Notes under the pieces: model-generated
Database searches by the model: none
Seen by the model: the letters and a program-made list of their open reading frames with translations, nothing else
What the model was told of the DNA's origin: nothing
Assembly: GCA_023266115.1 (NCBI GenBank)
Contig: JAHFRU010000015.1
Location: 1-64,000, forward strand
Direction of reading: 5' to 3'
Length of the DNA stretch: 64,000 nucleotides
Source of the DNA: Gammaproteobacteria bacterium
Lineage (GTDB): Bacteria > Pseudomonadota > Gammaproteobacteria > VBWC01
Shown: positions 1 through 64,000 of the stretch, in pieces
How positions within the stretch are numbered: position 1 is the stretch's first letter
Layout: each line of letters opens with the position of its first letter
Translations under genes and position numbers: made by a program

Positions 1-151
1 TGCGTTTCTCAGCTTAATCTTGAAAAGATCGTGAACAGGCTCTTAGTAAAGCCTGGTTTCACAGGACAGGGCGGACATGAGGAAGCAAGTCAGCGTAGCG
101 ACCTCGCCCCGGAATCGCACACACGCGCTGGCGTCATTTATTGTGTGCCCG

Positions 152-187
152 GGATAACGCGGCGGCCGTGGGCGCCGTGTTAGAACC
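152..187 (-). other. Candidate attC-like hairpin after the 101-aa gene
   Basis: Immediately downstream of the stop of the 188-493 gene, the minus strand shows a compact inverted repeat. It is bounded by TTCTAAC on one side and GTTATCC on the other, with complementary arms (AACGCGGCG pairing with CGCCGTGTT on the plus strand). Position and shape fit a short integron recombination site, but both outer heptamers depart from RYYYAAC/GTTRRRY. It could also simply be a transcription terminator stem, although no T-tract follows. Confidence 0.4.
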
Positions 188-493
188 TTACTCACCGTAC
201 GCCTCGCCGGTGCTGGCGAATGCATATTCATGAAGATTACTTACTTCGTCTGTCGAGATAAGATTTCCTTCGAAATCGTCGAAACTGATTCTTGGATTGT
301 ATGATTTACCATTGACCACAATGGCTGCCTGATCATGAAGCAATGCGAAATCAAAAACGAATTCGCCAACAATCTCTTTAGCCATGTCGTCATCAATCCC
401 TGCTTTCAACAACTTTTCTTTTAACACCAGTATCATTTGATACTGCCACTCAATGGCAAGCGCTTCATAAACATCCGAGTTTTTTAATTCCAT
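188..493 (-). CDS. Hypothetical protein, 101 aa (probable cassette gene)
   Basis: I do not recognise the family. The predicted protein is acidic and soluble. It has a helical N-terminal half (a run of Ala, Glu, Leu and Lys around residues 8-45) and no signal peptide, membrane segment or cysteine. The gene is clearly more AT-rich than the surrounding DNA (for example the AAAAAACTC and TTTTTTAAT runs at its start), which suggests foreign origin. A GTTAGAC heptamer lies 20 bp upstream of the ATG and a hairpin follows the stop directly, the layout of an integron cassette carrying a single gene. The Shine-Dalgarno sequence is weak. Reality of the gene is likely; function is unknown. Confidence 0.6.
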   Translation of the reverse strand: MELKNSDVYEALAIEWQYQMILVLKEKLLKAGIDDDMAKEIVGEFVFDFALLHDQAAIVVNGKSYNPRISFDDFEGNLISTDEVSNLHEYAFASTGEAYGE

Positions 494-513
494 AGGTGCT
501 TTCTTATTCTGCG

Positions 514-520
514 TCTAACG
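514..520 (-). other. Core-site heptamer (R'-like), remnant of an attC
   Basis: On the minus strand this reads GTTAGAC, a perfect GTTRRRY heptamer, 20 bp upstream of the 101-aa gene. This is where the 3' end of the preceding cassette's attC would lie. The matching RYYYAAC partner is not found within 100 bp. The DNA in between holds the inverted-repeat element at 549-762, so the site may have been split or eroded. Confidence 0.4.
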
Positions 521-548
521 TGGAGAGAAGAAAAAAATGGAACAGATT

Positions 549-762
549 CACTGCTGTCCCACATACGAATTACGAAAATGCATTGTAAGCTACAATTACA
601 GTGATTGCCTGGCGCTGAATCGACCACGGAAATGAAATTCCAAAACAGGAGTGGTGTCATACCCGCGTAGGCGGGTACCCAGGGACTTACTGATTAGCAT
701 GCGCACTAAAAACCCATGGATTCCCGTTTCCACCGGAATGACGCGTAAGTGGGACAGCAGTG
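549..762. repeat. Miniature inverted-repeat element, 214 bp
   Basis: The ends are a 19-bp inverted repeat: CACTGCTGTCCCACATACG at 549-567 and its reverse complement at 744-762, with one mismatch. There is no coding region inside. The interior holds a second nested repeat (656-742). The core CACTGCTGTCCCA occurs a third time at 5485-5497, just before an IS4-type transposase fragment, so the end sequence is dispersed in this genome. The size, the terminal repeats and the lack of a gene fit a MITE-like element. No clear target-site duplication was identified. Confidence 0.55.
656..742. repeat. Nested dispersed palindromic repeat (GTCATNCCCGCG type)
   Basis: The left arm at 656-684 begins GTCATACCCGCG and contains the small palindrome CCCGCGTAGGCGGG. 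The right arm at 713-742 ends with GGAATGAC and reads as the degraded inverse of the left. Repeats of the form GTCATTCCCGCG...CGCGGGAATGAC are common intergenic elements in Proteobacteria (dRS3-like). A compact palindromic relative lies at 63689-63716. This one sits inside the 549-762 element. Confidence 0.55.
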
Positions 763-883
763 GAACAGATTTATTTTTCACTCGATTGATACGTCACCGT
801 AAAATCCAGAAAAAACCGCGGCCTGATGTTCCCCGCTAACGACATCGTCCCGCTATATTTCTATCGGCCGGCCGAATTCGCCG

Positions 884-1282
884 CTATTTCTTGCACCGCG
901 GATCCGCGTCTTGCATGGCCGCAATGTCCGCGTCCGTGAGCAGTATGGGCTGGCAACCGTGATCCGTCTCGCAAAGCATGTCCCATTTTCGCTTGGCGCG
1001 CTCATGACACTCAAAACAGTTCCCGCCAAATTTGTTGACGACTTGCGTCACGCCGCGCACGTTGATCCTGCTTCCCGACTCCGACACATTGAGCTCAAAG
1101 AACTCCCAGTCATTCGTGGCCTTGTTCCACCCTTCGCGATGCTTGACCATCACCTCCGTCGGAACGAGCTGCACAACCGATCCGGGCGGATAGCTGCCGC
1201 CGTTTTTCGAATTCGCCACCTTCAAGGTCCCGTCCAGATCGCCGAGCACATTATCGACGTAGAACCCACGCACCTTGGTCAT
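884..1282 (-). CDS. Cytochrome P460-like c-type haem protein, 5'-truncated
   Basis: The 132-residue product carries one c-type haem motif, CFECH, at about residues 92-96, followed by a Cys-rich tail. The preceding beta-rich part (YPPGS, then a Trp/Phe-rich stretch) resembles the cytochrome P460-like fold. The reading frame stays open upstream of this ATG for about 180 bp, back to the stop of the 1472-1963 gene. It continues with family-like residues for some 18 codons (DGTFKCLTEM), but that extension contains no ATG, GTG or TTG and no signal peptide. A c-type cytochrome needs export for haem attachment, so the true 5' end has probably been lost at the junction near 1340-1393. I infer a decayed cassette gene. 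Family assignment is moderate. Confidence 0.55.
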   Translation of the reverse strand: MTKVRGFYVDNVLGDLDGTLKVANSKNGGSYPPGSVVQLVPTEVMVKHREGWNKATNDWEFFELNVSESGSRINVRGVTQVVNKFGGNCFECHERAKRKWDMLCETDHGCQPILLTDADIAAMQDADPRCKK

Positions 1283-1392
1283 TTCGGTAAGGCACTTGAA
1301 CGTGCCGTCCGAAATCGCGACATCGGCGCCGTCTTTCGCGGCATGCGCAACTGTTCGGCTAAGCGCGCGCGGATGAGCGAAGCGAGGAAGGA

Positions 1393-1440
1393 GCCCAACA
1401 GCCCTGCTGCCGGGCTCTCCGCTTAAGCCGAGGGTTGAGC
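1393..1440 (-). other. Candidate attC recombination site
   Basis: On the minus strand the site opens with GCTCAAC and closes with GTTGGGC, both perfect fits to RYYYAAC and GTTRRRY and complementary to each other at six of seven positions. The 48-bp interval holds inner complementary arms (CGGCTT...GAGCCCG). It lies 31 bp after the stop of the 1472-1963 gene and before the truncated haem-protein gene, the place expected for a cassette boundary. Confidence 0.55.
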
Positions 1441-1471
1441 AGCTTCTGCCTCTTGTTTCCGTAACCGCGCT

Positions 1472-1963
1472 TCAGGGCAGTTTGTACTCGCCGCTCCAGT
1501 CAGACCAGCCCGCGCCGGTGTTGCCAATGAAGTTGCCCTGAAATTTATTGTCGCCGCTGATACCAGTGTATTTCCCGGTGCCTCCCACAAAGCGTTCATC
1601 TCCCGGACACGCCGGCATCACACCCGTGCATTTCCACTCAAGAAAAACTCTATCCCCGTCCGCATCCGTGATCACGCACGTACCAATTGCGTTGGCGCGT
1701 CCTTGATTGACGTCGTTAAAAAGAGTGCAATCGGATCGGGCTTTATGCAGAAAGCCTTTGCCCGTGTCATTGAATATAACCCCGGGCACCACACCGGCAT
1801 AGACGGTACGGTCAGGTCCCAGCTCCTGTACTTGCCCGGTGAACGTCCAGCCATAGTGGGCAGTGTATTTTCCGCTCTTGGGTAGATCCGCCGCAGAGGC
1901 AGGTAAACTGAGACACACTGCAGCAACCGCCAAGGCGTACGTAACGGAAGTAGCGCGATTCAT
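1472..1963 (-). CDS. Exported protein of unknown function, 163 aa
   Basis: A clear Sec signal peptide spans residues 1-24, with probable cleavage after PASA. The mature part is about 139 residues, rich in Gly and aromatic residues, with several G-T-G-K-Y-T-G-I-S-G-like turns near the C-terminus that suggest a small secreted beta-barrel or beta-sandwich. Four cysteines (about residues 79, 95, 111 and 118) could form disulfides in the periplasm. I cannot name a function. The gene lies between two candidate attC sites (1393-1440 downstream, 2073-2121 upstream) and runs in the same direction as its neighbours, so it reads as a single-gene cassette. Confidence 0.7.
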   Translation of the reverse strand: MNRATSVTYALAVAAVCLSLPASAADLPKSGKYTAHYGWTFTGQVQELGPDRTVYAGVVPGVIFNDTGKGFLHKARSDCTLFNDVNQGRANAIGTCVITDADGDRVFLEWKCTGVMPACPGDERFVGGTGKYTGISGDNKFQGNFIGNTGAGWSDWSGEYKLP

Positions 1964-2072
1964 GGTTTTGTTCCTCCGAATTAGTAAGTATGGTTATTCA
2001 CTTCGGACGGCCCACCCAGGACTGGCGTGGGGAAAGCAAGCATCGCATCCGCAGGTGCGTTTGTCATCAACC

Positions 2073-2121
2073 GCCTAACATTTGATTTCAGGACCGTCGG
2101 CGCTGCAGCGAATTGTTGGGC
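2073..2121 (-). other. attC-like integron recombination site
   Basis: This is the clearest site of the series. On the minus strand it begins GCCCAACAA and ends TGTTAGGC, so both outer heptamers match the attC consensus and pair with one mismatch. A perfect CGCTGCAGCG palindrome lies at 2101-2110. It starts 16 bp after the stop of the AHSA1-like gene and precedes the exported-protein gene by 110 bp. The 49-bp length is at the small end of the range known for attC sites. Confidence 0.65.
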
Positions 2122-2137
2122 GCCGGCCGCACATTGA

Positions 2138-2584
2138 TTACTGCCGAATTTCTGGCTCGACGAGTTTTGCGAGTAAAACAAGCGACTCCTGCCACCCGAG
2201 GTAACACATTTCAACGGGGATGACGTCAGGAATACCTTCCTGAATCACATTCAATTCCGTTCCACAGGACACCGCCTTCAAAGACACCGTCACCTGTATG
2301 ACGCCTGGAAGGTTTGGGTCATCGAATTTATCTGTGTAGCGGATCAGTTCGTTTGGCACCAGTTCGACGTATTCACCGCCGAACGAATGGCTCTGCCCGG
2401 TGGTGAAGTTGGTGAAGGACATTCTGAATGTCCCACCAACTCTAGGGTCCATGTGATGCACCGTTGCGGTGAATCCGTTCGGAGGAAGCCACTTGGCCAT
2501 CGCATCGGCAGTGAGGAATGCGCGATACACCCTTTCCGGTGATGCGCGTAAAACACGGTGGAAACGAACAGTGTTGGTGGCCAC
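2138..2584 (-). CDS. SRPBCC/AHSA1-family protein, 148 aa
   Basis: The sequence follows the AHSA1 (activator of Hsp90 ATPase-like, START/Bet v1 fold) pattern. It has the opening residues for helix one (SPERVYRAFL, about 14-23), the KWLPP motif near 31-35 and the central DPRVGGTFRM stretch. It ends in an amphipathic C-terminal helix (GWQESLVLLAKLVE) that closes the hydrophobic cavity. Length is typical for the family. These proteins bind hydrophobic ligands, and most members have no assigned substrate. It is cytoplasmic, with no signal peptide. The gene lies between candidate attC sites at 2073-2121 and 2646-2690. AHSA1-type proteins are recurrent integron cassette cargo, but that is general knowledge and not proof here. 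Confidence 0.8.
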   Translation of the reverse strand: MATNTVRFHRVLRASPERVYRAFLTADAMAKWLPPNGFTATVHHMDPRVGGTFRMSFTNFTTGQSHSFGGEYVELVPNELIRYTDKFDDPNLPGVIQVTVSLKAVSCGTELNVIQEGIPDVIPVEMCYLGWQESLVLLAKLVEPEIRQ

Positions 2585-2645
2585 GATTATTGCCCCTTTT
2601 TGTTGTTGGACCTCGGCGTCTGTTTCTGCAAAGCATTTTGAAGAT

Positions 2646-2690
2646 GACTAACGCAGAGCTCCAGGGCGCGCCCCTGAACGCTTGTTGGGC
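2646..2690 (-). other. Candidate attC recombination site
   Basis: On the minus strand this 45-bp site starts GCCCAACAAGCG, 4 bp after the cytochrome stop codon, and ends CGTTAGTC. One base departs from GTTRRRY. The centre is an almost perfect palindrome (CAGGGCGCGCCCCTG). It shares GCCCAACAA with the site at 2073-2121, which supports a common origin. Confidence 0.55.
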
Positions 2691-2693
2691 TAC

Positions 2694-3290
2694 TTATTCG
2701 CCGGGCGCCGAATCCGGGGCGGGCGGAACTGGAGCCGGGACGACATTCGAGATCGGCGGTAGAGATTTGAGATACGCGAACACGGCCCGCAGGTCTTCGT
2801 CAGTCATCAGCGCGAAATCCATCCATGGCATGGGCGGCAGGATGTCGCGCCCGACGCCAGCATGTTTGCCGGTACGCATGGCCTGAATGAATATCTCCGG
2901 CGTCCAGCTCGCTAATCCTGTAGCGTCCGGAGTGAGATTCGCCGTATAACTCACGCCCCACGGGCCGGCCCACGCGGTGAGATCATTGTTCGCGAGTGCG
3001 CCCCACTGGTCGGGGCCGATGACACCTGGCGGCACCGAAGGTAATTTGGCATCCGCCGGATGGCCGGACAGAAGGCGGGTTTTGTCAGGTTCTGGGCCAT
3101 TCGCTGTGAATAATTTCGGCGTGTGACAATCGCCGCAACCTACCACATTCACGAGATAGAGCCCCCGTTCGACGGGAGTGACCTGGGTGGTGCGAGGCGG
3201 CTCCGGCTTTGTGCACGCTACGACGACGCCTAACGCAGCTGCGATTGAGAAAATTCCGGAAAGACTTCGACGATGAGTTCGTGGGTACAT
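2694..3290 (-). CDS. Monohaem c-type cytochrome, probable lipoprotein, 198 aa
   Basis: The N-terminus is a lipoprotein signal peptide, with a lipobox ending in VVAC and Cys26 as the acylation site. One haem-binding motif, CGDCH, lies at residues 52-56. The C-terminal third contains PPMPW and the helix TDEDLRAVFAYLKSLPP, the usual distal-methionine and last-helix pattern of class I cytochromes c. It is probably anchored in the periplasm and transfers electrons; the partner is unknown. An AGGAG ribosome-binding site precedes the ATG. It is the right-hand gene of the putative cassette array and is followed after 4 bp by a candidate attC. Confidence 0.8.
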   Translation of the reverse strand: MYPRTHRRSLSGIFSIAAALGVVVACTKPEPPRTTQVTPVERGLYLVNVVGCGDCHTPKLFTANGPEPDKTRLLSGHPADAKLPSVPPGVIGPDQWGALANNDLTAWAGPWGVSYTANLTPDATGLASWTPEIFIQAMRTGKHAGVGRDILPPMPWMDFALMTDEDLRAVFAYLKSLPPISNVVPAPVPPAPDSAPGE

Positions 3291-3832
3291 CTATTTCTCC
3301 TGTTCAGTTGGGTTGTTTCGTTCTTGTCAGCCATTTTGTACCGACACCCCGCCTCGACGGTGGCCCAGCCGCCCCTATGAACCGGGCCGGACCCGTCCAG
3401 CTGATTCTACGATAAACCTGGCCCACATGGTTCGCCGGCAGGCACCGCACTTTCAGCGTCAACATCGATACCGCAAGAGAACGCACGCCCCGAAAGTACG
3501 AGAGCATCAGTCTGCTCGACAATGCGCCGCAACAACGCGATGATCGCGAATAGCACGTGCACGGGCGCTTTCCTTGGCGCTATTATTCTGCAGCTGAAAA
3601 TAGACGTCCAAGGCCGGATTGCCAGTCAATTCCGACAGGTTTCGACTGCGCGTCATTGGAACTGGCGTATCATCGCAGAGGGAAGGGTCGGCCATGGCGG
3701 CCTGACTCAAACAAACGAGTCTCCGGGGAAACCGGGGCGGTTCAGTGAATAATGAAACTGTTGCATTCAACACTCGACAAAATCGTGTTCCGCAGCACCT
3801 CGAATGTTGCCGGCAGCAACGGCGAGATCTTC
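3291..3832. other. Intergenic region without a recognisable gene
   Basis: About 540 bp between the cytochrome gene and the exported propeller protein. Short open frames exist on both strands, but none has family-like sequence or a convincing ribosome-binding site. No integrase gene or attI-like site was recognised here, although this is the side where an integron platform would be expected. It presumably holds the divergent promoters of the two flanking genes. Confidence 0.5.
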
Positions 3833-5266
3833 ATGAATGAACCGCCACACGCGGCACCCGCCGCGGCCGGCGGTAATAGGTTCGCCTTCAAGCGCGGTGC
3901 CGCCGCGCTGCTGCTCGCGATGCTGTTTGCGAGCGGCGTACGCGCCGCCGAACCGGCATCCAGGCCGGACGGCAAGACCGAGACATTCCGCCTGACCCCC
4001 GTCTATGCGGCCGTCATGCATACCAAGCCGATGTTCCGCCGTGCGTTGGGTCATACGATGCATCATGGCGGGGATGTCACCACAGACAAATCCGACAAGC
4101 ACGACGAGCATGCCGGCCAGCCCAATGCGCGGCTGCCTCGGCCGTGGATCCCGGTAGACCTGTCGGTGGCACCGAATGGCGAGCTGTGGCTGATTCAGCG
4201 CCTCGAACAATCCGCCGGGTTCGACGACATGACCGAGTGCCCCGTCGATGCCAAGCGACCGGCGGATTGCGAAGCGCTGCTCGGCTCGACCGTGACCTTG
4301 CGCGAGCCGCAAGCCGTGGAGGCGGCAAGCGCAGCCAACGGTCGTGCCACCCTGATAATCGACTACAACGCCTGGCACTTCATGCGCCGACCCAGCGCCA
4401 TCGCGTTCGGCGCCGGACAAGTCTGGCTCGAACCCGAAGATCCGGGCGCGATACACGACACACGCCGGTTGCTGACCAAACGCGCCGCGTTCAAACGCAC
4501 ATTCGCCACCTGCGCGGAACACCGTACTGCCAACTTCACCGACCAGCCGTTCTTTATTGGCCCAACGCTGTGGACGGCCGACCTCGCCATCTACAACGGC
4601 ACCAAAGGGGCTTACGACTGGTCCAATGGAGCGCATCTCGACATGGTCCATGGAACCGCCTATTGCATGGGCATCGCCTGGGAACGCGACACACGCTACT
4701 GGACCTTCAACGGAACATTCGGCACGCTCGACCTTTACGACTTCGGCGCGCCCCATCTCCCCGGACACTATTACCACGCCAACGCGGCCGTGACCCGCTA
4801 CCGCTTCGGCGAAACACCGCTGGCGCGCCTGCCCAATGTGCCAAGCAACATGGTGCTGGTCGGCAAACAACTGTTCATCGCCGATTCCGGCAACGGCCGC
4901 CTGGTCGCGTTCGATACCGCGGCCAAAGGCCGCTTCGCCGAATTCCACTTCAGCCTGCCTCCCGAACTGCAACGCATCCAGGTCCTCGAAGGCGTCCCGC
5001 TGCGTGACATCGCCTCGCGGCAGACCCTGGCCAAGCTGTGGGGTGAACAGGTGGAGCCCAGCGGACTGGCGTGGGTGGACAAGCAAACCCTGGCGCTGGC
5101 CAACCACGCCAGCGGTCACATCACGCTGCTGGATCTGGATGGCAAGGTGCTGCGCACCATCGACACCGGTTTAGGCAAAGGCATCGGCGGGATGACGGCA
5201 ATGGGCGGCGCCCTGTATTTCGCCCACATGGGTACACGCAAGGTCTATCGACTTGAGATCAAGTGA
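3833..5266 (+). CDS. Exported beta-propeller (NHL-like) protein, 477 aa
   Basis: I start the gene at the internal ATG because it places the hydrophobic signal segment at residues 20-38, with cleavage near VRA-AEP. An ATG 27 codons upstream would bury it. A His/Met-rich segment follows (around residues 63-100: MHTKPMF, HTMHHGGD, DKHDEHAG), a possible metal-binding stretch. The remainder shows blade-like repeats such as PWIPVDLSVAPNGELWLIQR, FIADSGNGRLVAFD and HITLLDLDGKVLRT, typical of NHL/six-bladed propellers. Several Cys pairs could be oxidised in the periplasm. Substrate and partners are unknown. The gene stands alone between the cassette-like genes and the insertion-sequence remnants. Confidence 0.7.
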   Translation: MNEPPHAAPAAAGGNRFAFKRGAAALLLAMLFASGVRAAEPASRPDGKTETFRLTPVYAAVMHTKPMFRRALGHTMHHGGDVTTDKSDKHDEHAGQPNARLPRPWIPVDLSVAPNGELWLIQRLEQSAGFDDMTECPVDAKRPADCEALLGSTVTLREPQAVEAASAANGRATLIIDYNAWHFMRRPSAIAFGAGQVWLEPEDPGAIHDTRRLLTKRAAFKRTFATCAEHRTANFTDQPFFIGPTLWTADLAIYNGTKGAYDWSNGAHLDMVHGTAYCMGIAWERDTRYWTFNGTFGTLDLYDFGAPHLPGHYYHANAAVTRYRFGETPLARLPNVPSNMVLVGKQLFIADSGNGRLVAFDTAAKGRFAEFHFSLPPELQRIQVLEGVPLRDIASRQTLAKLWGEQVEPSGLAWVDKQTLALANHASGHITLLDLDGKVLRTIDTGLGKGIGGMTAMGGALYFAHMGTRKVYRLEIK

Positions 5267-5299
5267 CGTCGCTGAGGAGCGAGACGTTGCCCCCATTCT

Positions 5300-5390
5300 C
5301 GTAGCCTCGATGAAGCGCAGCGCAATCGAGAATGCCGTGACTCCGAACCACCGGCAACCCCGGATTTCATTTCATTCCATCCGGGCTACG
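5300..5390. repeat. REP-like inverted pair
   Basis: Two related palindromic units face each other. Unit one at 5300-5330 begins CGTAGCCTCGATGAAG and closes with ATCGAG. Unit two at 5358-5390 on the minus strand begins CGTAGCCCGGATGGAA and closes with ATCCGGGG. Both share the head CGTAGCC and a self-complementary GATG...ATC body, the form of widespread bacterial repetitive extragenic palindromes. They lie 34 bp after the stop of the propeller-protein gene and may protect or terminate its transcript. Confidence 0.6.
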
Positions 5391-5472
5391 CTTGCTTGAC
5401 TCTCGCGCCAAGCAGCTTCAATTCTTGAGCATCCTTTCGGGCCGAAGGCCACCATTGCTTCGAGGGTTTTTA

Positions 5473-5583
5473 AGGGGTCAGAGCCACTGCTGTCCCAGCA
5501 AATAAATAAGAAAAGCCTGATTTCGAGTCCTTTGTTAAAATGTAGTTGTCTGGAAAACACTAATAACAAAGGGAAATCAGGCG
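5473..5583 (+). repeat. Left-end region of an IS4-type element
   Basis: This stretch starts AGGGGTCAGAGCC, contains the dispersed core CACTGCTGTCCCA (5485-5497, also at both ends of the 549-762 element) and leads directly into the transposase fragment at 5584. AGCCTGATTTC near 5515 and GAAATCAGGC near 5573 form an inverted repeat just upstream of the ATG, possibly a hairpin over the translation start. The exact outer boundary cannot be set from one copy. Confidence 0.4.
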
Positions 5584-5712
5584 ATGGCTTATCATAATAC
5601 AACGCTCTCCCCAATACTCAAAATGGTGCCGAGACTTGAATTCGAAAAGCTGGGAAATCAGCATGACGGCAGTTTTCAAGATAGTTGTCACCGTTTCGAT
5701 CATGGGGCCTGA
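5584..5712 (+). pseudogene. N-terminal fragment of an IS4-type transposase
   Basis: Residues 1-30 match the start of IS4-family transposases with the DUF4372 N-terminal domain: MAYHNTTLSPILKMVPR, then LEFEKLGNQHDGSF. Family similarity stops after about codon 31, where the sequence enters the terminal repeat of an IS3-type remnant at 5683, and a stop follows at codon 43. The catalytic part is entirely absent. I infer truncation by insertion of the IS3 remnant, or by a deletion ending there. Confidence 0.65.
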
Positions 5713-6205
5713 GCCTGTGGGTCAGCCGATTTTCCCGGGTTGAGGCAGACACTCTGTGGCAGTGACCAGTTCCGGCTGTCACCACTCCATCGGCGCGGGT
5801 TGCGCGCACGTGCTGTCTCATAAACATCCATGCGCTGTTTCATAATCTCCTCTGCCTGCGCGGTATGGCGCTGTTCCGGTGTCACGAAGTTCAGCCCGCT
5901 GTGCCGGTGCCCGGTGTTGTACCACGCCTCGAAGCGCAGCATCCAGGCACGGGCCTTGTCCAGTGTGGCAAAGCCCTCACTCGGATATTCCGGCCGGTAC
6001 TTGCACGTCCGGAACACGCTCTCCGCCAATTGTACAGGGTCGTTTCCGTGATGCCTGTCTCCTTCGATAACTCCGCCATCGATCGACTCTCCGGCGGCAT
6101 CATTCGCTTCAACACAGTCTGCTTCAACTCCTGCGAATACCTCGACATCTCTCGTCATCTTCCGCCTCCCGCTCGCTCCAGAGATTACAGAAATCAGTGA
6201 CAACT
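5683..6205 (-). mobile_element. Internally deleted IS3-family element
   Basis: Terminal inverted repeats are visible: AGTTGTCACCGTTTC at 5683-5697, and AGTTGTCACTGATTT on the minus strand at 6205-6191. Eleven of the first twelve bases agree. Between them lie only the start of orfA and the last third of orfB, about 520 bp in place of the usual 1.2-1.5 kb. The element is non-autonomous but keeps both ends, so it could in principle be mobilised by a complete relative elsewhere in the genome. Confidence 0.65.
5700..6148 (-). pseudogene. Fused remnant of IS3-family orfA and orfB
   Basis: The ATG at 6148 starts a typical orfA helix-turn-helix: MSRYSQELKQTVLKRMM, then SMAELSKETGITETTLYNW. After about 40 codons, near 6025, the sequence jumps in another frame to the end of an orfB transposase: ESVFRTCKYRPEYP, FEAWYNTGHRHSG, and ARARNPRRWSG, ending near LNPGK. 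The linker, most of the integrase core and the first two catalytic Asp residues are gone. The product would be inactive. Confidence 0.65.
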
Positions 6206-6892
6206 ATTCTGACGCGGGGGGTCTACCGGGCAGACATTTCCCAGGTGTTGATGGCGCCTCGCCCGATTATAAAACACCTCAATATAATCGAATATCTCTG
6301 CTCTTGCAGCTTCACGGGTTTTAAAGATGTGGCGGCGTATTTTCTCCTTCTTCATGCTGCTGAAAAAGGATTCCACCGCCGCATTGTCATAACAGTTGCC
6401 TCGGCGACTCATGCTCGGCACCAAACCATGCGTCTGGCAGAACCGATTCCACTCGTCGCTGCTGAACTGCGAGCCCTGATCTGAATGAATGATGACATTA
6501 TGTTTGGGCTTGCGTCGCCATACAGCCATCAGCAAGGCATCCAGCACGATCTCCTTGGCCAAGGTAGTTTTCATCGACCAGCCGACGCCGGGTTGCTTGT
6601 AGCCGCGTTGGGCGCGTATTTTGTTGCGCTTCATGATCTTGGCGACACGGTTTTTGCCGATACGTTCGCCCACCTCTCGCAGGTCGCATAAAATGCGGGG
6701 CGCGCCATAGGTATGTCCGCTCGCTTCGTACGACTCACGGATCAGCCCCAGCAGGCGGGCATCCTCTACGGATCGTTGCGAGGGCGGCCGTTCCAGCCAG
6801 GCATAGTACCCGCTCCGCGACACACTCAACAGGCGGCACATAGGCTGCACCGAAGACCGGTTCTGATGCTGCAATATGAAGGCGTACTTCAC
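6194..6892 (-). CDS. IS3-family transposase OrfB, internally deleted
   Basis: This is the 232-aa second frame of an IS3-type element, with the HTH_21 region (residues 38-95, TYGAPRI) and the end of the integrase core. The second and third catalytic residues are present: Asp138 in HSDQGSQF and Glu174 in AAVESFFSS. At residues 100-104, YKQP runs straight into VGWSM. In intact relatives these are separated by some 55-60 residues that include the W-x-x-D-I-T-Y motif with the first catalytic Asp. The deletion is in frame near 6585 and leaves an incomplete DDE triad, so the enzyme should be inactive. The last residues (VDPPRQNSCH) are read from the junction with the neighbouring element. Normal length is about 280-290 aa. 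Confidence 0.8.
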   Translation of the reverse strand: MKYAFILQHQNRSSVQPMCRLLSVSRSGYYAWLERPPSQRSVEDARLLGLIRESYEASGHTYGAPRILCDLREVGERIGKNRVAKIMKRNKIRAQRGYKQPGVGWSMKTTLAKEIVLDALLMAVWRRKPKHNVIIHSDQGSQFSSDEWNRFCQTHGLVPSMSRRGNCYDNAAVESFFSSMKKEKIRRHIFKTREAARAEIFDYIEVFYNRARRHQHLGNVCPVDPPRQNSCH

Positions 6893-7173
6893 TCCGGGCT
6901 TCTCGCGAAGTACGCGGCCGCTTTTTTTAGGATGTCACGCTCTTCCTGAGCGCGCCTGAGCTCCGCCTTCAGCGTCAGATTCTCCCGCCGGACCTCTTTG
7001 AGCTCCGCTTCATAACGATCCGTGGCGTCGGGGGCATAGGCTTTGACCCATTTGTACAGGCTCTGCACCGAAACCCCTAAACGCTTCGCCACATCGGCTA
7101 CCGTATAGCACCGCTCGATGACTTGCTTGACCGCTTCTTCCTTGAATTCTTCCGCAAATCGACCCTTGGTCAT
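6889..7173 (-). CDS. IS3-family transposase OrfA
   Basis: The 94-residue protein has the IS3 OrfA layout: a helix-turn-helix in residues 1-55 (FKEEAVKQVIE, then VADVAKRLGVSVQSLYKWVK) followed by a leucine-zipper-type coiled coil (LKEVRRENLTLKAELRRAQ). It binds the terminal repeats and, fused to OrfB by frameshifting, forms the transposase. The stop overlaps the OrfB start by 4 bp. An A7G slippery run lies near its 3' end. OrfA itself looks intact. Confidence 0.85.
   Translation of the reverse strand: MTKGRFAEEFKEEAVKQVIERCYTVADVAKRLGVSVQSLYKWVKAYAPDATDRYEAELKEVRRENLTLKAELRRAQEERDILKKAAAYFARSPE
6921..6928 (-). promoter_or_regulatory. A7G slippery sequence for -1 frameshifting
   Basis: The minus strand reads CTAAAAAAAGCG inside the last part of orfA, upstream of the overlap with orfB. 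In IS3 elements an A6G or A7G run is the site at which ribosomes slip by -1 to make the OrfAB fusion. Its presence shows the element used the standard expression strategy before orfB was deleted internally. Confidence 0.7.
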
Positions 7174-7245
7174 GGCGTGCTCTCCCGTGCTTTAATTTAA
7201 AGTATAGGAGTGTCTACCGATTCGGAGGAAGTCCACTTGCAATAC

Positions 7246-9123
7246 TCATTGGTACCGTGCTTCAAATGAGCCTTCCTTGAATCGGAACCATAATTCCAGC
7301 CAGAGCGCTAACCACAACCTGGTTTTGTGGTCCTCTCCCGTTCTATGTTCGCGCAAGAGTTTCCTTACAACCGGGGCGAGAATCCAGCCTTCAGAATCTG
7401 CAACGCTGCTCGTCATCAGGTTATCAAGGTAATCACCCAAGTCTGATTGAAACCACTTTGTCAGAGGCATGGCAAATCCCATTTTTCTACGATAAATCAC
7501 CTCGCGCGGAACAAACCCGGCGGCTATCTTCTTTAGCAACCACTTGCGCTGCCCAAAATGAAGCTTGAATCGATCCGACAAGACCCATGCCTTCTCAATA
7601 ACATTTTGCTCCAGGAAAGGTGATCGCACCTCCAGGGATGCCGCCATACTGGCCACATCAACCTTTGTCAGATACGCATCAGGAAGCTGTACCTGCATAT
7701 CATCGAGAAGCGCTCGCTGAACGTCACTTGCTTCGGCCCTGTCCTGGTGGTTGCTAACCCTAAGAGACACAATATCGGAAGTGATTATAGACCTAAGGTT
7801 AGGTCCGGCGATCTCATGGAGCAGGTTCCACCAGCTCAGACTATTGGTATAGCCACAACCTGACGGAACGAGCGAGAGTTCATTCATCGCTTTCCAGCGC
7901 GCTCCAATTGCACCAAGGCGACTTGCTGCCTGCGGGACTATCTTCTGCCTGACATACTTTGGAACAACTCTCGCGTATCGCGCCGCGTAGACACTCGCTT
8001 GCATTCTCCAGTAGCCACCGAAGAGCTCATCACCGCCATCTCCGCTGAGGCAGATAGTGACATGTTTGCGAGCAAATCGTGAGACCAGAAAGGTCGGCAC
8101 TGCCGATGCGTCGCCAAAGGGCTGACCATATTCCCGAACGAGGTTTGGCAGACAGGAAATAACATCCTCGACACCCATCTCCAGAATGTGGTGAGGCATT
8201 CCGAGGTGGTGTGCTACCTTTTCAGCATACGGTATTTCGCTGTAAGAGGCCTCTTTGAACCCCAGAGAAAACGCGGGCAACCGGGCATCATGCCTGGAAG
8301 CAAACGCAGCGATAACCGATGAGTCGACGCCGCCGCTTAAAAATATACCCACCGGCACATCGGCATCAAGGCAGCGCCTGGTGCTGTCATCAATGACCTT
8401 CTCAATGCCAGCCTGAGAGTATTTAAGACTTCTTCTTATCGGACCTGATCTCGGAAGCTCCCAATAACGACGTACTTCGGGTTCATCTCCCACTGTTATG
8501 CTAAGCATGTGGGACGGCTGCAGCACCTCAACATCGCGCCAGACCGTACACCTTGATGGAATGAAACTGTGCGAGAGATAGCTCGCAATGGCTACCGGAT
8601 CGATCGATCGATCCGCAACAACACTCGCGATCGCATCGATGCTGGACGCAAAGACCAGGCCTTCTTTTGAAAGCCTGTAGAACAGCGGCTTTTCACCCAT
8701 ACGATCCCGGGTTAACAGGAGACGCCGAGCCTTGTTATCCCAAATAGCAATGGCGAACATACCCGACATCCTGGATACGATCGCGTCGTTCCATACCTCG
8801 TAACCCTTAACAATGACTTCCGTGTCAGATTGTGTTTTAAACTGACACCCTATTGACTCGAGCTCCGCGCGAAGTTCACGCCAGTTGTAGATTTCACCAT
8901 TAAGAATAACCTGGATGTTTCCGTCCGAACTTGCCATAGGGCATCGGCCTGCCGGACTCAAGTCACGGATACTCAGCCGCCGATGAACGAGGGCAATATG
9001 ATTGGCGAAGTAGAAACCCTCATCGTCAGGTCCCCGGTTCCTCATCACCACCCCCATTCTTTCCATATCCTGTCTGGGCGGCACTCCGGGATCGTGTAGA
9101 AATATGCCTGCTATACCACACAT
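7246..9123 (-). CDS. asnB: Asparagine synthase-type amidotransferase of the EPS locus
   Basis: This is a full-length (625 aa) glutamine-hydrolysing asparagine synthetase. The N-terminal class II amidotransferase domain (residues 1 to about 210) starts MCGIAGIF with Cys2 as nucleophile and has RGPDDEG at 30-36 and the NGEIYN turn. The C-terminal synthetase domain has the ATP-pyrophosphatase P-loop SGGVDSS at 263-269 and SGDGGDELFGG at about 360-370. It is the last gene of the exopolysaccharide operon. AsnB paralogues in such loci are thought to amidate sugar carboxyls or related groups, so I read it as a polymer-modifying enzyme and not the housekeeping one. That role is inferred from context. 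The stop lies 10 bp from the IS3 terminal repeat. Confidence 0.88.
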   Translation of the reverse strand: MCGIAGIFLHDPGVPPRQDMERMGVVMRNRGPDDEGFYFANHIALVHRRLSIRDLSPAGRCPMASSDGNIQVILNGEIYNWRELRAELESIGCQFKTQSDTEVIVKGYEVWNDAIVSRMSGMFAIAIWDNKARRLLLTRDRMGEKPLFYRLSKEGLVFASSIDAIASVVADRSIDPVAIASYLSHSFIPSRCTVWRDVEVLQPSHMLSITVGDEPEVRRYWELPRSGPIRRSLKYSQAGIEKVIDDSTRRCLDADVPVGIFLSGGVDSSVIAAFASRHDARLPAFSLGFKEASYSEIPYAEKVAHHLGMPHHILEMGVEDVISCLPNLVREYGQPFGDASAVPTFLVSRFARKHVTICLSGDGGDELFGGYWRMQASVYAARYARVVPKYVRQKIVPQAASRLGAIGARWKAMNELSLVPSGCGYTNSLSWWNLLHEIAGPNLRSIITSDIVSLRVSNHQDRAEASDVQRALLDDMQVQLPDAYLTKVDVASMAASLEVRSPFLEQNVIEKAWVLSDRFKLHFGQRKWLLKKIAAGFVPREVIYRRKMGFAMPLTKWFQSDLGDYLDNLMTSSVADSEGWILAPVVRKLLREHRTGEDHKTRLWLALWLELWFRFKEGSFEARYQ

Positions 9124-9204
9124 TACTAATTTCCTTATTCAGCTTCCACGACCGGAACACGTGGCCGGTTTCAATATTATGAGGAACTGCCAGCAGTATC
9201 GATT

Positions 9205-10182
9205 TTACGACGACCAGAGACCGCCACTTACCCTGGCCCGAAACGTCGGCATAGGGTCGTGATATGGAATCTCAACGCGAAATAACGATAAAGCATCGGT
9301 GTCCATGTCGTTCACGCCTGTCACCTGGGTAAGCGCAAGGCGAAAACCTTCTGCGGCCAACAACCTTTTTGCGCGTATATCAAAATTCCCGTTCGGATAC
9401 GCAAACTCCAGGCATGGCACCTGTAGTTTCTCCTCCAGCCTTTTTCTCGATTCCTTGATTTCCATTGCGACAGTGTCATCGCTCACGTCCGATAAAATGC
9501 TGTGATAGACGGTATGAGACCCAAAGCGAATCCCTCCTAAACGCATTTCGTGTATCTGATCCCACGTCAGCGAGGGATAGCGAGTAGTTTCCCCTACACG
9601 CAAATGACGGCGCAGCGCCGCGAGTGTTTCGAAACGATCGGCGGGTACCAACCAACTCCAGGCGGCCATCAACGTACGCAATGCTTTCGAACGTGCGTCG
9701 AGGGTGTTAAGTTCCGCCTTAAACGGCGACTCGATCATCTGCGCATGGGTACTTTCCAGGATCTCGACCAGTTGCGTCGGCCACGGTGGTCGACCGGTAT
9801 CGATGAAATCCGTCGCCAGAAAAATGGTCGCGGGCACTGCATAACGCTGGAGCACGGGCCACGCGTGGGTGTAGTTATCGCGGAAACCGTCGTCGATGGT
9901 GATTGAAAGCCACGGCTGGTCATCCACACGCCCGTGCTGAAGATGGTCCAGCCCCTGGGCAAGGCTGACCAGTTTGAAATTCTTCCTGAGAAAGCGAATC
10001 TGTCGTTCAAACCGGTCCACAGGTAGCGAACTGAACAGCCCGCGCGGCCAATCAGTGCAGAAGGAGTGGTAGGTGAGGATGATCAGTTTGCCACACAATT
10101 GCCGGCGTCGGCGGTACGGCCGCCCACTCCAATCGATAGCGCCGTGAACCAGCGCCTTGGCAAGAAATCGCACCTTATTCAC
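9205..10182 (-). CDS. Polysaccharide deacetylase family protein (NodB domain)
   Basis: The 325-aa protein carries the NodB homology domain: the metal/catalytic motif TIDDGFRDNY near residue 95, the zinc-binding H-x3-H in SHTVYH near 220, and the FAYPNGNFD motif near 260. Such enzymes remove N- or O-acetyl groups from polysaccharides. There is no clear signal peptide, so action on lipid-linked precursors in the cytoplasm, or export by another route, are both possible. The start overlaps the stop of the upstream glycosyltransferase by 4 bp (ATGA), so the two are translationally coupled. Substrate unknown. Confidence 0.82.
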   Translation of the reverse strand: MNKVRFLAKALVHGAIDWSGRPYRRRRQLCGKLIILTYHSFCTDWPRGLFSSLPVDRFERQIRFLRKNFKLVSLAQGLDHLQHGRVDDQPWLSITIDDGFRDNYTHAWPVLQRYAVPATIFLATDFIDTGRPPWPTQLVEILESTHAQMIESPFKAELNTLDARSKALRTLMAAWSWLVPADRFETLAALRRHLRVGETTRYPSLTWDQIHEMRLGGIRFGSHTVYHSILSDVSDDTVAMEIKESRKRLEEKLQVPCLEFAYPNGNFDIRAKRLLAAEGFRLALTQVTGVNDMDTDALSLFRVEIPYHDPMPTFRARVSGGLWSS

Positions 10183-11390
10183 TGTGTAACCGCCCTGTTC
10201 TTGCCGCGCCCGGTTTGCGCAAGCGCATAGCGCGCTGCGGCTACCACATTGCTAACATACGGCTCGTAGGCGAAGTACTGTGCTTTTTCACGGGCAGCGT
10301 CACCCATCCGCTGGCGATCATGGAGTGTCAGTGCAAAGTGCTGCTGAATAACGGCGGCAAACTGGCCGGGCTCAGGGGCCTCAACGACATAGCCGTTCTC
10401 GCCGTGCTCAATCAGCCCTCCGGCGGCCGGCACGATGCGGCTTACGACACAGGGGCGACGACACAACATGGCCTCGTTGACCATGCGCGCCCAGGTCTCG
10501 TAACGGGACGTACAGAGCACCAGATCACTGGCGAGATAATAGGCCACTGTCTGGGCACTAGGCACGAAACCGGCGAAGTGGATGATTGCCGGATCGAAAT
10601 GCTGCGCGGCATCGGCCTTGATCGCCTCAGTCATGCTCCCCGAGCCAACCACCAGAAAACGCGCCCTGGGATCGGACCGCGCCGCCAACCGGAACACTTC
10701 CATCGCGATATCCGGCCCCTTGAACCAGTTGTGCTGAGCGATGAACAGCATAACGTGGTCATCTACCGCCCATCCCTGAGCCTTTCGAATATCGGATGCA
10801 GCGCGTAGCTGGTCCGGGTGCTCCGCCGCTGCGAGAAAATGCGGCGTATCCACTGAATACGGAACAAAAAACAGCGCGGATTCCTTGACGCCGGCATCCA
10901 GCAAAACCTTGCGGCTATAGTCGCCGCCATACTGGTGGGCATCGAACAGCCACAGCAGCAAACGTCCAATCGGGCGCAACAATGGCCCCTTGATCGGTCG
11001 TCGCGGATCAAAATAATAATTCAGCGTACCCCGATGAACCTGCGCCTGCCTGCGCCACCAGTTGCGCAAAATGATTCCAGCCGCGCCTGACCATCCATAG
11101 CCGTACAAAAAAACTACATCCGCTTGCCAGTCATACGCCGCTTTCGTGAGTTCCTTTGCGTGGGCGACCTGCTGCGAATCATAGCCGGATAGCAGATCGT
11201 AGCCCCAATCAATCTTCTGCGCATATTGCGCGTCAAAACGCTGCGACTTGATGGGCCGGATATAGAACACTTTAAATTGCAGCCCTTCGGCCTGCGCGCA
11301 GAGCCGGTAAAGGGGCGCCTCAAAATGCGATATCGAATCGGTGAATACGGCAAGACGCAGCGGCCTGGCAGACGGCACCGTCGCGCTCAT
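10179..11390 (-). CDS. Glycosyltransferase, GT4-like (GT-B fold)
   Basis: The 403-residue protein has the two-domain GT-B pattern. The C-terminal nucleotide-sugar half is recognisable from FIAQHNWFKGPDIAME, FLVVGSGS, the HFAGFVP step and the E-x7-E motif in YETWARMVNEAM, where the acceptor-side Glu and the nucleotide-binding Glu lie. It probably adds one sugar to the lipid-linked repeat unit on the cytoplasmic face of the membrane. Both ends overlap neighbours by 4 bp (methyltransferase upstream, deacetylase downstream). Donor and linkage cannot be read from sequence. Confidence 0.82.
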   Translation of the reverse strand: MSATVPSARPLRLAVFTDSISHFEAPLYRLCAQAEGLQFKVFYIRPIKSQRFDAQYAQKIDWGYDLLSGYDSQQVAHAKELTKAAYDWQADVVFLYGYGWSGAAGIILRNWWRRQAQVHRGTLNYYFDPRRPIKGPLLRPIGRLLLWLFDAHQYGGDYSRKVLLDAGVKESALFFVPYSVDTPHFLAAAEHPDQLRAASDIRKAQGWAVDDHVMLFIAQHNWFKGPDIAMEVFRLAARSDPRARFLVVGSGSMTEAIKADAAQHFDPAIIHFAGFVPSAQTVAYYLASDLVLCTSRYETWARMVNEAMLCRRPCVVSRIVPAAGGLIEHGENGYVVEAPEPGQFAAVIQQHFALTLHDRQRMGDAAREKAQYFAYEPYVSNVVAAARYALAQTGRGKNRAVTQ

Positions 11391-12109
11391 CCGTTCGCCG
11401 CCTGCATGTTCGCTTTATTGAATGCGGTTGGGATTCCCTTGATTTCCTCATCGCGCCCGAGAATCGCGAGATAGTCCGACGCCAGCCGGGGATGCGGCGC
11501 CAGCCGGTCCAGCCCGTAGCAGATCAGGTTGCCACTCGCGACACCCAGACAGGCCAACGGCCGAAGCACGACGTGCGCCTTCAGTACGCCCATGACAAAC
11601 GTGTTCCACAGCAACGCAAAGCGCGTGAACAATCCGCCCATGTGCATGCACTCATGTACATGCAGCCCGGCATCCGCCGCCAGCACCCGCAGGCCTTCGG
11701 GCATCAGGCGATAGTAATCATACGGCGCATCGTGTTCCGGATAGGCCATACTCTCGAAGATCAACAGCCGGCCGCCCGGCCTGAGCACCCTTCTGACCTC
11801 CTTCAACACCTCAACGGGGTAAGGCACGTCTGTGATCGCCTGAAAAAGTAACACCGCGTCCACCGATTGGTTATCCAGTGGAATGGCAAGCATGTCTCCC
11901 GGAGTGACCTCGTCATCCTGCGGATTCCGGTCCACTCGCAGGTAGGTTTCAACTCCGGGAAAATACCCGCGGAACGGACTTTCCCCGCACGCCAGATCCA
12001 GCAACACGCCGCCCTGCTTCCGCCCAAGTGTTGTCAACTCTGGCAATAGGTATCTGCCAACCACCCAGTTGTCTCCGAAGACCGAGTTGAATTTTTCTAA
12101 CCTTCTCAT
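11387..12109 (-). CDS. Class I SAM-dependent methyltransferase
   Basis: I start at the ATG that overlaps the stop of the polymerase gene by 4 bp (ATGA). This gives 240 aa and removes an upstream extension that is only a shadow of the polymerase frame. Motif I is LLDLACGESPFRGYF (residues 33-47), an Asp in the acidic loop follows, and LRPGGRLLIFES near 107-118 is the post-IV motif. The C-terminal half is hydrophobic in places (FALLWNTFVMGVL), so it may sit at the membrane. It probably methylates a sugar or the growing glycan. Target unknown. Confidence 0.78.
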   Translation of the reverse strand: MRRLEKFNSVFGDNWVVGRYLLPELTTLGRKQGGVLLDLACGESPFRGYFPGVETYLRVDRNPQDDEVTPGDMLAIPLDNQSVDAVLLFQAITDVPYPVEVLKEVRRVLRPGGRLLIFESMAYPEHDAPYDYYRLMPEGLRVLAADAGLHVHECMHMGGLFTRFALLWNTFVMGVLKAHVVLRPLACLGVASGNLICYGLDRLAPHPRLASDYLAILGRDEEIKGIPTAFNKANMQAANG

Positions 12110-13590
12110 TTGAAACTCCCGCGCCGCATTGGAGCCACCACGCGCATACTCCGCCGCCGCATAAAGCGGGGCGCTACCGGGTACAGCACATGCAACAACC
12201 AGAGAAGCGCAGCCACACGGATAACGTTGGTCGCGAGCGTCTGAAATGTCTCCCCGACATCCAGCATCGGCAGCATCAGCACCACCAGGAGGATTGACCA
12301 ATGCGGCGAGTAGGGGCCCGACAACCTTACCTGCCTCACTACATAGGCCAACAAGCCACCGAGGAACGCCATTCCGAATATGATACCGGCGTACCCCCAG
12401 GCGAAATATAGACTACCCAACAGTGATACTGAAACACCGCCATAGCTCCAACCGTAGTACTCTCGAGCATTGCGGCCGGAATGGAAGAACTCTGGCTTTT
12501 CCGGAAGAAACGTTCGCGGGACAATGCTGTAAACGGGAACCAGGAAGCTTTCCCAGGCATGTTCATAGGGTGACTGCCGCCGGGTAACTTGCATCAGGTT
12601 TGCGAAACTGAAGATTCCGGAACCAAAGCGGCCGAGAACATTTTCCTGCCCCACCTCGGTTCGCCGAACTACGTCAGATTCCGAAAATGGCAGGCTGGCT
12701 ATTACCGCAGCGCCAAAAGACTCTGCCTGCACTGAAAAATTAAACACATCACGCCCGGCGAGAAGTTTATCCTGCATGATCGAGCGATACTCGGTGATGA
12801 CAGCGAACGAACCGTAGACGGCAATAAGCGCCAAAGCACCGGCAATCACCTGCCTGGCGTTTAACTTGACGGGAAGAAAGGCCAATGCCAGCAAGGCCAC
12901 CACGACCACTCGCATGATCGAGCCCTTGGATCCGATCGCTATGATTTCTATTATGGAAATAATCAGGAGCCCAACCAAGAGCAAAAAAAGATGCCTGTCC
13001 GTCTGCTTCAAAAAATACAGGAGAATAAATCCAAGGAAAAACGGGTATCGAAGACTCGACAGAACGGTGAGCATCTGCAGCGATGACCCTGCAACAGTGT
13101 TGACGCCAACATTGTCACCTTCTATGAAAACAAGAGAGATACCGAAAAACACTACGGACGCAAGCCAGGACAGTATGGCGAGCCAGCCGATGCTCGTCAG
13201 CACATAAAGCGCGTAGCGAATACGCCCCCTATAGAAGTTGCTTTCCAGCCAATCGCGTGTTCGCCCCCGCGTACTAAAGTGCTCAACCAGGACGTAAGCC
13301 AAGGCAAACGCACCAAAGCCCCTCACCGCCCAGAGCATCGCGTATTCCAGAGCATCTGGCGATACCCGCGACCAAAGTTGCGGGTACAAATCCGGCAACA
13401 GCATAGTCAACGGAAATCCCATGACGTATGCCACGATGACGAACGCCACAGCGGGAAACAAATTCCGGGTGGGGTTGCCTACCTGCCACAACAACCCCGC
13501 GATAAGAACAAACAGTACGGCCGACTGATAGCCGTTTAGCTCTAATCCGCTGAGCACAACCAGTACTACCAGGAAATATTCCAGAAGCAT
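12106..13590 (-). CDS. O-antigen/EPS polymerase-like membrane protein (Wzy role)
   Basis: The 494-aa protein is almost wholly hydrophobic, with about 10-12 predicted membrane helices. A larger soluble loop (roughly residues 275-385, from EYRSIMQDKLL to the HSGRNAREYYGWSYG segment) lies between them, the usual build of oligosaccharide repeat-unit polymerases. Position between two glycosyltransferases, in a locus with a flippase and a Wzc-like kinase, supports the Wzy role. Sequence identity between Wzy proteins is low, so the call rests on topology and context. It overlaps the downstream methyltransferase by 4 bp. Confidence 0.75.
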   Translation of the reverse strand: MLLEYFLVVLVVLSGLELNGYQSAVLFVLIAGLLWQVGNPTRNLFPAVAFVIVAYVMGFPLTMLLPDLYPQLWSRVSPDALEYAMLWAVRGFGAFALAYVLVEHFSTRGRTRDWLESNFYRGRIRYALYVLTSIGWLAILSWLASVVFFGISLVFIEGDNVGVNTVAGSSLQMLTVLSSLRYPFFLGFILLYFLKQTDRHLFLLLVGLLIISIIEIIAIGSKGSIMRVVVVALLALAFLPVKLNARQVIAGALALIAVYGSFAVITEYRSIMQDKLLAGRDVFNFSVQAESFGAAVIASLPFSESDVVRRTEVGQENVLGRFGSGIFSFANLMQVTRRQSPYEHAWESFLVPVYSIVPRTFLPEKPEFFHSGRNAREYYGWSYGGVSVSLLGSLYFAWGYAGIIFGMAFLGGLLAYVVRQVRLSGPYSPHWSILLVVLMLPMLDVGETFQTLATNVIRVAALLWLLHVLYPVAPRFMRRRSMRVVAPMRRGSFK

Positions 13591-13655
13591 TTTTTCATTT
13601 ACCAGGAAGCATGCAACGCACAGGGATTAGAAGCAGTTTTGCCACGATCTGTACG

Positions 13656-14912
13656 TTACCCGCACAACTGGTCCTGAATCAAACGAATCAACTCACTCTT
13701 ATAGCGTTCGAGGCTCACTCGCTGACGCGCCGAAGCGGCCCCCTCCGCATGTTGGCGAAGCACGGAACCATCGCTGGCGTAGCGATCCAGCGCCACAGCC
13801 AAGGCCTCCGATGAGCGTATCGGAACCACCTGGCCATCGACGGAATCGCGTACCAGCGAACCCGCGTTGGGCGTTGTAATCACCGGAAGCCCGGACATCA
13901 AGGCCTCGTAGATGACGCCGGCCGAGCCCTCAACGATGGAAGGCAAACAGAATACATCGGCCCACTGGTACATCGTGGCCATGTCACCGCGAGGTAACGC
14001 GCCGGTAAACGCGGCAACTTTTCGAAACGGTTGTAACCAGGTATCCGCGAGGGCGACCGACCCCACGAAACGCGCCTGTACTTTCGACGGACCAAGCCGA
14101 GCCAATGCTTCCAGCAGATAGGGCACCCCTTTGCGAAGTCCCACGGAACCCACGAAAAGTACTCGCAACGGTCCGCCATGCCGCTTGTCATCACCGCTGG
14201 TCAGAGGAAACCGTACCGTATCGACGCCGTAAGGCACCACATGCACCTTATCAGAAGCCACCCCGCATTCGACGAGTCCTGACTTGACGAATTCCGACCC
14301 CGCCACTATGCCGTCGGCCAGAAGCCATTCCTGTTCCTCGCGCGCATAATCGGTAGTTTCGTAATCGCTGTGTGACAGTCCCGGTTCCCAGTCAGGCCAC
14401 GCTTTGATCTCTTCGAGCATCAATCGATATCGGGGCTGATCCGGCAAGATCGTTTGCTCCAGAATACACTTGATACCCTGAGCCTTTGCCCCACGAAACA
14501 TCTCCAGCGATGCACCGCTAAACCCAATGAGCAAACCACTGTTGCCAAAACCCTTACGCAGCACATTGAGCCCGAAGCGCCGGCCGGTTTCACGTTCCAG
14601 CGCACGCAGGGCGCGATGCGAACCGGGGCTCCGCCGCCGCTGCCAGGCGGACCATAGCCCCAGCATTTCAAAACTCGTCACCCTGGCGGGCGGCAACGCA
14701 CGATCACGCCGTTCCCGTAACCGCCGCAACCCGGACGGACCAAGCCCCTGCGGGACCGCTGCGATGACAGCTTCCAGCCATGGCTTATTGCCGATGTAAC
14801 TGTCGGTATAAAAGCGCTCCAGCAATCCCGCTTCGTGCATGAATCGGGGCACGGCGTAGTGCCTACGAGCGCCGAGCATGGCGACAGAGACGAGTGGCGA
14901 CATATCCCTCAT
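13656..14912 (-). CDS. Glycosyltransferase, GT4-like
   Basis: The protein has a GT-B fold with VLFVGSVGLRKGVPYLLEAL at the start of the second domain, and the E-x7-E motif in IVEGSAGVIYEALMSGLPVI followed by TPNAGS. I prefer the ATG at 14912 (418 aa), preceded by GAGAGG. Another in-frame ATG lies three codons downstream (14903), and a TTG at 14978 would overlap the upstream methyltransferase by 20 bp. The N-terminal LVSVAMLGARRHYAVPRF resembles the usual first strand of these enzymes. It probably assembles the EPS repeat unit. Donor sugar unknown. Confidence 0.8.
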   Translation of the reverse strand: MRDMSPLVSVAMLGARRHYAVPRFMHEAGLLERFYTDSYIGNKPWLEAVIAAVPQGLGPSGLRRLRERRDRALPPARVTSFEMLGLWSAWQRRRSPGSHRALRALERETGRRFGLNVLRKGFGNSGLLIGFSGASLEMFRGAKAQGIKCILEQTILPDQPRYRLMLEEIKAWPDWEPGLSHSDYETTDYAREEQEWLLADGIVAGSEFVKSGLVECGVASDKVHVVPYGVDTVRFPLTSGDDKRHGGPLRVLFVGSVGLRKGVPYLLEALARLGPSKVQARFVGSVALADTWLQPFRKVAAFTGALPRGDMATMYQWADVFCLPSIVEGSAGVIYEALMSGLPVITTPNAGSLVRDSVDGQVVPIRSSEALAVALDRYASDGSVLRQHAEGAASARQRVSLERYKSELIRLIQDQLCG

Positions 14913-14958
14913 ACGCCTCTCAATGGGTGATAGTCGCCGCCACGCTCTCTTGAACAGT

Positions 14959-15822
14959 TCATGCGTGGTTCCACACAATCAGCATCTCATTGGCGTCCAT
15001 TGTACCGATCCAGGCAGTCTCCTGATCCCAATATTTCAACCCTTCAATATCTTCGGGACAATAGGCCCCAATGGCCAGACTCGATCCCGGCAACACTTTA
15101 CGGATGAATTTTTCGTTGAGTACGACAGGATGGACCTGACCCCAGCGGCGATGAAACGCTGCTGGATCGGACTTCTGAAATACTTCCGAACCGCTGGGGA
15201 AAAAGGCGATGAGCCAGCCTCCGGGCGATACGACGCCCAATTTCCGGCGCAGTGCCTCAGCAGGATCCGGGGTATGTTCGAGCACATGGGATGAAAACAC
15301 GACATCGAAGGTCCCTCTGTCCTCGATCTCGGACCAGTCGGTGAACACTTCAACCCCAAGGTTTTTGCTATAGCCGGCGCGCGGCCTAGAGAGCTCGTAG
15401 CCGATTGCCGAAAATCCGGCCTGCCGAAACTGCCAAACACCGTAACCCCAGTTTGCCCCAAAATCGAGGATCCGGGCACCGCGTGGCACCGACAGCACTT
15501 CCAGCAGCTCGATAACGCGCGAGAAATCCTTTGCCGAACCCCGGAAACCAGCTGCCATCAGACTATTCAACGTTGCCGCGTCGGGTACGTCCGTGGTCAG
15601 CCCCGCCTGCTGATAGCCGCGCTGATAGAAGCTGGCCATTTCCGCCGGCGTTTCATAGGGCCAGCGGTACAACAGCTCACAGTCAACACACCGCCGCAGA
15701 TCGTGGAAAACTTTGCGGTCCACTCGCTGCGATGCCTGGGAACCGCAGCTCGGACAACAGCGCTTTTGGTAACCGCGCCGAAGGAGACCACCCAAACCAT
15801 ATTGAAGCTTTTGCCAATCCAT
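14959..15822 (-). CDS. Zinc-ribbon class I methyltransferase
   Basis: A four-Cys zinc ribbon (CCPSCGSQA at about 22-30, then RRCVDCELLYRWP at about 43-55) precedes a class I SAM-binding domain: motif I RILDFGANWGYGVWQF near 115-130, FDVVFSSHVLEHTPDP near 173-188, and SPGGWLIAFFP. This layout is common for methyltransferases in polysaccharide clusters that modify sugar nucleotides or glycans. The protein is 287 aa and looks complete. The gene is 57 bp from the flippase gene and runs into the next glycosyltransferase without a real gap. Confidence 0.8.
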   Translation of the reverse strand: MDWQKLQYGLGGLLRRGYQKRCCPSCGSQASQRVDRKVFHDLRRCVDCELLYRWPYETPAEMASFYQRGYQQAGLTTDVPDAATLNSLMAAGFRGSAKDFSRVIELLEVLSVPRGARILDFGANWGYGVWQFRQAGFSAIGYELSRPRAGYSKNLGVEVFTDWSEIEDRGTFDVVFSSHVLEHTPDPAEALRRKLGVVSPGGWLIAFFPSGSEVFQKSDPAAFHRRWGQVHPVVLNEKFIRKVLPGSSLAIGAYCPEDIEGLKYWDQETAWIGTMDANEMLIVWNHA

Positions 15823-15878
15823 CAGGAACCTTTCTCCCAGTTCGCCATGCGAGTCGTGACATCAGTCACGGGAAGTAC

Positions 15879-17204
15879 TCATGATCCAATCAATACCAGA
15901 CTAAATAGCAGTATGCCGAGGATGGCGTATGCCGCCAAAAACGCTATTGCCAGTCCGGTCACTCCAAAAGTCGGAACAAGCCATGCTGTAATGGTCAAGA
16001 GCGCCATGCCCCAAACCAGATTCACGCCGAGAACCCACCATGCCCTGTTCATGCCAAACAGCGCTCCGGATGCAATTTTTGCGAGCGCATGAAGTGGCGC
16101 AGCGGCCAACAAAAGCACCAGTACCATCCCCCCCTCGCGAAAGCCGGGCCCGTAGAGACTCATGACCCATGGACTCAAGAAGGCGACGAGGAGCACGGCC
16201 GGCAAGGACATGGCAAGCATCAGCCCGCAAATCCCGAGCGTAACCCTGCGAAAGCGTTCCCTTCTGCCTGCTTCCCATTCCTGGACGAGTACAGGGATGC
16301 TCACCGACATAAGAATCATCGGGATAAACACCATGGGACCATGCCACTGATACGCGGCATTATATATACCGAGTTCTGCATAACCGTTTGGATTACGTGC
16401 GACCAGCGTCATGCAAAACCAAAGCGCTGGGGTCGCCACCAGGCCTGACAAAAGACTAGGTAAGCTATAACCGGTCAGAATACGCCAGTCAGTCCAGCAT
16501 CCCCCATAGCACACCGCGATGTTCCGGGTTCCCAGCTCATTCGTTAGCACGATGCGGCCGACCAGCCAGACCGCGCTGGCGCCGAGTGCCAACCCAAGCA
16601 AGGCGCCTTCGACACCCATGAAGTAGGCCAGCGTCACCATGGCTATCAAGGACACCACGCCATCGAGAATGTTGAGCTTGGCGATGAGGTCAAATTTTTC
16701 CAGACCGGCGAGCACGCCGCCCTGGATGCCCCGAAACGCCGTGGCGGCCATCAGCAGTACCCCCAGGTTCAGGGCTGTTTGCAAATGCGGCGCCTCGAGT
16801 ACCGTGCGGGCGATGTACCCCGAGGCCACAACTAACACAGCCGCGGCGAGAAGTACGGCTCCGATGGACGCCGACATGACCAAGGCGATGACACGACCGG
16901 CCCGATCGGGATCGGCGACAGCGTGCTGCGCCACGAAACGCGTCACCGTCCCGCCGAGCCCCAGCCCCGCCATAAGACCCACGACACCGAGAGTGGTCTG
17001 GATCAAGCCGAACTCTCCGAATCGCACCTGTCCCAGCAGGCGCGCAACAAGAATCATCGCCACTAACACCAGAATACGTGATATCGCCGAGCCGAACAGA
17101 CTCCACAACGAACCGCGCGCCAAACGCCTTGCGATTGACGAAGACAGCAGCCTTTTATAAACCGGGGCGGGCAGAATCGCTTGTGCGATGGAAGACAGGG
17201 ACAT
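15879..17204 (-). CDS. Polysaccharide flippase (Wzx-like, MOP superfamily)
   Basis: The 441-aa membrane protein has about 12-14 hydrophobic helices and the conserved N-terminal start of the MATE/MOP exporters: ARGSLWSLFGSAISR, then LLGQVRFGEFGL. A central motif resembling Wzx (NAAYQWHGPMVFIPMIL) and the C-terminal LALAFLAAYAILGILLF-type helices agree. It should flip lipid-linked repeat units across the inner membrane for the polymerase encoded at 12106-13590. A 242-bp gap separates it from the Wzc-like gene upstream, so an internal promoter is possible. Confidence 0.85.
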   Translation of the reverse strand: MSLSSIAQAILPAPVYKRLLSSSIARRLARGSLWSLFGSAISRILVLVAMILVARLLGQVRFGEFGLIQTTLGVVGLMAGLGLGGTVTRFVAQHAVADPDRAGRVIALVMSASIGAVLLAAAVLVVASGYIARTVLEAPHLQTALNLGVLLMAATAFRGIQGGVLAGLEKFDLIAKLNILDGVVSLIAMVTLAYFMGVEGALLGLALGASAVWLVGRIVLTNELGTRNIAVCYGGCWTDWRILTGYSLPSLLSGLVATPALWFCMTLVARNPNGYAELGIYNAAYQWHGPMVFIPMILMSVSIPVLVQEWEAGRRERFRRVTLGICGLMLAMSLPAVLLVAFLSPWVMSLYGPGFREGGMVLVLLLAAAPLHALAKIASGALFGMNRAWWVLGVNLVWGMALLTITAWLVPTFGVTGLAIAFLAAYAILGILLFSLVLIGS

Positions 17205-17446
17205 GGGTTGTGGTATGCGTACGTGCTCTGTGATTTGTGAAAATTATAGCCAAGGCACTACATGTAAAGACACATGTGTCTAATTAGGAAGCCGAGGTAA
17301 TTGTCGAACACACGTTGAACTAATCCGATCCGTGGATACTGATCATGGGCCAGTGGATTTCCCATACGGTGTGCCCCTAACGGTGTTTATCCAGGCGGCA
17401 TTGGCATGGAGGACGTATAACATCAGGACATTCGCATACGGCTCTA
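17205..17446 (-). other. Intergenic gap inside the EPS locus
   Basis: The 242-bp spacer is the largest in the operon, is AT-richer than the flanking genes and holds no convincing reading frame. A perfect 10-bp palindrome ACACATGTGT lies at 17270-17279, about 65 bp upstream of the flippase start, with a related ACATGT just before it. It may be an operator or part of an internal promoter region. No terminator with a T-tract is evident. Confidence 0.35.
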
Positions 17447-19696
17447 TTACAAAATCCGATCAGGCTTTCCCTTGCTCGCTGCATGTGCCACGTAATCGCC
17501 GGTGTAATAACCACCGTAGTAATTGCGGCCGTAATAGCTTTGCAGTTTTTTTGGATCCACCAGCGACAATACTGCACCAACAGGCTCGATATTATTGGCA
17601 CGCAGGCGTTTAACCGCTTCTTGCGCCATCGGGTACGTCGTGTCGTCGAACTTGACAGAAAGAATAACGGCATCGACAAGATTGCCCACGACAATAGGGT
17701 CACTGACCGGTAACACGGGAGCCGTGTCGACAATTATGTATTCAAATTTCTGTTTCAGGTCTTCAAAAGACTTCTTGAAGGTTTTAGATGACAACAGTTC
17801 CAGTGGGTTCGGCGGTACCTTTCCCGTCGGCATAATAAATAAATTTTCGCATTTTTTATCTTGCCGATAACATGCCTCCAGCGTTTCGGACCCCAGCAAC
17901 CATTCCGAAAGCCCCGCACCTCGGCCGAACTTTGCCACGTGCCGAATCGCGGGTTTACGCATGTCGCCATCAATTAACAGCGTACGGCCTAGTTGACTGA
18001 ACGCAATGGCCAGATTAAAGGCCAAGGTCGTTTTTCCTTCGCCCTGCTTGGTGGATGTAATCATTAGCGTCTTGACGGGATTGTCGGGATTGGAAAATAG
18101 AATGCCCGTACGCACGTTATTCACTGCCTCGGCAAAGGTGGAGCGCGGGTTTTTAATTATATCGCGCTCGGGCACCACCACTTTACCTGCTGGTTTTTCC
18201 ACTAGCGTCAGTTTCGCTAATACGGGTAACAATAATCGGTCTTCAACATCCTCGCTACGTTTGAAGGTGTTACTCATGTTCTCCCGAAGGAACGCGACGG
18301 CGATACCGATGAACAGGCCCAAAACCAGGGAAACCATGGCCATGCGTTTTTTATCAGGTTTATAGGGTATGGTGGGCGGCTGCGCTTGATCGACTACACG
18401 GACATTGGTCGCATTGCTGTCGCCTGCGGTATCGATCTCTTTGAAACGGGCGAGAAATGTATCGTAGAGTTGGCGGTTAGTTTCCACCTCTCGCTCCAGT
18501 TTAGCTAACACAAAACCCTTGCCTGTTACGTTGCGCATTTCGGCCTGTTGCTGTTCCAGCTGAAGCTCTGCCCCGGTCTCTCTGGATTGAGCAGCCTCAT
18601 ATTCCTTGCGAATGCTGTCCACGACCTGGCGTACTTCACGTGCCAGGCGGCGATCGGCCTCTTCCAGATCAGCTTTTGCAGCAACAATCTTCGGATGTTT
18701 ATCGCCATAGCGTTCATTCAACTCTGAAAATTTCTGCTTGAGCGTTCCGTGCTCAGCGGACAGCTGATCGATCACCTTATTCCCAAGAATCGGTATCAAC
18801 GCCGCATAACCACGCCCTTCTTCGATTATGTGTTGTACCTGCTGGTAACGAATGTAGGCCGTTGACCGGTCGGTCTGCGCCTTGACAAGCTCAGTGGTCA
18901 GATCACCTATACGTGCATTAATCATATGTCGACGGTTTTCAGTATCCACCATCGATTCACGGGACTGATATGTCTGCAGTGCTCCTTCTGATTGCGCGAG
19001 CTGACTACGCAAGCCCGTTAAGCGATCACTCAACCATGATGTTGCCTCCTTGACCTTTGCAAGGCGCGATTCCATGCCATATTCGCTATAGGCTTGAGCC
19101 GTAGCATTGGTGATTTTTGCTGCCAGCTCCGCATCGGTCGATTCATAATTGATAATAACAATCTGACTTTTTTGACCGCCCTGTACGCTGAGATTCTTCC
19201 GAAGTCTTTCGATTGCAGCAACGCGCTGCGCAGTTTTATCAATGGCCGCTGGCGTTTGCGATAACCAATCTCCTAGCCACGAGAGCACAAGGCCCGTTGG
19301 CCCCGTACCGTCGGCTCCCAGGAATACGGCGTTGTCCGCCAGGCTGAGTTTGTCCACAACGGTTTCAGCGATGGCACGACTGCGAATAAGCTCGTACTGG
19401 GTTTCGTAGAACAGCATGAGTGGCGGTGCGCCGTCGAGCGGCTGCAGATTGACCAACTTCGGCTGGGCGGGTTCAACTAACAAGGTTGCTGAAGCTCTAT
19501 ATACGGGAGTGGTCGCGAATGCCGTTAGCCCGCCGATGAGCACGGCGGCGAAGGTGATAGCCAGTACGCCCCATTTATGACGCAGCACGAGGCGCCAGTA
19601 GTCGAGGAGCGTGTGCTCCGCTTCTTCTTCAAGATACTCATGTTCGAAATCGGCTTCGGTGTGTTGTGTGCCGGCCTGGCGTATGGGTTTTTTCAT
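17447..19696 (-). CDS. Polysaccharide co-polymerase and tyrosine autokinase (Wzc-like)
   Basis: The 749-aa protein combines a Wzz-type domain with a bacterial tyrosine kinase. TM1 is near residues 40-60, followed by a long periplasmic coiled-coil region (about 190-430) with a GNVR-like segment, then TM2 around 455-475 (ALVLGLFIGIAVAF type). The cytoplasmic kinase has Walker A TKQGEGKTT (about 549-557), A' LLIDGDMRKP (573-582) and B YIIVDTAP (653-660). The C-terminus is a tyrosine cluster (YYGRNYYGGYYTGDY, 721-735), the autophosphorylation tail. It should control polymerisation and export with the Wza-like protein. Its ATG overlaps the stop of the 92-aa frame upstream by 4 bp. Confidence 0.92.
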   Translation of the reverse strand: MKKPIRQAGTQHTEADFEHEYLEEEAEHTLLDYWRLVLRHKWGVLAITFAAVLIGGLTAFATTPVYRASATLLVEPAQPKLVNLQPLDGAPPLMLFYETQYELIRSRAIAETVVDKLSLADNAVFLGADGTGPTGLVLSWLGDWLSQTPAAIDKTAQRVAAIERLRKNLSVQGGQKSQIVIINYESTDAELAAKITNATAQAYSEYGMESRLAKVKEATSWLSDRLTGLRSQLAQSEGALQTYQSRESMVDTENRRHMINARIGDLTTELVKAQTDRSTAYIRYQQVQHIIEEGRGYAALIPILGNKVIDQLSAEHGTLKQKFSELNERYGDKHPKIVAAKADLEEADRRLAREVRQVVDSIRKEYEAAQSRETGAELQLEQQQAEMRNVTGKGFVLAKLEREVETNRQLYDTFLARFKEIDTAGDSNATNVRVVDQAQPPTIPYKPDKKRMAMVSLVLGLFIGIAVAFLRENMSNTFKRSEDVEDRLLLPVLAKLTLVEKPAGKVVVPERDIIKNPRSTFAEAVNNVRTGILFSNPDNPVKTLMITSTKQGEGKTTLAFNLAIAFSQLGRTLLIDGDMRKPAIRHVAKFGRGAGLSEWLLGSETLEACYRQDKKCENLFIMPTGKVPPNPLELLSSKTFKKSFEDLKQKFEYIIVDTAPVLPVSDPIVVGNLVDAVILSVKFDDTTYPMAQEAVKRLRANNIEPVGAVLSLVDPKKLQSYYGRNYYGGYYTGDYVAHAASKGKPDRIL

Positions 19697-19971
19697 GTGC
19701 TTTTTACCGCCGGGTCGGCGTTATCGGGTACTGAGAGATTTATGTGTCGCATCCTGTTCACTGCTCCGGGCATTACTCTGGCTCCTACGCCCATGTAGTC
19801 GTGCCCCATGCGTTGCTCAACCTCCTGCAACCCTGCAATCGCCGCCTTCGCCGGAAGGAAGAAGGCCCGGTATGTTCCCCGCCGCGCGCCTTTTGAGCAA
19901 ATCAAGGTACCGAATTTCATTGGCGGCGAACCCGTCGCGACACCGCAATCAGTGGCTATTAGGTTGTCCAT
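19693..19971 (-). CDS. Coupled small ORF of 92 aa between Wza-like and Wzc-like genes
   Basis: I do not recognise this protein. Its start shares a base with the stop of the Wza-like gene (TAATG) and its stop overlaps the Wzc-like start (ATGA), so the frame fits exactly between two coupled genes. This would be a striking coincidence for a non-coding spacer. It has no signal peptide or clear membrane helix, one Cys pair near the N-terminus (Cys9, Cys25) and a basic first half. Sequence complexity looks ordinary, but codon usage cannot be judged by eye. It may be a small EPS regulator, or a frame that only maintains coupling. Confidence 0.5.
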   Translation of the reverse strand: MDNLIATDCGVATGSPPMKFGTLICSKGARRGTYRAFFLPAKAAIAGLQEVEQRMGHDYMGVGARVMPGAVNRMRHINLSVPDNADPAVKST

Positions 19972-20525
19972 TAGAAAAACGACTCGCCGACAGTGAGAAT
20001 GTCGCCCGGGCCGACCGCTGAATCCATGTCGACTGTTATTTCTTTTCCCGGCTCTTCCTCGGCGATCTTCTTGAGTTTGCTTTCGGAGCCACGCACGGTA
20101 AATCCGCCGGCCAGTGCTACCGCCTTACGTACTGTCAGGCCTTCGACATAGTTGTAGCCACCAGGTTTTTCGACCTGGCCACTGACATAAAACATGCGGT
20201 ATTCAAGTATCGATACGGTGATCTTGGGCTTGTTCAGGTACCCGTCACGCAAGCGCTCGTCAAGGCGCGCTTCCAGTTCGGCGAGCGTAAGATTACTCAC
20301 GGTGATTTCGCCCAGTAACGGAAACGATACCGTGCCATTGGTACCGACCCGCACTTTATTGAGGCTCAGGTCGGGCTCGTCAAACACTGTGATCGACAGC
20401 AGGTCGCCGGCGCCGATCCGGTAGGTATCGGGCTCGGCAGCGTTGGTGAGACTCACGACACAGATCAGTAGTAAAACAACTACTAACAGCCGGAGTACGT
20501 TGAGTTGTATGGCCTTGCTATTCAT
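19971..20525 (-). CDS. Polysaccharide export protein (Wza/SLBB family)
   Basis: The 184-aa protein has an N-terminal export signal (hydrophobic residues 11-28, cleavage near TNA-AEP). The Poly_export domain follows: TYRIGAGDLLSITVFDEPDLS (near 34-54 in parts), FPLLGEITVSNLTLAELEARL and PKITVSILEYR. An SLBB ligand-binding domain then starts at VSGQVEKPGGYNYVEGLTV. It lacks the C-terminal alpha-helical outer-membrane barrel of E. coli Wza, so it belongs to the short class. There is no lipobox Cys. It probably works with the EpsL-like barrel encoded upstream to pass polymer through the outer membrane. Confidence 0.88.
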   Translation of the reverse strand: MNSKAIQLNVLRLLVVVLLLICVVSLTNAAEPDTYRIGAGDLLSITVFDEPDLSLNKVRVGTNGTVSFPLLGEITVSNLTLAELEARLDERLRDGYLNKPKITVSILEYRMFYVSGQVEKPGGYNYVEGLTVRKAVALAGGFTVRGSESKLKKIAEEEPGKEITVDMDSAVGPGDILTVGESFF

Positions 20526-20609
20526 GTCCGCATGTTCAAGATATAAACAAATGGGCTAATAACCCGAGACCGCTCAGGGTACGTCCAACAGTCCAGTGAC
20601 CGCTCGCGT

Positions 20610-21803
20610 CTATCTAGGCGGTGCGTACGTCAGTGTTATAAAAAAGGTGTTAACTTCATAGTTCAGCCCCAGAACATCCGAATCACGGATTTTTAAACCA
20701 TAACTCCCTGCAAGATCAAGGCGATCCGTCATGTCATACGTTAATCCAAAGCCGGCAACGGTCAAATAATCCAGGCGACTGCCATCGCTATAGTCATCGC
20801 TTTCAATGCCTGCATGCGCTTTAACGCTTAACAGCTCCGCTAATGCATGCTCCCAGGCAATGGATGCGCCGGTGGCCACATAGTAACTCGCCGTCGCCTG
20901 CGAACTTTCCCGGGTTTCCCTGATCAACCTGATGTTAATCAGGTCTATCCGCCGGGGCTCCCAGCTGACCTCGCCACTGACGGTGAATCCGTTAAAGTCG
21001 CGCAGTGCCGCATCATCCAGATTTTTTTCCAGGATGCCCAACCGTAAATTACCGGTGGTCTGCCCGGTAGCTTCCCATTGCGCGCCTACCAGCGTACGGG
21101 TTTCGCTGCTGTCCAGGTTGACTGCCGCCGGACCGGCGTAGTCGACTTCCTTCTGGCTGACTTCCAGAATCGCGGCGGTTTTTCCTGTGAAATTGTAGAA
21201 AAACGTACCAGTGAAGGTGCGGATATCGCGGTCACGGGCTTCTTGTGCATTGTTGGTGAAGTCCAGCCCGGCGGATTCGACTGACAGTGCAATTTGACCC
21301 TGACTGGTGCGGCGCCCGTAAACGAGCTCGCCAAACAAACGCCCTTCTTGCCAAAGATCAGGATTGGCAGACAACACCGTACCGGTCCCGGGTGCGCCGC
21401 GCTGGTCATGCGACCAGCGGTAACCACCTGCCAGGTTCACATTCAGTTTTGGCGTGACATCGAGCAGCAGGTCGGCACCCAGCTTGTTGTCGTCGTAGTT
21501 TTCGTCGGACTTGTCACTGTATCTGGCAAACTCGCCTTCGTAAATCAGGCCCAACACATGCTTGCCAAATACCGCCCTATGCGTTAATGCCGGCGAGAGT
21601 ATATAAATGATGTCACTGGTTTTATTGGTGTCGGCGCTGAGGATATTGTCGTTCGCCCGCAGACCGACTGCCACCGTGGGGTAGAGCCCGGTGTCGATTT
21701 CAGCGGAGCTGGGTTGCGCGAAGGCCACTGGCATTGCGCCGACATGAAGGCAGCCGACCCCGAGTAGTACGTTGGCTATCGCCTGCATTTTATAAAGAAT
21801 CAT
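20610..21803 (-). CDS. EPS-locus outer-membrane beta-barrel protein (EpsL-like)
   Basis: I start at the ATG that directly follows AGGGAGGCG. Longer upstream frames are not supported. The 397-aa product has a signal peptide (residues 1-30, cleavage after AFA) and a mature chain of alternating hydrophobic strands with aromatic girdles, such as HVLGLIYEGEFARY and LNVNLAGGYRWSHDQRG, ending with NTFFITLTYAPPR, a typical last outer-membrane strand. It resembles the EpsL/PelB-like barrels placed first in exopolysaccharide operons. Its role in polymer export is inferred from context. Confidence 0.75.
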   Translation of the reverse strand: MILYKMQAIANVLLGVGCLHVGAMPVAFAQPSSAEIDTGLYPTVAVGLRANDNILSADTNKTSDIIYILSPALTHRAVFGKHVLGLIYEGEFARYSDKSDENYDDNKLGADLLLDVTPKLNVNLAGGYRWSHDQRGAPGTGTVLSANPDLWQEGRLFGELVYGRRTSQGQIALSVESAGLDFTNNAQEARDRDIRTFTGTFFYNFTGKTAAILEVSQKEVDYAGPAAVNLDSSETRTLVGAQWEATGQTTGNLRLGILEKNLDDAALRDFNGFTVSGEVSWEPRRIDLINIRLIRETRESSQATASYYVATGASIAWEHALAELLSVKAHAGIESDDYSDGSRLDYLTVAGFGLTYDMTDRLDLAGSYGLKIRDSDVLGLNYEVNTFFITLTYAPPR

Positions 21804-22230
21804 CGCCTCCCTTTCCGGACTATTACGCAATAGCACGCTTGACCGTATACGCCCCATGGACCATGCGGCGTCCGGAGTTTGCCGGGAAGCCGGGAACGTA
21901 GTTCGGGATGGACTGACGTCCTTCCTGCTCGTCTTGCTCTTGCCGTTGTTTCCGCCGTCGGCGCCCTGCGCATTCCGGCCTTTTTGTTCGTTGCCTTTAG
22001 CCATATTGCGAGGCCCGCCCGCAGCAGCTGCACGGCAAGCGGCGAACCATATCCGCTGCCTCGCCGGGCGCAAAACCCGCCGCGGACATCGGCTGGTCAG
22101 CACCAATGCGATTCCTTTCATATTACTCGCGATATCAGCCTGAGACTTGCTGATATTCGGTTGATGTTGCCTAAGGCAACGACTGCGGCAATCAATGAAT
22201 GCTTCGGGAACGCGGATATATTCAGACCTG
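21804..22230. other. Upstream region of the EPS operon
   Basis: About 430 bp without a supported gene. A frame running through it in phase with the EpsL-like gene is a shadow, since it lacks family-like sequence and the true start has a strong ribosome-binding site. An inverted repeat, ATATCAGC at 22132-22139 and GCTGATAT at 22149-22156 with a 9-nt loop, lies about 330 bp upstream of the EpsL-like start. It is a candidate operator for the operon. Confidence 0.4.
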
Positions 22231-22233
22231 CAT

Positions 22234-22571
22234 CGCCCGGCGGGCCGGTCGCTCTTGCCCCGGTGTTCCCTCGCCCCTGTGGCGCTTCGCGCCGAACCCG
22301 ATCCAGCAATCGGGGGTTCGAATCCCGGCACCCAGCGCCCCTTCCCGGGCATTTGCCTTGCCATCCACCAAATCTACATCAACTGGCGGAGAGGGAGGGA
22401 TTACTCGGCGCTACGCGCCTCACCCTCCGGGCCGCCGTCGCTTACGCTCCGGCGTTCTCTCGCACCCCGCTTGTCAAAATCGAGGATTCGAATCCCGCAA
22501 CATTCCCGGTTCTTAACCGGATTCACGGTACATCGACCCGCACTTTTCAATCTGGCGGAGAGGGAGGGATT
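22234..22571 (-). repeat. Degenerate tandem repeats copying the tRNA-Ser 3' end
   Basis: The last 20 bp of the tRNA-Ser gene (minus strand, ending CCTCTCCGCCAG) recur exactly at 22383-22402, 169 bp downstream of the tRNA copy at 22552-22571. The DNA preceding each copy is also related. It shows CGGTGTTCCCTCGCC versus CGGCGTTCTCTCGCA, and the T-arm-like palindrome GGTTCGAATCCCG versus GATTCGAATCCCG, in the same order with about 19 bp more in the left unit. The arrangement recalls the tRNA-derived repeats behind E. coli tyrT. It could also be an attachment-site duplication. Confidence 0.5.
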
Positions 22572-22642
22572 CGAACCCTCGATACGTTTACACGTATACA
22601 CACTTTCCAGGCGTGCTCCTTCAACCGCTCGGACACCTCTCC
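22553..22642 (-). tRNA. tRNA-Ser (anticodon GGA)
   Basis: The minus strand reads GGAGAGGTGTCCGAGCGG at the 5' end, a D-arm GGTTGAAGGAGC and an anticodon stem-loop with CTGGAAAG (anticodon GGA). A long variable arm typical of class II serine tRNAs follows (around TGTATACGTGTAAACGTA), then the T-arm GGGTTCGAATCCC and the acceptor end CTCTCCG followed by an encoded CCA. All stems pair. It reads UCC/UCU codons. It marks the boundary between the EPS region and the core genes. Confidence 0.95.
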
Positions 22643-23012
22643 AAAACTCTACATGACCATTTGTTACTTTTGGTCGCGCGTACGCACATTGAAACCGCAC
22701 AGCAAGTAGCGCGTACCTTGCTACGAGGGCCGGCCTGCGGCCGCTCCGAACTGTTGCCTCCCCCCATCCTTGGTGTTCGCCCTTCGGGCGCGCTGCGCGC
22801 GTCCCATTTTGCGCCCGGCAACAATGGTCCAGACAATATCGGTCAACCGCTCGCCCACTCCGAAACCAAAGGCGCGTCAGGGTAAACCAGAAGCGGACCT
22901 CATGCAATTTTCTCCGCTTGCGGCAATTTACCCTGCTATCAGTCACTATATTGCGTTGACCCTGAGCGATCCGTTGCGTTAACGTACGTCATTCTCGCGA
23001 GGAACAGCGGCT
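22643..23012. other. Intergenic region between tRNA-Ser and xseB
   Basis: About 370 bp with no supported gene. GC-rich self-complementary stretches (GGCCGGCCTGCGGCC near 22730 and GCCCTTCGGGCGCGCTGCGCGC near 22780) look like intergenic hairpins. A TTGACC box near 22957 could belong to the xseB promoter, but the matching -10 is poor. The divergent promoters of the tRNA and of xseB-ispA-dxs must lie here. Confidence 0.35.
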
Positions 23013-23261
23013 TTGCCCAGAAAAAAAGATCAAGCGTTTGATTTTGAAGGTGCTTTGAAAGAAATGGAAGCGCTGGTCGAGCGCCTGGAAGAAGGTGATA
23101 TCGGTCTCGAGGAATCCCTGCGGCAATTCGAGCGCGGTGTCGAGCTGACGCGCGCCTGTCAGAAGGCGCTCGCCGACGCCGAACAAAAGGTCAACAAACT
23201 GATAGAGAGAAATGGAAACGTTGAATTCGAGTCATTCGAAGCGGGCACCAACGAAGACTGA
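23013..23261 (+). CDS. xseB: Exodeoxyribonuclease VII small subunit
   Basis: The 82-aa protein has the conserved XseB pattern: FEGALKEMEALVERLEEGDI, then LEESLRQFERGVELTRACQKAL, two helices that bind the C-terminal part of XseA. Length is normal (about 70-85 aa). The start is a TTG, 14 bp after a GAGGA box; no ATG is available in frame. It overlaps the ispA start by about 50 bp. The pairing with ispA and dxs is a standard gammaproteobacterial order. xseA is not in the window. Confidence 0.92.
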   Translation: MPRKKDQAFDFEGALKEMEALVERLEEGDIGLEESLRQFERGVELTRACQKALADAEQKVNKLIERNGNVEFESFEAGTNED

Positions 23262-24159
23262 CCATGCCACGCTGCTGGAAGACCTGACGCGTGACTATCA
23301 GAGCCGCGTCAAAACCGCGCTCGACCAATGGCTACCCGCGGAATCCATTCAACCGTCCGACCTCCACGAAGCGATGCGTTACGCGGTGCTCGGCGGCGGC
23401 AAGCGCCTGCGGCCGATCCTGGTCTATATGACCGGCACGGCACTCGGCATCAGCCCAGAGCGGCTCGATGGGCCGGCCTGCGCGGTGGAACTGGTACATA
23501 CCTATTCCTTGATACACGATGATCTGCCCGTGATGGACAACGACGATCTGCGGCGCGGCCGGCCGACGTGCCACAAGATCTACGGCGAGGCGCTGGCGCT
23601 GCTCGCGGGTGACGCACTGCAACCCCTGGCATTTCATATCCTGAGCCATGACCCGCAGATCCAGGTCAATGCTGAACGCCGACTCAAGATGATCGAGATA
23701 CTTGCACTCGCCGCCGGCTCCCGGGGCATGGCCGGAGGCCAGGCGATCGATCTGGCGTCGGTTGGCAAGCGCCTGGATCTCGCGCAGCTCGAGAACATGC
23801 ATATCCACAAAACCGGTGCGCTGATACGGGCCAGCGTGCTGATCGGCGCACTAAGCAAGCCCGGCATCAACAACAACCTCGTGGAGCGATTGGATCATTA
23901 CGCGAAATTTGTTGGCCTTGCCTTCCAGGTCCATGACGACATCCTGGACGTCGAGGGCGATACCGCGGTGCTCGGCAAACAAGCGGGCGCCGACCAGGCA
24001 CTGGACAAACCCACCTATCCTGCCCTGCTCGGCCTGGCCGGGGCCAGGCAGAAGGCCCGGGAGTTGCACGAATCCGCTATCGAGTGTCTGGCGCCGCTGG
24101 GGACGGATTTCGATCCGCTGCGCTGGATTTCCGCCTATATTATCGACCGCACCCACTGA
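23212..24159 (+). CDS. ispA: Farnesyl diphosphate synthase (geranyltranstransferase)
   Basis: This trans-isoprenyl diphosphate synthase has both Asp-rich motifs: DDLPVMDNDDLRRGRPT (first, about residues 103-119) and VHDDILDVEGD (second, about 241-251). GGGKRLRPIL and HKTGAL are also in place. It condenses IPP with DMAPP/GPP to give C15 farnesyl diphosphate in the cytoplasm, feeding undecaprenyl phosphate and quinone synthesis. The ATG lies inside the 3' end of xseB, giving 315 aa, slightly longer than usual. A later start is possible but would leave no better ribosome-binding site. Confidence 0.93.
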   Translation: METLNSSHSKRAPTKTDHATLLEDLTRDYQSRVKTALDQWLPAESIQPSDLHEAMRYAVLGGGKRLRPILVYMTGTALGISPERLDGPACAVELVHTYSLIHDDLPVMDNDDLRRGRPTCHKIYGEALALLAGDALQPLAFHILSHDPQIQVNAERRLKMIEILALAAGSRGMAGGQAIDLASVGKRLDLAQLENMHIHKTGALIRASVLIGALSKPGINNNLVERLDHYAKFVGLAFQVHDDILDVEGDTAVLGKQAGADQALDKPTYPALLGLAGARQKARELHESAIECLAPLGTDFDPLRWISAYIIDRTH

Positions 24160-24264
24160 TTCAACCGCTGTACGGACTGCCCGGGCTTGCGCCCTCCGGG
24201 TAACCGAGACATTATTACGCCATACTCACCCGTTCCGGCCATAGCCGTTACCCAGCGATTTTTT

Positions 24265-26160
24265 ATGTCTAGCCGTTACCCTCTGCTGCGCTCGATTGAT
24301 TCCCCGCAACAATTGCGCCTGGTACCGGAGTCCACGCTGGTCAAACTGGCAGGCGAGCTGCGTGAATTCCTGATCGAAACCGTCGCCACCACCGGCGGCC
24401 ACCTGTCGGCGGGCCTGGGTACCGTGGAGCTGACCATCGCGCTGCACTATATATTCAACACGCCGGAAGACCGGCTGGTGTGGGACACCGGCCACCAGGG
24501 ATATCCACACAAGATACTGACCGGCCGCCGTGAACGGATGAGCACCGTGCGCCAGCTCGACGGACTGTCGGGTTTTCTGAAACGCGATGAAAGCCCGTAT
24601 GACACCTTCGGCGCCGGTCATGCGAGCACCTCGATCAGCGCGGCACTCGGCATGGCAATCGCCGCCGAGCGCGAGGGCGCCGACCGCCGGGTCGTCGCCG
24701 TCATCGGCGACGGCGCACTGACCGCGGGCATGGCGTTCGAGGCGCTGAATCATGCGGGCGATCTCGGCACCAATCTGCTGGTGGTATTGAACGACAACGA
24801 TATGTCGATATCGCCCAACGTCGGCGGCATGTCCAATTACCTGGCGCGAGTCTTGTCCGGCAAGCTGTATGCGACGATGCGCGAAGGCAGCAAGAAGGTC
24901 CTCAGCACCATACCGACGGTATGGGAACTCGCGCGCCGCGCCGAGGAACATTTCAAGGGTATGGTAATCCCTGGCACATTGTTCGAGGAACTCGGGTTCA
25001 ATTACATCGGACCGATCGACGGTCATGACCTGCCAACACTGGTCAAGACGCTGCGCAACCTGCGCGCGCTCGATGGTCCGCAGTTTTTGCATATTGTGAC
25101 GAAAAAGGGCAAGGGTTACGCGCCCGCCGAAAACAATCCGTGCAGCTATCACGGCGTCAGCGCGTTCGATCCGCAGACCGGCAAGGCCCTGCGCAAGGGC
25201 TCGCAAGGCCCGACCTATACGCAGGTATTCGGCGACTGGGTGTGCGATATGGCCGCACTGGACCAGCGCCTGATCGCCACCACGCCGGCGATGTGCGAAG
25301 GCTCAGGCCTGGTTCGTTTCCGCGAGCAGTTCAAGAATCGTTATTTCGATGTCGCGATCGCCGAGCAGCACGCAGTCACCTTCGCTGCCGGACTCGCCTG
25401 CGAAGGATTGAAACCCGTGGTAGCGATCTACTCGACGTTTCTGCAACGCGCCTATGACCAGCTGGTACACGATGTCGCGCTGCAGAACCTGCCGGTATTG
25501 TTCGCGATTGATCGCGCCGGCGTGGTCGGCCCGGACGGCGCGACGCACGCCGGCAGTTTCGATCTCAGTTTCCTGCGCTGCATCCCGAACGTGGTCGTCA
25601 TGGCGCCGGCCGACGAAAACGAGTGCCGGCAGATGTTATATACGGGATTTATGCACGACGGCCCGGCAGCGGTACGTTATCCGCGCGGCGCCGGTCCCGG
25701 TGTCGCCGTCGAGTCAACCATGACGGCGCTGCCGCTCGGTAAAGCGGATATCCGGCGGCGCGGTACGCGTGTCGCGCTGCTGTCCTTCGGCGCCTTGCTT
25801 GAGACCGCGTTGCAGGTCGGCGCCAAACTAAACGCCACTGTGGTCAACATGCGCTTCGTCAAACCGCTGGATGAAAAAACCGTGGTGGAACTGTCCGCCG
25901 GCCATGACCTGCTCGTCACCATTGAGGATAATGCGGTCCTCGGCGGCGCGGGCAGCGCGGTTAACGAACTGCTCGCCGCGCAGGGCATCGAGTGTCGGGT
26001 TCTGAACCTGGGTCTGCCGGATCGCTTTGCGGAACATGGCACGCGTGACGAAATTCTTGCCGCCAACGGCCTTGACAAGGCGGGTATACTGGCGGCCATT
26101 CGTCACTATTTACAGCCCCAGCCTTGCCAATTGGCCGCTGCTCAGGTAAATTCCTACTAA
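24265..26160 (+). CDS. dxs: 1-deoxy-D-xylulose-5-phosphate synthase
   Basis: I use the ATG at 24265 (631 aa, typical) instead of the upstream TTG. The ThDP-binding motif [18 protein letters not shown] (about 149-166) is complete. The transketolase pyrimidine domain has [33 protein letters not shown] and the C-terminal [19 protein letters not shown]. The enzyme condenses pyruvate and glyceraldehyde 3-phosphate, the first step of the MEP pathway. It lies 105 bp after ispA, so the pathway's entry enzyme and a late chain-elongation enzyme share an operon. queD follows after 14 bp. Confidence 0.96.
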
Positions 26161-26174
26161 TTTAGTCTGTTTCT

Positions 26175-26558
26175 ATGCTGCCGCGTTATACACTGAAGGT
26201 CGTGTCGGATTTCGCTGCTGCGCATCGCCTCGTCGACTATCCGGGTGAATGCAACCGCCTGCACGGGCACAACTGGAAACTGGAAGTCGAGGTCACCGCC
26301 ACCGGACTTGATTCGGTCGGCATGGCCATCGACTTCAAAACCATCAAGGCGGCGGCCCGGTCGGTGACCGACCAACTGGATCACTATCATTTGAACGAGC
26401 TCGCGATGTTTAAATCAACCAACCCGACTGCCGAGAATATTGCCGCGTATATCTACCGCGAACTGTCCGGCATTCTCAACACCGACACCCTGCGCGTACG
26501 CGCCGTAACGCTGTGGGAAACCGACCGTGCCAGCGTCCACTACACAGAGGAAGCCTGA
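26175..26558 (+). CDS. queD: 6-carboxy-5,6,7,8-tetrahydropterin synthase
   Basis: The 127-aa protein is a PTPS-family enzyme. The zinc ligands are His16 (AAHRL) and the HGH of CNRLHGHNW, with the catalytic Cys in the same motif. AIDFKTIKA and [13 protein letters not shown] follow as usual. It converts 7,8-dihydroneopterin triphosphate to 6-carboxytetrahydropterin, the second step towards preQ0 and queuosine. It is followed within 4 bp by folE2, whose product makes its substrate. tgt and queA, which act at the end of the pathway, are in the same window at 46116-48368. Confidence 0.92.
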
Positions 26559-26562
26559 AACC

Positions 26563-27378
26563 ATGCGCGCCAGCCTCCCGAAACAGCCCGTTGTGACATC
26601 GATTGCCGACGTTCAGGCAACGCCCGACACGCGCCGCCTCGAGATCGACAAGGTCGGCATCAAGGACATCCGCCACCCGGTACGAGTCAAGGACCGCAGT
26701 GGCGGCGAGCAGCACACGATTGCGCGTTTCAATATGTATGTGAAGTTGCCGCACAATTTCAAGGGCACGCACATGTCGCGGTTCGTCGAGATATTGAACA
26801 ATCACGAACCGGAAATCACCGTCGCCTCGTTTCGGGACATGCTCGGCGAAATGACTGCCGTGCTCGACGCCGAGGCCGGCCATATCGAGATGAACTTCCC
26901 TTACTTCATCAATAAAGCGGCGCCAGTGTCCGGCGTCAAGAGCCTGCTCGACTACGATGTAACGCTGATCGGTGACATCCGGGACGGCAAGGCGATCATG
27001 ACCGTCAAGGTCGTGGTACCGGTAACCAGCCTGTGCCCGTGCTCCAAGGAGATATCCGACCGCGGCGCGCACAACCAGCGCTCGCATGTCACCGTCGCCG
27101 TACGTACGCGCAACTTCGTCTGGATAGAAGACCTGATCGATATCGTCGAGGCCGAGGCATCATGCGAATTGTACGGTCTGCTCAAGCGTCCGGACGAAAA
27201 ATACGTGACCGAACGTGCCTATGACAACCCGAAGTTTGTCGAGGACATGGTGCGCGATGTCGCGGCGCGTCTTAACGACGACGACCGCATCACCGCCTAT
27301 ACCGTCGAGTCGGAAAATTTCGAGTCCATCCACAATCACTCCGCGTACGCCATGATCGAGCGTACCAAGGACGCCTAG
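26563..27378 (+). CDS. folE2: GTP cyclohydrolase FolE2 (type IB)
   Basis: I start at the ATG following AGAGGAAG (271 aa). The type IB signature is present: the conserved Cys in [47 protein letters not shown], and [16 protein letters not shown] near the end. The enzyme opens GTP to dihydroneopterin triphosphate for folate and queuosine. FolE2 enzymes can use metals other than zinc and are often Zur-regulated, but I see no Zur box. Linkage to queD suggests a main role in queuosine supply. Confidence 0.93.
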
Positions 27379-27420
27379 CCAGCTGTCGGTCTGACGCCGG
27401 CGCGGTTCTGTTTCGCGGCG

Positions 27421-27443
27421 CGATCCGGTAAGCTGCCGGATCG
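27421..27443 (+). promoter_or_regulatory. Hairpin abutting the start of the amidotransferase gene
   Basis: CGATCCGG (27421-27428) pairs perfectly with CCGGATCG (27436-27443) around a 7-nt loop. The 3' arm ends at the base before the ATG at 27444. No purine-rich ribosome-binding site is visible outside the stem. In the mRNA the stem would cover the initiation region. No T-tract follows, so it is not a classic terminator for folE2. Confidence 0.45.
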
Positions 27444-28184
27444 ATGCAGCCAATTCTCGTTTTTCGTCATATCGAATGCGAAGGCCCGGGATTTTTCGGC
27501 ACGGTCCTGGATCGCCATGCACTGCCGTATCGAATCATCCAGGTCGACAACGGCGAACCGGTGCCGCGCGACAGCAGCGGTGCGGCCGCGCTGGTGTTCA
27601 TGGGCGGGCCGATGAGCGTCAACGATCCGCTGCCGTGGATCAGCGCGGAACTGGCGCTGATCCGCCAGGCCGTCGACCGTAATCTGCCGGTACTTGGTCA
27701 TTGTCTTGGCGGCCAGCTGATCAGCCGGGCGCTGGGCGGTGAAATCACGCGCAACCCGGTCACGGAAATCGGCTGGCACGACGTCACGCGCGTCGACGAC
27801 GCACTCACGACGGACTGGCGCCGTTGTTTGCCGGCCCGGTTCGAGGCGTTTCACTGGCACGGCGAAACGTTCTCGATCCCGCCGGGTGCGCAGCGAATCC
27901 TGCAGAGCGCGTTCTGTCCGAACCAGGCCTTCGTCATCAATAACGCGCTGGCGCTGCAATGTCACATCGAAATGACAACCGCCATGGTGGACACATGGGC
28001 GGATATCTACCAGCATGAAACCGCCACGCCGTCGATCAGCGTCCAGACCAGGGACACCATGCTGACGGATCTCGACGAGCGTGTCGCTGCGTTGCAGACA
28101 GTGGCTGAAGCGCTGTACCTTCGGTGGCTTGAGCCCTTGCTCTGCGGCGCTAGCGTGAGCACAGCAGAGATCATCCGCCGGTAG
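27444..28184 (+). CDS. Class I glutamine amidotransferase-like protein
   Basis: The 246-aa protein has the class I GATase fold. The nucleophile Cys lies in VLGHCLGGQLISRALGG (about 87-103), FMGGPMSV forms the oxyanion strand, and the catalytic His-x-Glu lies in LQCHIEMT near 174-181. FHWHGETFSIP before it is typical of the GMP-synthase-like stand-alone family. Substrate is unknown. The homologues I recall are annotated only as type 1 GATase or GMP synthase-like. It lies between folE2 and the porin gene without overlap. Confidence 0.8.
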   Translation: MQPILVFRHIECEGPGFFGTVLDRHALPYRIIQVDNGEPVPRDSSGAAALVFMGGPMSVNDPLPWISAELALIRQAVDRNLPVLGHCLGGQLISRALGGEITRNPVTEIGWHDVTRVDDALTTDWRRCLPARFEAFHWHGETFSIPPGAQRILQSAFCPNQAFVINNALALQCHIEMTTAMVDTWADIYQHETATPSISVQTRDTMLTDLDERVAALQTVAEALYLRWLEPLLCGASVSTAEIIRR

Positions 28185-28290
28185 CGCAACATTCATTTGG
28201 CATCGGTAAGAATTTAAGGTATTTTTCCAACGGGCCAATGGCCACCGTAGCCATCGGAATATTCGGGAGTCGAGCGGGTAACCCGCCGTT

Positions 28291-29412
28291 ATGAATACTG
28301 ACAGTCACCGCCCCGCCGCCCGGCCAGACAAAAAACCTCCGAAGCAGTTCTATCGTACGCTCGGCCCGGCGTTGCTGGCGCTCGCCGCCTGCCAGATTGC
28401 CGCCCCGGCACAGGCTGCGGAGGCAGACCAGTTCTTCTTCTTTCCGGCGGCGGCCTATGCGTGGCGCTCCGAAGACCCCGCCGGCGCTGCCAGGAAACGC
28501 GAAGGCGAGATAGACCTCGATCTGTTCTACACAACCGACAGGGGCCACCTGCGGTTCCTCGCCGAGGTGTTCGGCAAAACAGGCGGCGAAAGTGAAATCG
28601 AGATCGAACGCCTGCAGATCTCGTGGGAACTTTGGCCCGGCTCCCGGCTGTGGCTGGGCCGGTTTCACAACCCGATCGGTTACTGGAATACCGACTATCA
28701 CCACGGCAACTATCTCCAGACGACAATTTCACGCCCGGGCATCGACGCTTTCGAGGACGATGGCGGCGTTCTGCCGATGCATATCGCGGGGGCGCTGCTG
28801 GAAGGATATACCGCGCTCGCCGGTGCTCTGTGGCGCTACGATGTCGCCCTTGGCGCGGGCCCCGAAATAAATTCGGGCCTGCAACCGGTTGCCGTCTACC
28901 AGCCCGGGGTCGGCGCCCATGACGCGTCATTCACCGCCCGCCTGTCATGGCAACCCAAGGACACTAACAATCAGGTCGGCGTGTTTGCCGGGCTCAACCT
29001 GTTTCCTGGCGCGAGTCTGACACCGGTCGACGTCCGCCAGCAACTGGCCGGCCTGTTCACGAACTGGCATTTCGGAACACGCACCGACCTGCTGGCGGTG
29101 ATCTATTTCGTCGATAACGAGCTGACGTCTCCCGGCGCGACAACACAGGAATCGTTTCGTGACGGCTATATCCAGCTGGAGCAGGCGCTCGGCGCGCAGT
29201 GGATCGCCTACGGACGCGCGGAGGGTAGCAGCGGCGCCACCGGAAATGCCTATCTGAATCTGCTTGGCGGATTCGTCCGCGAGCGGCAACTCATCGGTCT
29301 GCGCTACGACCTCGCAAAAAACCAGGCGGTCAAGGCGGAGATCAGCAAGGTCCACCTGCTGGGCGACAGGTTCGACCAGATCAATTTGCAGTGGAGCGCG
29401 GTATATCCATGA
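28291..29412 (+). CDS. Porin-like outer-membrane protein, 373 aa
   Basis: A signal peptide is visible (hydrophobic residues 24-42, cleavage after AQA). The mature protein is built of alternating beta strands with Gly/Tyr-rich turns: LDLFYTTDRGHLRFLAEVF, then RLWLGRFHNPIGYWN, and FAGLNLFPG. It ends in a strand with a Tyr-Pro terminus (QWSAVYP). This suggests an outer-membrane barrel of about 16 strands. I do not recognise a specific substrate. The next gene starts inside its stop codon (ATGA), so it belongs to an operon with a PBP-like protein and a GGDEF-EAL protein. This ties a surface barrel to cyclic-di-GMP signalling. Confidence 0.7.
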   Translation: MNTDSHRPAARPDKKPPKQFYRTLGPALLALAACQIAAPAQAAEADQFFFFPAAAYAWRSEDPAGAARKREGEIDLDLFYTTDRGHLRFLAEVFGKTGGESEIEIERLQISWELWPGSRLWLGRFHNPIGYWNTDYHHGNYLQTTISRPGIDAFEDDGGVLPMHIAGALLEGYTALAGALWRYDVALGAGPEINSGLQPVAVYQPGVGAHDASFTARLSWQPKDTNNQVGVFAGLNLFPGASLTPVDVRQQLAGLFTNWHFGTRTDLLAVIYFVDNELTSPGATTQESFRDGYIQLEQALGAQWIAYGRAEGSSGATGNAYLNLLGGFVRERQLIGLRYDLAKNQAVKAEISKVHLLGDRFDQINLQWSAVYP

Positions 29413-29867
29413 GACGGTTCGGCTATGTTGCGCTACTGCTAACGGGTTTGCTGGTGCTTTCCGCCGGCCATGCCCTGGCCGGCGAGCGGCGGCTGGTGCT
29501 GGTCGGCAGCCCCGAGCTGCGCGGTCTCGATTTGAATGCCGCTGAAATCCGTCAACTTTTTCTCGGTTATGCCGTTACCAAAGACAACCACGAGGTGACG
29601 GCAGCCATCAACAAGAGCGACGCGCTGCTGTATGAGGTCTTCCTGCAAAAAGTGATTTTTATGTCGTCCCAGACGTATGAGCGGCAACTGGTAGCGAAGG
29701 TGTTTCATTACGGGGGGCAATTGCCACCCACCTTTGCCAGACCGGAGGAGCTGACCGCCGCGTTGAACAGCCGGCCCGGTCTGGTCACCTTTATGTGGGA
29801 AGACTATGTGCGACAACTGTCCAATGTGACGGTCGTAAACGAACTATGGCATGGCTCGATCGAATAG
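29409..29867 (+). CDS. Small PBP-like periplasmic protein
   Basis: I start at the ATG overlapping the porin stop, which gives 152 aa with a clean signal peptide (cleavage after HALA, residue 24). The mature part follows the short PBP-like family related to phosphate-binding PstS domains: LNAAEIRQLFLGYAV, then YEVFLQKVIFMSSQTYERQ, and LNSRPGLVTFMWED. Only one lobe's worth of sequence is present, so it is a truncated binding-protein type and not an ABC transporter component. No permease is nearby. The 3' end overlaps the GGDEF-EAL gene by 22 bp. It may pass a periplasmic signal to that membrane sensor. Confidence 0.72.
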   Translation: MRRFGYVALLLTGLLVLSAGHALAGERRLVLVGSPELRGLDLNAAEIRQLFLGYAVTKDNHEVTAAINKSDALLYEVFLQKVIFMSSQTYERQLVAKVFHYGGQLPPTFARPEELTAALNSRPGLVTFMWEDYVRQLSNVTVVNELWHGSIE

Positions 29868-32335
29868 GAAAATACCTGAGCACGCTGAGCGGCCATCTGG
29901 TCGCCGGCGGCCTGCTGATACACGCCATACTGATTCCGCTGCTCTTTGTTGGCATCGGCGCAATAGTCGCGCAGTTCAGCGAAGCCCGGTTCATTAACCA
30001 GATCCGTTCGGATTCCTGGCTGTTCTCGCGGCTGCTGATTCGTGATCTGACGCCTGAACACGCCCAGACGCTACTCGATAACGCGGTGCTGGACGGGCAC
30101 GTCATATATGCTGCACTTGAAATGCCGGGGGGGGCCATCACCGCCAAAGGCAGTCTCGGCTCAGGACATCTGCTATTCCGCGAGGATTTCTTTTTTGGCC
30201 AGCACGGCGACGGTGTTTACAACGTCATTATCCCGGTGGCAACCGACGACTACCCGGACGCAAAGCTCAAGCTGAGTTATGACGAGTCCACGACGACGGA
30301 CCATCTCAACACCATTTATAAAAGCGGCCTGTATCTGGTTGGCGCCTACGTATTTCTGTCGATGATCTTCGGCACCTATATGGGTATGTGGGTAACCCGC
30401 CCGTTGCGTGCTCTGCGCGATGTCGCGCGTGCCGTCGCCTCCGGCGCAACCGACAAAACGCTCGCGGTCGACACGCGCATCTCCGAGGTAAAAAGTCTCG
30501 CCGCCGATCTCGATTCCATGCGTGCCAAACTCGTCAAGCACAGCGAAGAAATCGCTGCCAGCGAGACGCATCTGCGTGCCGTCATGGATAACGTCATGGA
30601 CGCCATCGTGACCACCGATGCCAACGGCATCGTCCAGTCCTGCAACCCCGCTACCGGCAGGATCTTCGGCTATGGCGTTGATGAACTCGCGGGCAAATCC
30701 GTCGATCTGCTGCTTGCGCCCGATGCCGCCGGCGCGAAGGCTGCGTCAGATCGCGTCATGGGCACAGCGCCTGAACAACCTGGCGACATGCTGGGCCGGC
30801 GCAGGGATGCCAGCGAGTTCCCGATCGAAATGATGGTCAGCGAGATGTTTCTGAACGAGCAGCGTCATCGGGTGGTTGTGTTCCGGGACATTACCGAACG
30901 CAAACACGCCGAAAGGGAATTGCTCGATCTGCAGGCCAGCCTCGAGCAACGCGTGGTGCGCCGCACCAAAGAGCTGGCGGCGGCCAACGAGCGGCTGGAG
31001 TATCAGGCATTGCACGACGCGCTGACGGACCTGCCGAACCGCGTATTGCTCAAGGACCGGCTGCAGCAGGCCATCCAGGTGGCGCGGGAGCAGCGTCATT
31101 CGCTGGCGCTACTGATGCTCGATCTGAACCGCTTCAAGGAGGTCAACGACACGCTCGGTCATCATATGGGCGATCTGCTGCTGCAACAGGTCGCGAAGCG
31201 CAAGCAGCAGGTACTGAAGGAAGCGGATACCCTGGCCCGGCTGGGCGGCGATGAATTCGCGGTCCTGATTCCGCACGTCAAGAACGTGCAGGAAGCAAAC
31301 GGTATTGCCCGCCGTGTCGTCAGGATCATGGACGAGCCTTTCATCATCGAAGGTCACAGTTTCCGCATCGGCACCAGCGCCGGTATCGCCATCTATCCGG
31401 AACACGGCACGGACGTTGCGACGTTGATGCGTCACGCCGACGTCGCACTGTATGTCGCCAAGGGTGGCAACAGTGGCTACAGCGTTTACGATGCGGTAAA
31501 GGACGAACATACGGTAAATCGCCTCGCCCTGATGAACGATCTGCGCCGCGGCATTGATCATGACGAGCTGCTGCTGCATTACCAGCCCAAGATCAGCGCG
31601 ACCACCGGCAGAATTTCCGAAGTAGAGGCGCTGGTGCGGTGGAAACATCCACGACGCGGGCTGACCATGCCGGACGAGTTCATCTATCTCGCCGAACACA
31701 GCGGCCTCATCCGCCCGCTCACTGGATGGGTGCTGGAGGCGGCGATACAACAGAGCCGCAGTTTTGCCGTGGAAGGCATCGATCCGCCGCCTGTCGCCGT
31801 CAACCTGTCGATGCATAACCTGCACGATGCGCAGCTGCCCGAGTTCATCGCACGTGTGCTCAGCACCTGGCAAATGAGCCCCGGTCAACTGATGCTGGAA
31901 ATCACCGAGAGCGCGATCATGGCAGACTCGGTCAGCGCGCTGGACGTGCTGACCCGGTTGCATTACATGGGCATCCGGCTCGCCATCGACGACTTCGGCA
32001 CCGGCTATTCGTCACTGGCCTATCTCAAGCAGCTACCGGTCGACGAGATCAAGATCGATAAATCCTTCACGATAGACCTCGACAAAAACCCGGGGGATCT
32101 GGTCATCGTCCGCTCGACCATCGACCTGGCACATAACATGGGACTGAAAGTTACCGCCGAAGGTGTCGAATCGCGCAAGGCGTGGGATATCCTCGTGGAT
32201 CTTGGCTGCGACATGCTACAGGGCTATTACATCACCCCGCCTATCGCGGCGGACAAACTGCGCGAATGGCTGGTGAAAGACAAGGCAGGCGGTTTTCGCC
32301 AGTTTCAGTCGCCGCGCCGTACGCACGGCAGTTAA
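29846..32335 (+). CDS. Membrane HAMP-PAS-GGDEF-EAL protein (c-di-GMP turnover)
   Basis: The product is 829 aa from the ATG at 29846. It has TM1 (residues 18-42), a periplasmic segment of about 115 residues, TM2 (161-181), a HAMP linker (182-235), PAS (about 240-355), GGDEF (390-555) and EAL (about 570-820). GGDEF is intact at 467-471. The inhibitory-site arginine is replaced (KEAD in place of RxxD). The EAL motif is EALVRW at 594-599, and DDFGTGYSSLAYLK is present, so both activities are plausible. The periplasmic domain probably senses through the PBP-like protein encoded immediately upstream. Confidence 0.88.
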   Translation: MAWLDRIGKYLSTLSGHLVAGGLLIHAILIPLLFVGIGAIVAQFSEARFINQIRSDSWLFSRLLIRDLTPEHAQTLLDNAVLDGHVIYAALEMPGGAITAKGSLGSGHLLFREDFFFGQHGDGVYNVIIPVATDDYPDAKLKLSYDESTTTDHLNTIYKSGLYLVGAYVFLSMIFGTYMGMWVTRPLRALRDVARAVASGATDKTLAVDTRISEVKSLAADLDSMRAKLVKHSEEIAASETHLRAVMDNVMDAIVTTDANGIVQSCNPATGRIFGYGVDELAGKSVDLLLAPDAAGAKAASDRVMGTAPEQPGDMLGRRRDASEFPIEMMVSEMFLNEQRHRVVVFRDITERKHAERELLDLQASLEQRVVRRTKELAAANERLEYQALHDALTDLPNRVLLKDRLQQAIQVAREQRHSLALLMLDLNRFKEVNDTLGHHMGDLLLQQVAKRKQQVLKEADTLARLGGDEFAVLIPHVKNVQEANGIARRVVRIMDEPFIIEGHSFRIGTSAGIAIYPEHGTDVATLMRHADVALYVAKGGNSGYSVYDAVKDEHTVNRLALMNDLRRGIDHDELLLHYQPKISATTGRISEVEALVRWKHPRRGLTMPDEFIYLAEHSGLIRPLTGWVLEAAIQQSRSFAVEGIDPPPVAVNLSMHNLHDAQLPEFIARVLSTWQMSPGQLMLEITESAIMADSVSALDVLTRLHYMGIRLAIDDFGTGYSSLAYLKQLPVDEIKIDKSFTIDLDKNPGDLVIVRSTIDLAHNMGLKVTAEGVESRKAWDILVDLGCDMLQGYYITPPIAADKLREWLVKDKAGGFRQFQSPRRTHGS

Positions 32336-32370
32336 ACCGGTTGCCGAGTCACGCGGCGACGGTTGCCGCA

Positions 32371-32883
32371 TCAACTACCGGGTAGTTGCGCCAGCACTTG
32401 CAGGATAACCAGCGCGTACAGCGCCGCGACGACGTCATCCAGCATCACGCCAAACCCGCCCGTCACATGTCGATCCAGATAGCGGATCGGCCACGGCTTC
32501 CAGATATCGAACAGGCGAAACAACACGAAGCCGGCGGCCAGCCATGCCCAGCCACGCGGTACTGCGATCATCGCGATCAGAAACCCGACGATCTCGTCCC
32601 AGACAATCCCGGCATGATCATGCACGCCCAGGTGGCGCGCCGTAACGCCGCACAGCCAGACGCCGGCGACAAACAACACCGCCGTGATCGCCAGATAAAG
32701 CACCAGTGGCAGCGGCTGCATAAACCAGTACAACACCACACCGATCAGCGTGCCCGCCGTACCGGGAGCAACGGGACTCAATCCTGCGCCGCCGCCGAAC
32801 GCGAGCAGGTGCGCCGGATGACCGAACACCTGCCGCGCACTCACCGGCCGGCGCTTGCCATGCATTGTCGATCTGTCGTTCAT
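32371..32883 (-). CDS. pgpA: Phosphatidylglycerophosphatase A
   Basis: The 170-aa membrane protein shows the PgpA signature GAGLSPVAPGTAGTL near residues 32-46 and the conserved acidic motif IVWDEIVGFLIAM (about 93-105). DVVAALYA and FDIWKPWPIRYLDR are the usual C-terminal blocks. It dephosphorylates phosphatidylglycerol phosphate in the inner membrane. It follows thiL by 9 bp, the standard order nusB-thiL-pgpA. Its stop lies 35 bp from the convergent GGDEF-EAL stop. Confidence 0.92.
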   Translation of the reverse strand: MNDRSTMHGKRRPVSARQVFGHPAHLLAFGGGAGLSPVAPGTAGTLIGVVLYWFMQPLPLVLYLAITAVLFVAGVWLCGVTARHLGVHDHAGIVWDEIVGFLIAMIAVPRGWAWLAAGFVLFRLFDIWKPWPIRYLDRHVTGGFGVMLDDVVAALYALVILQVLAQLPGS

Positions 32884-32892
32884 GGCCTACCT

Positions 32893-33855
32893 TTAGAAAT
32901 GCCGGTAACCGGCCTGCCCAAGCGCAACCCCCGCACCGTTACTGGCAATGCATCGCAGCCCGGTTGCCTTTTCGACAACGCCGATATCATGATACCCGCC
33001 ATCGAGTCCGGCGAGTCGGCTGGCCAGCAATGCCACGCGTTCTTCCGGCACGGTAAAACACAGCTCGTAGTCATCACCGCCGGTTAACGCAAACCCTGCG
33101 TCGCCCGACCGCCCGGCGTAGCCGGCAACCGACGGCACTACCGGAATCCGGCCCAGCTCGATACGCGCTCCGACGCCGCTGGCGTCGAGGATATGGCCGA
33201 GATCGGCGGCCAGACCGTCCGACACATCGATCGCCGCGCTGGCCACATCGCGCAGCGCAATACCCGCCGCGATGCGCGGTTGCGGATACTCCAGGCGCCG
33301 CACCAGCAGCACGCGTTCAGCGACATCGAGATCGCATTCGCCGGTCAGAGCGCGCAACCCGAGCGCGGCGTCGCCCAGGGTCCCCGTCACGTAGATCCGG
33401 TCGCCGGCGCGAGCGCCACTGCGTCGGATCGCGCGGCCGGCCGGCACCAGGCCGTGGGCCTCGATGGTGATACTCAACGGGCCGCGCGTGGTATCACCAC
33501 CGACCAGTTGCATCTCATAGCGCTCCGCGAGCTCGAACATACCGTCGCTGAACGCCTCCAGCCAGGCCGCGTCCGCTTGCGGCATGGTCAGGGCGAGCGT
33601 GAACCAGGCGGGCGTGGCGCCCATCGCGGCGAGATCACTCAGATTGACGGCCAGCGCCTTGTGACCGATGGCTCGCGGCGCCGTCGCGACGGGAAAATGT
33701 ACCGCCGCGACCAGCGTATCCATCGTCACGACCAGTTGCTGCCCGGCCGGAACATCGAGCAAGGCGGCATCATCGCCGATGCCGAGCACCACGTCGCGCC
33801 GCCGCGGCCCGCGGTCGCCAAAATAACGCCCGATCAATTCGAATTCGCTAGGCAT
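32893..33855 (-). CDS. thiL: Thiamine-monophosphate kinase
   Basis: The 320-aa protein starts with the ThiL pattern FELIGRYF, then GIGDDAALLDVP (phosphate and Mg binding). VNLSDLAAMGATPAWF, GGDTTRGPLSI and the later DVSDGLAADLGHI match the PurM-like ATP-binding fold. It makes thiamine diphosphate from the monophosphate with ATP. It lies 44 bp after nusB and 9 bp before pgpA, and is probably co-transcribed with the riboflavin genes. Confidence 0.95.
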   Translation of the reverse strand: MPSEFELIGRYFGDRGPRRRDVVLGIGDDAALLDVPAGQQLVVTMDTLVAAVHFPVATAPRAIGHKALAVNLSDLAAMGATPAWFTLALTMPQADAAWLEAFSDGMFELAERYEMQLVGGDTTRGPLSITIEAHGLVPAGRAIRRSGARAGDRIYVTGTLGDAALGLRALTGECDLDVAERVLLVRRLEYPQPRIAAGIALRDVASAAIDVSDGLAADLGHILDASGVGARIELGRIPVVPSVAGYAGRSGDAGFALTGGDDYELCFTVPEERVALLASRLAGLDGGYHDIGVVEKATGLRCIASNGAGVALGQAGYRHF

Positions 33856-33899
33856 TTTTGTTCAGACGCTGGCGGCCGCCCTGCCCACCGACGCGTTTT

Positions 33900-34343
33900 C
33901 TAGTGACGATCGGCGGCAGCGATCTCGATGGCACGCAGTTTACGCGCGACCTTATCGAGCACGCTGTTCGCGTACTTGTAACCGTCCTCGGCACCAAATA
34001 CCTTGGCCAGCTTGACGGCCTCATTGATCACGACGCGGTAAGGCACATCGAGACAGTGGGCTAGTTCGTAGGTCCCGAGCCGCAGTATCGCCCGCTCCAC
34101 CGGGTCCACCTCTGCGAGCGGCCGATCGGTTACCGGCGCCAGCTCGCTGTCGATCTCGACAACATGGCCGACCGTACCGCGTAACAGTTGGGCGAAGTAA
34201 TCCAGATCGGCGTTCGCATGCTCCGCATCGGCACGAAACTGTCCCTCGATTTCCGCCACATCCAGGCCGGTGATCTGCCATTGATACATGGCCTGAACCA
34301 CAAGCCGGCGCGCACGATGACGAAGGTGAGAAGACGCGTTCAT
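33900..34343 (-). CDS. nusB: Transcription antitermination factor NusB
   Basis: The 147-aa all-helical protein matches NusB: HRARRLVVQAMYQWQ at the N-terminus, DRPLAEVDPVERAILRLGTYEL in the centre, and PYRVVINEAVKLAKVFGAEDGYKYANSVLDKVA at the C-terminus (quoted in parts). It binds boxA RNA with NusE (S10) in rRNA antitermination. Placement directly after ribH is conserved across Gammaproteobacteria. Confidence 0.95.
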   Translation of the reverse strand: MNASSHLRHRARRLVVQAMYQWQITGLDVAEIEGQFRADAEHANADLDYFAQLLRGTVGHVVEIDSELAPVTDRPLAEVDPVERAILRLGTYELAHCLDVPYRVVINEAVKLAKVFGAEDGYKYANSVLDKVARKLRAIEIAAADRH

Positions 34344-34371
34344 GACAAAAAATCCGTTACCTGAATCCTGG

Positions 34372-34860
34372 CTACTTGCCGATCTTGCGCAGCACGTTCA
34401 CCATCTCCATCGCCGCAACTGCAGCTTCGGCGCCCTTGTTGCCGGCCTTGGTACCGGCGCGTTCGATGGCCTGCTCGATCGTTTCCACCGTCAATACGCC
34501 GAAGCCGATCGGCACATCCTGTTCGATCGCCAGTCTGGCGATACCCATATTGCATGCGTTAACCACCTGATCGAAGTGCGGCGTGCCGCCGCGGATCACG
34601 CAGCCAAGCGCCACGACCGCGTCGTACCTGCTGCTATCCAGTACCCGTTTGATCGCCAGCGGCAGCTCATAAGCACCAGGCACATGGATGACATCGATGT
34701 TGCACGCGCTGGCGCCGTGTCGCACCAGCATATCCAACGCACCCTTTTGCAGATGGTCGACGATAAAGCTGTTGAACCGTGACGCGACGATCGCAAAGCG
34801 CGTGTCTTTATCAACGCGCAACTCACCTTCTATCCGGTTCACTTCGTCCGCCATGCCCAT
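34372..34860 (-). CDS. ribH: 6,7-dimethyl-8-ribityllumazine synthase
   Basis: I start at the ATG at 34860 (162 aa), just after the ribBA stop. A second ATG lies two codons later, and the longer frame would run into ribBA. Conserved blocks are [12 protein letters not shown] (substrate Phe), [29 protein letters not shown] and the His-containing [12 protein letters not shown]. It condenses the ribityl pyrimidine with 3,4-dihydroxybutanone 4-phosphate made by the enzyme encoded 13 bp upstream, so consecutive steps are adjacent. Confidence 0.94.
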
Positions 34861-34873
34861 ATCACACCCGAGT

Positions 34874-35989
34874 TCAGACGTCGCACTCGACGTAATCGAC
34901 AATTTCAAGATTATAGCCGGAAAGCGCATGCAGCTTTTTCGGCGCACCGATCACCCGCATACGACGCACACCAAGATCGGCAATGATCTGCGCGCCTATG
35001 CCATAGGTGCGCAGGTCCGCGCCCGGCTCTGGCCTGGGCAGCTGGATGCCCTCGTCGATCAGCCGGTAATCCCGTATGCGGCGCGCCATATCCTGGGCAC
35101 TCTTGGGCGCACGCAGGATAACGATGACGCCGTTGCCCTGGCGGGCAACAAACGTGAGCGCGTGATGCAGCGGCAGACCGCAGTCTTCCCGCTCGACGCG
35201 CAACACATCGCACAGCGTGTCCTGCATATGTACCCGCACCAGCGTCGGCGTATCGGCGGTGATCTCGCCGGCGACCAGCGCCAGATGATGGAGGTTGTTG
35301 ACCGTATCCTGGAACGCATGCAGGCGAAACGGGCCGTAGGCGGTCTTGACGTTGCAATCACCGATGCGGGCGATGGTGCGTTCGTTGCGCAGCCGGTACT
35401 CGATCAGGTCGGCAATCGTACCGATCTTCAACCCGTGCTGTGCGGCGAATGCCTCCAGTTCGGGACGCCGCGCCATGGTGCCGTCTTCGTTGAGTATCTC
35501 GACAATCACGCTGGCCGACTCGAACCCCGCCAGCCGCGCCAGATCGCAACCCGCCTCGGTGTGCCCGGCGCGTGTCAACACGCCACCCGGCCGCGCCATG
35601 ATCGGGAAAATATGCCCCGGCTGCACCAGATCGGCGGAGCTCGCGTCAGCGGCGACCGCAGCGCGTACCGTCGTTGCACGATCCGCCGCCGATATGCCGG
35701 TAGTCACACCGCTGGCGGCCTCAATCGACACGGTAAAATTTGTCATGTGCTTGTCATGGGTGTCGCTGACCATCAACGGCAGGCGCAACTGCTCGCAGCG
35801 CTCGCGTGTCAGTGTCAGGCAGATCAGGCCGCGACCGTAACGTGCCATGAAATTGATGTCTTCCGGTCGGACGCATTCGGCGGCCAGGATCAGGTCGCCC
35901 TCGTTCTCGCGCCCTTCGTCATCTATCAGGATGACCATCCGGCCCTGACGGATGTCGTCAACAATCTCTTCGATGGTATTGATAGCCAT
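34874..35989 (-). CDS. ribBA: 3,4-dihydroxy-2-butanone-4-phosphate synthase with degenerate GTP cyclohydrolase II domain
   Basis: The 371-aa protein has an intact DHBP synthase domain in residues 1 to about 200: the acidic [11 protein letters not shown] (23-33), [15 protein letters not shown] and the [11 protein letters not shown] loop. The C-terminal part aligns with GTP cyclohydrolase II but lacks its zinc and catalytic motif. Where active enzymes have ECLTGDVFGS-x-RCDCG, this one has [15 protein letters not shown] at 252-266, so the Cys triad is gone. [19 protein letters not shown] near the end is preserved. I infer only DHBP synthase activity, as known for RibBX-type proteins of other gammaproteobacteria. 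A separate ribA should exist elsewhere. Confidence 0.9.
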
Positions 35990-36077
35990 AAATCACTTCA
36001 GGTGATGCCAAACCAGACAGCTATTGTAGGGCAGGACTCGGTGGATGTCGCGCGCAGCCAGATATTCGCGGCGCTTG

Positions 36078-36737
36078 CTACTCGATAAATCCGGTATTTC
36101 GCAGCAGTTCCAGTGTGACGCCGCGCGCTGCCGGGTTGGCGGCCCGATCACCCGCCACCAGCCGTTCCAGGTAACGTGCGATGACGTCCACCTCGATATT
36201 CACCGGACGGCCGACGTCATATGCACCCAGCGTGGTGACCTGCAAGGTATGCGGCACGATGTTCAGTTCGAACTCGGCGCCATCGACCCGGTTGACGGTC
36301 AGGCTGACACCATCGACGCATACCGATCCCTTGGCCGCGATATACCTCGCGAGTTCGTCCGGCACACGCACGCGCAAGCGCACGGAATCACCGTCCGCAG
36401 CGCATTCGATGACAGCGCCGACACCGTCGACATGACCCGACACCAGGTGACCGCCCAGCCGGGTGGTTGGCAACAAGGCTTTTTCGAGATTGACCGCCAC
36501 GCCCGGCGCCAGATCCCCGAGCGTGGTACAGGACAGCGTTTCATTCGACACATCCGCGCCGAACCGGTCGCCTGCGATGTCGATAACCGTCAGGCACACG
36601 CCACTGACCGAAATGCTGTCACCGATACATACGTCGACGAGATCGATATCCGGCGCATCGATATACAGACGCCGTGCGGCATCGGCCGGCGTCACGTCCG
36701 CGACCATCCCCTTTGCTGCGACAATTCCTGCAAACAT
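36078..36737 (-). CDS. ribE: Riboflavin synthase, alpha chain
   Basis: The 219-aa protein starts MFAGIV as in all riboflavin synthases and has the internal duplication of lumazine-binding domains: GDSISVSGVCLTV in the first half and KGSVCVDGVSLTVN in the second. NLEKAL and GGHLVSGHVDG are typical. It dismutates two molecules of the lumazine made by RibH into riboflavin. It lies between ribD and ribBA with spacers of about 80-90 bp. Confidence 0.95.
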   Translation of the reverse strand: MFAGIVAAKGMVADVTPADAARRLYIDAPDIDLVDVCIGDSISVSGVCLTVIDIAGDRFGADVSNETLSCTTLGDLAPGVAVNLEKALLPTTRLGGHLVSGHVDGVGAVIECAADGDSVRLRVRVPDELARYIAAKGSVCVDGVSLTVNRVDGAEFELNIVPHTLQVTTLGAYDVGRPVNIEVDVIARYLERLVAGDRAANPAARGVTLELLRNTGFIE

Positions 36738-36818
36738 GAGAATTCCTGTTGGCTGTTGCTGACCGTGCGCAAACGCTTTATGTTCGATTCACCACTATCG
36801 CCCGGCCGTGTGCCGACA

Positions 36819-37964
36819 TCATACGCCGACCGGAAACGCGCTCACCCGCCAGTCATCGCCGACCTTGCGGATATCGCGGATGGCAAGCGCGATATTATCC
36901 GCCATAGCCGTCAGTCCGGGCAGGTTGAACAATGCGCGCGCGTCATTGCCCATCAGCACCGGCGCCATGTAGATGACGAATTCATCAATCAGGCCGCGTT
37001 GCAGCATCGCCCCTGCCAGCGTCGCGCCGGCCTCGAGCAGGATTTCGTTTATCTCTTGTTCGGCCAGATAGCGCAGCAGCTTGCTGAGATCAACATACTC
37101 ACCCGCTACCGGAAAACAGGCGACACGCCCGCCCGATCGCTCCAATGCCTCATACCGCGCGCGCGCCTCGGACGCGGTTGCGACCAGCGTTGTGCCCGGC
37201 AACCCCAGCACCCGCGCCGTCGGCGACAGGCGCAGGCGGGTGTCGACCACCACGCGCAGCGGTTGGCGCGCCGGCGTATTCCCCGGCGTGGCGAAATCGC
37301 CTGCCGCCAGCTCCTGCCAGCGCACGGTCAGCGACGGGTCGTCAGCCAATACCGTGTCGATACCGGTCATGATCGCACAGGAACGCGCGCGCAGCCGTTG
37401 CACGTCGAGACGCGCGGCGTCGCCGGTAATCCAGCGACTCTCACCACCGGCCTTGGCGGTACGCCCGTCCAGACTCATCGCCATCTTGCAGCGCACGTAG
37501 GGCCGCTGATCGCGCATGCGCCGGATAAAACCGGGATTCAGCGATGCGGCCTGTTCTTCCAGCAAGCCGCTATCCACCTGAATGCCCGCGTTGCGCAGCC
37601 GCGCGGCGCCTGCGCCGGCAACCAGCGGATTCGGATCGATCATCGCGACGACAACGCGCGCCACGCCGGCGGTAACCAGCGCATCCGCGCAAGGGCCCGT
37701 GCGGCCATGATGACTACAGGGTTCCAGCGTGACATAGGCGGTTGCGCGGCGCGCGCGCTCGCCGGCGGCAGCGAGCGCGCGGGATTCGGCATGCGCCTGA
37801 CCGGCGGCCTCGTGCCAGCCCTCGCCCACCACCTCGCCGTCGCGTACCAGCACACAGCCGACACGGGGATTCGGCATGGTGGTATACATGCCGCGCCCGG
37901 CCAGACGCAGGGCCATGGCCATGAAATAGTGATCGTTGCGGAGGTTCATTGCATGAGACGGCAA
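36819..37964 (-). CDS. ribD: Bifunctional riboflavin deaminase/reductase
   Basis: The 381-aa enzyme has an N-terminal zinc deaminase domain (HAESRALAAAG, then VTLEPCSHHGRTGPC, about residues 50-90) and a C-terminal reductase domain starting near MAMSLDGRTAKAGGESRWITG. The reductase part retains the substrate and NADPH-binding blocks (RAIMTGIDTVLADDPSL-like and VEAGATLAGAML-like). It carries out steps two and three of riboflavin synthesis. It lies 66 bp after nrdR, the usual order. Confidence 0.95.
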   Translation of the reverse strand: MPSHAMNLRNDHYFMAMALRLAGRGMYTTMPNPRVGCVLVRDGEVVGEGWHEAAGQAHAESRALAAAGERARRATAYVTLEPCSHHGRTGPCADALVTAGVARVVVAMIDPNPLVAGAGAARLRNAGIQVDSGLLEEQAASLNPGFIRRMRDQRPYVRCKMAMSLDGRTAKAGGESRWITGDAARLDVQRLRARSCAIMTGIDTVLADDPSLTVRWQELAAGDFATPGNTPARQPLRVVVDTRLRLSPTARVLGLPGTTLVATASEARARYEALERSGGRVACFPVAGEYVDLSKLLRYLAEQEINEILLEAGATLAGAMLQRGLIDEFVIYMAPVLMGNDARALFNLPGLTAMADNIALAIRDIRKVGDDWRVSAFPVGV

Positions 37965-38030
37965 GTCTGACGATCTGCACCGGGGCAGCGCTCGCCGCGC
38001 CGACGCCAGCGGGTCGCGCGCACCATGTCC

Positions 38031-38546
38031 CTAGCTACTTTGCAATTTGCCGCCCGCCAGTAACGACAATTGCTGCTTGGTCAGATTGCGCGGCGGCTCG
38101 CTTTCCAGCCGGTCGATTTCGGCGCGGAACTCCTGCACGTCCTGAAAACTGCGGTAGACCGACACGAATCTTACGTATGCTACCTGATCGAGTTCGCGCA
38201 GCTCCTCCATCACCCATTCGCCAAAGTCCCGTGACAGAATCTCGCGCTCGCCCCGCACATGCAGCCGGTGCTTGAGACGACTGATCGTCTCCTCGACCCG
38301 CTCGGTATCCACCGGCCGCTTTTCCAGCGCCTTCATGATACCGCTACGCAGCTTTTCGTCATCGAACGGTTCGCGGCGCCCATCGCACTTGACGATACGC
38401 GGCAGACTCAGCTCGGCGGTTTCAAATGTCGAGAAACGTTCGCTGCAGGTGGCGCACTCGCGGCGTCGCCGCACTGAATCGCCCTCGTTGCCGAGGCGCG
38501 AGTCGATTACCCGCGTATCCGCTGCATCACAAAACGGGCAACGCAT
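38031..38546 (-). CDS. nrdR: Transcriptional repressor NrdR
   Basis: The 171-aa protein begins with the zinc ribbon [17 protein letters not shown], then [17 protein letters not shown] (four Cys). An ATP-cone domain follows ([18 protein letters not shown]). It senses ATP/dATP and represses ribonucleotide reductase operons. Length is a little above the usual 150-160 aa through a C-terminal extension of about 15 residues ([14 protein letters not shown]). It lies between glyA and ribD, as in many Gammaproteobacteria. Confidence 0.95.
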
Positions 38547-38581
38547 GCTACCTCCCTAGCCGAAACGCTTACGCGCACCGG

Positions 38582-39871
38582 TCAACCGGTCTTCAACTCG
38601 GGCCGCTTCGCACCGACAGTCGCGTAAACGGGAAATTTCCTGCAGATGTCTGCCGCTTCGTTACGGACGCGCGCGATGGTCGCGCTGTCGTTTACGTTGT
38701 CCAGCACATCGCCCATCCAGTTCGCCAGCAAAGCGGATTCCTTTACCGTAAAACCACGTGTGGTAATCGCCGGTGTGCCGACGCGGATACCGCTGGTGAC
38801 GAACGGAGACTTCGGATCGTTTGGCACGGCGTTTTTGTTGACAGTGATATTGGCCGCACCCAGGGCCGCTTCCGCATCCTTGCCGGTGAGATTCTTGTCT
38901 ATCAGGCTGACGAGGAACAGGTGGTTATCGGTGCCGCCGGAGACGATGCTATAGCCGCGTTTCGCGAGTGTCGACGCCATAGTGCGCGCATTGTCGATCA
39001 CCTGTTGCTGGTAGGCGCGGAACTCGGGCTGCAGCGCCTCCTTGAACGCCACTGCCTTGGCCGCGATCACATGCATCAGCGGGCCACCCTGCGACCCCGG
39101 GAACACCGCCGCACTCAATTTCTTTTCGATCTCGGCATTGGCCTTCGCCAGGATTATGCCACCGCGCGGTCCGCGCAACGTCTTGTGCGTGGTCGATGTC
39201 GTGACATCGGCGATGGCCACCGGATTCGGGTAAAGGCCGGCCGCGACCAGACCCGCGACATGCGCCATATCGACAAACAGATAAGCGCCGACGGAATCCG
39301 CGATGTCGCGAAAGCGCTGCCAGTCGACGACGCGCGAATAGGCGCTGAACCCGGCAACAATCATGCGGGGCGCATGCTCCCTGGCCAGTGCGGCCACCTG
39401 CGCATAGTCGATTTCACCGGTTGCGGAATCCAGCCCGTATTGCACCGCGTGGTATAGCTTCCCGGAAAAACTCACCGGGCTGCCGTGAGTCAAATGGCCG
39501 CCGTGCGCAAGACTCATACCGATGATGGTGTCCCCCGGCTCAAGCAGCGCCATATACACCGCCGCGTTGGCCTGCGAACCGGAATGCGGCTGAACATTGG
39601 CGTAGTCGGCGCCGAACAACTGCTTGAGACGCTCTATCGCCAACCGCTCGACCACGTCGACGTGTTCGCAGCCGCCGTAATAGCGCTTGCCGGGATAGCC
39701 CTCCGCGTATTTATTGGTCAACACCGATCCCTGCGCCTCGAGGACCCTGGGGCTGGCGTAGTTTTCGGACGCGATTAACTCGATGTGCTGTTCCTGGCGA
39801 ACGGACTCGGCGCGTATGGCCTTCGCGACCTCTTCGTCAAATCCGGCGATGTGCATGGTGTTTGAAAACAT
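38582..39871 (-). CDS. glyA: Serine hydroxymethyltransferase
   Basis: I choose the ATG at 39871 (429 aa) because it matches the family start. An ATG 18 codons upstream has no better ribosome-binding site. Motifs include [42 protein letters not shown]-like [15 protein letters not shown] and the PLP Lys in [15 protein letters not shown] (about residue 230). It interconverts serine and glycine with tetrahydrofolate. It is first in the row glyA-nrdR-ribD and divergent from the diguanylate cyclase gene. Confidence 0.95.
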
Positions 39872-40375
39872 TCCGTCACCCGTCAATTCGGCTACACGTT
39901 GAAAAAGCTGGTCAGAATAACGCATTTTGCGCGGCGATGCCTAGCGACCGTGTCCCATCGGGATGGCAGTCAATAGTGTGATGGCCGGGTCAACACCCCG
40001 TCTCCCCGCGGCTGTCGACACCCTTTACATTCCGCCCTGCGCGGCGGTCAGCCTGGAAACACGTATTGTGGACACATCATAGCTAAGCCTGTGTTTCTGA
40101 TATCCATGTTATTTGATGGTACAATAGCTGCATCTGCCGATATCACCGACGGGTTTACAGGGGTTGATTCCCGGGCAAAATATGGCGGATACGAAATTCC
40201 AGCGGTTTTTGACCTGCAAATACGCTAGTATCCGGCTTTCTGCAGTTGTCGGGCAAAAGGGAGTTGCGCCGGCAACAGCTGCTACGCTCAGCTCTCGCGC
40301 AGAAATTCCAGTGACGGCAGCGGCCAACAAAGGAACCTGTGGCCAGGCGCGCTATAGCCAGGGGGAAGTTTTGTT
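39872..40375. other. Divergent intergenic region glyA / diguanylate cyclase
   Basis: About 500 bp without a supported gene. A TACAAT hexamer at 40120-40125 is a candidate -10 box for the rightward gene, but the -35 (TTCTGA at 40095, 19-bp spacing) is weak. I see no riboswitch of the glycine or THF type that I could defend. Short frames in this stretch look random. Confidence 0.35.
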
Positions 40376-41785
40376 GTGTCTCTGAAAACCGAATCGACGC
40401 TGGCATCGAAGGCGTTGCGTCTTCTTGACGGCCTGACGCAGACACCCGAAGGGACGGTGGTCTACCAGCATATCCAGCAGGTGCTGGACAGTTATGACGA
40501 GACCCGCGGCGAGATCGAGGAAGGCTACGCGGATCTGCTGCGTCTGCTGCTTGATGGCATTGCACGCGGATTGCCCGATACGTCGCCCGAAAAGATCCAC
40601 CTCAAGTTATTGCAGAGGCGGCTGGCTCCACCGATCACCGTGACCGAATTTATCGCCTTGCGCGCGAGTATCGAGAAGCACGCGCAGCAGATATCCGCTT
40701 CCAAACTCGCCAGTGATCACGAATCCCGCGCCATCCTTCTGCCGGTGCTGGAAGGCCTCGGCATTACGGTTAGCGCTCCGGCTGAACCGGCACCGCCCGT
40801 CACCCGCTCTGTGCATCCGCCACCTGCCGCAGTTACAGCGGCACCGGCGGCGGTCGTGGACGACGCCGAAACGGTCGAACCGCGGCCACGTGATTTCGAT
40901 GCGCCGCCGCGCAGCCGCCTCCACTCGCCGGTGGATTCGGCCTACCGCAAGCACCTGCAGGAAAACCGGGAGCGGGTGCAACGGATACAGGAATCGTTGT
41001 CCGAACAGGTATCCGAGGCCGTAACCAAGAACGAGGAGTTCGGCGTGCTGCTCGAGGTCGAACTCGAGGCGCTGCGCCAGGCAGTGGACGCCAACGAAGT
41101 GGAAGCCTTGCGTCAGACGCTGATCGACGAAATCCAGAAGCTGCTCGACGGCCATCGGTCGCTATCCAAACGACTCGACAGCACCAAGGAATATCTGCAA
41201 ATCATCGAACACGACAGCAAGCAGCTGAATGAAGAACTGACACGCGTTCACCTGCTCAGCCTGACCGATGAGCTGACCGACCTGCCGAACCGGCGCGCCT
41301 TCATGCGGCGCCTCGAGGACGAGGTCTCGCGAGTGCAGCGCTACGGTTCGCCGTTAACGGTCGCACTGATCGATCTCGACCGCTTCAAGGCGATCAATGA
41401 CAAGTTCGGCCATCCGGTGGGCGACGAGGTACTGCGGGCGTTTTCCCTGAATGTGCTGTCCATCTTCCGCCATCACGACATGGTAGCGCGCATCGGCGGC
41501 GAGGAGTTCGGCGTCTTGTTGCCGAACACCGATACCAAGGGTGCTGCCAAGGCGCTCGTCAAGGTCAAGGCACGCGCGGCCGAAATCACCACCGATCTGG
41601 CAGGCATACAATTGCCGATGAATACGTTTTCTGCAGGTGTCGCCATGTACAAACCCGGCGAAACCGTCAGCACGCTGATCGAGCGCGCCGACTCGGCGCT
41701 CTATCAGGCAAAACGTCTCGGACGCGATCGCGTTGAAGTAGCGACGCCGGAAACTGCCGAGGCCGTCAGTCGCCCAGGCCAGTAA
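40376..41785 (+). CDS. Diguanylate cyclase with helical N-terminal sensor region
   Basis: The 469-aa protein has no signal peptide or membrane helix, so it is cytoplasmic. The first 130 residues are helical and unassigned. Residues 135-180 form a Pro/Ala-rich linker, and residues 185-295 are predicted coiled coil (LQENRERVQRIQESL...). The GGDEF domain follows (LTDELTDLPNRRAF onward) with an active-site GGEEF at 374-378 and an inhibitory RxxD site at 365-368 (RHHD). It should make c-di-GMP under product control. The start is GTG at 40376, preceded by GGGGGAAG at good distance. Confidence 0.88.
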   Translation: MSLKTESTLASKALRLLDGLTQTPEGTVVYQHIQQVLDSYDETRGEIEEGYADLLRLLLDGIARGLPDTSPEKIHLKLLQRRLAPPITVTEFIALRASIEKHAQQISASKLASDHESRAILLPVLEGLGITVSAPAEPAPPVTRSVHPPPAAVTAAPAAVVDDAETVEPRPRDFDAPPRSRLHSPVDSAYRKHLQENRERVQRIQESLSEQVSEAVTKNEEFGVLLEVELEALRQAVDANEVEALRQTLIDEIQKLLDGHRSLSKRLDSTKEYLQIIEHDSKQLNEELTRVHLLSLTDELTDLPNRRAFMRRLEDEVSRVQRYGSPLTVALIDLDRFKAINDKFGHPVGDEVLRAFSLNVLSIFRHHDMVARIGGEEFGVLLPNTDTKGAAKALVKVKARAAEITTDLAGIQLPMNTFSAGVAMYKPGETVSTLIERADSALYQAKRLGRDRVEVATPETAEAVSRPGQ

Positions 41786-41821
41786 ACGTCCCCCCGCCGC
41801 CAAACCGCGTCCCCCAGCCAC

Positions 41822-42754
41822 TTACGCTTGCGCCAGCGCGGCGACGACAGCCGTCCACGCGACGGCGAGATTCTCCAGATCGTAACCGCCGCCGCCGAAC
41901 CCCAGCATTCGGCCACCGCTGTGCCGGTCGGCAAGTCGCGCCAGCCGTGACGCCGCATGGGCGTGCGCCCGGGCGGAATAAGCCAAATGAGCAATCGGGT
42001 CGCCGCGGAGACTGTCGGCGCCACATTGCAGCAGAATAAATTCCGGCTGCGCCTGGTCTATAAAGCGCTCGACTTCGCCCCATTTTTCAAGAAACACCGC
42101 GTCATCTGCGCCCGGCGGCATCGGCAAATTCAATTTGGTACCGGCCGCCTCACCGATACCCTGTTCCGACGCAGCACCAGTGCCGGGATACAGATACCGG
42201 CCGTCTTCATGCATGTCCGCAAAAAACAGCAATGGATCGTCTTCGAATGCGTAGAACACGCCATCGCCATGATGCGCATCGATATCCACATAGGCGATGC
42301 GCCGGATTCCGTGCTCCGACCGCAATGTTTCGATCACCACGCCGCAATCGTTAAAAACGCAGAACCCGGCGGCACCGTCGCGCCGCGCGTGATGTAACCC
42401 GGCGATGGGCACAAAGGCACGACGACAATCCCCCGCCATGATGCGGCGAACCGCGTCCACGCTGGTGCCCACTACGCAGGCAGCCGCCTCATAGAGGCCC
42501 GGATAGACTGGCGTGTCACCGCTATCGAGATAGCCACCGCCGGATTCGCGGCGTTGCACGTAGTCGACATAGGCGGGCGTATGGAAGCGCTCGATGACGC
42601 TGCGTGGTGCCGAGATGGGATCGCACATACATACTTGCGCGTCCAGACCACGGCGGACCATTTCATCCCAAAAAGCCGCCATGCGATTCTGGCCGAAAGG
42701 ATGTCCCGCGGGAAAGCCGTAGTGAGCGATGGACTCGCCCACATAGACGCACAC
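41822..42754 (-). CDS. Histone deacetylase family protein
   Basis: The 310-aa protein is a class II-like arginase-fold deacetylase. The metal site is VDIDAHHGDG (Asp and His, about 174-183), the catalytic His pair lies in GLHHARRDGAAGF near 137-149, and the second metal Asp lies in CGADSLRGDP near 244-253. In bacteria such enzymes act as acetylpolyamine or acetyl-lysine hydrolases; the substrate here is unknown. The annotated start is GTG. An AGGAG box is instead well spaced for an ATT codon six codons upstream (42772), giving the more family-like beginning SHKASVCVYVGE. It converges with the diguanylate cyclase gene. Confidence 0.88.
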   Translation of the reverse strand: MCVYVGESIAHYGFPAGHPFGQNRMAAFWDEMVRRGLDAQVCMCDPISAPRSVIERFHTPAYVDYVQRRESGGGYLDSGDTPVYPGLYEAAACVVGTSVDAVRRIMAGDCRRAFVPIAGLHHARRDGAAGFCVFNDCGVVIETLRSEHGIRRIAYVDIDAHHGDGVFYAFEDDPLLFFADMHEDGRYLYPGTGAASEQGIGEAAGTKLNLPMPPGADDAVFLEKWGEVERFIDQAQPEFILLQCGADSLRGDPIAHLAYSARAHAHAASRLARLADRHSGGRMLGFGGGGYDLENLAVAWTAVVAALAQA

Positions 42755-42849
42755 CGAGGCTTTGTGGCTAATGGAGTATCTCCTGATTCAGGTCCGTACA
42801 GGAGAAAACGCTAGTTTGGAGCAATCAACACGGACACCACCGTGCGTGC

Positions 42850-43785
42850 CTACGGTCTCGCATCCTGATCCGCGCCTTCCTTATTGACCGGCAGCAGGTT
42901 CTCGCGCGCGATACCCAGCCACATGACGATGGGGCTTGCCACCAGCACGGACGAATACGTACCCACCACAATGCCAAGTGTCAGGGCGAGCGCGAAATAA
43001 AAAAGGATCTCGCCACCCAGAAATAGCATGGAAAACACCATGAGCTGGGTTGTGATGTGGGTCATGACGGTACGCGATAGCGTGCGCGTGATAGCATTGT
43101 CGATAATCTCGGGCACCGTACCCTTGCGCATCTTGCGGAAGTTTTCGCGTATCCTATCGAACACCACCACGGTGTCATTCACGGAATAGCCCAGGATAGC
43201 CAGCACCGCCGCCAGCACCGTCAGGGAGAATTCCCATTGAAACGCTGCGAAACATCCCACTACGATGACGACATCATGAAATGTGGCGACGATGGCACCG
43301 ACGGCGAAGCGCCATTCGAAGCGCGCCGCCAGATACAACACAATGCCGACAGAAACCAGGAGCAATGCCCACACGCCGCTTTCCGCCAGTTCCTTGCCCA
43401 CCTGCGGTCCGACGCGTTCCGCGCGCCGCAACTCCACGCCATCATCCTGCCGCTTCAGCACACTCAATACGTTTTCACTCAGCATCACTGAAGATACATC
43501 CGGCCTTTCCGGCAAGCGGATGAGCACATCCCGCGCGGTACCGAAATTCTGTACCAACGCATCGCTATACCCTTCCGCCGCGAGCACCCCGCGCACCTGC
43601 TGCGCATCCACCGCCTGCAGGTAATGCACCTCGACCACTGTGCCACCGGTAAAATCAATACTGAAGTTCAAACCCCGCACCGCGATGGCCGCGATGGCCA
43701 GCACAAAAGTAATCGCCGAAATGACCGCAGTGGTTGCGGCATAGCGCATAAACGGAATGTCGCGCTTGATACGGAATAATTCCAT
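42850..43785 (-). CDS. secF: Protein translocase subunit SecF
   Basis: The 311-aa protein has six predicted membrane helices with a periplasmic domain after the first. RGLNFSIDFTGGTVVEVHY is the SecF signature. The conserved D-R-I-R-E in VFDRIRENFRKMRKGT and NDAITRTLSRT-like NAITRTLSRTVMTH follow. With SecD it uses the proton gradient to help pull proteins through SecYEG. It lies 15 bp after secD. Confidence 0.96.
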   Translation of the reverse strand: MELFRIKRDIPFMRYAATTAVISAITFVLAIAAIAVRGLNFSIDFTGGTVVEVHYLQAVDAQQVRGVLAAEGYSDALVQNFGTARDVLIRLPERPDVSSVMLSENVLSVLKRQDDGVELRRAERVGPQVGKELAESGVWALLLVSVGIVLYLAARFEWRFAVGAIVATFHDVVIVVGCFAAFQWEFSLTVLAAVLAILGYSVNDTVVVFDRIRENFRKMRKGTVPEIIDNAITRTLSRTVMTHITTQLMVFSMLFLGGEILFYFALALTLGIVVGTYSSVLVASPIVMWLGIARENLLPVNKEGADQDARP

Positions 43786-43800
43786 GTCGCAACTCCGAAG

Positions 43801-45651
43801 TTAAATCGCCAGTTTGGTCAGCTTGCGCCGCCCGTAGATTAAATTGACCATCGCGCGCGACACCATCACCGCGCTGAACATGGACGTCACGATGCCGATG
43901 CACAAGGTCACGGCAAACCCGCGTACCGGCCCGGAACCTAGCCACAACAGCGCGAATCCGGCAATCAGCGTCGTAATGTTCGAATCGAAAATGGTATCCC
44001 AGGCGCGGTCGTAGCCGGAATGAATCGACGCCTGGATCGAGTTGCCGTTGCGCAATTCCTCACGGATGCGCTCGAAGATCAGCACATTCGCGTCAATAGC
44101 CATACCCACCGTGAGCGCGATGCCCGCGATGCCCGGCAAGGTCAATGTGGCCTGAAGCATGGACAACGCCGCGATAAGCATCACAATATTCACGAACAGC
44201 GCCAGGCTCGAAATAATCCCGAAGAACAGATAGTAGATGCCCATGAAAACGGCGATGGCAGCAAAACCGATGAGCGTGGAATTGAATCCTTTGGTGATAT
44301 TCTCCGCGCCCATGCTCGGCCCGACGGTACGTTCCTCGATAATTTCCATCGGCACCGACAGCGCACCGGCACGCAACAGCAGCGCGAGAGTCCGCGCTTC
44401 CTTGGAGCTTTCCAGCCCGGTGATCTGAAAGCGCTTGCTCAACTGATCGCGAATCGTTGCGATGCTGATGACTTCTTCGATTTTTTTCTTCGTCTTGACA
44501 GGCTCACCGTCGACCATCGCGGTTTCTGTTTTGGTTTCCATGAAAACCACCGCCATCGGATTCCCGATGTTGTCCTTGGTGACAGTGCTCATGCGCTTCG
44601 CACCCTTGCCATCCAGCGTAACGAAGACGGCCGAACTGCCATCGGTGTGGTCAATACCGGAGGCGGCATCGGTGACCGAGTCACCGGTAATAATGACGCG
44701 GCGGTCAAGCAACACCGGACTGCCCTTGCGTTCGTAATAAAGCCTCGACCCGGCCGGCACATGGCCGGCCACCGCGTCCTGCACGTCATGCCCGGTATCG
44801 ACGAGCCGGAATTCCAGCGTCGCCGTCGCGCCGAGAATCTCCTTGGCGCGCGCCGTATCCTGGACACCGGGTAATTGCACGACGATGCGGCTGGCTCCCT
44901 GTTGCTGGATGATCGGCTCGGCAACCCCAAGCTCATTTACCCGATTACGCAGCGTGGTAATGTTCTGCTGCAGCGCAAGATTCCTGACCTCCAGCATCTC
45001 CTTTTCGCCAAGCGACAGATTAATCGCCGCACCTTCGCGCGCGGCTTCAACAATCAGGCTGCTGAACTCTTTCGCGATCAACTTTTCAGCCGCGTCACGG
45101 TCTTCTGCCGAACGGAATGTGATCTCCAGACCGCCACCGTTGCGTTTGCCGACCTGCTGATAGCGTACCTTTTCTTCACGCAACAGCGTCCGGATATCGT
45201 TGACATAACGTTCCTCGGCCATGCGTACCGCCGCATCCATGTCCACTTCCATCAGAAAATGCACACCACCACGCAGATCGAGCCCGAGGTACATCGGCCG
45301 CGCGTTCAGTGCAGTCAACCAGGCAGGTGTCGCCGGCGCCAGATTCAACGCAACAACGAATTCGTTGCCCAGTGATTCACGCAGCAGATCGTTCGCCTTG
45401 AGCTGGGTATCGGTATCCCGGAAACGCGCTAGCAGCAACCCCTTCTCGATCTGCACCGACGCATATGGCAGTTCGGCGCCCTTGAGCAGCCCCTCGGCAC
45501 GCACACGAAGCGACTCATCCACCGTGCTGCCGCGCGTTGACGACACCTGCACGGCGGGATCCTCGCCGAACAGGTTCGGCAGCGCATACAAGGCGCTCAC
45601 CACCAGCACCAAAGCAATAGCCAAGTATTTCCAGACAGAATAGCGATTCAT
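43801..45651 (-). CDS. secD: Protein translocase subunit SecD
   Basis: The 616-aa protein has TM1 at residues 7-26, a large periplasmic region (about 30-440) starting with the PNLFGEDPAVQVS and GLDLRGGVHFLMEVD blocks, and five further membrane helices at the C-terminus. GMAIDANVLIFERIREELR carries the essential Asp. The order yajC-secD-secF is standard. Confidence 0.96.
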   Translation of the reverse strand: MNRYSVWKYLAIALVLVVSALYALPNLFGEDPAVQVSSTRGSTVDESLRVRAEGLLKGAELPYASVQIEKGLLLARFRDTDTQLKANDLLRESLGNEFVVALNLAPATPAWLTALNARPMYLGLDLRGGVHFLMEVDMDAAVRMAEERYVNDIRTLLREEKVRYQQVGKRNGGGLEITFRSAEDRDAAEKLIAKEFSSLIVEAAREGAAINLSLGEKEMLEVRNLALQQNITTLRNRVNELGVAEPIIQQQGASRIVVQLPGVQDTARAKEILGATATLEFRLVDTGHDVQDAVAGHVPAGSRLYYERKGSPVLLDRRVIITGDSVTDAASGIDHTDGSSAVFVTLDGKGAKRMSTVTKDNIGNPMAVVFMETKTETAMVDGEPVKTKKKIEEVISIATIRDQLSKRFQITGLESSKEARTLALLLRAGALSVPMEIIEERTVGPSMGAENITKGFNSTLIGFAAIAVFMGIYYLFFGIISSLALFVNIVMLIAALSMLQATLTLPGIAGIALTVGMAIDANVLIFERIREELRNGNSIQASIHSGYDRAWDTIFDSNITTLIAGFALLWLGSGPVRGFAVTLCIGIVTSMFSAVMVSRAMVNLIYGRRKLTKLAI

Positions 45652-45682
45652 CTGACGCAGTGCTCTCTAATATTCCCGAGTA

Positions 45683-46012
45683 TTAACCTGACTTGTAGGT
45701 TCCCTTGGGAACGAGCTGCCCGACGGCACTACGCTGCACCTTGATCTGCACGCCATCCGCAATCTCGACCGTGACAAAACTTTCCCCCAGTTCGACTACG
45801 CGCCCGAGCACGCCGCCGGAAGTGACCACCTCGTCATGCTTCGCCAGCGTTTCCACCATTTTCCGATGATCCTTGGCCCGTTTCATCTGCGGCCGGATCA
45901 GCAGAAAGTAGAAAATCAGGAAGATCAGGATCAGCGGCACAAAACTCATGAGCGACGGCTCGGCCGCCGCCGGCGTTGCCTCTGCCCAGGCGTCATTGAT
46001 GAACATGCTCAT
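45683..46012 (-). CDS. yajC: Sec translocon accessory protein YajC
   Basis: The 109-aa protein has one membrane helix (about 23-42, SFVPLILIFLIFYFLLIRP) followed by QMKRAKDHRKMVETLAKHD. The short SH3-like tail (VVTSGGVLGRVVELGESFV) is typical of YajC. It associates with SecDF. A spacer of about 100 bp separates it from tgt upstream. Confidence 0.95.
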   Translation of the reverse strand: MSMFINDAWAEATPAAAEPSLMSFVPLILIFLIFYFLLIRPQMKRAKDHRKMVETLAKHDEVVTSGGVLGRVVELGESFVTVEIADGVQIKVQRSAVGQLVPKGTYKSG

Positions 46013-46115
46013 ATCGGTTCCCTTCGTCTATACAAGATTTGCTATCCACGGCGAGACAAGACCGATGGCCGTCGGCCTGTCGCTATCGGTCAAGCCCCGC
46101 CCGAAACGGCGCCCA

Positions 46116-47243
<1,128 letters not shown>

Positions 47244-47267
47244 CTACCCACCTGTTTCGGATCGCGT

Positions 47268-48368
47268 TCACCGGCCGTCGCTCCCGCGCCGGGTGATAAA
47301 CATCGCATCGCCGTAACTGAAAAAGCGGTAACGCATGGCCACTGCGTGACGGTAGGCATTCAGGGTGTTCTCGGTACCGGCAAAGGCGCACACCAGCATC
47401 AACAGCGTCGATTCGGACAGATGGAAGTTGGTGATCATGGCGTCCACCACGCCAAACCGGTATCCCGGATAGATAAACAGGTTCGTCTCCCCGCTAAAGG
47501 GCTGCAACTCGCCATCGCGCGACGCCGCCTCGAGGCTGCGCACGCTGGTGGTGCCTACGGCGATGATCCGTCCGCCGCGGGCGCGGGCGGTGGCGACCGT
47601 TTCGCACACCTCTGCCGTGACGACCGCGTACTCGGCATGCATCCGGTGATCGGTGATCCGCTCGGCACGGACCGGCTGGAAAGTGCCGGCACCCACGTGC
47701 AGGGTGACAAACGCCGTGTCAACACCGGCACACCGTAACGTTTCCAGCATCGCGTCGTCGAAATGCAATCCCGCGGTCGGCGCTGCCACCGCCCCCGGCT
47801 GTCGCGCGTAAACCGTCTGGTACCGCTCGCGGTCCTCGGGCAGCGCCTCCCGCTGGATGTACGGTGGTAACGGCACGCTGCCGGCACGTTCGAGAAACGC
47901 CCGGACTGACCCATCAAGTCCGGCAAACGACAATTCGAACAGATCGCCGCAGCGGCGCACTACGGTAACGTCTGCGTTGGCAACGCGCAGCCGGCTGCCC
48001 GGTAGCGGGGCGTGACTCGCCCGAACATGGGCAAGCACCGCCGCGTTATCCACCACGCGCTCGATGAGCATCTCTATCTTGCCGCCGCTTGCCTTGCGGC
48101 CATGCAAGCGCGCCGGTATCACGCGGGTATCATTCAGTACCAGCAGGTCGCCCGGCCGCACCCGCTGCAGAATATCGCTGAACATACGATCGGCGACCGC
48201 ACCCGAGTCGCCGTCGAGGCACAGCAGGCGGCTGGCGGTACGGGACAGCAGCGGCTGCTGCGCGATCAGTTCCGCAGGAAGCTCAAAGCGAAAATCGTCG
48301 CGGCGCAGCACACACGCTGCATCCGGGTCGACAGGATGTTGAGAACGGACATTGGCTGCCATGTGCAT
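47268..48368 (-). CDS. queA: S-adenosylmethionine:tRNA ribosyltransferase-isomerase
   Basis: The 366-aa protein starts [14 protein letters not shown] after a short, poorly conserved N-terminal extension. [30 protein letters not shown] and [14 protein letters not shown] are QueA signatures. It transfers the ribosyl moiety of SAM to preQ1-tRNA, giving epoxyqueuosine. Two in-frame ATGs (48368, 48362) could serve. It lies 36 bp before tgt. Confidence 0.95.
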
Positions 48369-48443
48369 GGAGATACCGCGGAACGGGATTTATCGTAAAG
48401 ACAATCAAAAGATTGTATCACTCTTGCGTCGGAATGCCGTAAC

Positions 48444-48473
48444 TTGCGGCCGCCGCTGGCCAGTCTGTATACT
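48444..48473 (+). promoter_or_regulatory. Sigma-70-type promoter of tRNA-Leu
   Basis: TTGCGG at 48444-48449 and TATACT at 48468-48473 are separated by 18 bp. The -10 ends 14 bp before the first base of the tRNA. GC-rich DNA between -10 and the start is usual for stringent tRNA promoters. It is the best promoter match found in the window by eye. Confidence 0.6.
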
Positions 48474-48487
48474 GCACGCTCCCTGGC

Positions 48488-48574
48488 GCCGGGGTGGCGG
48501 AACTGGTAGACGCGCCGGACTCAAAATCCGGTGGTTTTGCGACCGTGAGAGTTCGAGTCTCTCTCCCGGCACCA
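48488..48574 (+). tRNA. tRNA-Leu (anticodon CAA)
   Basis: The gene begins GCCGGGGTGGCGGAACTGG and has the D-arm typical of leucine tRNAs. The anticodon stem-loop CGGACTCAAAATCCGG has anticodon CAA, the long variable arm is class II, the T-arm is GAGTTCGAGTCTC and the acceptor end CCCGGC is followed by encoded ACCA. It reads UUG codons. Confidence 0.95.
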
Positions 48575-48797
48575 CTGTCGCATAACGTGGAAGACGCGTA
48601 TTCGGCAGTGGCGCCTTATGACAAGAATAGATACGCAGCGCGAGCCCTGCACTGTTAGCGGGGCAACTCGAGGTGACTGACCTTTCGTGATGCTGTGTGC
48701 GGCACGCCGCTTTGATTATCGACACGTGGCGGCGCAGCGACATTGACAACCGTTGCAGCCGGGCGACCCGATTAATAACGCTGGAACCGATAACAAC

Positions 48798-51356
48798 ATG
48801 ACCGCAACGCGCTATTCAATCGAGGTACGGCCCACGATACCGGAGCGCCTGAAACGGCTGGCGGAGCCGGCCTCTGATCTTCTCTACACCTGGGACCGTG
48901 CCGTACGCCGGCTGTTCTTCCGGCTTGATGCCGACCTGTGGGACGCGGTCGGCCACAACCCGAAACTGTTCCTGCGGCGTATAGCGCAGCAACGACTTGA
49001 TGAAGCGGCGGAAGACGGCGTGTTTCTCGAGGATTACAACCGGGTGCTCTCCGTCTACGACACGTATTACAAGGAAAAGCGCAAGACCGGCACGGAGAAG
49101 TATCTCAATCCGAAGACCGACCTCGTCGCCTATTTCTGCGCTGAATTCGGCTTCCACGAAAGTCTCCCGATCTACTCGGGCGGCCTCGGCATCCTCGCCG
49201 GCGATCACTGCAAGGCCGCCAGCGATCTCGGCATACCGTTCGTGGCGGTCGGCCTGTTGTACCGGCAGGGCTACTTTAACCAGACCATTGACAGGCAGGG
49301 CAACCAGCTCGCGCACTACCACCCGACGAATTTCGAGGAATTGCCGATCGAGCCGGCCCGCGATACCGGCGATAACGAACTGCGCGTGACGGTAGCACTG
49401 CCGGGCCGGAACCTGTCGGTCAAGGTATGGCGGGCCCGCTCGGGTAATATCAATCTCTACCTGCTCGATACCGACCTGCCGGAAAACTCCGATACCGATC
49501 GCCGTATTACCTATCAACTCTACGGCGGCGATATCACCACACGGATACAGCAGGAGATCGTACTCGGCATCGGCGGCGTGCGCGCGTTGCGGGGCCTCGG
49601 GCTGAAACCGAGCGCGTGGCATATCAACGAAGGCCACTCCGCATTCATGATCGTCGAGCGCTGCCGTGAGCGTGTCAAACAAGGCATGGACTTTCATACC
49701 GCGCTGGAACTGGTGGCCAACGGCACGGTATTCACCACGCATACGCCGGTAGCGGCCGGCCACGATATTTTCAGCGAGGAGTTGATGAAAAACTATTTCA
49801 GCGGTTTCGTCGCGGAAATGGGCATATCAATGGCAGATTTTCTGAAACTCGGCATCACACCGGCGAATCACGGCAGCTTCAACCAAACCGCGCTCGCACT
49901 GCGCGGTTCACGTTTTCACAATGGCGTCAGCCTTATCCACGGTCGCGTCGCGTCGCGCATGGAAGGTTATATCTGGCCGCAGATTCCGCACGAGGAGAAT
50001 CCGATCCGGCATGTAACGAACGGCGTTCACATCGCGACGTTTCTCGCACGCGAGTGGATCATTCTGTTCGACATGCGCTTTGGTGGCGACTGGCGCAATC
50101 AGCTGACCACCCCCGAATTCTGGCACGCGCTCGACGATGTTCCCGATCACAGTTACTGGAGCATCAGGCAATCGCTCAAGTCCCAGCTGATCGAAGAAGT
50201 GTATCTGCGCATCACCCGGCAATACCGTCGCAACGAGTACAGCCAGGCGCATATCGAGCGCCTGACCCAGCATCTGATACCGCAGGAAACCGATATACTG
50301 ACGATCGGCTTTGCCCGACGTTTCGCGACCTACAAGCGCGCCAACCTGCTGTTTATGAATCTTGAGCGGCTGGCGCGCCTGGTGAATGACCCGGACCGCC
50401 CGGTGATTTTTGTTTTTGCAGGGAAGGCCCACCCCCATGACCTGCCGGGCCAGCAGATGATCCAGTTCATCCACGAGGTGTCGCAGCGTCCGGAATTCGA
50501 AGGCAAGATATTGTTGTGCGAAGGCTATGACATGGCGTTGGCGCGACGGCTCGTCAGCGGCGTGGACGTGTGGCTGAATACGCCCGAGTATCCGCTCGAG
50601 GCAAGCGGCACCTCGGGCGAAAAAGCCGGCCTGAACGGCGTCATCAATCTGAGCGTGCTCGACGGCTGGTGGGGCGAGGGTTACAACGGCGAGAACGGCT
50701 GGGCGATTACGCCCCACGGCCCCAGTTACGATTCACACTCACGCAACCGCGCCGAATCCAACGAGTTGCTCGACATCATCGAGGAGCAGATCGTCCCGCT
50801 CTATTACGAGCGCAACGGGCACGGCTACTCGGAAGGCTGGGTCAAAAAATCCAAGGCGTCGATGAAATCCATCCTACCCCGTTACAACTCACAGCGCATG
50901 GTCATGGACTATGTCCGCGAGTATTACAGTGCCGCGTCGCGCCAGTGCGAGAAACTGAAAAAGAATGACGGTGCCGCCGCCAGGGACGTCGCCCGCTGGA
51001 AGGAAAAAATCATGCTGGCGTGGCCCAGTATCCGTATCCGGCGCGTCGACCAGCCGCGGCTCTATATCGTATCTACCGACACATTGCCGGTGGAAGTCGC
51101 GGCACAGCTGAACGGACTGGACGCCACCGACGTTATCATCGAATGCCTCGTCGGCAGCGAATCGGAACAGGGCGAATTCATCGCGCATTCGTGCCACAAG
51201 CTCACCAGTCGCGGCACCAATGAAACGGGGGAAACCTTGTTCGGAATCGATCTGGCGCCAACGTTGCCGGGGCTGCAGTACTACAAACTGCGCGCCTATC
51301 CGCACCATCAACTGCTGGCGCACGAGTTCGAACTCGGCTGCATGTTGTGGATATAA
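48798..51356 (+). CDS. glgP: Alpha-glucan phosphorylase (GT35)
   Basis: I start at the ATG at 48798 (852 aa) rather than an upstream TTG. The sequence follows the alpha-glucan phosphorylase group: FCAEFGFHESLPIYSGGLGILAGDHCKAASDL (in parts), ARRFATYKRANLLF, FAGKAHPHD, and the PLP-site stretch EASGTSGEKAGLNGVINLS with the Lys near residue 612, then LDGWWGEGYNGENGW. It releases glucose 1-phosphate from glycogen or maltodextrin. It is convergent with malQ and opposite in direction to glgC and the GH57 gene. Confidence 0.92.
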   Translation: MTATRYSIEVRPTIPERLKRLAEPASDLLYTWDRAVRRLFFRLDADLWDAVGHNPKLFLRRIAQQRLDEAAEDGVFLEDYNRVLSVYDTYYKEKRKTGTEKYLNPKTDLVAYFCAEFGFHESLPIYSGGLGILAGDHCKAASDLGIPFVAVGLLYRQGYFNQTIDRQGNQLAHYHPTNFEELPIEPARDTGDNELRVTVALPGRNLSVKVWRARSGNINLYLLDTDLPENSDTDRRITYQLYGGDITTRIQQEIVLGIGGVRALRGLGLKPSAWHINEGHSAFMIVERCRERVKQGMDFHTALELVANGTVFTTHTPVAAGHDIFSEELMKNYFSGFVAEMGISMADFLKLGITPANHGSFNQTALALRGSRFHNGVSLIHGRVASRMEGYIWPQIPHEENPIRHVTNGVHIATFLAREWIILFDMRFGGDWRNQLTTPEFWHALDDVPDHSYWSIRQSLKSQLIEEVYLRITRQYRRNEYSQAHIERLTQHLIPQETDILTIGFARRFATYKRANLLFMNLERLARLVNDPDRPVIFVFAGKAHPHDLPGQQMIQFIHEVSQRPEFEGKILLCEGYDMALARRLVSGVDVWLNTPEYPLEASGTSGEKAGLNGVINLSVLDGWWGEGYNGENGWAITPHGPSYDSHSRNRAESNELLDIIEEQIVPLYYERNGHGYSEGWVKKSKASMKSILPRYNSQRMVMDYVREYYSAASRQCEKLKKNDGAAARDVARWKEKIMLAWPSIRIRRVDQPRLYIVSTDTLPVEVAAQLNGLDATDVIIECLVGSESEQGEFIAHSCHKLTSRGTNETGETLFGIDLAPTLPGLQYYKLRAYPHHQLLAHEFELGCMLWI

Positions 51357-51363
51357 ACGGCGG

Positions 51364-51381
51364 CGGCGCAATCCTGCGCCG
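51364..51381. terminator. Hairpin between convergent glgP and malQ
   Basis: CGGCGCA (51364-51370) pairs perfectly with TGCGCCG (51375-51381) around a 4-nt loop, in the 35-bp space between the two stop codons. It could terminate in both directions, but no T-run flanks it, so it is only a candidate. Confidence 0.4.
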
Positions 51382-51391
51382 GCCCGGGCCG

Positions 51392-52936
51392 TCAGACGCC
51401 GGCAGGCAGCTCCTTCGCCTTGCGGCGATCCGCTGCCGCCGCCGGTGTAACGCCAAGGCGTTCATACAGTTCCGCCAGATGACGCAGGCGCGCGACATTG
51501 TCGCCCGTGACCTGCTCCCACTCGAATCGCCATAGCCAGTTTCCTTCGGTAGTGCCGGGCCGGTTCATCCGGTGCTCGCCACCGAGCATCAATACGTCCT
51601 GCATCGGCACCATCGCCAACTGCGCAATGCTGCTGTAGGCGCAGCGGATCAACGGCCACGGCATCGGATCACCTGGCAGCCCGAGATAATCGTCGGCCTT
51701 GCGGCGCAGGTCGTCGCCGAGCGATGCGTACCAGCCCAGTGTCGTGTCGTTGTCGTGCGTGCCGGTATAGACAACACTATTGATCTCGTGATTATGCGGC
51801 AGGTAGGGATTGTCCGGCCCGCTGTCGAATGCGAATTGCAGTATTTTCATGCCAGGCAGTGCAAACTTTTTGCGCAGTACATGCACCTCGGGCGTGATCA
51901 GGCCAAGATCCTCCGCAACCAATGGCAACGGGCCGAAATGCCGCTGCAACGCGCTGAAAAAGGCCTCGCCGGGCGCCGTCACCCAGCGGCCATTGATGGC
52001 TGTCGGGCTGTCGGCCGGTATCTCCCAATACGCTTCGAATCCACGAAAGTGATCGATGCGGATCAGATCGACCAGTTCGCGCTGTGTCTGCACGCGCTCG
52101 ATCCACCAGCGGAAACCGTTAGCTGCCATCGCGCTCCAGCGGTAATGCGGATTTCCCCAGCGCTGCCCCGTCGCCGAAAAGTAATCCGGCGGCACACCGG
52201 CAACGACACGCATGTGGCCGGTTTCATCCAGCTCGAAATATTCCCGCCGGCTCCAGACATCGGCGCTGTCATAGGCAACGAAAATCGGCATGTCGCCGAA
52301 CAGCCATACGCCGCGCTGGTGCGCGTAGTTTTTCAGCGCCTGCCATTGCCGGAAAAACACGAACTGCTCAAAGCTAACCTGATGGATGAACCGCTCCAGC
52401 CGGCGCGACGCCTCGTCGAGCGTGGCGGCGGCACGGTCACGCTGCTCGACCGGCCAGCGATCCCATTCCGCGCCGCGATTTTCCTTGCGCAACGCCTGAT
52501 AAAGCGCGTAATCGTGCAGCCAGTGACGATGCGTATCGATAAACAGCGCGAGTGCCGCATGGTCACGCCTGTCCGCCTTTTCAAGGAATCCCGCATGCGC
52601 CCGCGCCAACAGACCGCGCTTTTGCACGACCCGATCGGTCGAATGCGCCTGAAAGTTCGCCACGGCAAACTGCGCGTCGAGCCAGCCAGCATCGATCAAC
52701 GCGTCGATACTGATCAACAGCGGGTTGCCGGCGTGCACCGAAAGGCATTGATAAGGTGAACCGTCGATATGCGTCGGGCCCAGCGGCAGCATCTGCCAGA
52801 CGGTCTGACCGCAGTCCTGCAGAAAATCGACGAATCGATAGGCGTCGCTCCCCAGGTCACCATTGCCCCACCGCCCCGGTAACGACGTCGGATGAAGTAT
52901 TACCCCGGCGCGACGCTGATCGAGGGGATGGTTCAC
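51392..52936 (-). CDS. malQ: 4-alpha-glucanotransferase (amylomaltase, GH77)
   Basis: The 514-aa enzyme opens RRAGVILHPTSLPGRWGNGDLG as GH77 enzymes do (in parts). The catalytic residues are seen in RIDHFRGFEAYWEIP (nucleophile Asp region), VAEDLGLITPEV (acid/base Glu) and YTGTHDNDTTLGW (stabilising Asp). DMPIFVAYDSADVW is also conserved. It rearranges maltodextrins, handing longer chains to the phosphorylase. Its start overlaps the stop of the GH57 gene by 4 bp, so they are coupled. Confidence 0.94.
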   Translation of the reverse strand: MNHPLDQRRAGVILHPTSLPGRWGNGDLGSDAYRFVDFLQDCGQTVWQMLPLGPTHIDGSPYQCLSVHAGNPLLISIDALIDAGWLDAQFAVANFQAHSTDRVVQKRGLLARAHAGFLEKADRRDHAALALFIDTHRHWLHDYALYQALRKENRGAEWDRWPVEQRDRAAATLDEASRRLERFIHQVSFEQFVFFRQWQALKNYAHQRGVWLFGDMPIFVAYDSADVWSRREYFELDETGHMRVVAGVPPDYFSATGQRWGNPHYRWSAMAANGFRWWIERVQTQRELVDLIRIDHFRGFEAYWEIPADSPTAINGRWVTAPGEAFFSALQRHFGPLPLVAEDLGLITPEVHVLRKKFALPGMKILQFAFDSGPDNPYLPHNHEINSVVYTGTHDNDTTLGWYASLGDDLRRKADDYLGLPGDPMPWPLIRCAYSSIAQLAMVPMQDVLMLGGEHRMNRPGTTEGNWLWRFEWEQVTGDNVARLRHLAELYERLGVTPAAAADRRKAKELPAGV

Positions 52937-54651
52937 GTTGTCTTCCCACCCTCCGTGGCCTTGCGCATGACACCACCCTGCGCCGCGTCGCCACCGCCAT
53001 GGCTGACGACATGCGACAGGTTTTCCGGCGGTTCCTCGCCGAGGATTTGATAAAGACTCGCGAGATGAATGCGATAGAGACGCTCGAAATCGCTGACGCT
53101 CCCGGCCGGGTTTTCATCACCGAACCACCAGCACCAGTCGGAGCCCTCGCACACGGCAAGTTGCCGTGCCGCCGCCGCCTTCACATCATCGGCTAATCGT
53201 CCCGATGCCACGGCCGTGTCGAACGTCCGCTTGGCCTCGCACAACATGTCCCAGCCGCGATTCTTGTCTGCCGAGCCGATCCAGGTCGAGAACGTGCCGT
53301 ACACCCAGCTGCCCGCAACGACGCCGGGCAAGGATTGAGTCTCCTTGATACCGCCCAGCGCGTCAGAGAACGTCGTCAGTTCCAGGCGAGGATGACTGGC
53401 AAGGCGTGCGTACAAAGCCTTCAGAAAATGATAGCCGTTCTCCGGATAGTATTCCCATGCGTTTTCACCATCGAGGATGATGGACACCACGCTGTCAGGG
53501 TCCGCCGCGCAGTGGTTGGCAATCGTCTCCAGATGCGCGACAAGATTGGCCACGGCATCGTCGGCGTGCCAGTCGGAATAGGTAAAACCGATCAGGTCGG
53601 ACAGGCCGTCGTCACGAAAGAAACAGGCGATTGCGTCACCCTTGCCGATGCGGTAGGGACGATGCAGCCGGCGGTCATGGTTATTTTCGATACCGTGTTT
53701 TTTGATCGTGTTCTGAAACACACCCTGCCCGGTCGCCGCCCATTTGAAGCCGTAACGCGCCAGCAGCTCGAGCGCCTTGGTGCTGACCCCACCCTCCGCC
53801 GGCCAGCATCCGGCGGGCGTAAAGCCGAATTGCCGCCTGAACGTCGCGATGCCTTCCTCGATATGGTAATTGGCGCGGTCCATACCGCCGGGATACCGGC
53901 TCATGACCGGCATACGCACGTCGGGCATCGCCTCGGCAGCGGCACCCAGATCCAGCAGCAGCGGCAATATCGGATGCGCATACGGGGTCACTGACAACTC
54001 CACCCGACCACACTCGGCCAGCGCACGATACCGGCCAATCACCGTGGACATCAGCTCGCCGATGATAACAAGCAATTCGCGCCGCTCGTGCAACGTGTAC
54101 GTGCTGCCCTTCTCGATCAGGCGCTTGACGCGCGCGTCGCTGCGCCGGACGGTTTCACCCAGCCACGCCAGGTGATACCAGACGACGATATCGACCAGGT
54201 ATTGCTCGTCGATGTACTTCAGTGTCTGCGGCTGCTTGATCAACCCGTCAGCGATCTCCGCGAGCTGCCGAAACGGCGCGAACCGGTTGATCAACCGGTT
54301 GCGGTTCACCTTCAGGCACGCCTTGATCAGCACCATGCGCTCTTCCGGTACCACCGGCAGCGCCGGCATGTCCAGGGCCGCCAGCAGCGGATCGCTGATG
54401 ACCCCGCGGTCGTTAAGAAACGCCTGTATCTGTTTCGTGTAGTCGTCGATCTGCTCGAGCAGGATCGGCGCAAAATTGACTACGGCCCGGGCGCCCGGCG
54501 TATTCTCCAGAACGACGGCCATGTCGACGTAATCCTTGATTGCGTGCAGATAGGTCCATGGCAGCTGGTACGAACCACTGAGCCGGTCGCGGTATTCCGG
54601 CTGGTGCATATGCCAGCACAACACCACCTTGAGCCGGGCTTCAGACGACAT
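52933..54651 (-). CDS. Glycoside hydrolase family 57 enzyme
   Basis: I start at the ATG overlapping the end of glgC by 11 bp (572 aa). GH57 motifs are in order: [15 protein letters not shown] (motif 1), the [11 protein letters not shown] block (motif 2), the nucleophile Glu in [10 protein letters not shown] (motif 3, about residue 265), YSDWHADDA and the acid/base Asp in [15 protein letters not shown] (motif 4, near 400), then a C-terminal helical domain. It may be an alpha-amylase, a glucanotransferase or a branching-type enzyme. A known gammaproteobacterial group of similar length is linked to glycogen genes. It is coupled to glgC upstream and malQ downstream. Confidence 0.85.
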
Positions 54652-55906
54652 GGTGGGTGCGCTGACCAAGCATATCGGGAGTCACGAGAACAACGCCGCC
54701 GGGCGATACGTAAAACCGCTTGGCGTCTTCCTTCCGGTCCTCGCCGATCACCGTTTCCGGCGGCACGTGACATCCCGAATCGAACACCACCTTTTTCAAC
54801 CGGCAACGTTCGCCAATATCGACGTTCGGCAACACAACGCAGTCCTCGACATAGGAGTAGGACCGCACATAAACATTGGAAAACAGCAGCGAACGCCTCA
54901 CCACCGCGCCCGACACGATGGATCCGCCGGATATCATCGAATCGACCGCCATACCGCGCCGGTTCTCGTCGTCAAACACGAACTTCGCCGGCGGCAACTG
55001 CGCCTGGTGGGTCCAGATCGGCCAGCGGTCATCATAGAGATTCAGCTCGGGGGTCACGCCGATCAATTCCATATTCGCCTCCCAGAACGCATCCACGGTA
55101 CCGACATCGCGCCAATAGGCCTGCTTGCCGGTTTCGTCGCGAAACGGGTGGGCAAACACGCGGTAATTGTGGATAACGGACGGGATAATGTCCTTGCCAA
55201 AGTCGTGGTTCGACGACGAGGTGTATGCGTCCTTGAACAACTGTTCGTACAAAAAACCGGTCGAGAAAATGTAGATGCCCATCGAGGCCAGCGCCATGTT
55301 TTCGCGTCCGGGCACGCCTTCGGGCTGTTCCGGCTTCTCGATAAAGCGCGTAATGCGGTCGTCGGTATCCACCGACAGCACGCCGAACGCCTTCGCCTGC
55401 TCCAACGGCACCTCGATACATCCGACGGTCAGGTCGGCCTGGCGTTCTACGTGCGCGGCGATCATCGTTCCGTAATCCATTTTATAGATATGGTCACCGG
55501 CGAGAATCAGCACGTAAACCGGGTTGTGGCTGCGAATAATATCGATATTCTGGTAAACCGCATCAGCGGTCCCGGCGTACCATGAGGTTTCTATGCGCTG
55601 CTGGGCCGGCAGCAATTCGACGAACTCATTGAAATTCCCGCGCAGAAAACCCCAACCCTGCTGGATATGGCGTATCAACGAGTGGGCCTTGTACTGCGTC
55701 AGTACGCCGATACGGCGTATCCCCGAATTGACGCAGTTCGATAGCGGAAAGTCGATGATGCGGAACTTGCCGCCGAATGGCACGGCCGGTTTGGCGCGCC
55801 ACATCGTCAAATGCTTGAGGCGTGACCCGCGGCCACCCGCCAGAATCAGCGCCAGGGTATCGCGTGTCAGTCGGCTGACAAATCGCGTGCTGTGGTTGGT
55901 TTGCAT
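54641..55906 (-). CDS. glgC: Glucose-1-phosphate adenylyltransferase
   Basis: The 421-aa protein has the pyrophosphorylase signature [17 protein letters not shown], the allosteric/substrate stretch [20 protein letters not shown], and [25 protein letters not shown]-type [13 protein letters not shown] and the C-terminal left-handed helix repeats ([17 protein letters not shown]) are present. It makes ADP-glucose for glycogen. It overlaps the GH57 gene and is divergent from glgB across about 346 bp. Confidence 0.96.
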
Positions 55907-56252
55907 CGACTAGCCCTCGGTCTCCCTCTCATTACGGGGTTCATTAAATGCCGGAGTCTTGTTTTCCACTGCTTCTGCCGGCGCACGCACCCCTGGCGCG
56001 TCACCTGCCGAACATCACAGCGCGATTCATCGATACCGGTCGATGACGCGCTCACCGATCACGCTTGTCGCCCGAAATACACCAATCCCGTCACGCATGT
56101 CATCGCAGAGCCGCAAACAACCTGTTGTCTGCGATTATGTTACCATAACGACATCTGCAATCGGGGCTTTTGTCAATGTTGAATACCCGTGCGCCGGTAT
56201 GATTGCACCGCCTATTCATGCGCGTCTTACACAGGATTCGGGGCCGCGATAT
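55907..56252. other. Divergent promoter region glgC / glgB
   Basis: The 346-bp region holds no supported gene. An open frame in phase with glgB runs back through much of it, but its sequence is not family-like. An AT-rich stretch around 56125-56160 (GATTATGTTACCATAACG) is the likely core of one or both promoters. ATG codons at 56199 and 56253 are the realistic glgB starts. Confidence 0.4.
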
Positions 56253-58463
56253 ATGAAGCCACAACCTGCTGACAACCAGAGTCCGTCCGCGACTTCCCGA
56301 CTGCCGGATGATGTCATCCGCATCCTTGAGGCGCGCCACCACGATCCGTTTGCGGTGCTCGGCAAGCATCGCCATGGTGACGACGAGGTAATTCGCGTTT
56401 TCATCCCTTACGCGGCGACCGCGCGGCTCCCCGATCAAAAACTCTCGCTGGAGCGTCTCGGCAGCTCGGATATGTTCGAGTGGCGCGGCGCGGCCGGAAC
56501 GGTGCCGGATCAGTACGCGATCGAGTGGCGCGATGGCCGTGGCGATGTGCGACGCCGTTTCGATCCGTATTGTTTCCCGCCCCAGATCAGCGACTACGAT
56601 CTGCACCTGTTCGGCGAAGGCAAGCACTGGCATGCCTACCGTTTTCTGGGCGCCCATCTACATGCTGTCGGTGGCGTGCGCGGCGTGCTGTTCGCGACCT
56701 GGGCGCCAAGCGCCGAGCGTGTCAGCGTCGTAGGCGACTTCAATCAATGGGACGGCCGCAGCCACCCGATGCGGGTCCGCGGCGACAGCGGCATCTGGGA
56801 ATTGTTTATTCCGGGCCTTGCCAACGGAGAGCTATACAAGCTCGAGATCCGTAACCGCACTCATGGCAGCATTCATCTGAAGTCCGATCCGTATGCACAA
56901 CGCTTCGAAATACGGCCCAGCACAGCATCGATCGTCACCGACGACAAGGCATTTGCCTGGAGCGACGACCACTGGATGACGACCCGCGCCGTCCGTGACT
57001 GGTTGCACGAGCCGATGTCGATCTACGAGGTTCACCTCGGCTCCTGGCAACGCGGCCCACAAGGCGAGTTCCTCAATTACCGCGAGCTGGTCCATCGGCT
57101 GGTCGAACACGTCGCCAAGCTCGGTTTCACGCATATTGAATTGCTGCCGGTCACCGAACACCCGCTCGACGCGTCTTGGGGTTACCAAACCATCGGCTAT
57201 TACGCCGTTACCAGCCGTCACGGCACGCCGGATGATTTCCGTTACTTCGTCGACTACTGTCACCGCAACGGCATCGGCGTGCTACTCGACTGGGTGCCAG
57301 GACATTTCCCGAAAGATCCTCACGGGCTGGCGCGATACGACGGCAGCGCGCTCTATGAACATGAAGACCCGCGCATTGGTGAGCATCGCGAATGGGGCAC
57401 GTTGATCTTCAATTACGGCCGCAACGAGGTAAGAAACTTCCTGTTGTCCAGCGCACTGTTCTGGCTTGACGAGTGTCATATCGACGGTCTGCGCGTCGAT
57501 GCAGTGGCATCGATGCTCTATCTGGATTATTCCCGGGAACCCGGCGACTGGCTGCCCAACCGCTACGGCGGCAAGGAAAACATCGAGGCGATCGATTTCA
57601 TACGGCAGCTGAACGAGGTGACGCACGACCAGCATCCCGGCACGATGATTATCGCCGAGGAATCGACGTCATGGCCGATGGTGTCCCGGCCGGTATGGCT
57701 CGGCGGTCTCGGATTCAGCATGAAATGGAATATGGGCTGGATGCACGACACGCTCGAATACATGAGCAAGGACCCGATTTACCGTCACTACAATCACAAC
57801 GTGCTGACATTCAGCCAGTTGTACGCGTATACGGAAAATTTCGTCCTGCCGTTCTCGCATGACGAAGTGGTGCACGGCAAGGGCTCGATGCTGAACAAGA
57901 TGCCCGGCGATGAATGGCAGCGTTTCGCTAACCTGCGTCTGCTGTACGCCTATATGTTCACACATCCCGGCAAAAAGCTGCTGTTCATGGGCTGCGAGTT
58001 CGGCCAGGGTCAGGAATGGGATTTCGACTCAGCACTGGACTGGTACGTGCTCGACTACCCGTTGCATCAAGGCATACAGAAGCTGGTGCAGGACCTCAAT
58101 CGAATCTATACCACGACCGATGCGCTGTATGAACACGACTTCGAAGGGCAGGGTTTCGAGTGGATCGATTGTCACGATGCGGGACAATCGACCTTGTCGT
58201 ATCTGCGTCGCAGCGACGCTCAAGTCGTGGCTGTCATCCTGAATTTCACGCCGGTACCGCGCGAGGGTTACCGTATCGGGGTGCCCTGCGCCGGCGCGTA
58301 TCGTGAGGTGCTCAATTCAGACGCGAGCTGCTATGGCGGAGGTAATATCGGTAACGCCGGGCTTGTGTACGCGAGCGACCAACCCTGGATGGGGCGTCCG
58401 TACTCGCTATCAATTACACTGCCACCGCTGGGGGCGATCGTGCTGCAACCGGCCGGCGGCTGA
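56253..58463 (+). CDS. glgB: 1,4-alpha-glucan branching enzyme (GH13)
   Basis: I start at 56253 (736 aa, normal for the long N-terminal type). An early CBM48 (DPFAVLGKH...) and a second ([25 protein letters not shown] in parts) precede the GH13 barrel. Catalytic blocks are [26 protein letters not shown] (nucleophile Asp), [10 protein letters not shown] (acid/base Glu) and [15 protein letters not shown] (third Asp). It forms alpha-1,6 branches in glycogen. It is divergent from glgC; the two should share regulation. Confidence 0.96.
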
Positions 58464-58481
58464 CAGCGGCGGCAGCGCCAA

Positions 58482-59156
58482 TTACAGCGTGGACATCAGC
58501 AGGCCGAGGGCCACTGGCCACAACCATTGCGCCCACGGCGGCGGCACCGGCCGGTCGATCACCAACGTCTGCAACCGCTCCGTTTCGGCGGTATACAGCG
58601 CATGCCGGAATAAATCTACCGCTACCTCCCGCGCCTGCCCGACAGCGCCCGTACGCATCGATAACCGCTCACGCCGTTGGCGCACGCTTTGTTGCATCGC
58701 CGCCACTTTGTCCAGCACCAACGTCGCTCTCACCGCCAGACGCTCGCTGGCAGTACCGCCCCGGCCAAACGGCGATGCCAACCAGTAAATGGCGCCGAGC
58801 AACTGCTCGCGCGACGTCGACTGCAACAGCAGGTTGACGGCGCACACGATCAGCCCCAGCGCCGCGATACGCAGCGTCCCGTCACGCATCCCCGCCACCG
58901 TCGGTACCCATGGATCGAGAAACTGCAACCACGCGGGAGACTCGCCGGGCGTAAACCACAGAAATACGAACAAGATCGACAGCAGAAACCAGCGCAGGCG
59001 GCGCAACATGAACAGCGCCGGACGAAGCGGCGTACCCGACATCCAGTAAGCCACCGTCAGTGTCGCAACCGCTGCAATCAGCGCGTGAAAAGCGGCAGTA
59101 GCGACGCATGCCACGAACACACAGAGCAATACGATACGAACTACCGGATGAATCAT
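58482..59156 (-). CDS. Membrane protein, EcfT/CbiQ-like
   Basis: I use the ATG at 59156 (224 aa). The upstream ATG at 59222 lies in a less convincing extension. The protein has four to five hydrophobic helices (about residues 5-35, 45-65, 88-115, and a last one at the C-terminus). A basic amphipathic region (SERLAVRATLVLDKVAAMQQ, then SVRQRRERL) resembles the coupling helices of energy-coupling factor T proteins. No ATPase or S component is adjacent, so a complete ECF transporter is not shown. Family assignment is tentative. It follows fimV in the same direction. Confidence 0.55.
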   Translation of the reverse strand: MIHPVVRIVLLCVFVACVATAAFHALIAAVATLTVAYWMSGTPLRPALFMLRRLRWFLLSILFVFLWFTPGESPAWLQFLDPWVPTVAGMRDGTLRIAALGLIVCAVNLLLQSTSREQLLGAIYWLASPFGRGGTASERLAVRATLVLDKVAAMQQSVRQRRERLSMRTGAVGQAREVAVDLFRHALYTAETERLQTLVIDRPVPPPWAQWLWPVALGLLMSTL

Positions 59157-59240
59157 GGGTGTGTTATGCGGTTCGGTCCCGAAAAACGCAACGGCCAGTA
59201 TGCTGGCCGCTGCAGGATACATAACGAAACGGCGGTGGTG

Positions 59241-61373
59241 CTAACCGATCTGCGCGAGCAGATCCCGGGCTTCCTGTTTCTGGACGTCGGAGCCTTCCGC
59301 GACCACCTCTTCCAGAATACTGCGCGCACCGTCGTGGTCGCCCATATCAACGTAGGCCTTCGCCAGATCAAGCTTGGTGGCGACGACGTCCGAGCTGTCC
59401 AGACCGAAAGCTTCGTCATCGGTTGCCGCATCCGACGCCGCGAACTCGCGATCCTCTGGCACGGAAAGCTTGTCGCCAGGAGCCGTGAATTCCATCCCGG
59501 CATCATACAGACCGGCCTCGAATTCGATCGCATTATCTTCGCGTTCAGGCGCGGCTGCAGCCACCTTTGCCGAATGACCGGCAGCGCCGCCGATTGCCTG
59601 CGCACCGCCGAACAGCGGATGTTCGGGCGCCATTTCCTGACCCAGCGCGGCCGCGCGCATCCAGAACTCGGATCCTTCGCCGTCGGCGCCGCCCACCGCG
59701 TCATGCATTTGTTCGGCGTGCGCGACGAACTGTTGCTTGTCCTGGGCCGCAAAATAAATCTCCAGCAACTTGAGTTGCAGATCAAGCCGACCCGGATGAT
59801 GTTCGATCGCGCCCTTGATCAGGGTTTCCGCCTGCGGATAACGGTGGTACGCCAGATAAACATCCGCCTCCGACAGGACGTCGATATCATCAGCCTCGGC
59901 ACTGATACCATGCCCATCGCGATCGAACGGAGTCGGTGACGCGATCTCGAACTGATGATCGACCGCCGCACGGGTATTTTCGGGAACGGCGGAGGGCGGC
60001 GTCGCCGCCACGACCACCGGCGCAAACACTTTGGAATCCAGCGATTCCAGCTGGCGCCGTCGATACATCTTCCAGCCCAGCATGACGAGACCCAGCACGA
60101 GAATCATCACTGTGCTCAATACAATCGGACTGCCGAACACGCCATGCTCCTCACGCGGCCGGGCGGCTTCGGTCACCGGTGGAGTCGCAGGCGCTGCCGG
60201 TTTCCCGGATGGAGCGTCAGCGGCTTTTTCAGCTTGCTGTGCCTGGATCGTCGCAAGGGTCCCGTCCTTCAATGCCAGCAACCGCTGCATTTCGGCAAGC
60301 TGGGACTCCAGCGAGGCAACGTGTTGTTTGAGCTCGTCGTTTTCCAGCGCCGTACGATCGGCCGTTTCCGCAGCCAATGCCAGCTCCTGACGGGCCTCGG
60401 CGGCGTTGGCATGCTCACCCTGACCCGATGAAACAGTGCCAGTCGCGTCCATCGCCCGCAGTTCTTCCTCGGTCGGCGCCACCAGTTTCAGGCGCGGCTG
60501 CTGATCAGACGCCGTCGAACCGGCGGCCGCGCGCCCGGCATCCGGCATTACGCCCTGCGGTCGCGCGGGTGTCACGTTCTCGCCACGCTTGCGCGCGAGC
60601 CATTCCTGGTACTGACGACGCGATTCCCGTTCGGCCTCGCCCTTGCTCATGGCGGTCAACAGGCTGCGATCCTCAAGGCGTAAAATATAGCCGGCCTTGA
60701 GTTCATTTATATTGTCGTTATAAAACGCGTCCGGATTGCGTTTCAGCAACGCCATCATCGTCTGCGGGACACTGACTGATTTATCCGGCCGCATCTGTTC
60801 GGCGATCGACCACAGCGTATCCGTGCGCCCGGTAGGACCGTATTCATTCGTTGATAGGCGCGCCTGCGGCGCCGCAGGTGCCGGCCGAACCGGAGCAGTA
60901 ACGGCCGGTCGCGCCGGCGCTACTTCCGGCGCCGCGGACCTCGTCCTGGCAGGCGCGACCGGCGCCGGACGCTCCGTGGTCAAGACCGGCGGGTCTAGCA
61001 ATACGGTATATTCACGTTGCAACTGGCCGGCCGGCCAGCTGACTTGCACGATGAAATCGAGGAAAGGCTCACGAATCGGCTGGCGCGAACTGACCTTGAT
61101 AACCGACGTGCCGTCGCGCCGGGTATCGATCTTGAACGTCAGCTGATCGAGCACCGGATGGCGGTCAACACCGGCCGTATCAAACGTCGCGTTGGACGCA
61201 AGACCGATACTGACGGCCTTTAGATCCTCGCCGTTTACTGAATGAATCTTGATCTCTGCATCGAACGGCTGGTTTAGCGCGGACTTCAGCTCGATATCGC
61301 CAATACCCAGCGCCTGAACTGCCGCCGCATACAAAAACAGCAACGGGGCTATTAATAACAGCTTACGCGTCAT
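59241..61373 (-). CDS. fimV: FimV-family peptidoglycan-binding inner-membrane protein
   Basis: I start at the ATG right after GGGAGGAGGC (710 aa). A signal peptide (1-20) leads to LGIGDIELKSALNQPFDAEI, the FimV N-terminal domain. A LysM-like region (TDTLWSIAEQMRPDKSVSV, about 185-245) is followed by a coiled coil (about 320-375) and one membrane helix (about 415-435). The cytoplasmic part is acidic and ends with the conserved FimV C-terminal domain (TKLDLAKAYVDMGDHDGARS). FimV organises polar complexes, type IV pili and type II secretion. Position after asd is conserved. Confidence 0.92.
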   Translation of the reverse strand: MTRKLLLIAPLLFLYAAAVQALGIGDIELKSALNQPFDAEIKIHSVNGEDLKAVSIGLASNATFDTAGVDRHPVLDQLTFKIDTRRDGTSVIKVSSRQPIREPFLDFIVQVSWPAGQLQREYTVLLDPPVLTTERPAPVAPARTRSAAPEVAPARPAVTAPVRPAPAAPQARLSTNEYGPTGRTDTLWSIAEQMRPDKSVSVPQTMMALLKRNPDAFYNDNINELKAGYILRLEDRSLLTAMSKGEAERESRRQYQEWLARKRGENVTPARPQGVMPDAGRAAAGSTASDQQPRLKLVAPTEEELRAMDATGTVSSGQGEHANAAEARQELALAAETADRTALENDELKQHVASLESQLAEMQRLLALKDGTLATIQAQQAEKAADAPSGKPAAPATPPVTEAARPREEHGVFGSPIVLSTVMILVLGLVMLGWKMYRRRQLESLDSKVFAPVVVAATPPSAVPENTRAAVDHQFEIASPTPFDRDGHGISAEADDIDVLSEADVYLAYHRYPQAETLIKGAIEHHPGRLDLQLKLLEIYFAAQDKQQFVAHAEQMHDAVGGADGEGSEFWMRAAALGQEMAPEHPLFGGAQAIGGAAGHSAKVAAAAPEREDNAIEFEAGLYDAGMEFTAPGDKLSVPEDREFAASDAATDDEAFGLDSSDVVATKLDLAKAYVDMGDHDGARSILEEVVAEGSDVQKQEARDLLAQIG

Positions 61374-61497
61374 GCCTCCTCCCGTCGCCAATGCCCGTCC
61401 AGGACATCATTCCATATCAGTCGCATCCGATGTTTCCTGTTCTCTCGACGGCCCGGGAAAATCCCGGGCTTATCCGGAGAATTACTGATCTGTTTCA

Positions 61498-62523
61498 TCA
61501 ATTAAGGTAATGTTCTACCAGAATTTCCGCGATTTGAATACTGTTCAGGGCCGCGCCTTTGCGCACGTTATCCGAGACGACCCACAGATCCAGCCCGCGT
61601 GGATGAGAGATGTCCTCGCGGATACGGCCAACATACACGGGGTCAGTTCCGGCGGCATCGACTGCGGCAGTCGGGTATCCGCCCGCCTTGCGTTCGTCCA
61701 TCACCTTGACACCCGGCGCCTTTAATAACAACTTTCGCGCCTCCTCGGCAGTAATCTTGCGTCGGGTCTCGATATGCACGGCCTCGGAATGACCGTAAAC
61801 CACGGGGACCCTGACTGTCGTTGGATTTACTAGCATAGCGTCATCTCCCATGATTTTTTTAGTCTCCCAGACCATCTTCATCTCTTCCTTGGTATAGCCG
61901 TTGTCGAGAAATACGTCGATATGCGGCAATACATTGAACGCAATCTGCTTCGGGTAGACTTCGGCCAACACCGGTTTGCCCTGCAATACAGCGGCGGTCT
62001 GCGCCATCAGCTCGTCGATGGCCTCCTTGCCGGTGCCCGACACCGACTGATAGGTACAGACGTTGATGCGCTCAACACCGACCGCGTCATGGATCGGCTT
62101 GAGCGCCACAACCATCTGAATAGTAGAACAATTCGGGTTTGCGATAATACCCCGGGTGGTGTATCGGGCAATCGCGTGCGCATTGACCTCGGGCACCACC
62201 AGCGGGATATCCTCATCGCGCCGGAATTGCGAGGTGTTATCGATCACGACACAGCCGGCCGCGGCCGCTTTGGGCGCATAGACCTCCGAAATACTCGCGC
62301 CGGCCGAAAACAGGCCGATTTGCACCTTGGCGAAATCGAATTCCGCCAAGTTGCCTATCCTGATCTCGCGGCCCTTGAACATAATCTTTTTGCCCGCCGA
62401 GCGCTCGCTCGCCAGTGCATAGAGATTATTCACCGGAAAGTTGCGCTCTTCCAGCATGCGGATCATCACGTCACCGACCGCGCCGGTCGCGCCCACTACC
62501 GCGACATCAAATTTCTTCGCCAT
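61498..62523 (-). CDS. asd: Aspartate-semialdehyde dehydrogenase
   Basis: The 341-aa protein has the NADP-binding start VAVVGATGAVGDVMIRMLEE. The catalytic Cys lies in NPNCSTIQMVVALKPI (about 130-132), and YQSVSGTGKEAIDEL and the His in VVYGHSEAVHIET complete the active site. It makes the semialdehyde used for lysine, diaminopimelate, methionine and threonine. It lies 28 bp after leuB and 124 bp before fimV. Confidence 0.96.
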   Translation of the reverse strand: MAKKFDVAVVGATGAVGDVMIRMLEERNFPVNNLYALASERSAGKKIMFKGREIRIGNLAEFDFAKVQIGLFSAGASISEVYAPKAAAAGCVVIDNTSQFRRDEDIPLVVPEVNAHAIARYTTRGIIANPNCSTIQMVVALKPIHDAVGVERINVCTYQSVSGTGKEAIDELMAQTAAVLQGKPVLAEVYPKQIAFNVLPHIDVFLDNGYTKEEMKMVWETKKIMGDDAMLVNPTTVRVPVVYGHSEAVHIETRRKITAEEARKLLLKAPGVKVMDERKAGGYPTAAVDAAGTDPVYVGRIREDISHPRGLDLWVVSDNVRKGAALNSIQIAEILVEHYLN

Positions 62524-62551
62524 TGCCTTGTCCTGTCTGAACGTTTTTTAC

Positions 62552-63628
62552 CTAATCTGCCATCGCCGCGACGACCGCATCGCCCATCGCCACGGTACCG
62601 ATTTTCTGCGTACCTTCGGAATGGATATCCGCCGTGCGCAACCCGGTATCGAGCACGCGCTCGACCGCGCGCTCGATACGCTCCGCCAAAACAGGCTCGT
62701 CCAGCGTGTAACGCAACATCATCGCCACGGACAGTATAGTCGCCAGCGGATTCGCGATACCTTTACCGGCAATATCCGGCGCCGAGCCGTGAATGGGCTC
62801 GTACATGCCCTTGCCGGTCGCGTCCAGTGAGGCCGACGGCAGCATGCCGATGGAGCCGGTCAGCATCGCCGCACAATCCGACAGGATGTCGCCGAACATG
62901 TTGGTCGTTACCATCACGTCGAACTGCCTGGGGCGGCGCACCAGCTGCATCGCTGCATTGTCGACATACATATGGGTCAACTCGACGTCCGGGTAATCCT
63001 TGCCTGTACGGATCATGACCTCGCGCCAGAGTTCCGTGCATTCCAGCACATTGGCCTTGTCGATCGAACAGACGCGTTTGCCACGGCGCATGGCAATGTC
63101 GAACGCGACCCGCCCGATGCGCTCGATCTCCGACTCGCGATAGACCAGCGTGTTGTAGCCTTCCCGCTCACCGTTCTCGAGCGTACGGATACCGCGCGGC
63201 CTGCCAAAATAGATACCGCCGGTCAGCTCGCGCACGATCATGATGTCCAGTCCCGCGACCACCTCGGGCTTGAGCGTTGACGCATCGGCAAGCTGGTGAT
63301 ACAGCCGCGCCGGACGCAGATTGGCGAACAGCCCCAGCTCCGCACGCAAGCCGAGCAACCCTTTCTCCGGCCGCACCGCAATATCCAGCGACTCCCATTT
63401 TTGACCGCCGACTGCGCCCAGCAGTATCGCATCGGCGCCACGCGCCGCGGCGAGTGTCACGTCGGGCAATGGCGAGCCCGTAGCATCATAGGAGGCACCA
63501 CCAACGAGACCGTGCGCGAGCTCGAGCTTCAGCCCGAATTCATCGTGCAGGTGCTCGAGCACCTTGACGGCTTCGGCCACGACCTCCGGCCCGATACCGT
63601 CACCGGGCAATACCAGAATATTGTGCAT
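62552..63628 (-). CDS. leuB: 3-isopropylmalate dehydrogenase
   Basis: The 358-aa enzyme opens [21 protein letters not shown], has the substrate motif [11 protein letters not shown] and the metal/NAD block [20 protein letters not shown]. It oxidises 3-isopropylmalate to the keto acid of leucine synthesis. It follows leuD by about 150 bp. leuC should lie beyond the window edge. Confidence 0.97.
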
Positions 63629-63688
63629 TTCTCTGTCCCGATAATTACCGAGGTTTCAATATATGGCCGCCATTTGCCGGATAACTGC

Positions 63689-63716
63689 CGTCATTCCCGA
63701 GCACGCGGGAATGACG
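63689..63716. repeat. Palindromic repeat in the leuD-leuB spacer
   Basis: CGTCATTCCCG and CGGGAATGACG form a perfect 11-bp inverted repeat with a short loop. It is a condensed form of the GTCATTCCCGCG-type repeat present at 656-742. It lies in the 148-bp gap between leuD and leuB and may attenuate or stabilise the mRNA. Confidence 0.65.
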
Positions 63717-63776
63717 AAATGCCGCGGGGACTACATCCATAATCGTAGCTTCCGACATAACGTCAATTCGACTGCT

Positions 63777-64000
63777 TTATAGCTCCGTAAACAACCACGG
63801 CGCCTGCAGCGCACGGCGCTTTTCATAGATGCGGATTTCATCGACATGCTGCAGGGTCAGGCCTATATCGTCCAGCCCTTCGAGCAGACAGTGCCGGCGA
63901 AACGTGTCAATGTCGAATCTCATTTCCTTGCCGGCTGGCGCAATCACTCGTTGGTTTCCGAGATCAACGGTCAAGGTATAACCGTCCGTCTTCGCAACGG
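63777..64000 (-). CDS. leuD: 3-isopropylmalate dehydratase small subunit, C-terminal part
   Basis: The window ends inside this gene; 74 codons including the stop are present. The conserved end of LeuD is plain: LTVDLGNQRVIAP, then FDIDTFRRHCLLEGLDDIGL, then TLQHVDEIRIYE and APWLF. The frame is open to the window edge with no start. With LeuC it isomerises 2-isopropylmalate. Gene order leuD-leuB-asd-fimV is standard for Gammaproteobacteria. Confidence 0.93.
   Translation of the reverse strand, partial: VAKTDGYTLTVDLGNQRVIAPAGKEMRFDIDTFRRHCLLEGLDDIGLTLQHVDEIRIYEKRRALQAPWLFTEL

Follow-up and report, generated by a model that had tools for sequence, protein, structure and literature searches.

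How signals get through the envelope and reach c-di-GMP enzymes has been worked out in a few systems. In NspS–MbaA of Vibrio cholerae, a periplasmic binding-type protein is encoded directly upstream of a membrane GGDEF-EAL sensor and regulates it through its periplasmic domain (PMC8079147). In YfiBNR, outputs are swapped to GGDEF-EAL proteins or kinases, the outer-membrane part is often missing, and the periplasmic domain and its binding residues are not conserved in the absence of YfiR (PMC3375315). Here we analyse three overlapping genes, a trio, within a 64-kb stretch of gammaproteobacterial DNA (the window) that resembles these relays and seems to be made of protein families not described before. 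The trio would work like YfiBNR and NspS–MbaA but is a member of neither.

Like YfiBNR/TpbB (and HmsCDE), the trio combines a putative outer-membrane part, a small periplasmic protein and an inner-membrane sensor with a PAS-like periplasmic domain, HAMP and GGDEF; the sensor likeness is one of fold class only, and no Pfam match links the trio periplasmic domain to that of YfiN. The other two components differ outright. YfiB is an OmpA/PAL-type lipoprotein whereas the trio has a porin-like barrel, and Pfam searches found no OmpA match in the window barrel or 19 relatives. YfiR is a DUF4154 protein whereas the small trio protein resembles half of PstS, and DUF4154 is absent from it and from 23 relatives in the same kind of search. 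Like NspS–MbaA, the trio has the gene of a binding-type protein immediately before that of a GGDEF-EAL sensor bearing a periplasmic domain; unlike it, the operon carries a barrel gene, and the two-lobed, polyamine-binding NspS, which takes norspermidine, is replaced by one PstS-like lobe. Neither YfiR nor NspS is among the structural matches listed for the small protein, an absence that carries no weight as evidence.

Three overlapping genes and their predicted products

Open reading frames on the forward strand bear out the three overlapping genes of the sequence-only reading. The barrel candidate (28291–29412, 373 amino acids) shares a 4-bp ATGA stop/start overlap (29409–29412) with the gene for a single-lobe PstS-like periplasmic protein, hereafter the half-PstS protein or PBP (29409–29867, 152 amino acids, ATG at 29409), which in turn overlaps the sensor gene (29846–32335, 829 amino acids, ATG at 29846) by 22 bp (29846–29867). 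The first overlap is kept across loci and the second at many loci; an alternative in-frame GTG start for the PBP at 29391 also occurs in most relatives. The barrel, the half-PstS protein and the sensor periplasmic domain form three families without a Pfam or NCBIfam name, the window proteins on their own gave no match in the PDB by sequence, and we found no earlier description of the half-PstS protein or the trio in the open-licence literature.

The first gene is predicted to encode an outer-membrane barrel. A signal peptide ending in AQA-AEA was identified by eye, and the family carries the conserved motif LWLGRFHNPxGYWNxxYHHGxYLQTSISRP. Strand periodicity gives 18 peaks, a value within the range of shuffled sequences (mean 13.1, maximum 20). 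The earlier description of this barrel as porin-like gains only indirect support: the window barrel has no match to Porin_O_P (PF07396) and the best trio relative reaches E 0.13, below the curated cut-off, but the trio barrel profile matches the barrel of a wider relative, L113, at E 6e-40, and that barrel exceeds the Porin_O_P cut-off (25.6 versus 20.9 bits). The trio barrels thus appear to be distant relatives of this family.

The small protein had been called one-lobe and PBP-like, and its predicted structure agrees: the AF2 model (pLDDT 88.9) matches one lobe of PstS (PF12849, TIGR02136) with Z 10.9–11.2, the single domain of about 125 mature residues aligning with PstS residues 106–234 of a 262-residue chain. 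Its family, marked by the motif FLQKVxFMSxxxYER, has no match in Pfam, NCBIfam or PHROG, with 0 Pfam families at E≤1; in wider relatives the match to PstS reaches E 1.3e-9 and that to TIGR02136 is weak, and hhalign of the half-PstS proteins against the genome's own single PstS sequence gave no match. The phosphate site was placed by hhalign to the wider family followed by HMMER to 4exl, steps that replaced a direct MAFFT alignment to the genome's own PstS, which misaligned the phosphate motif. By this placement the R..GSGT site of PstS is replaced across the family by N..D-A/P-L-L (N68-K-S-D71-A72-L73-L74 in the window protein). PstS is two-lobed and holds its ligand in a cleft; a single lobe has no such cleft, and beside the trio no ABC permease genes were recognised by eye in the window. 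The evidence therefore does not support the small protein as carrier of a ligand signal in the periplasm, a role made doubtful by the loss of the PstS phosphate-binding residues. A role as protein–protein adaptor is more likely than that of a classical ligand-closing binding protein.

The third gene is predicted to encode a GGDEF-EAL c-di-GMP enzyme with intact catalytic motifs, in the order TM1, periplasmic domain, TM2, HAMP, PAS, GGDEF and EAL. HAMP (30380–30535, PF00672), PAS, GGDEF (31007–31465, PF00990, GGDEF motif intact) and EAL (31535–32242, PF00563; EALVRW, DDFGTG, EGVE and QGY intact) all exceed Pfam cut-offs, and the GGDEF inhibitory site is KxxD, not RxxD. The structure model agrees with a periplasmic stretch at residues about 43–160, as had been read from the letters, and predicts for the domain there (29975–30325, residues about 44–160) a PAS/Cache-like fold with a long N-terminal helix; R54, E113, D114, F115 and E147 are conserved. 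The best structural match of the sensor N terminus is WalK in a WalK–YycH model (Z 13.6 over 217 residues, a score that long helices easily inflate), and that system differs in output and accessory proteins.

Conservation, exchanged outputs and loss of parts

We examined two samples, 369 gammaproteobacterial genomes and 36 loci from a second collection of contigs. In the first, close PBP relatives from 12 families lie directly before a homologous sensor in 24/24 cases and directly after a homologous barrel in 19/24, and every strong barrel adjoins a PBP (19/19); in the second, the PBP adjoins the sensor at 36/36 loci and the barrel at 31/36. A thinner phylum sample of 298 genomes added no strong match. 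Overall the trio occurs in many environmental gammaproteobacteria, mostly uncultured, of at least 12 families. Even where the proteins share only 30–45% identity, the genomes keep gene order, strand and overlaps, so the arrangement is more than chance. Behind the constant input the outputs vary, including PAS-GGDEF-EAL, GGDEF-EAL, GGDEF, HisKA-HATPase and hybrid kinase proteins. The expected recurrence of the three families together was thus found, and the idea of a signal-transduction module gains from it, from the outputs exchanged behind a constant periplasmic domain and from a nested pattern of loss. These sequence comparisons lend strong support to reading the trio as a conserved signalling module.

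Gene content shows a nested dependence: the barrel needs the PBP and the PBP needs the sensor, which itself can do without either. In one clade (six loci) PBP and sensor remain although no barrel gene adjoins them, so the pair can dispense with a neighbouring barrel. A further 12 sensor relatives, including one where the contig breaks off, have no PBP, indicating that the sensor periplasmic domain can work without it. These stand-alone sensors occupy the same chromosomal place, between dxs-queD-folE2 and pgpA-thiL-nusB, and are scattered within trio clades of the tree, which together suggest repeated joint loss. Conservation falls from 98% with the trio to 27% in stand-alone sensors at R54, and from 84 to 18% at F115. 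Stand-alone periplasmic domains have diverged beyond the expectation from GGDEF (mean residual −0.06 to −0.08), and PBP distances follow those of the sensor periplasmic domain (partial r 0.59) more closely than those of GGDEF (0.29); in both comparisons the pairs are not independent.

A candidate envelope-spanning relay

We favour a reading, at a probability of roughly 60%, in which the trio is an envelope-spanning relay from the barrel and half-PstS protein through the PAS/Cache-like sensor to c-di-GMP. The outer-membrane barrel and the periplasmic half-PstS protein would form the input; the half-PstS protein would dock on the periplasmic part of the sensor in the inner membrane and shuttle or exchange between its two partners, much as YfiR moves between YfiB and YfiN; and the signal would run via HAMP and PAS and determine how far the enzyme makes or degrades c-di-GMP. 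Against this, co-expression by itself might account for the conserved operon and overlaps, and the assignment of the barrel is indirect. If true, this is a further design by which a signal crosses the envelope to c-di-GMP enzymes, and one in which half of a transport protein has taken on an apparent adaptor role in signalling; natural variants that lost the barrel, lost the PBP or swapped the output make the wiring directly testable. The wider half-PstS family, whose members lie beside porin-like barrels, has further partners in chemoreceptors, kinases and other GGDEF-EAL proteins; the chemoreceptor-linked (MCP) set of this genome (G000:C34, L113) is one such case. Tentatively, and at odds a little short of even, porin-derived barrels and half-PstS adaptors may belong to an undescribed, widespread class of three-part envelope sensors in gammaproteobacteria; descended from phosphate-uptake proteins and without phosphate binding, they would be an exchangeable input that feeds c-di-GMP enzymes, chemoreceptors or histidine kinases.

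Other readings share much of this evidence. A selective porin might admit a small molecule that the half-PstS protein binds and presents to the sensor, in the way that NspS does with norspermidine for MbaA. The kinship of barrel and PBP to two solute families, the NspS–MbaA gene arrangement (PMC8079147) and a relative, L057, that adjoins genes reading by eye as pstCAB all fit, but the single lobe without a closing cleft and the loss of the phosphate motif make such ligand sensing unlikely, as does the lack of a PhoB box in the sequences preceding 48 barrel genes (mean score 8.9 versus 8.8 in shuffles). Phosphate sensing in particular was rejected on the same lack of PhoB box enrichment and loss of the motif. 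It is about as improbable that the PBP senses whether the barrel is assembled or occupied, free PBP reporting outer-membrane stress to the sensor with no external solute involved. In the 369 genomes strong trio barrels never occur without a PBP, the 4-bp overlap couples the two tightly, and YfiB sequesters YfiR according to two reports (PMC3375315; PMC4655355); yet some PBP–sensor pairs lack an adjacent barrel, and the PBP–barrel contact is itself hypothetical. This envelope-state reading is a narrower version of the envelope relay.

That the PBP serves the barrel as a chaperone or assists it in uptake, with the sensor only co-transcribed, is very unlikely. It draws on the wider family, in which PBP and barrel, detected by barrel profile, are adjacent in 20/28 inspected loci, mostly without the trio sensor; the trio-family PBP, however, never occurs without the sensor and sometimes occurs without the barrel, the opposite of what this reading predicts, and PBP loss accompanies change in the sensor periplasmic domain. 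Finally, the window and six other loci (L033, L035, L039, L064, L070 and L072) share a dxs-folE2/pgpA neighbourhood, as if unrelated, co-transcribed genes were hitch-hiking at a syntenic locus. We give this last reading almost no credence: the majority of the remaining trios have a different genomic setting, with those neighbours at only a minority of loci, while order and overlaps are kept and outputs are swapped behind a constant input. Recurrence in unrelated neighbourhoods has already largely refuted it.

Co-occurrence of barrel, small-protein and sensor genes

Three forward-strand (+) ORFs of the window encode a barrel candidate (28291-29412, 373 aa), an exported small protein (29409-29867, 152 aa) and a membrane sensor (29846-32335, 829 aa). 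The sequence-only reading described these as an overlapping trio, and the overlaps are borne out at 4 bp between barrel and small protein and 22 bp between small protein and sensor. HAMP, PAS, GGDEF and EAL domains are all present in the sensor above Pfam cut-offs, with the GGDEF, EALVRW, DDFGTG and EGVE motifs intact; the inhibitory site of the GGDEF domain (31007-31465) reads KxxD, and RxxD in several relatives. Barrel and small protein matched no family in Pfam, NCBIfam or PHROG and, as single queries, gave no convincing match among solved structures. In the window and in the sister genome, folE2 is separated from the trio by a glutamine-amidotransferase-like gene (27444-28184) that was not found at the remaining syntenic loci.

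The same reading took the three genes for one signalling module, and their families do co-occur in other genomes. A search of 369 gammaproteobacterial genomes located closely related small proteins at 24 places spread over 12 family codes of the search tool, with a homologous sensor directly 3′ at 24/24 and a homologous barrel directly 5′ at 19/24; all 19 strong barrels in these genomes (19/19) adjoin a small protein. Among 36 loci from genome_contigs, a sample that partly shares genomes with the first and includes three nearly identical loci, the sensor is present at 36/36 and the barrel at 31/36. Both the 4-bp and the 22-bp overlaps recur at many loci at protein identities of 30-45%. The genomes involved belong for the most part to uncultured Gammaproteobacteria (Thiohalobacter, Tenderia, Acidiferrobacteraceae, Chromatiales, with a Thiobacillus and a single Burkholderiales assembly), and thinner sampling of the phylum yielded no additional strong match.

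Sensor outputs and nested dependence

Behind a common periplasmic domain, the window sensor carries a PAS-GGDEF-EAL output, and homologous sensors carry GGDEF-EAL without PAS, GGDEF only (loci L036, L051, L083 and L087), HisKA-HATPase (L050 and L052), HisKA in a broken frame (L041) or a hybrid kinase (L078 and L088). The periplasmic part is predicted to form a long helix and a PAS/Cache-like sheet (pLDDT 84.4), and this model matches WalK (Z 13.6) and chemoreceptor domains (Z about 9-10). Small-protein pairwise distances correlate more strongly with those of the periplasmic domain (partial r 0.59, controlling for GGDEF) than with those of the GGDEF domain (partial r 0.29, controlling for the periplasmic domain), a comparison that is supportive only because the pairs are non-independent.

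Within the trio family no small protein was seen without a sensor and no barrel without a small protein, and some sensors stand alone. Stand-alone sensors at L098, L099, L102, L103 and L106 occupy the window's chromosomal place 3′ of dxs-queD-folE2, followed within the stretch taken by pgpA-thiL-nusB in L098, L102 and L103. Such sensors are scattered within trio clades of the tree, which points to probable joint loss of barrel and small protein on more than one occasion; in one clade the pair of small protein and sensor persists with no barrel adjoining. Most simply, action would run from barrel to small protein to sensor. In stand-alone sensors R54 falls from 98% to 27% and F115 from 84% to 18%, and the periplasmic domain diverges faster than predicted from the GGDEF domain, with L101 and L100 as exceptions. 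At L101 (4318-6965) a truncated barrel runs directly into the sensor and the small protein is absent, an arrangement suggestive of recent deletion or of misassembly. Frames are broken in the small protein of L043 (3724-4207) and in the sensors of L041 (L041/L074, 1901-2940) and L069 (5381-7012), through decay or sequencing error.

The small protein as a predicted PstS-like lobe

The small-protein model (pLDDT 88.9) matches a single PstS lobe (Z 11.2 to 9l8j; Z 10.9 to 4exl residues 106-234), and its best 16 structure matches include phosphate-binding or phosphate-transport proteins. By sequence it joins a wider half-PstS family (hhalign probability 99, E 8.5e-18) that in turn matches PstS1 (E 1.3e-9). 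Traced stepwise from small protein through this family to PstS, the R..GSGT columns read N68..D71-A72-L73-L74 in the window and N..DPLL in the consensus; judged from these columns, the PstS phosphate site is gone.

The sequence-only reading had the small protein carry a ligand signal to the sensor. Because the protein has one lobe only and has lost the phosphate site, we prefer a role as adaptor, in which it would link barrel and sensor, over ligand delivery, a less likely alternative. A GGDEF-EAL sensor regulated by a binding protein is known from NspS-MbaA (PMC8079147). The closest working model is YfiBNR, in which periplasmic YfiR alternates between YfiB in the outer membrane and the periplasmic, PAS-type domain of YfiN, outputs are exchanged, the outer-membrane part is frequently missing and binding residues of the periplasmic domain are lost where there is no YfiR (PMC3375315). 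The trio has the same architecture, and likewise swapped outputs, barrel loss and loss of periplasmic residues where the small protein is absent, but shares no component family apart from GGDEF and HAMP domains; it would therefore work like YfiBNR without being a member.

The wider half-PstS family

Around weaker small-protein relatives, a barrel-profile match adjoins in 20 of 28 loci inspected, and six further loci have outer-membrane candidates by Pfam or by eye. Transducers adjoining wider-family members include chemoreceptors (L109, L113, L116 and L124), a hybrid kinase (L119) and dCache_3-GGDEF-EAL proteins (L128 and L130). With barrel neighbours and such varied transducers, half-PstS and barrel look like a general-purpose input pair that feeds several outputs. 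A second set is found in the window's own genome (L113, G000:C34:70000-80000, 2079-5414), made up of chemoreceptor (MCP), half-PstS and barrel, the last a relative of the window barrel that scores above the Porin_O_P cut-off.

Two tandem half-PstS genes with no adjacent barrel or transducer occur in the same genome (L061, G000:C34:82000-91200, 4900-5846) and in the sister genome (L112). At L055 (3231-6112) a J-domain protein with a C-terminal half-PstS domain adjoins a barrel gene, and L110 (4855-7674) has a similar arrangement by eye; this fusion is possibly a membrane-tethered variant. At L057 (3447-10276) genes that by eye read as pstC, pstA and pstB neighbour both a barrel gene and the gene of a 751-aa protein whose C-terminal domain is half-PstS.
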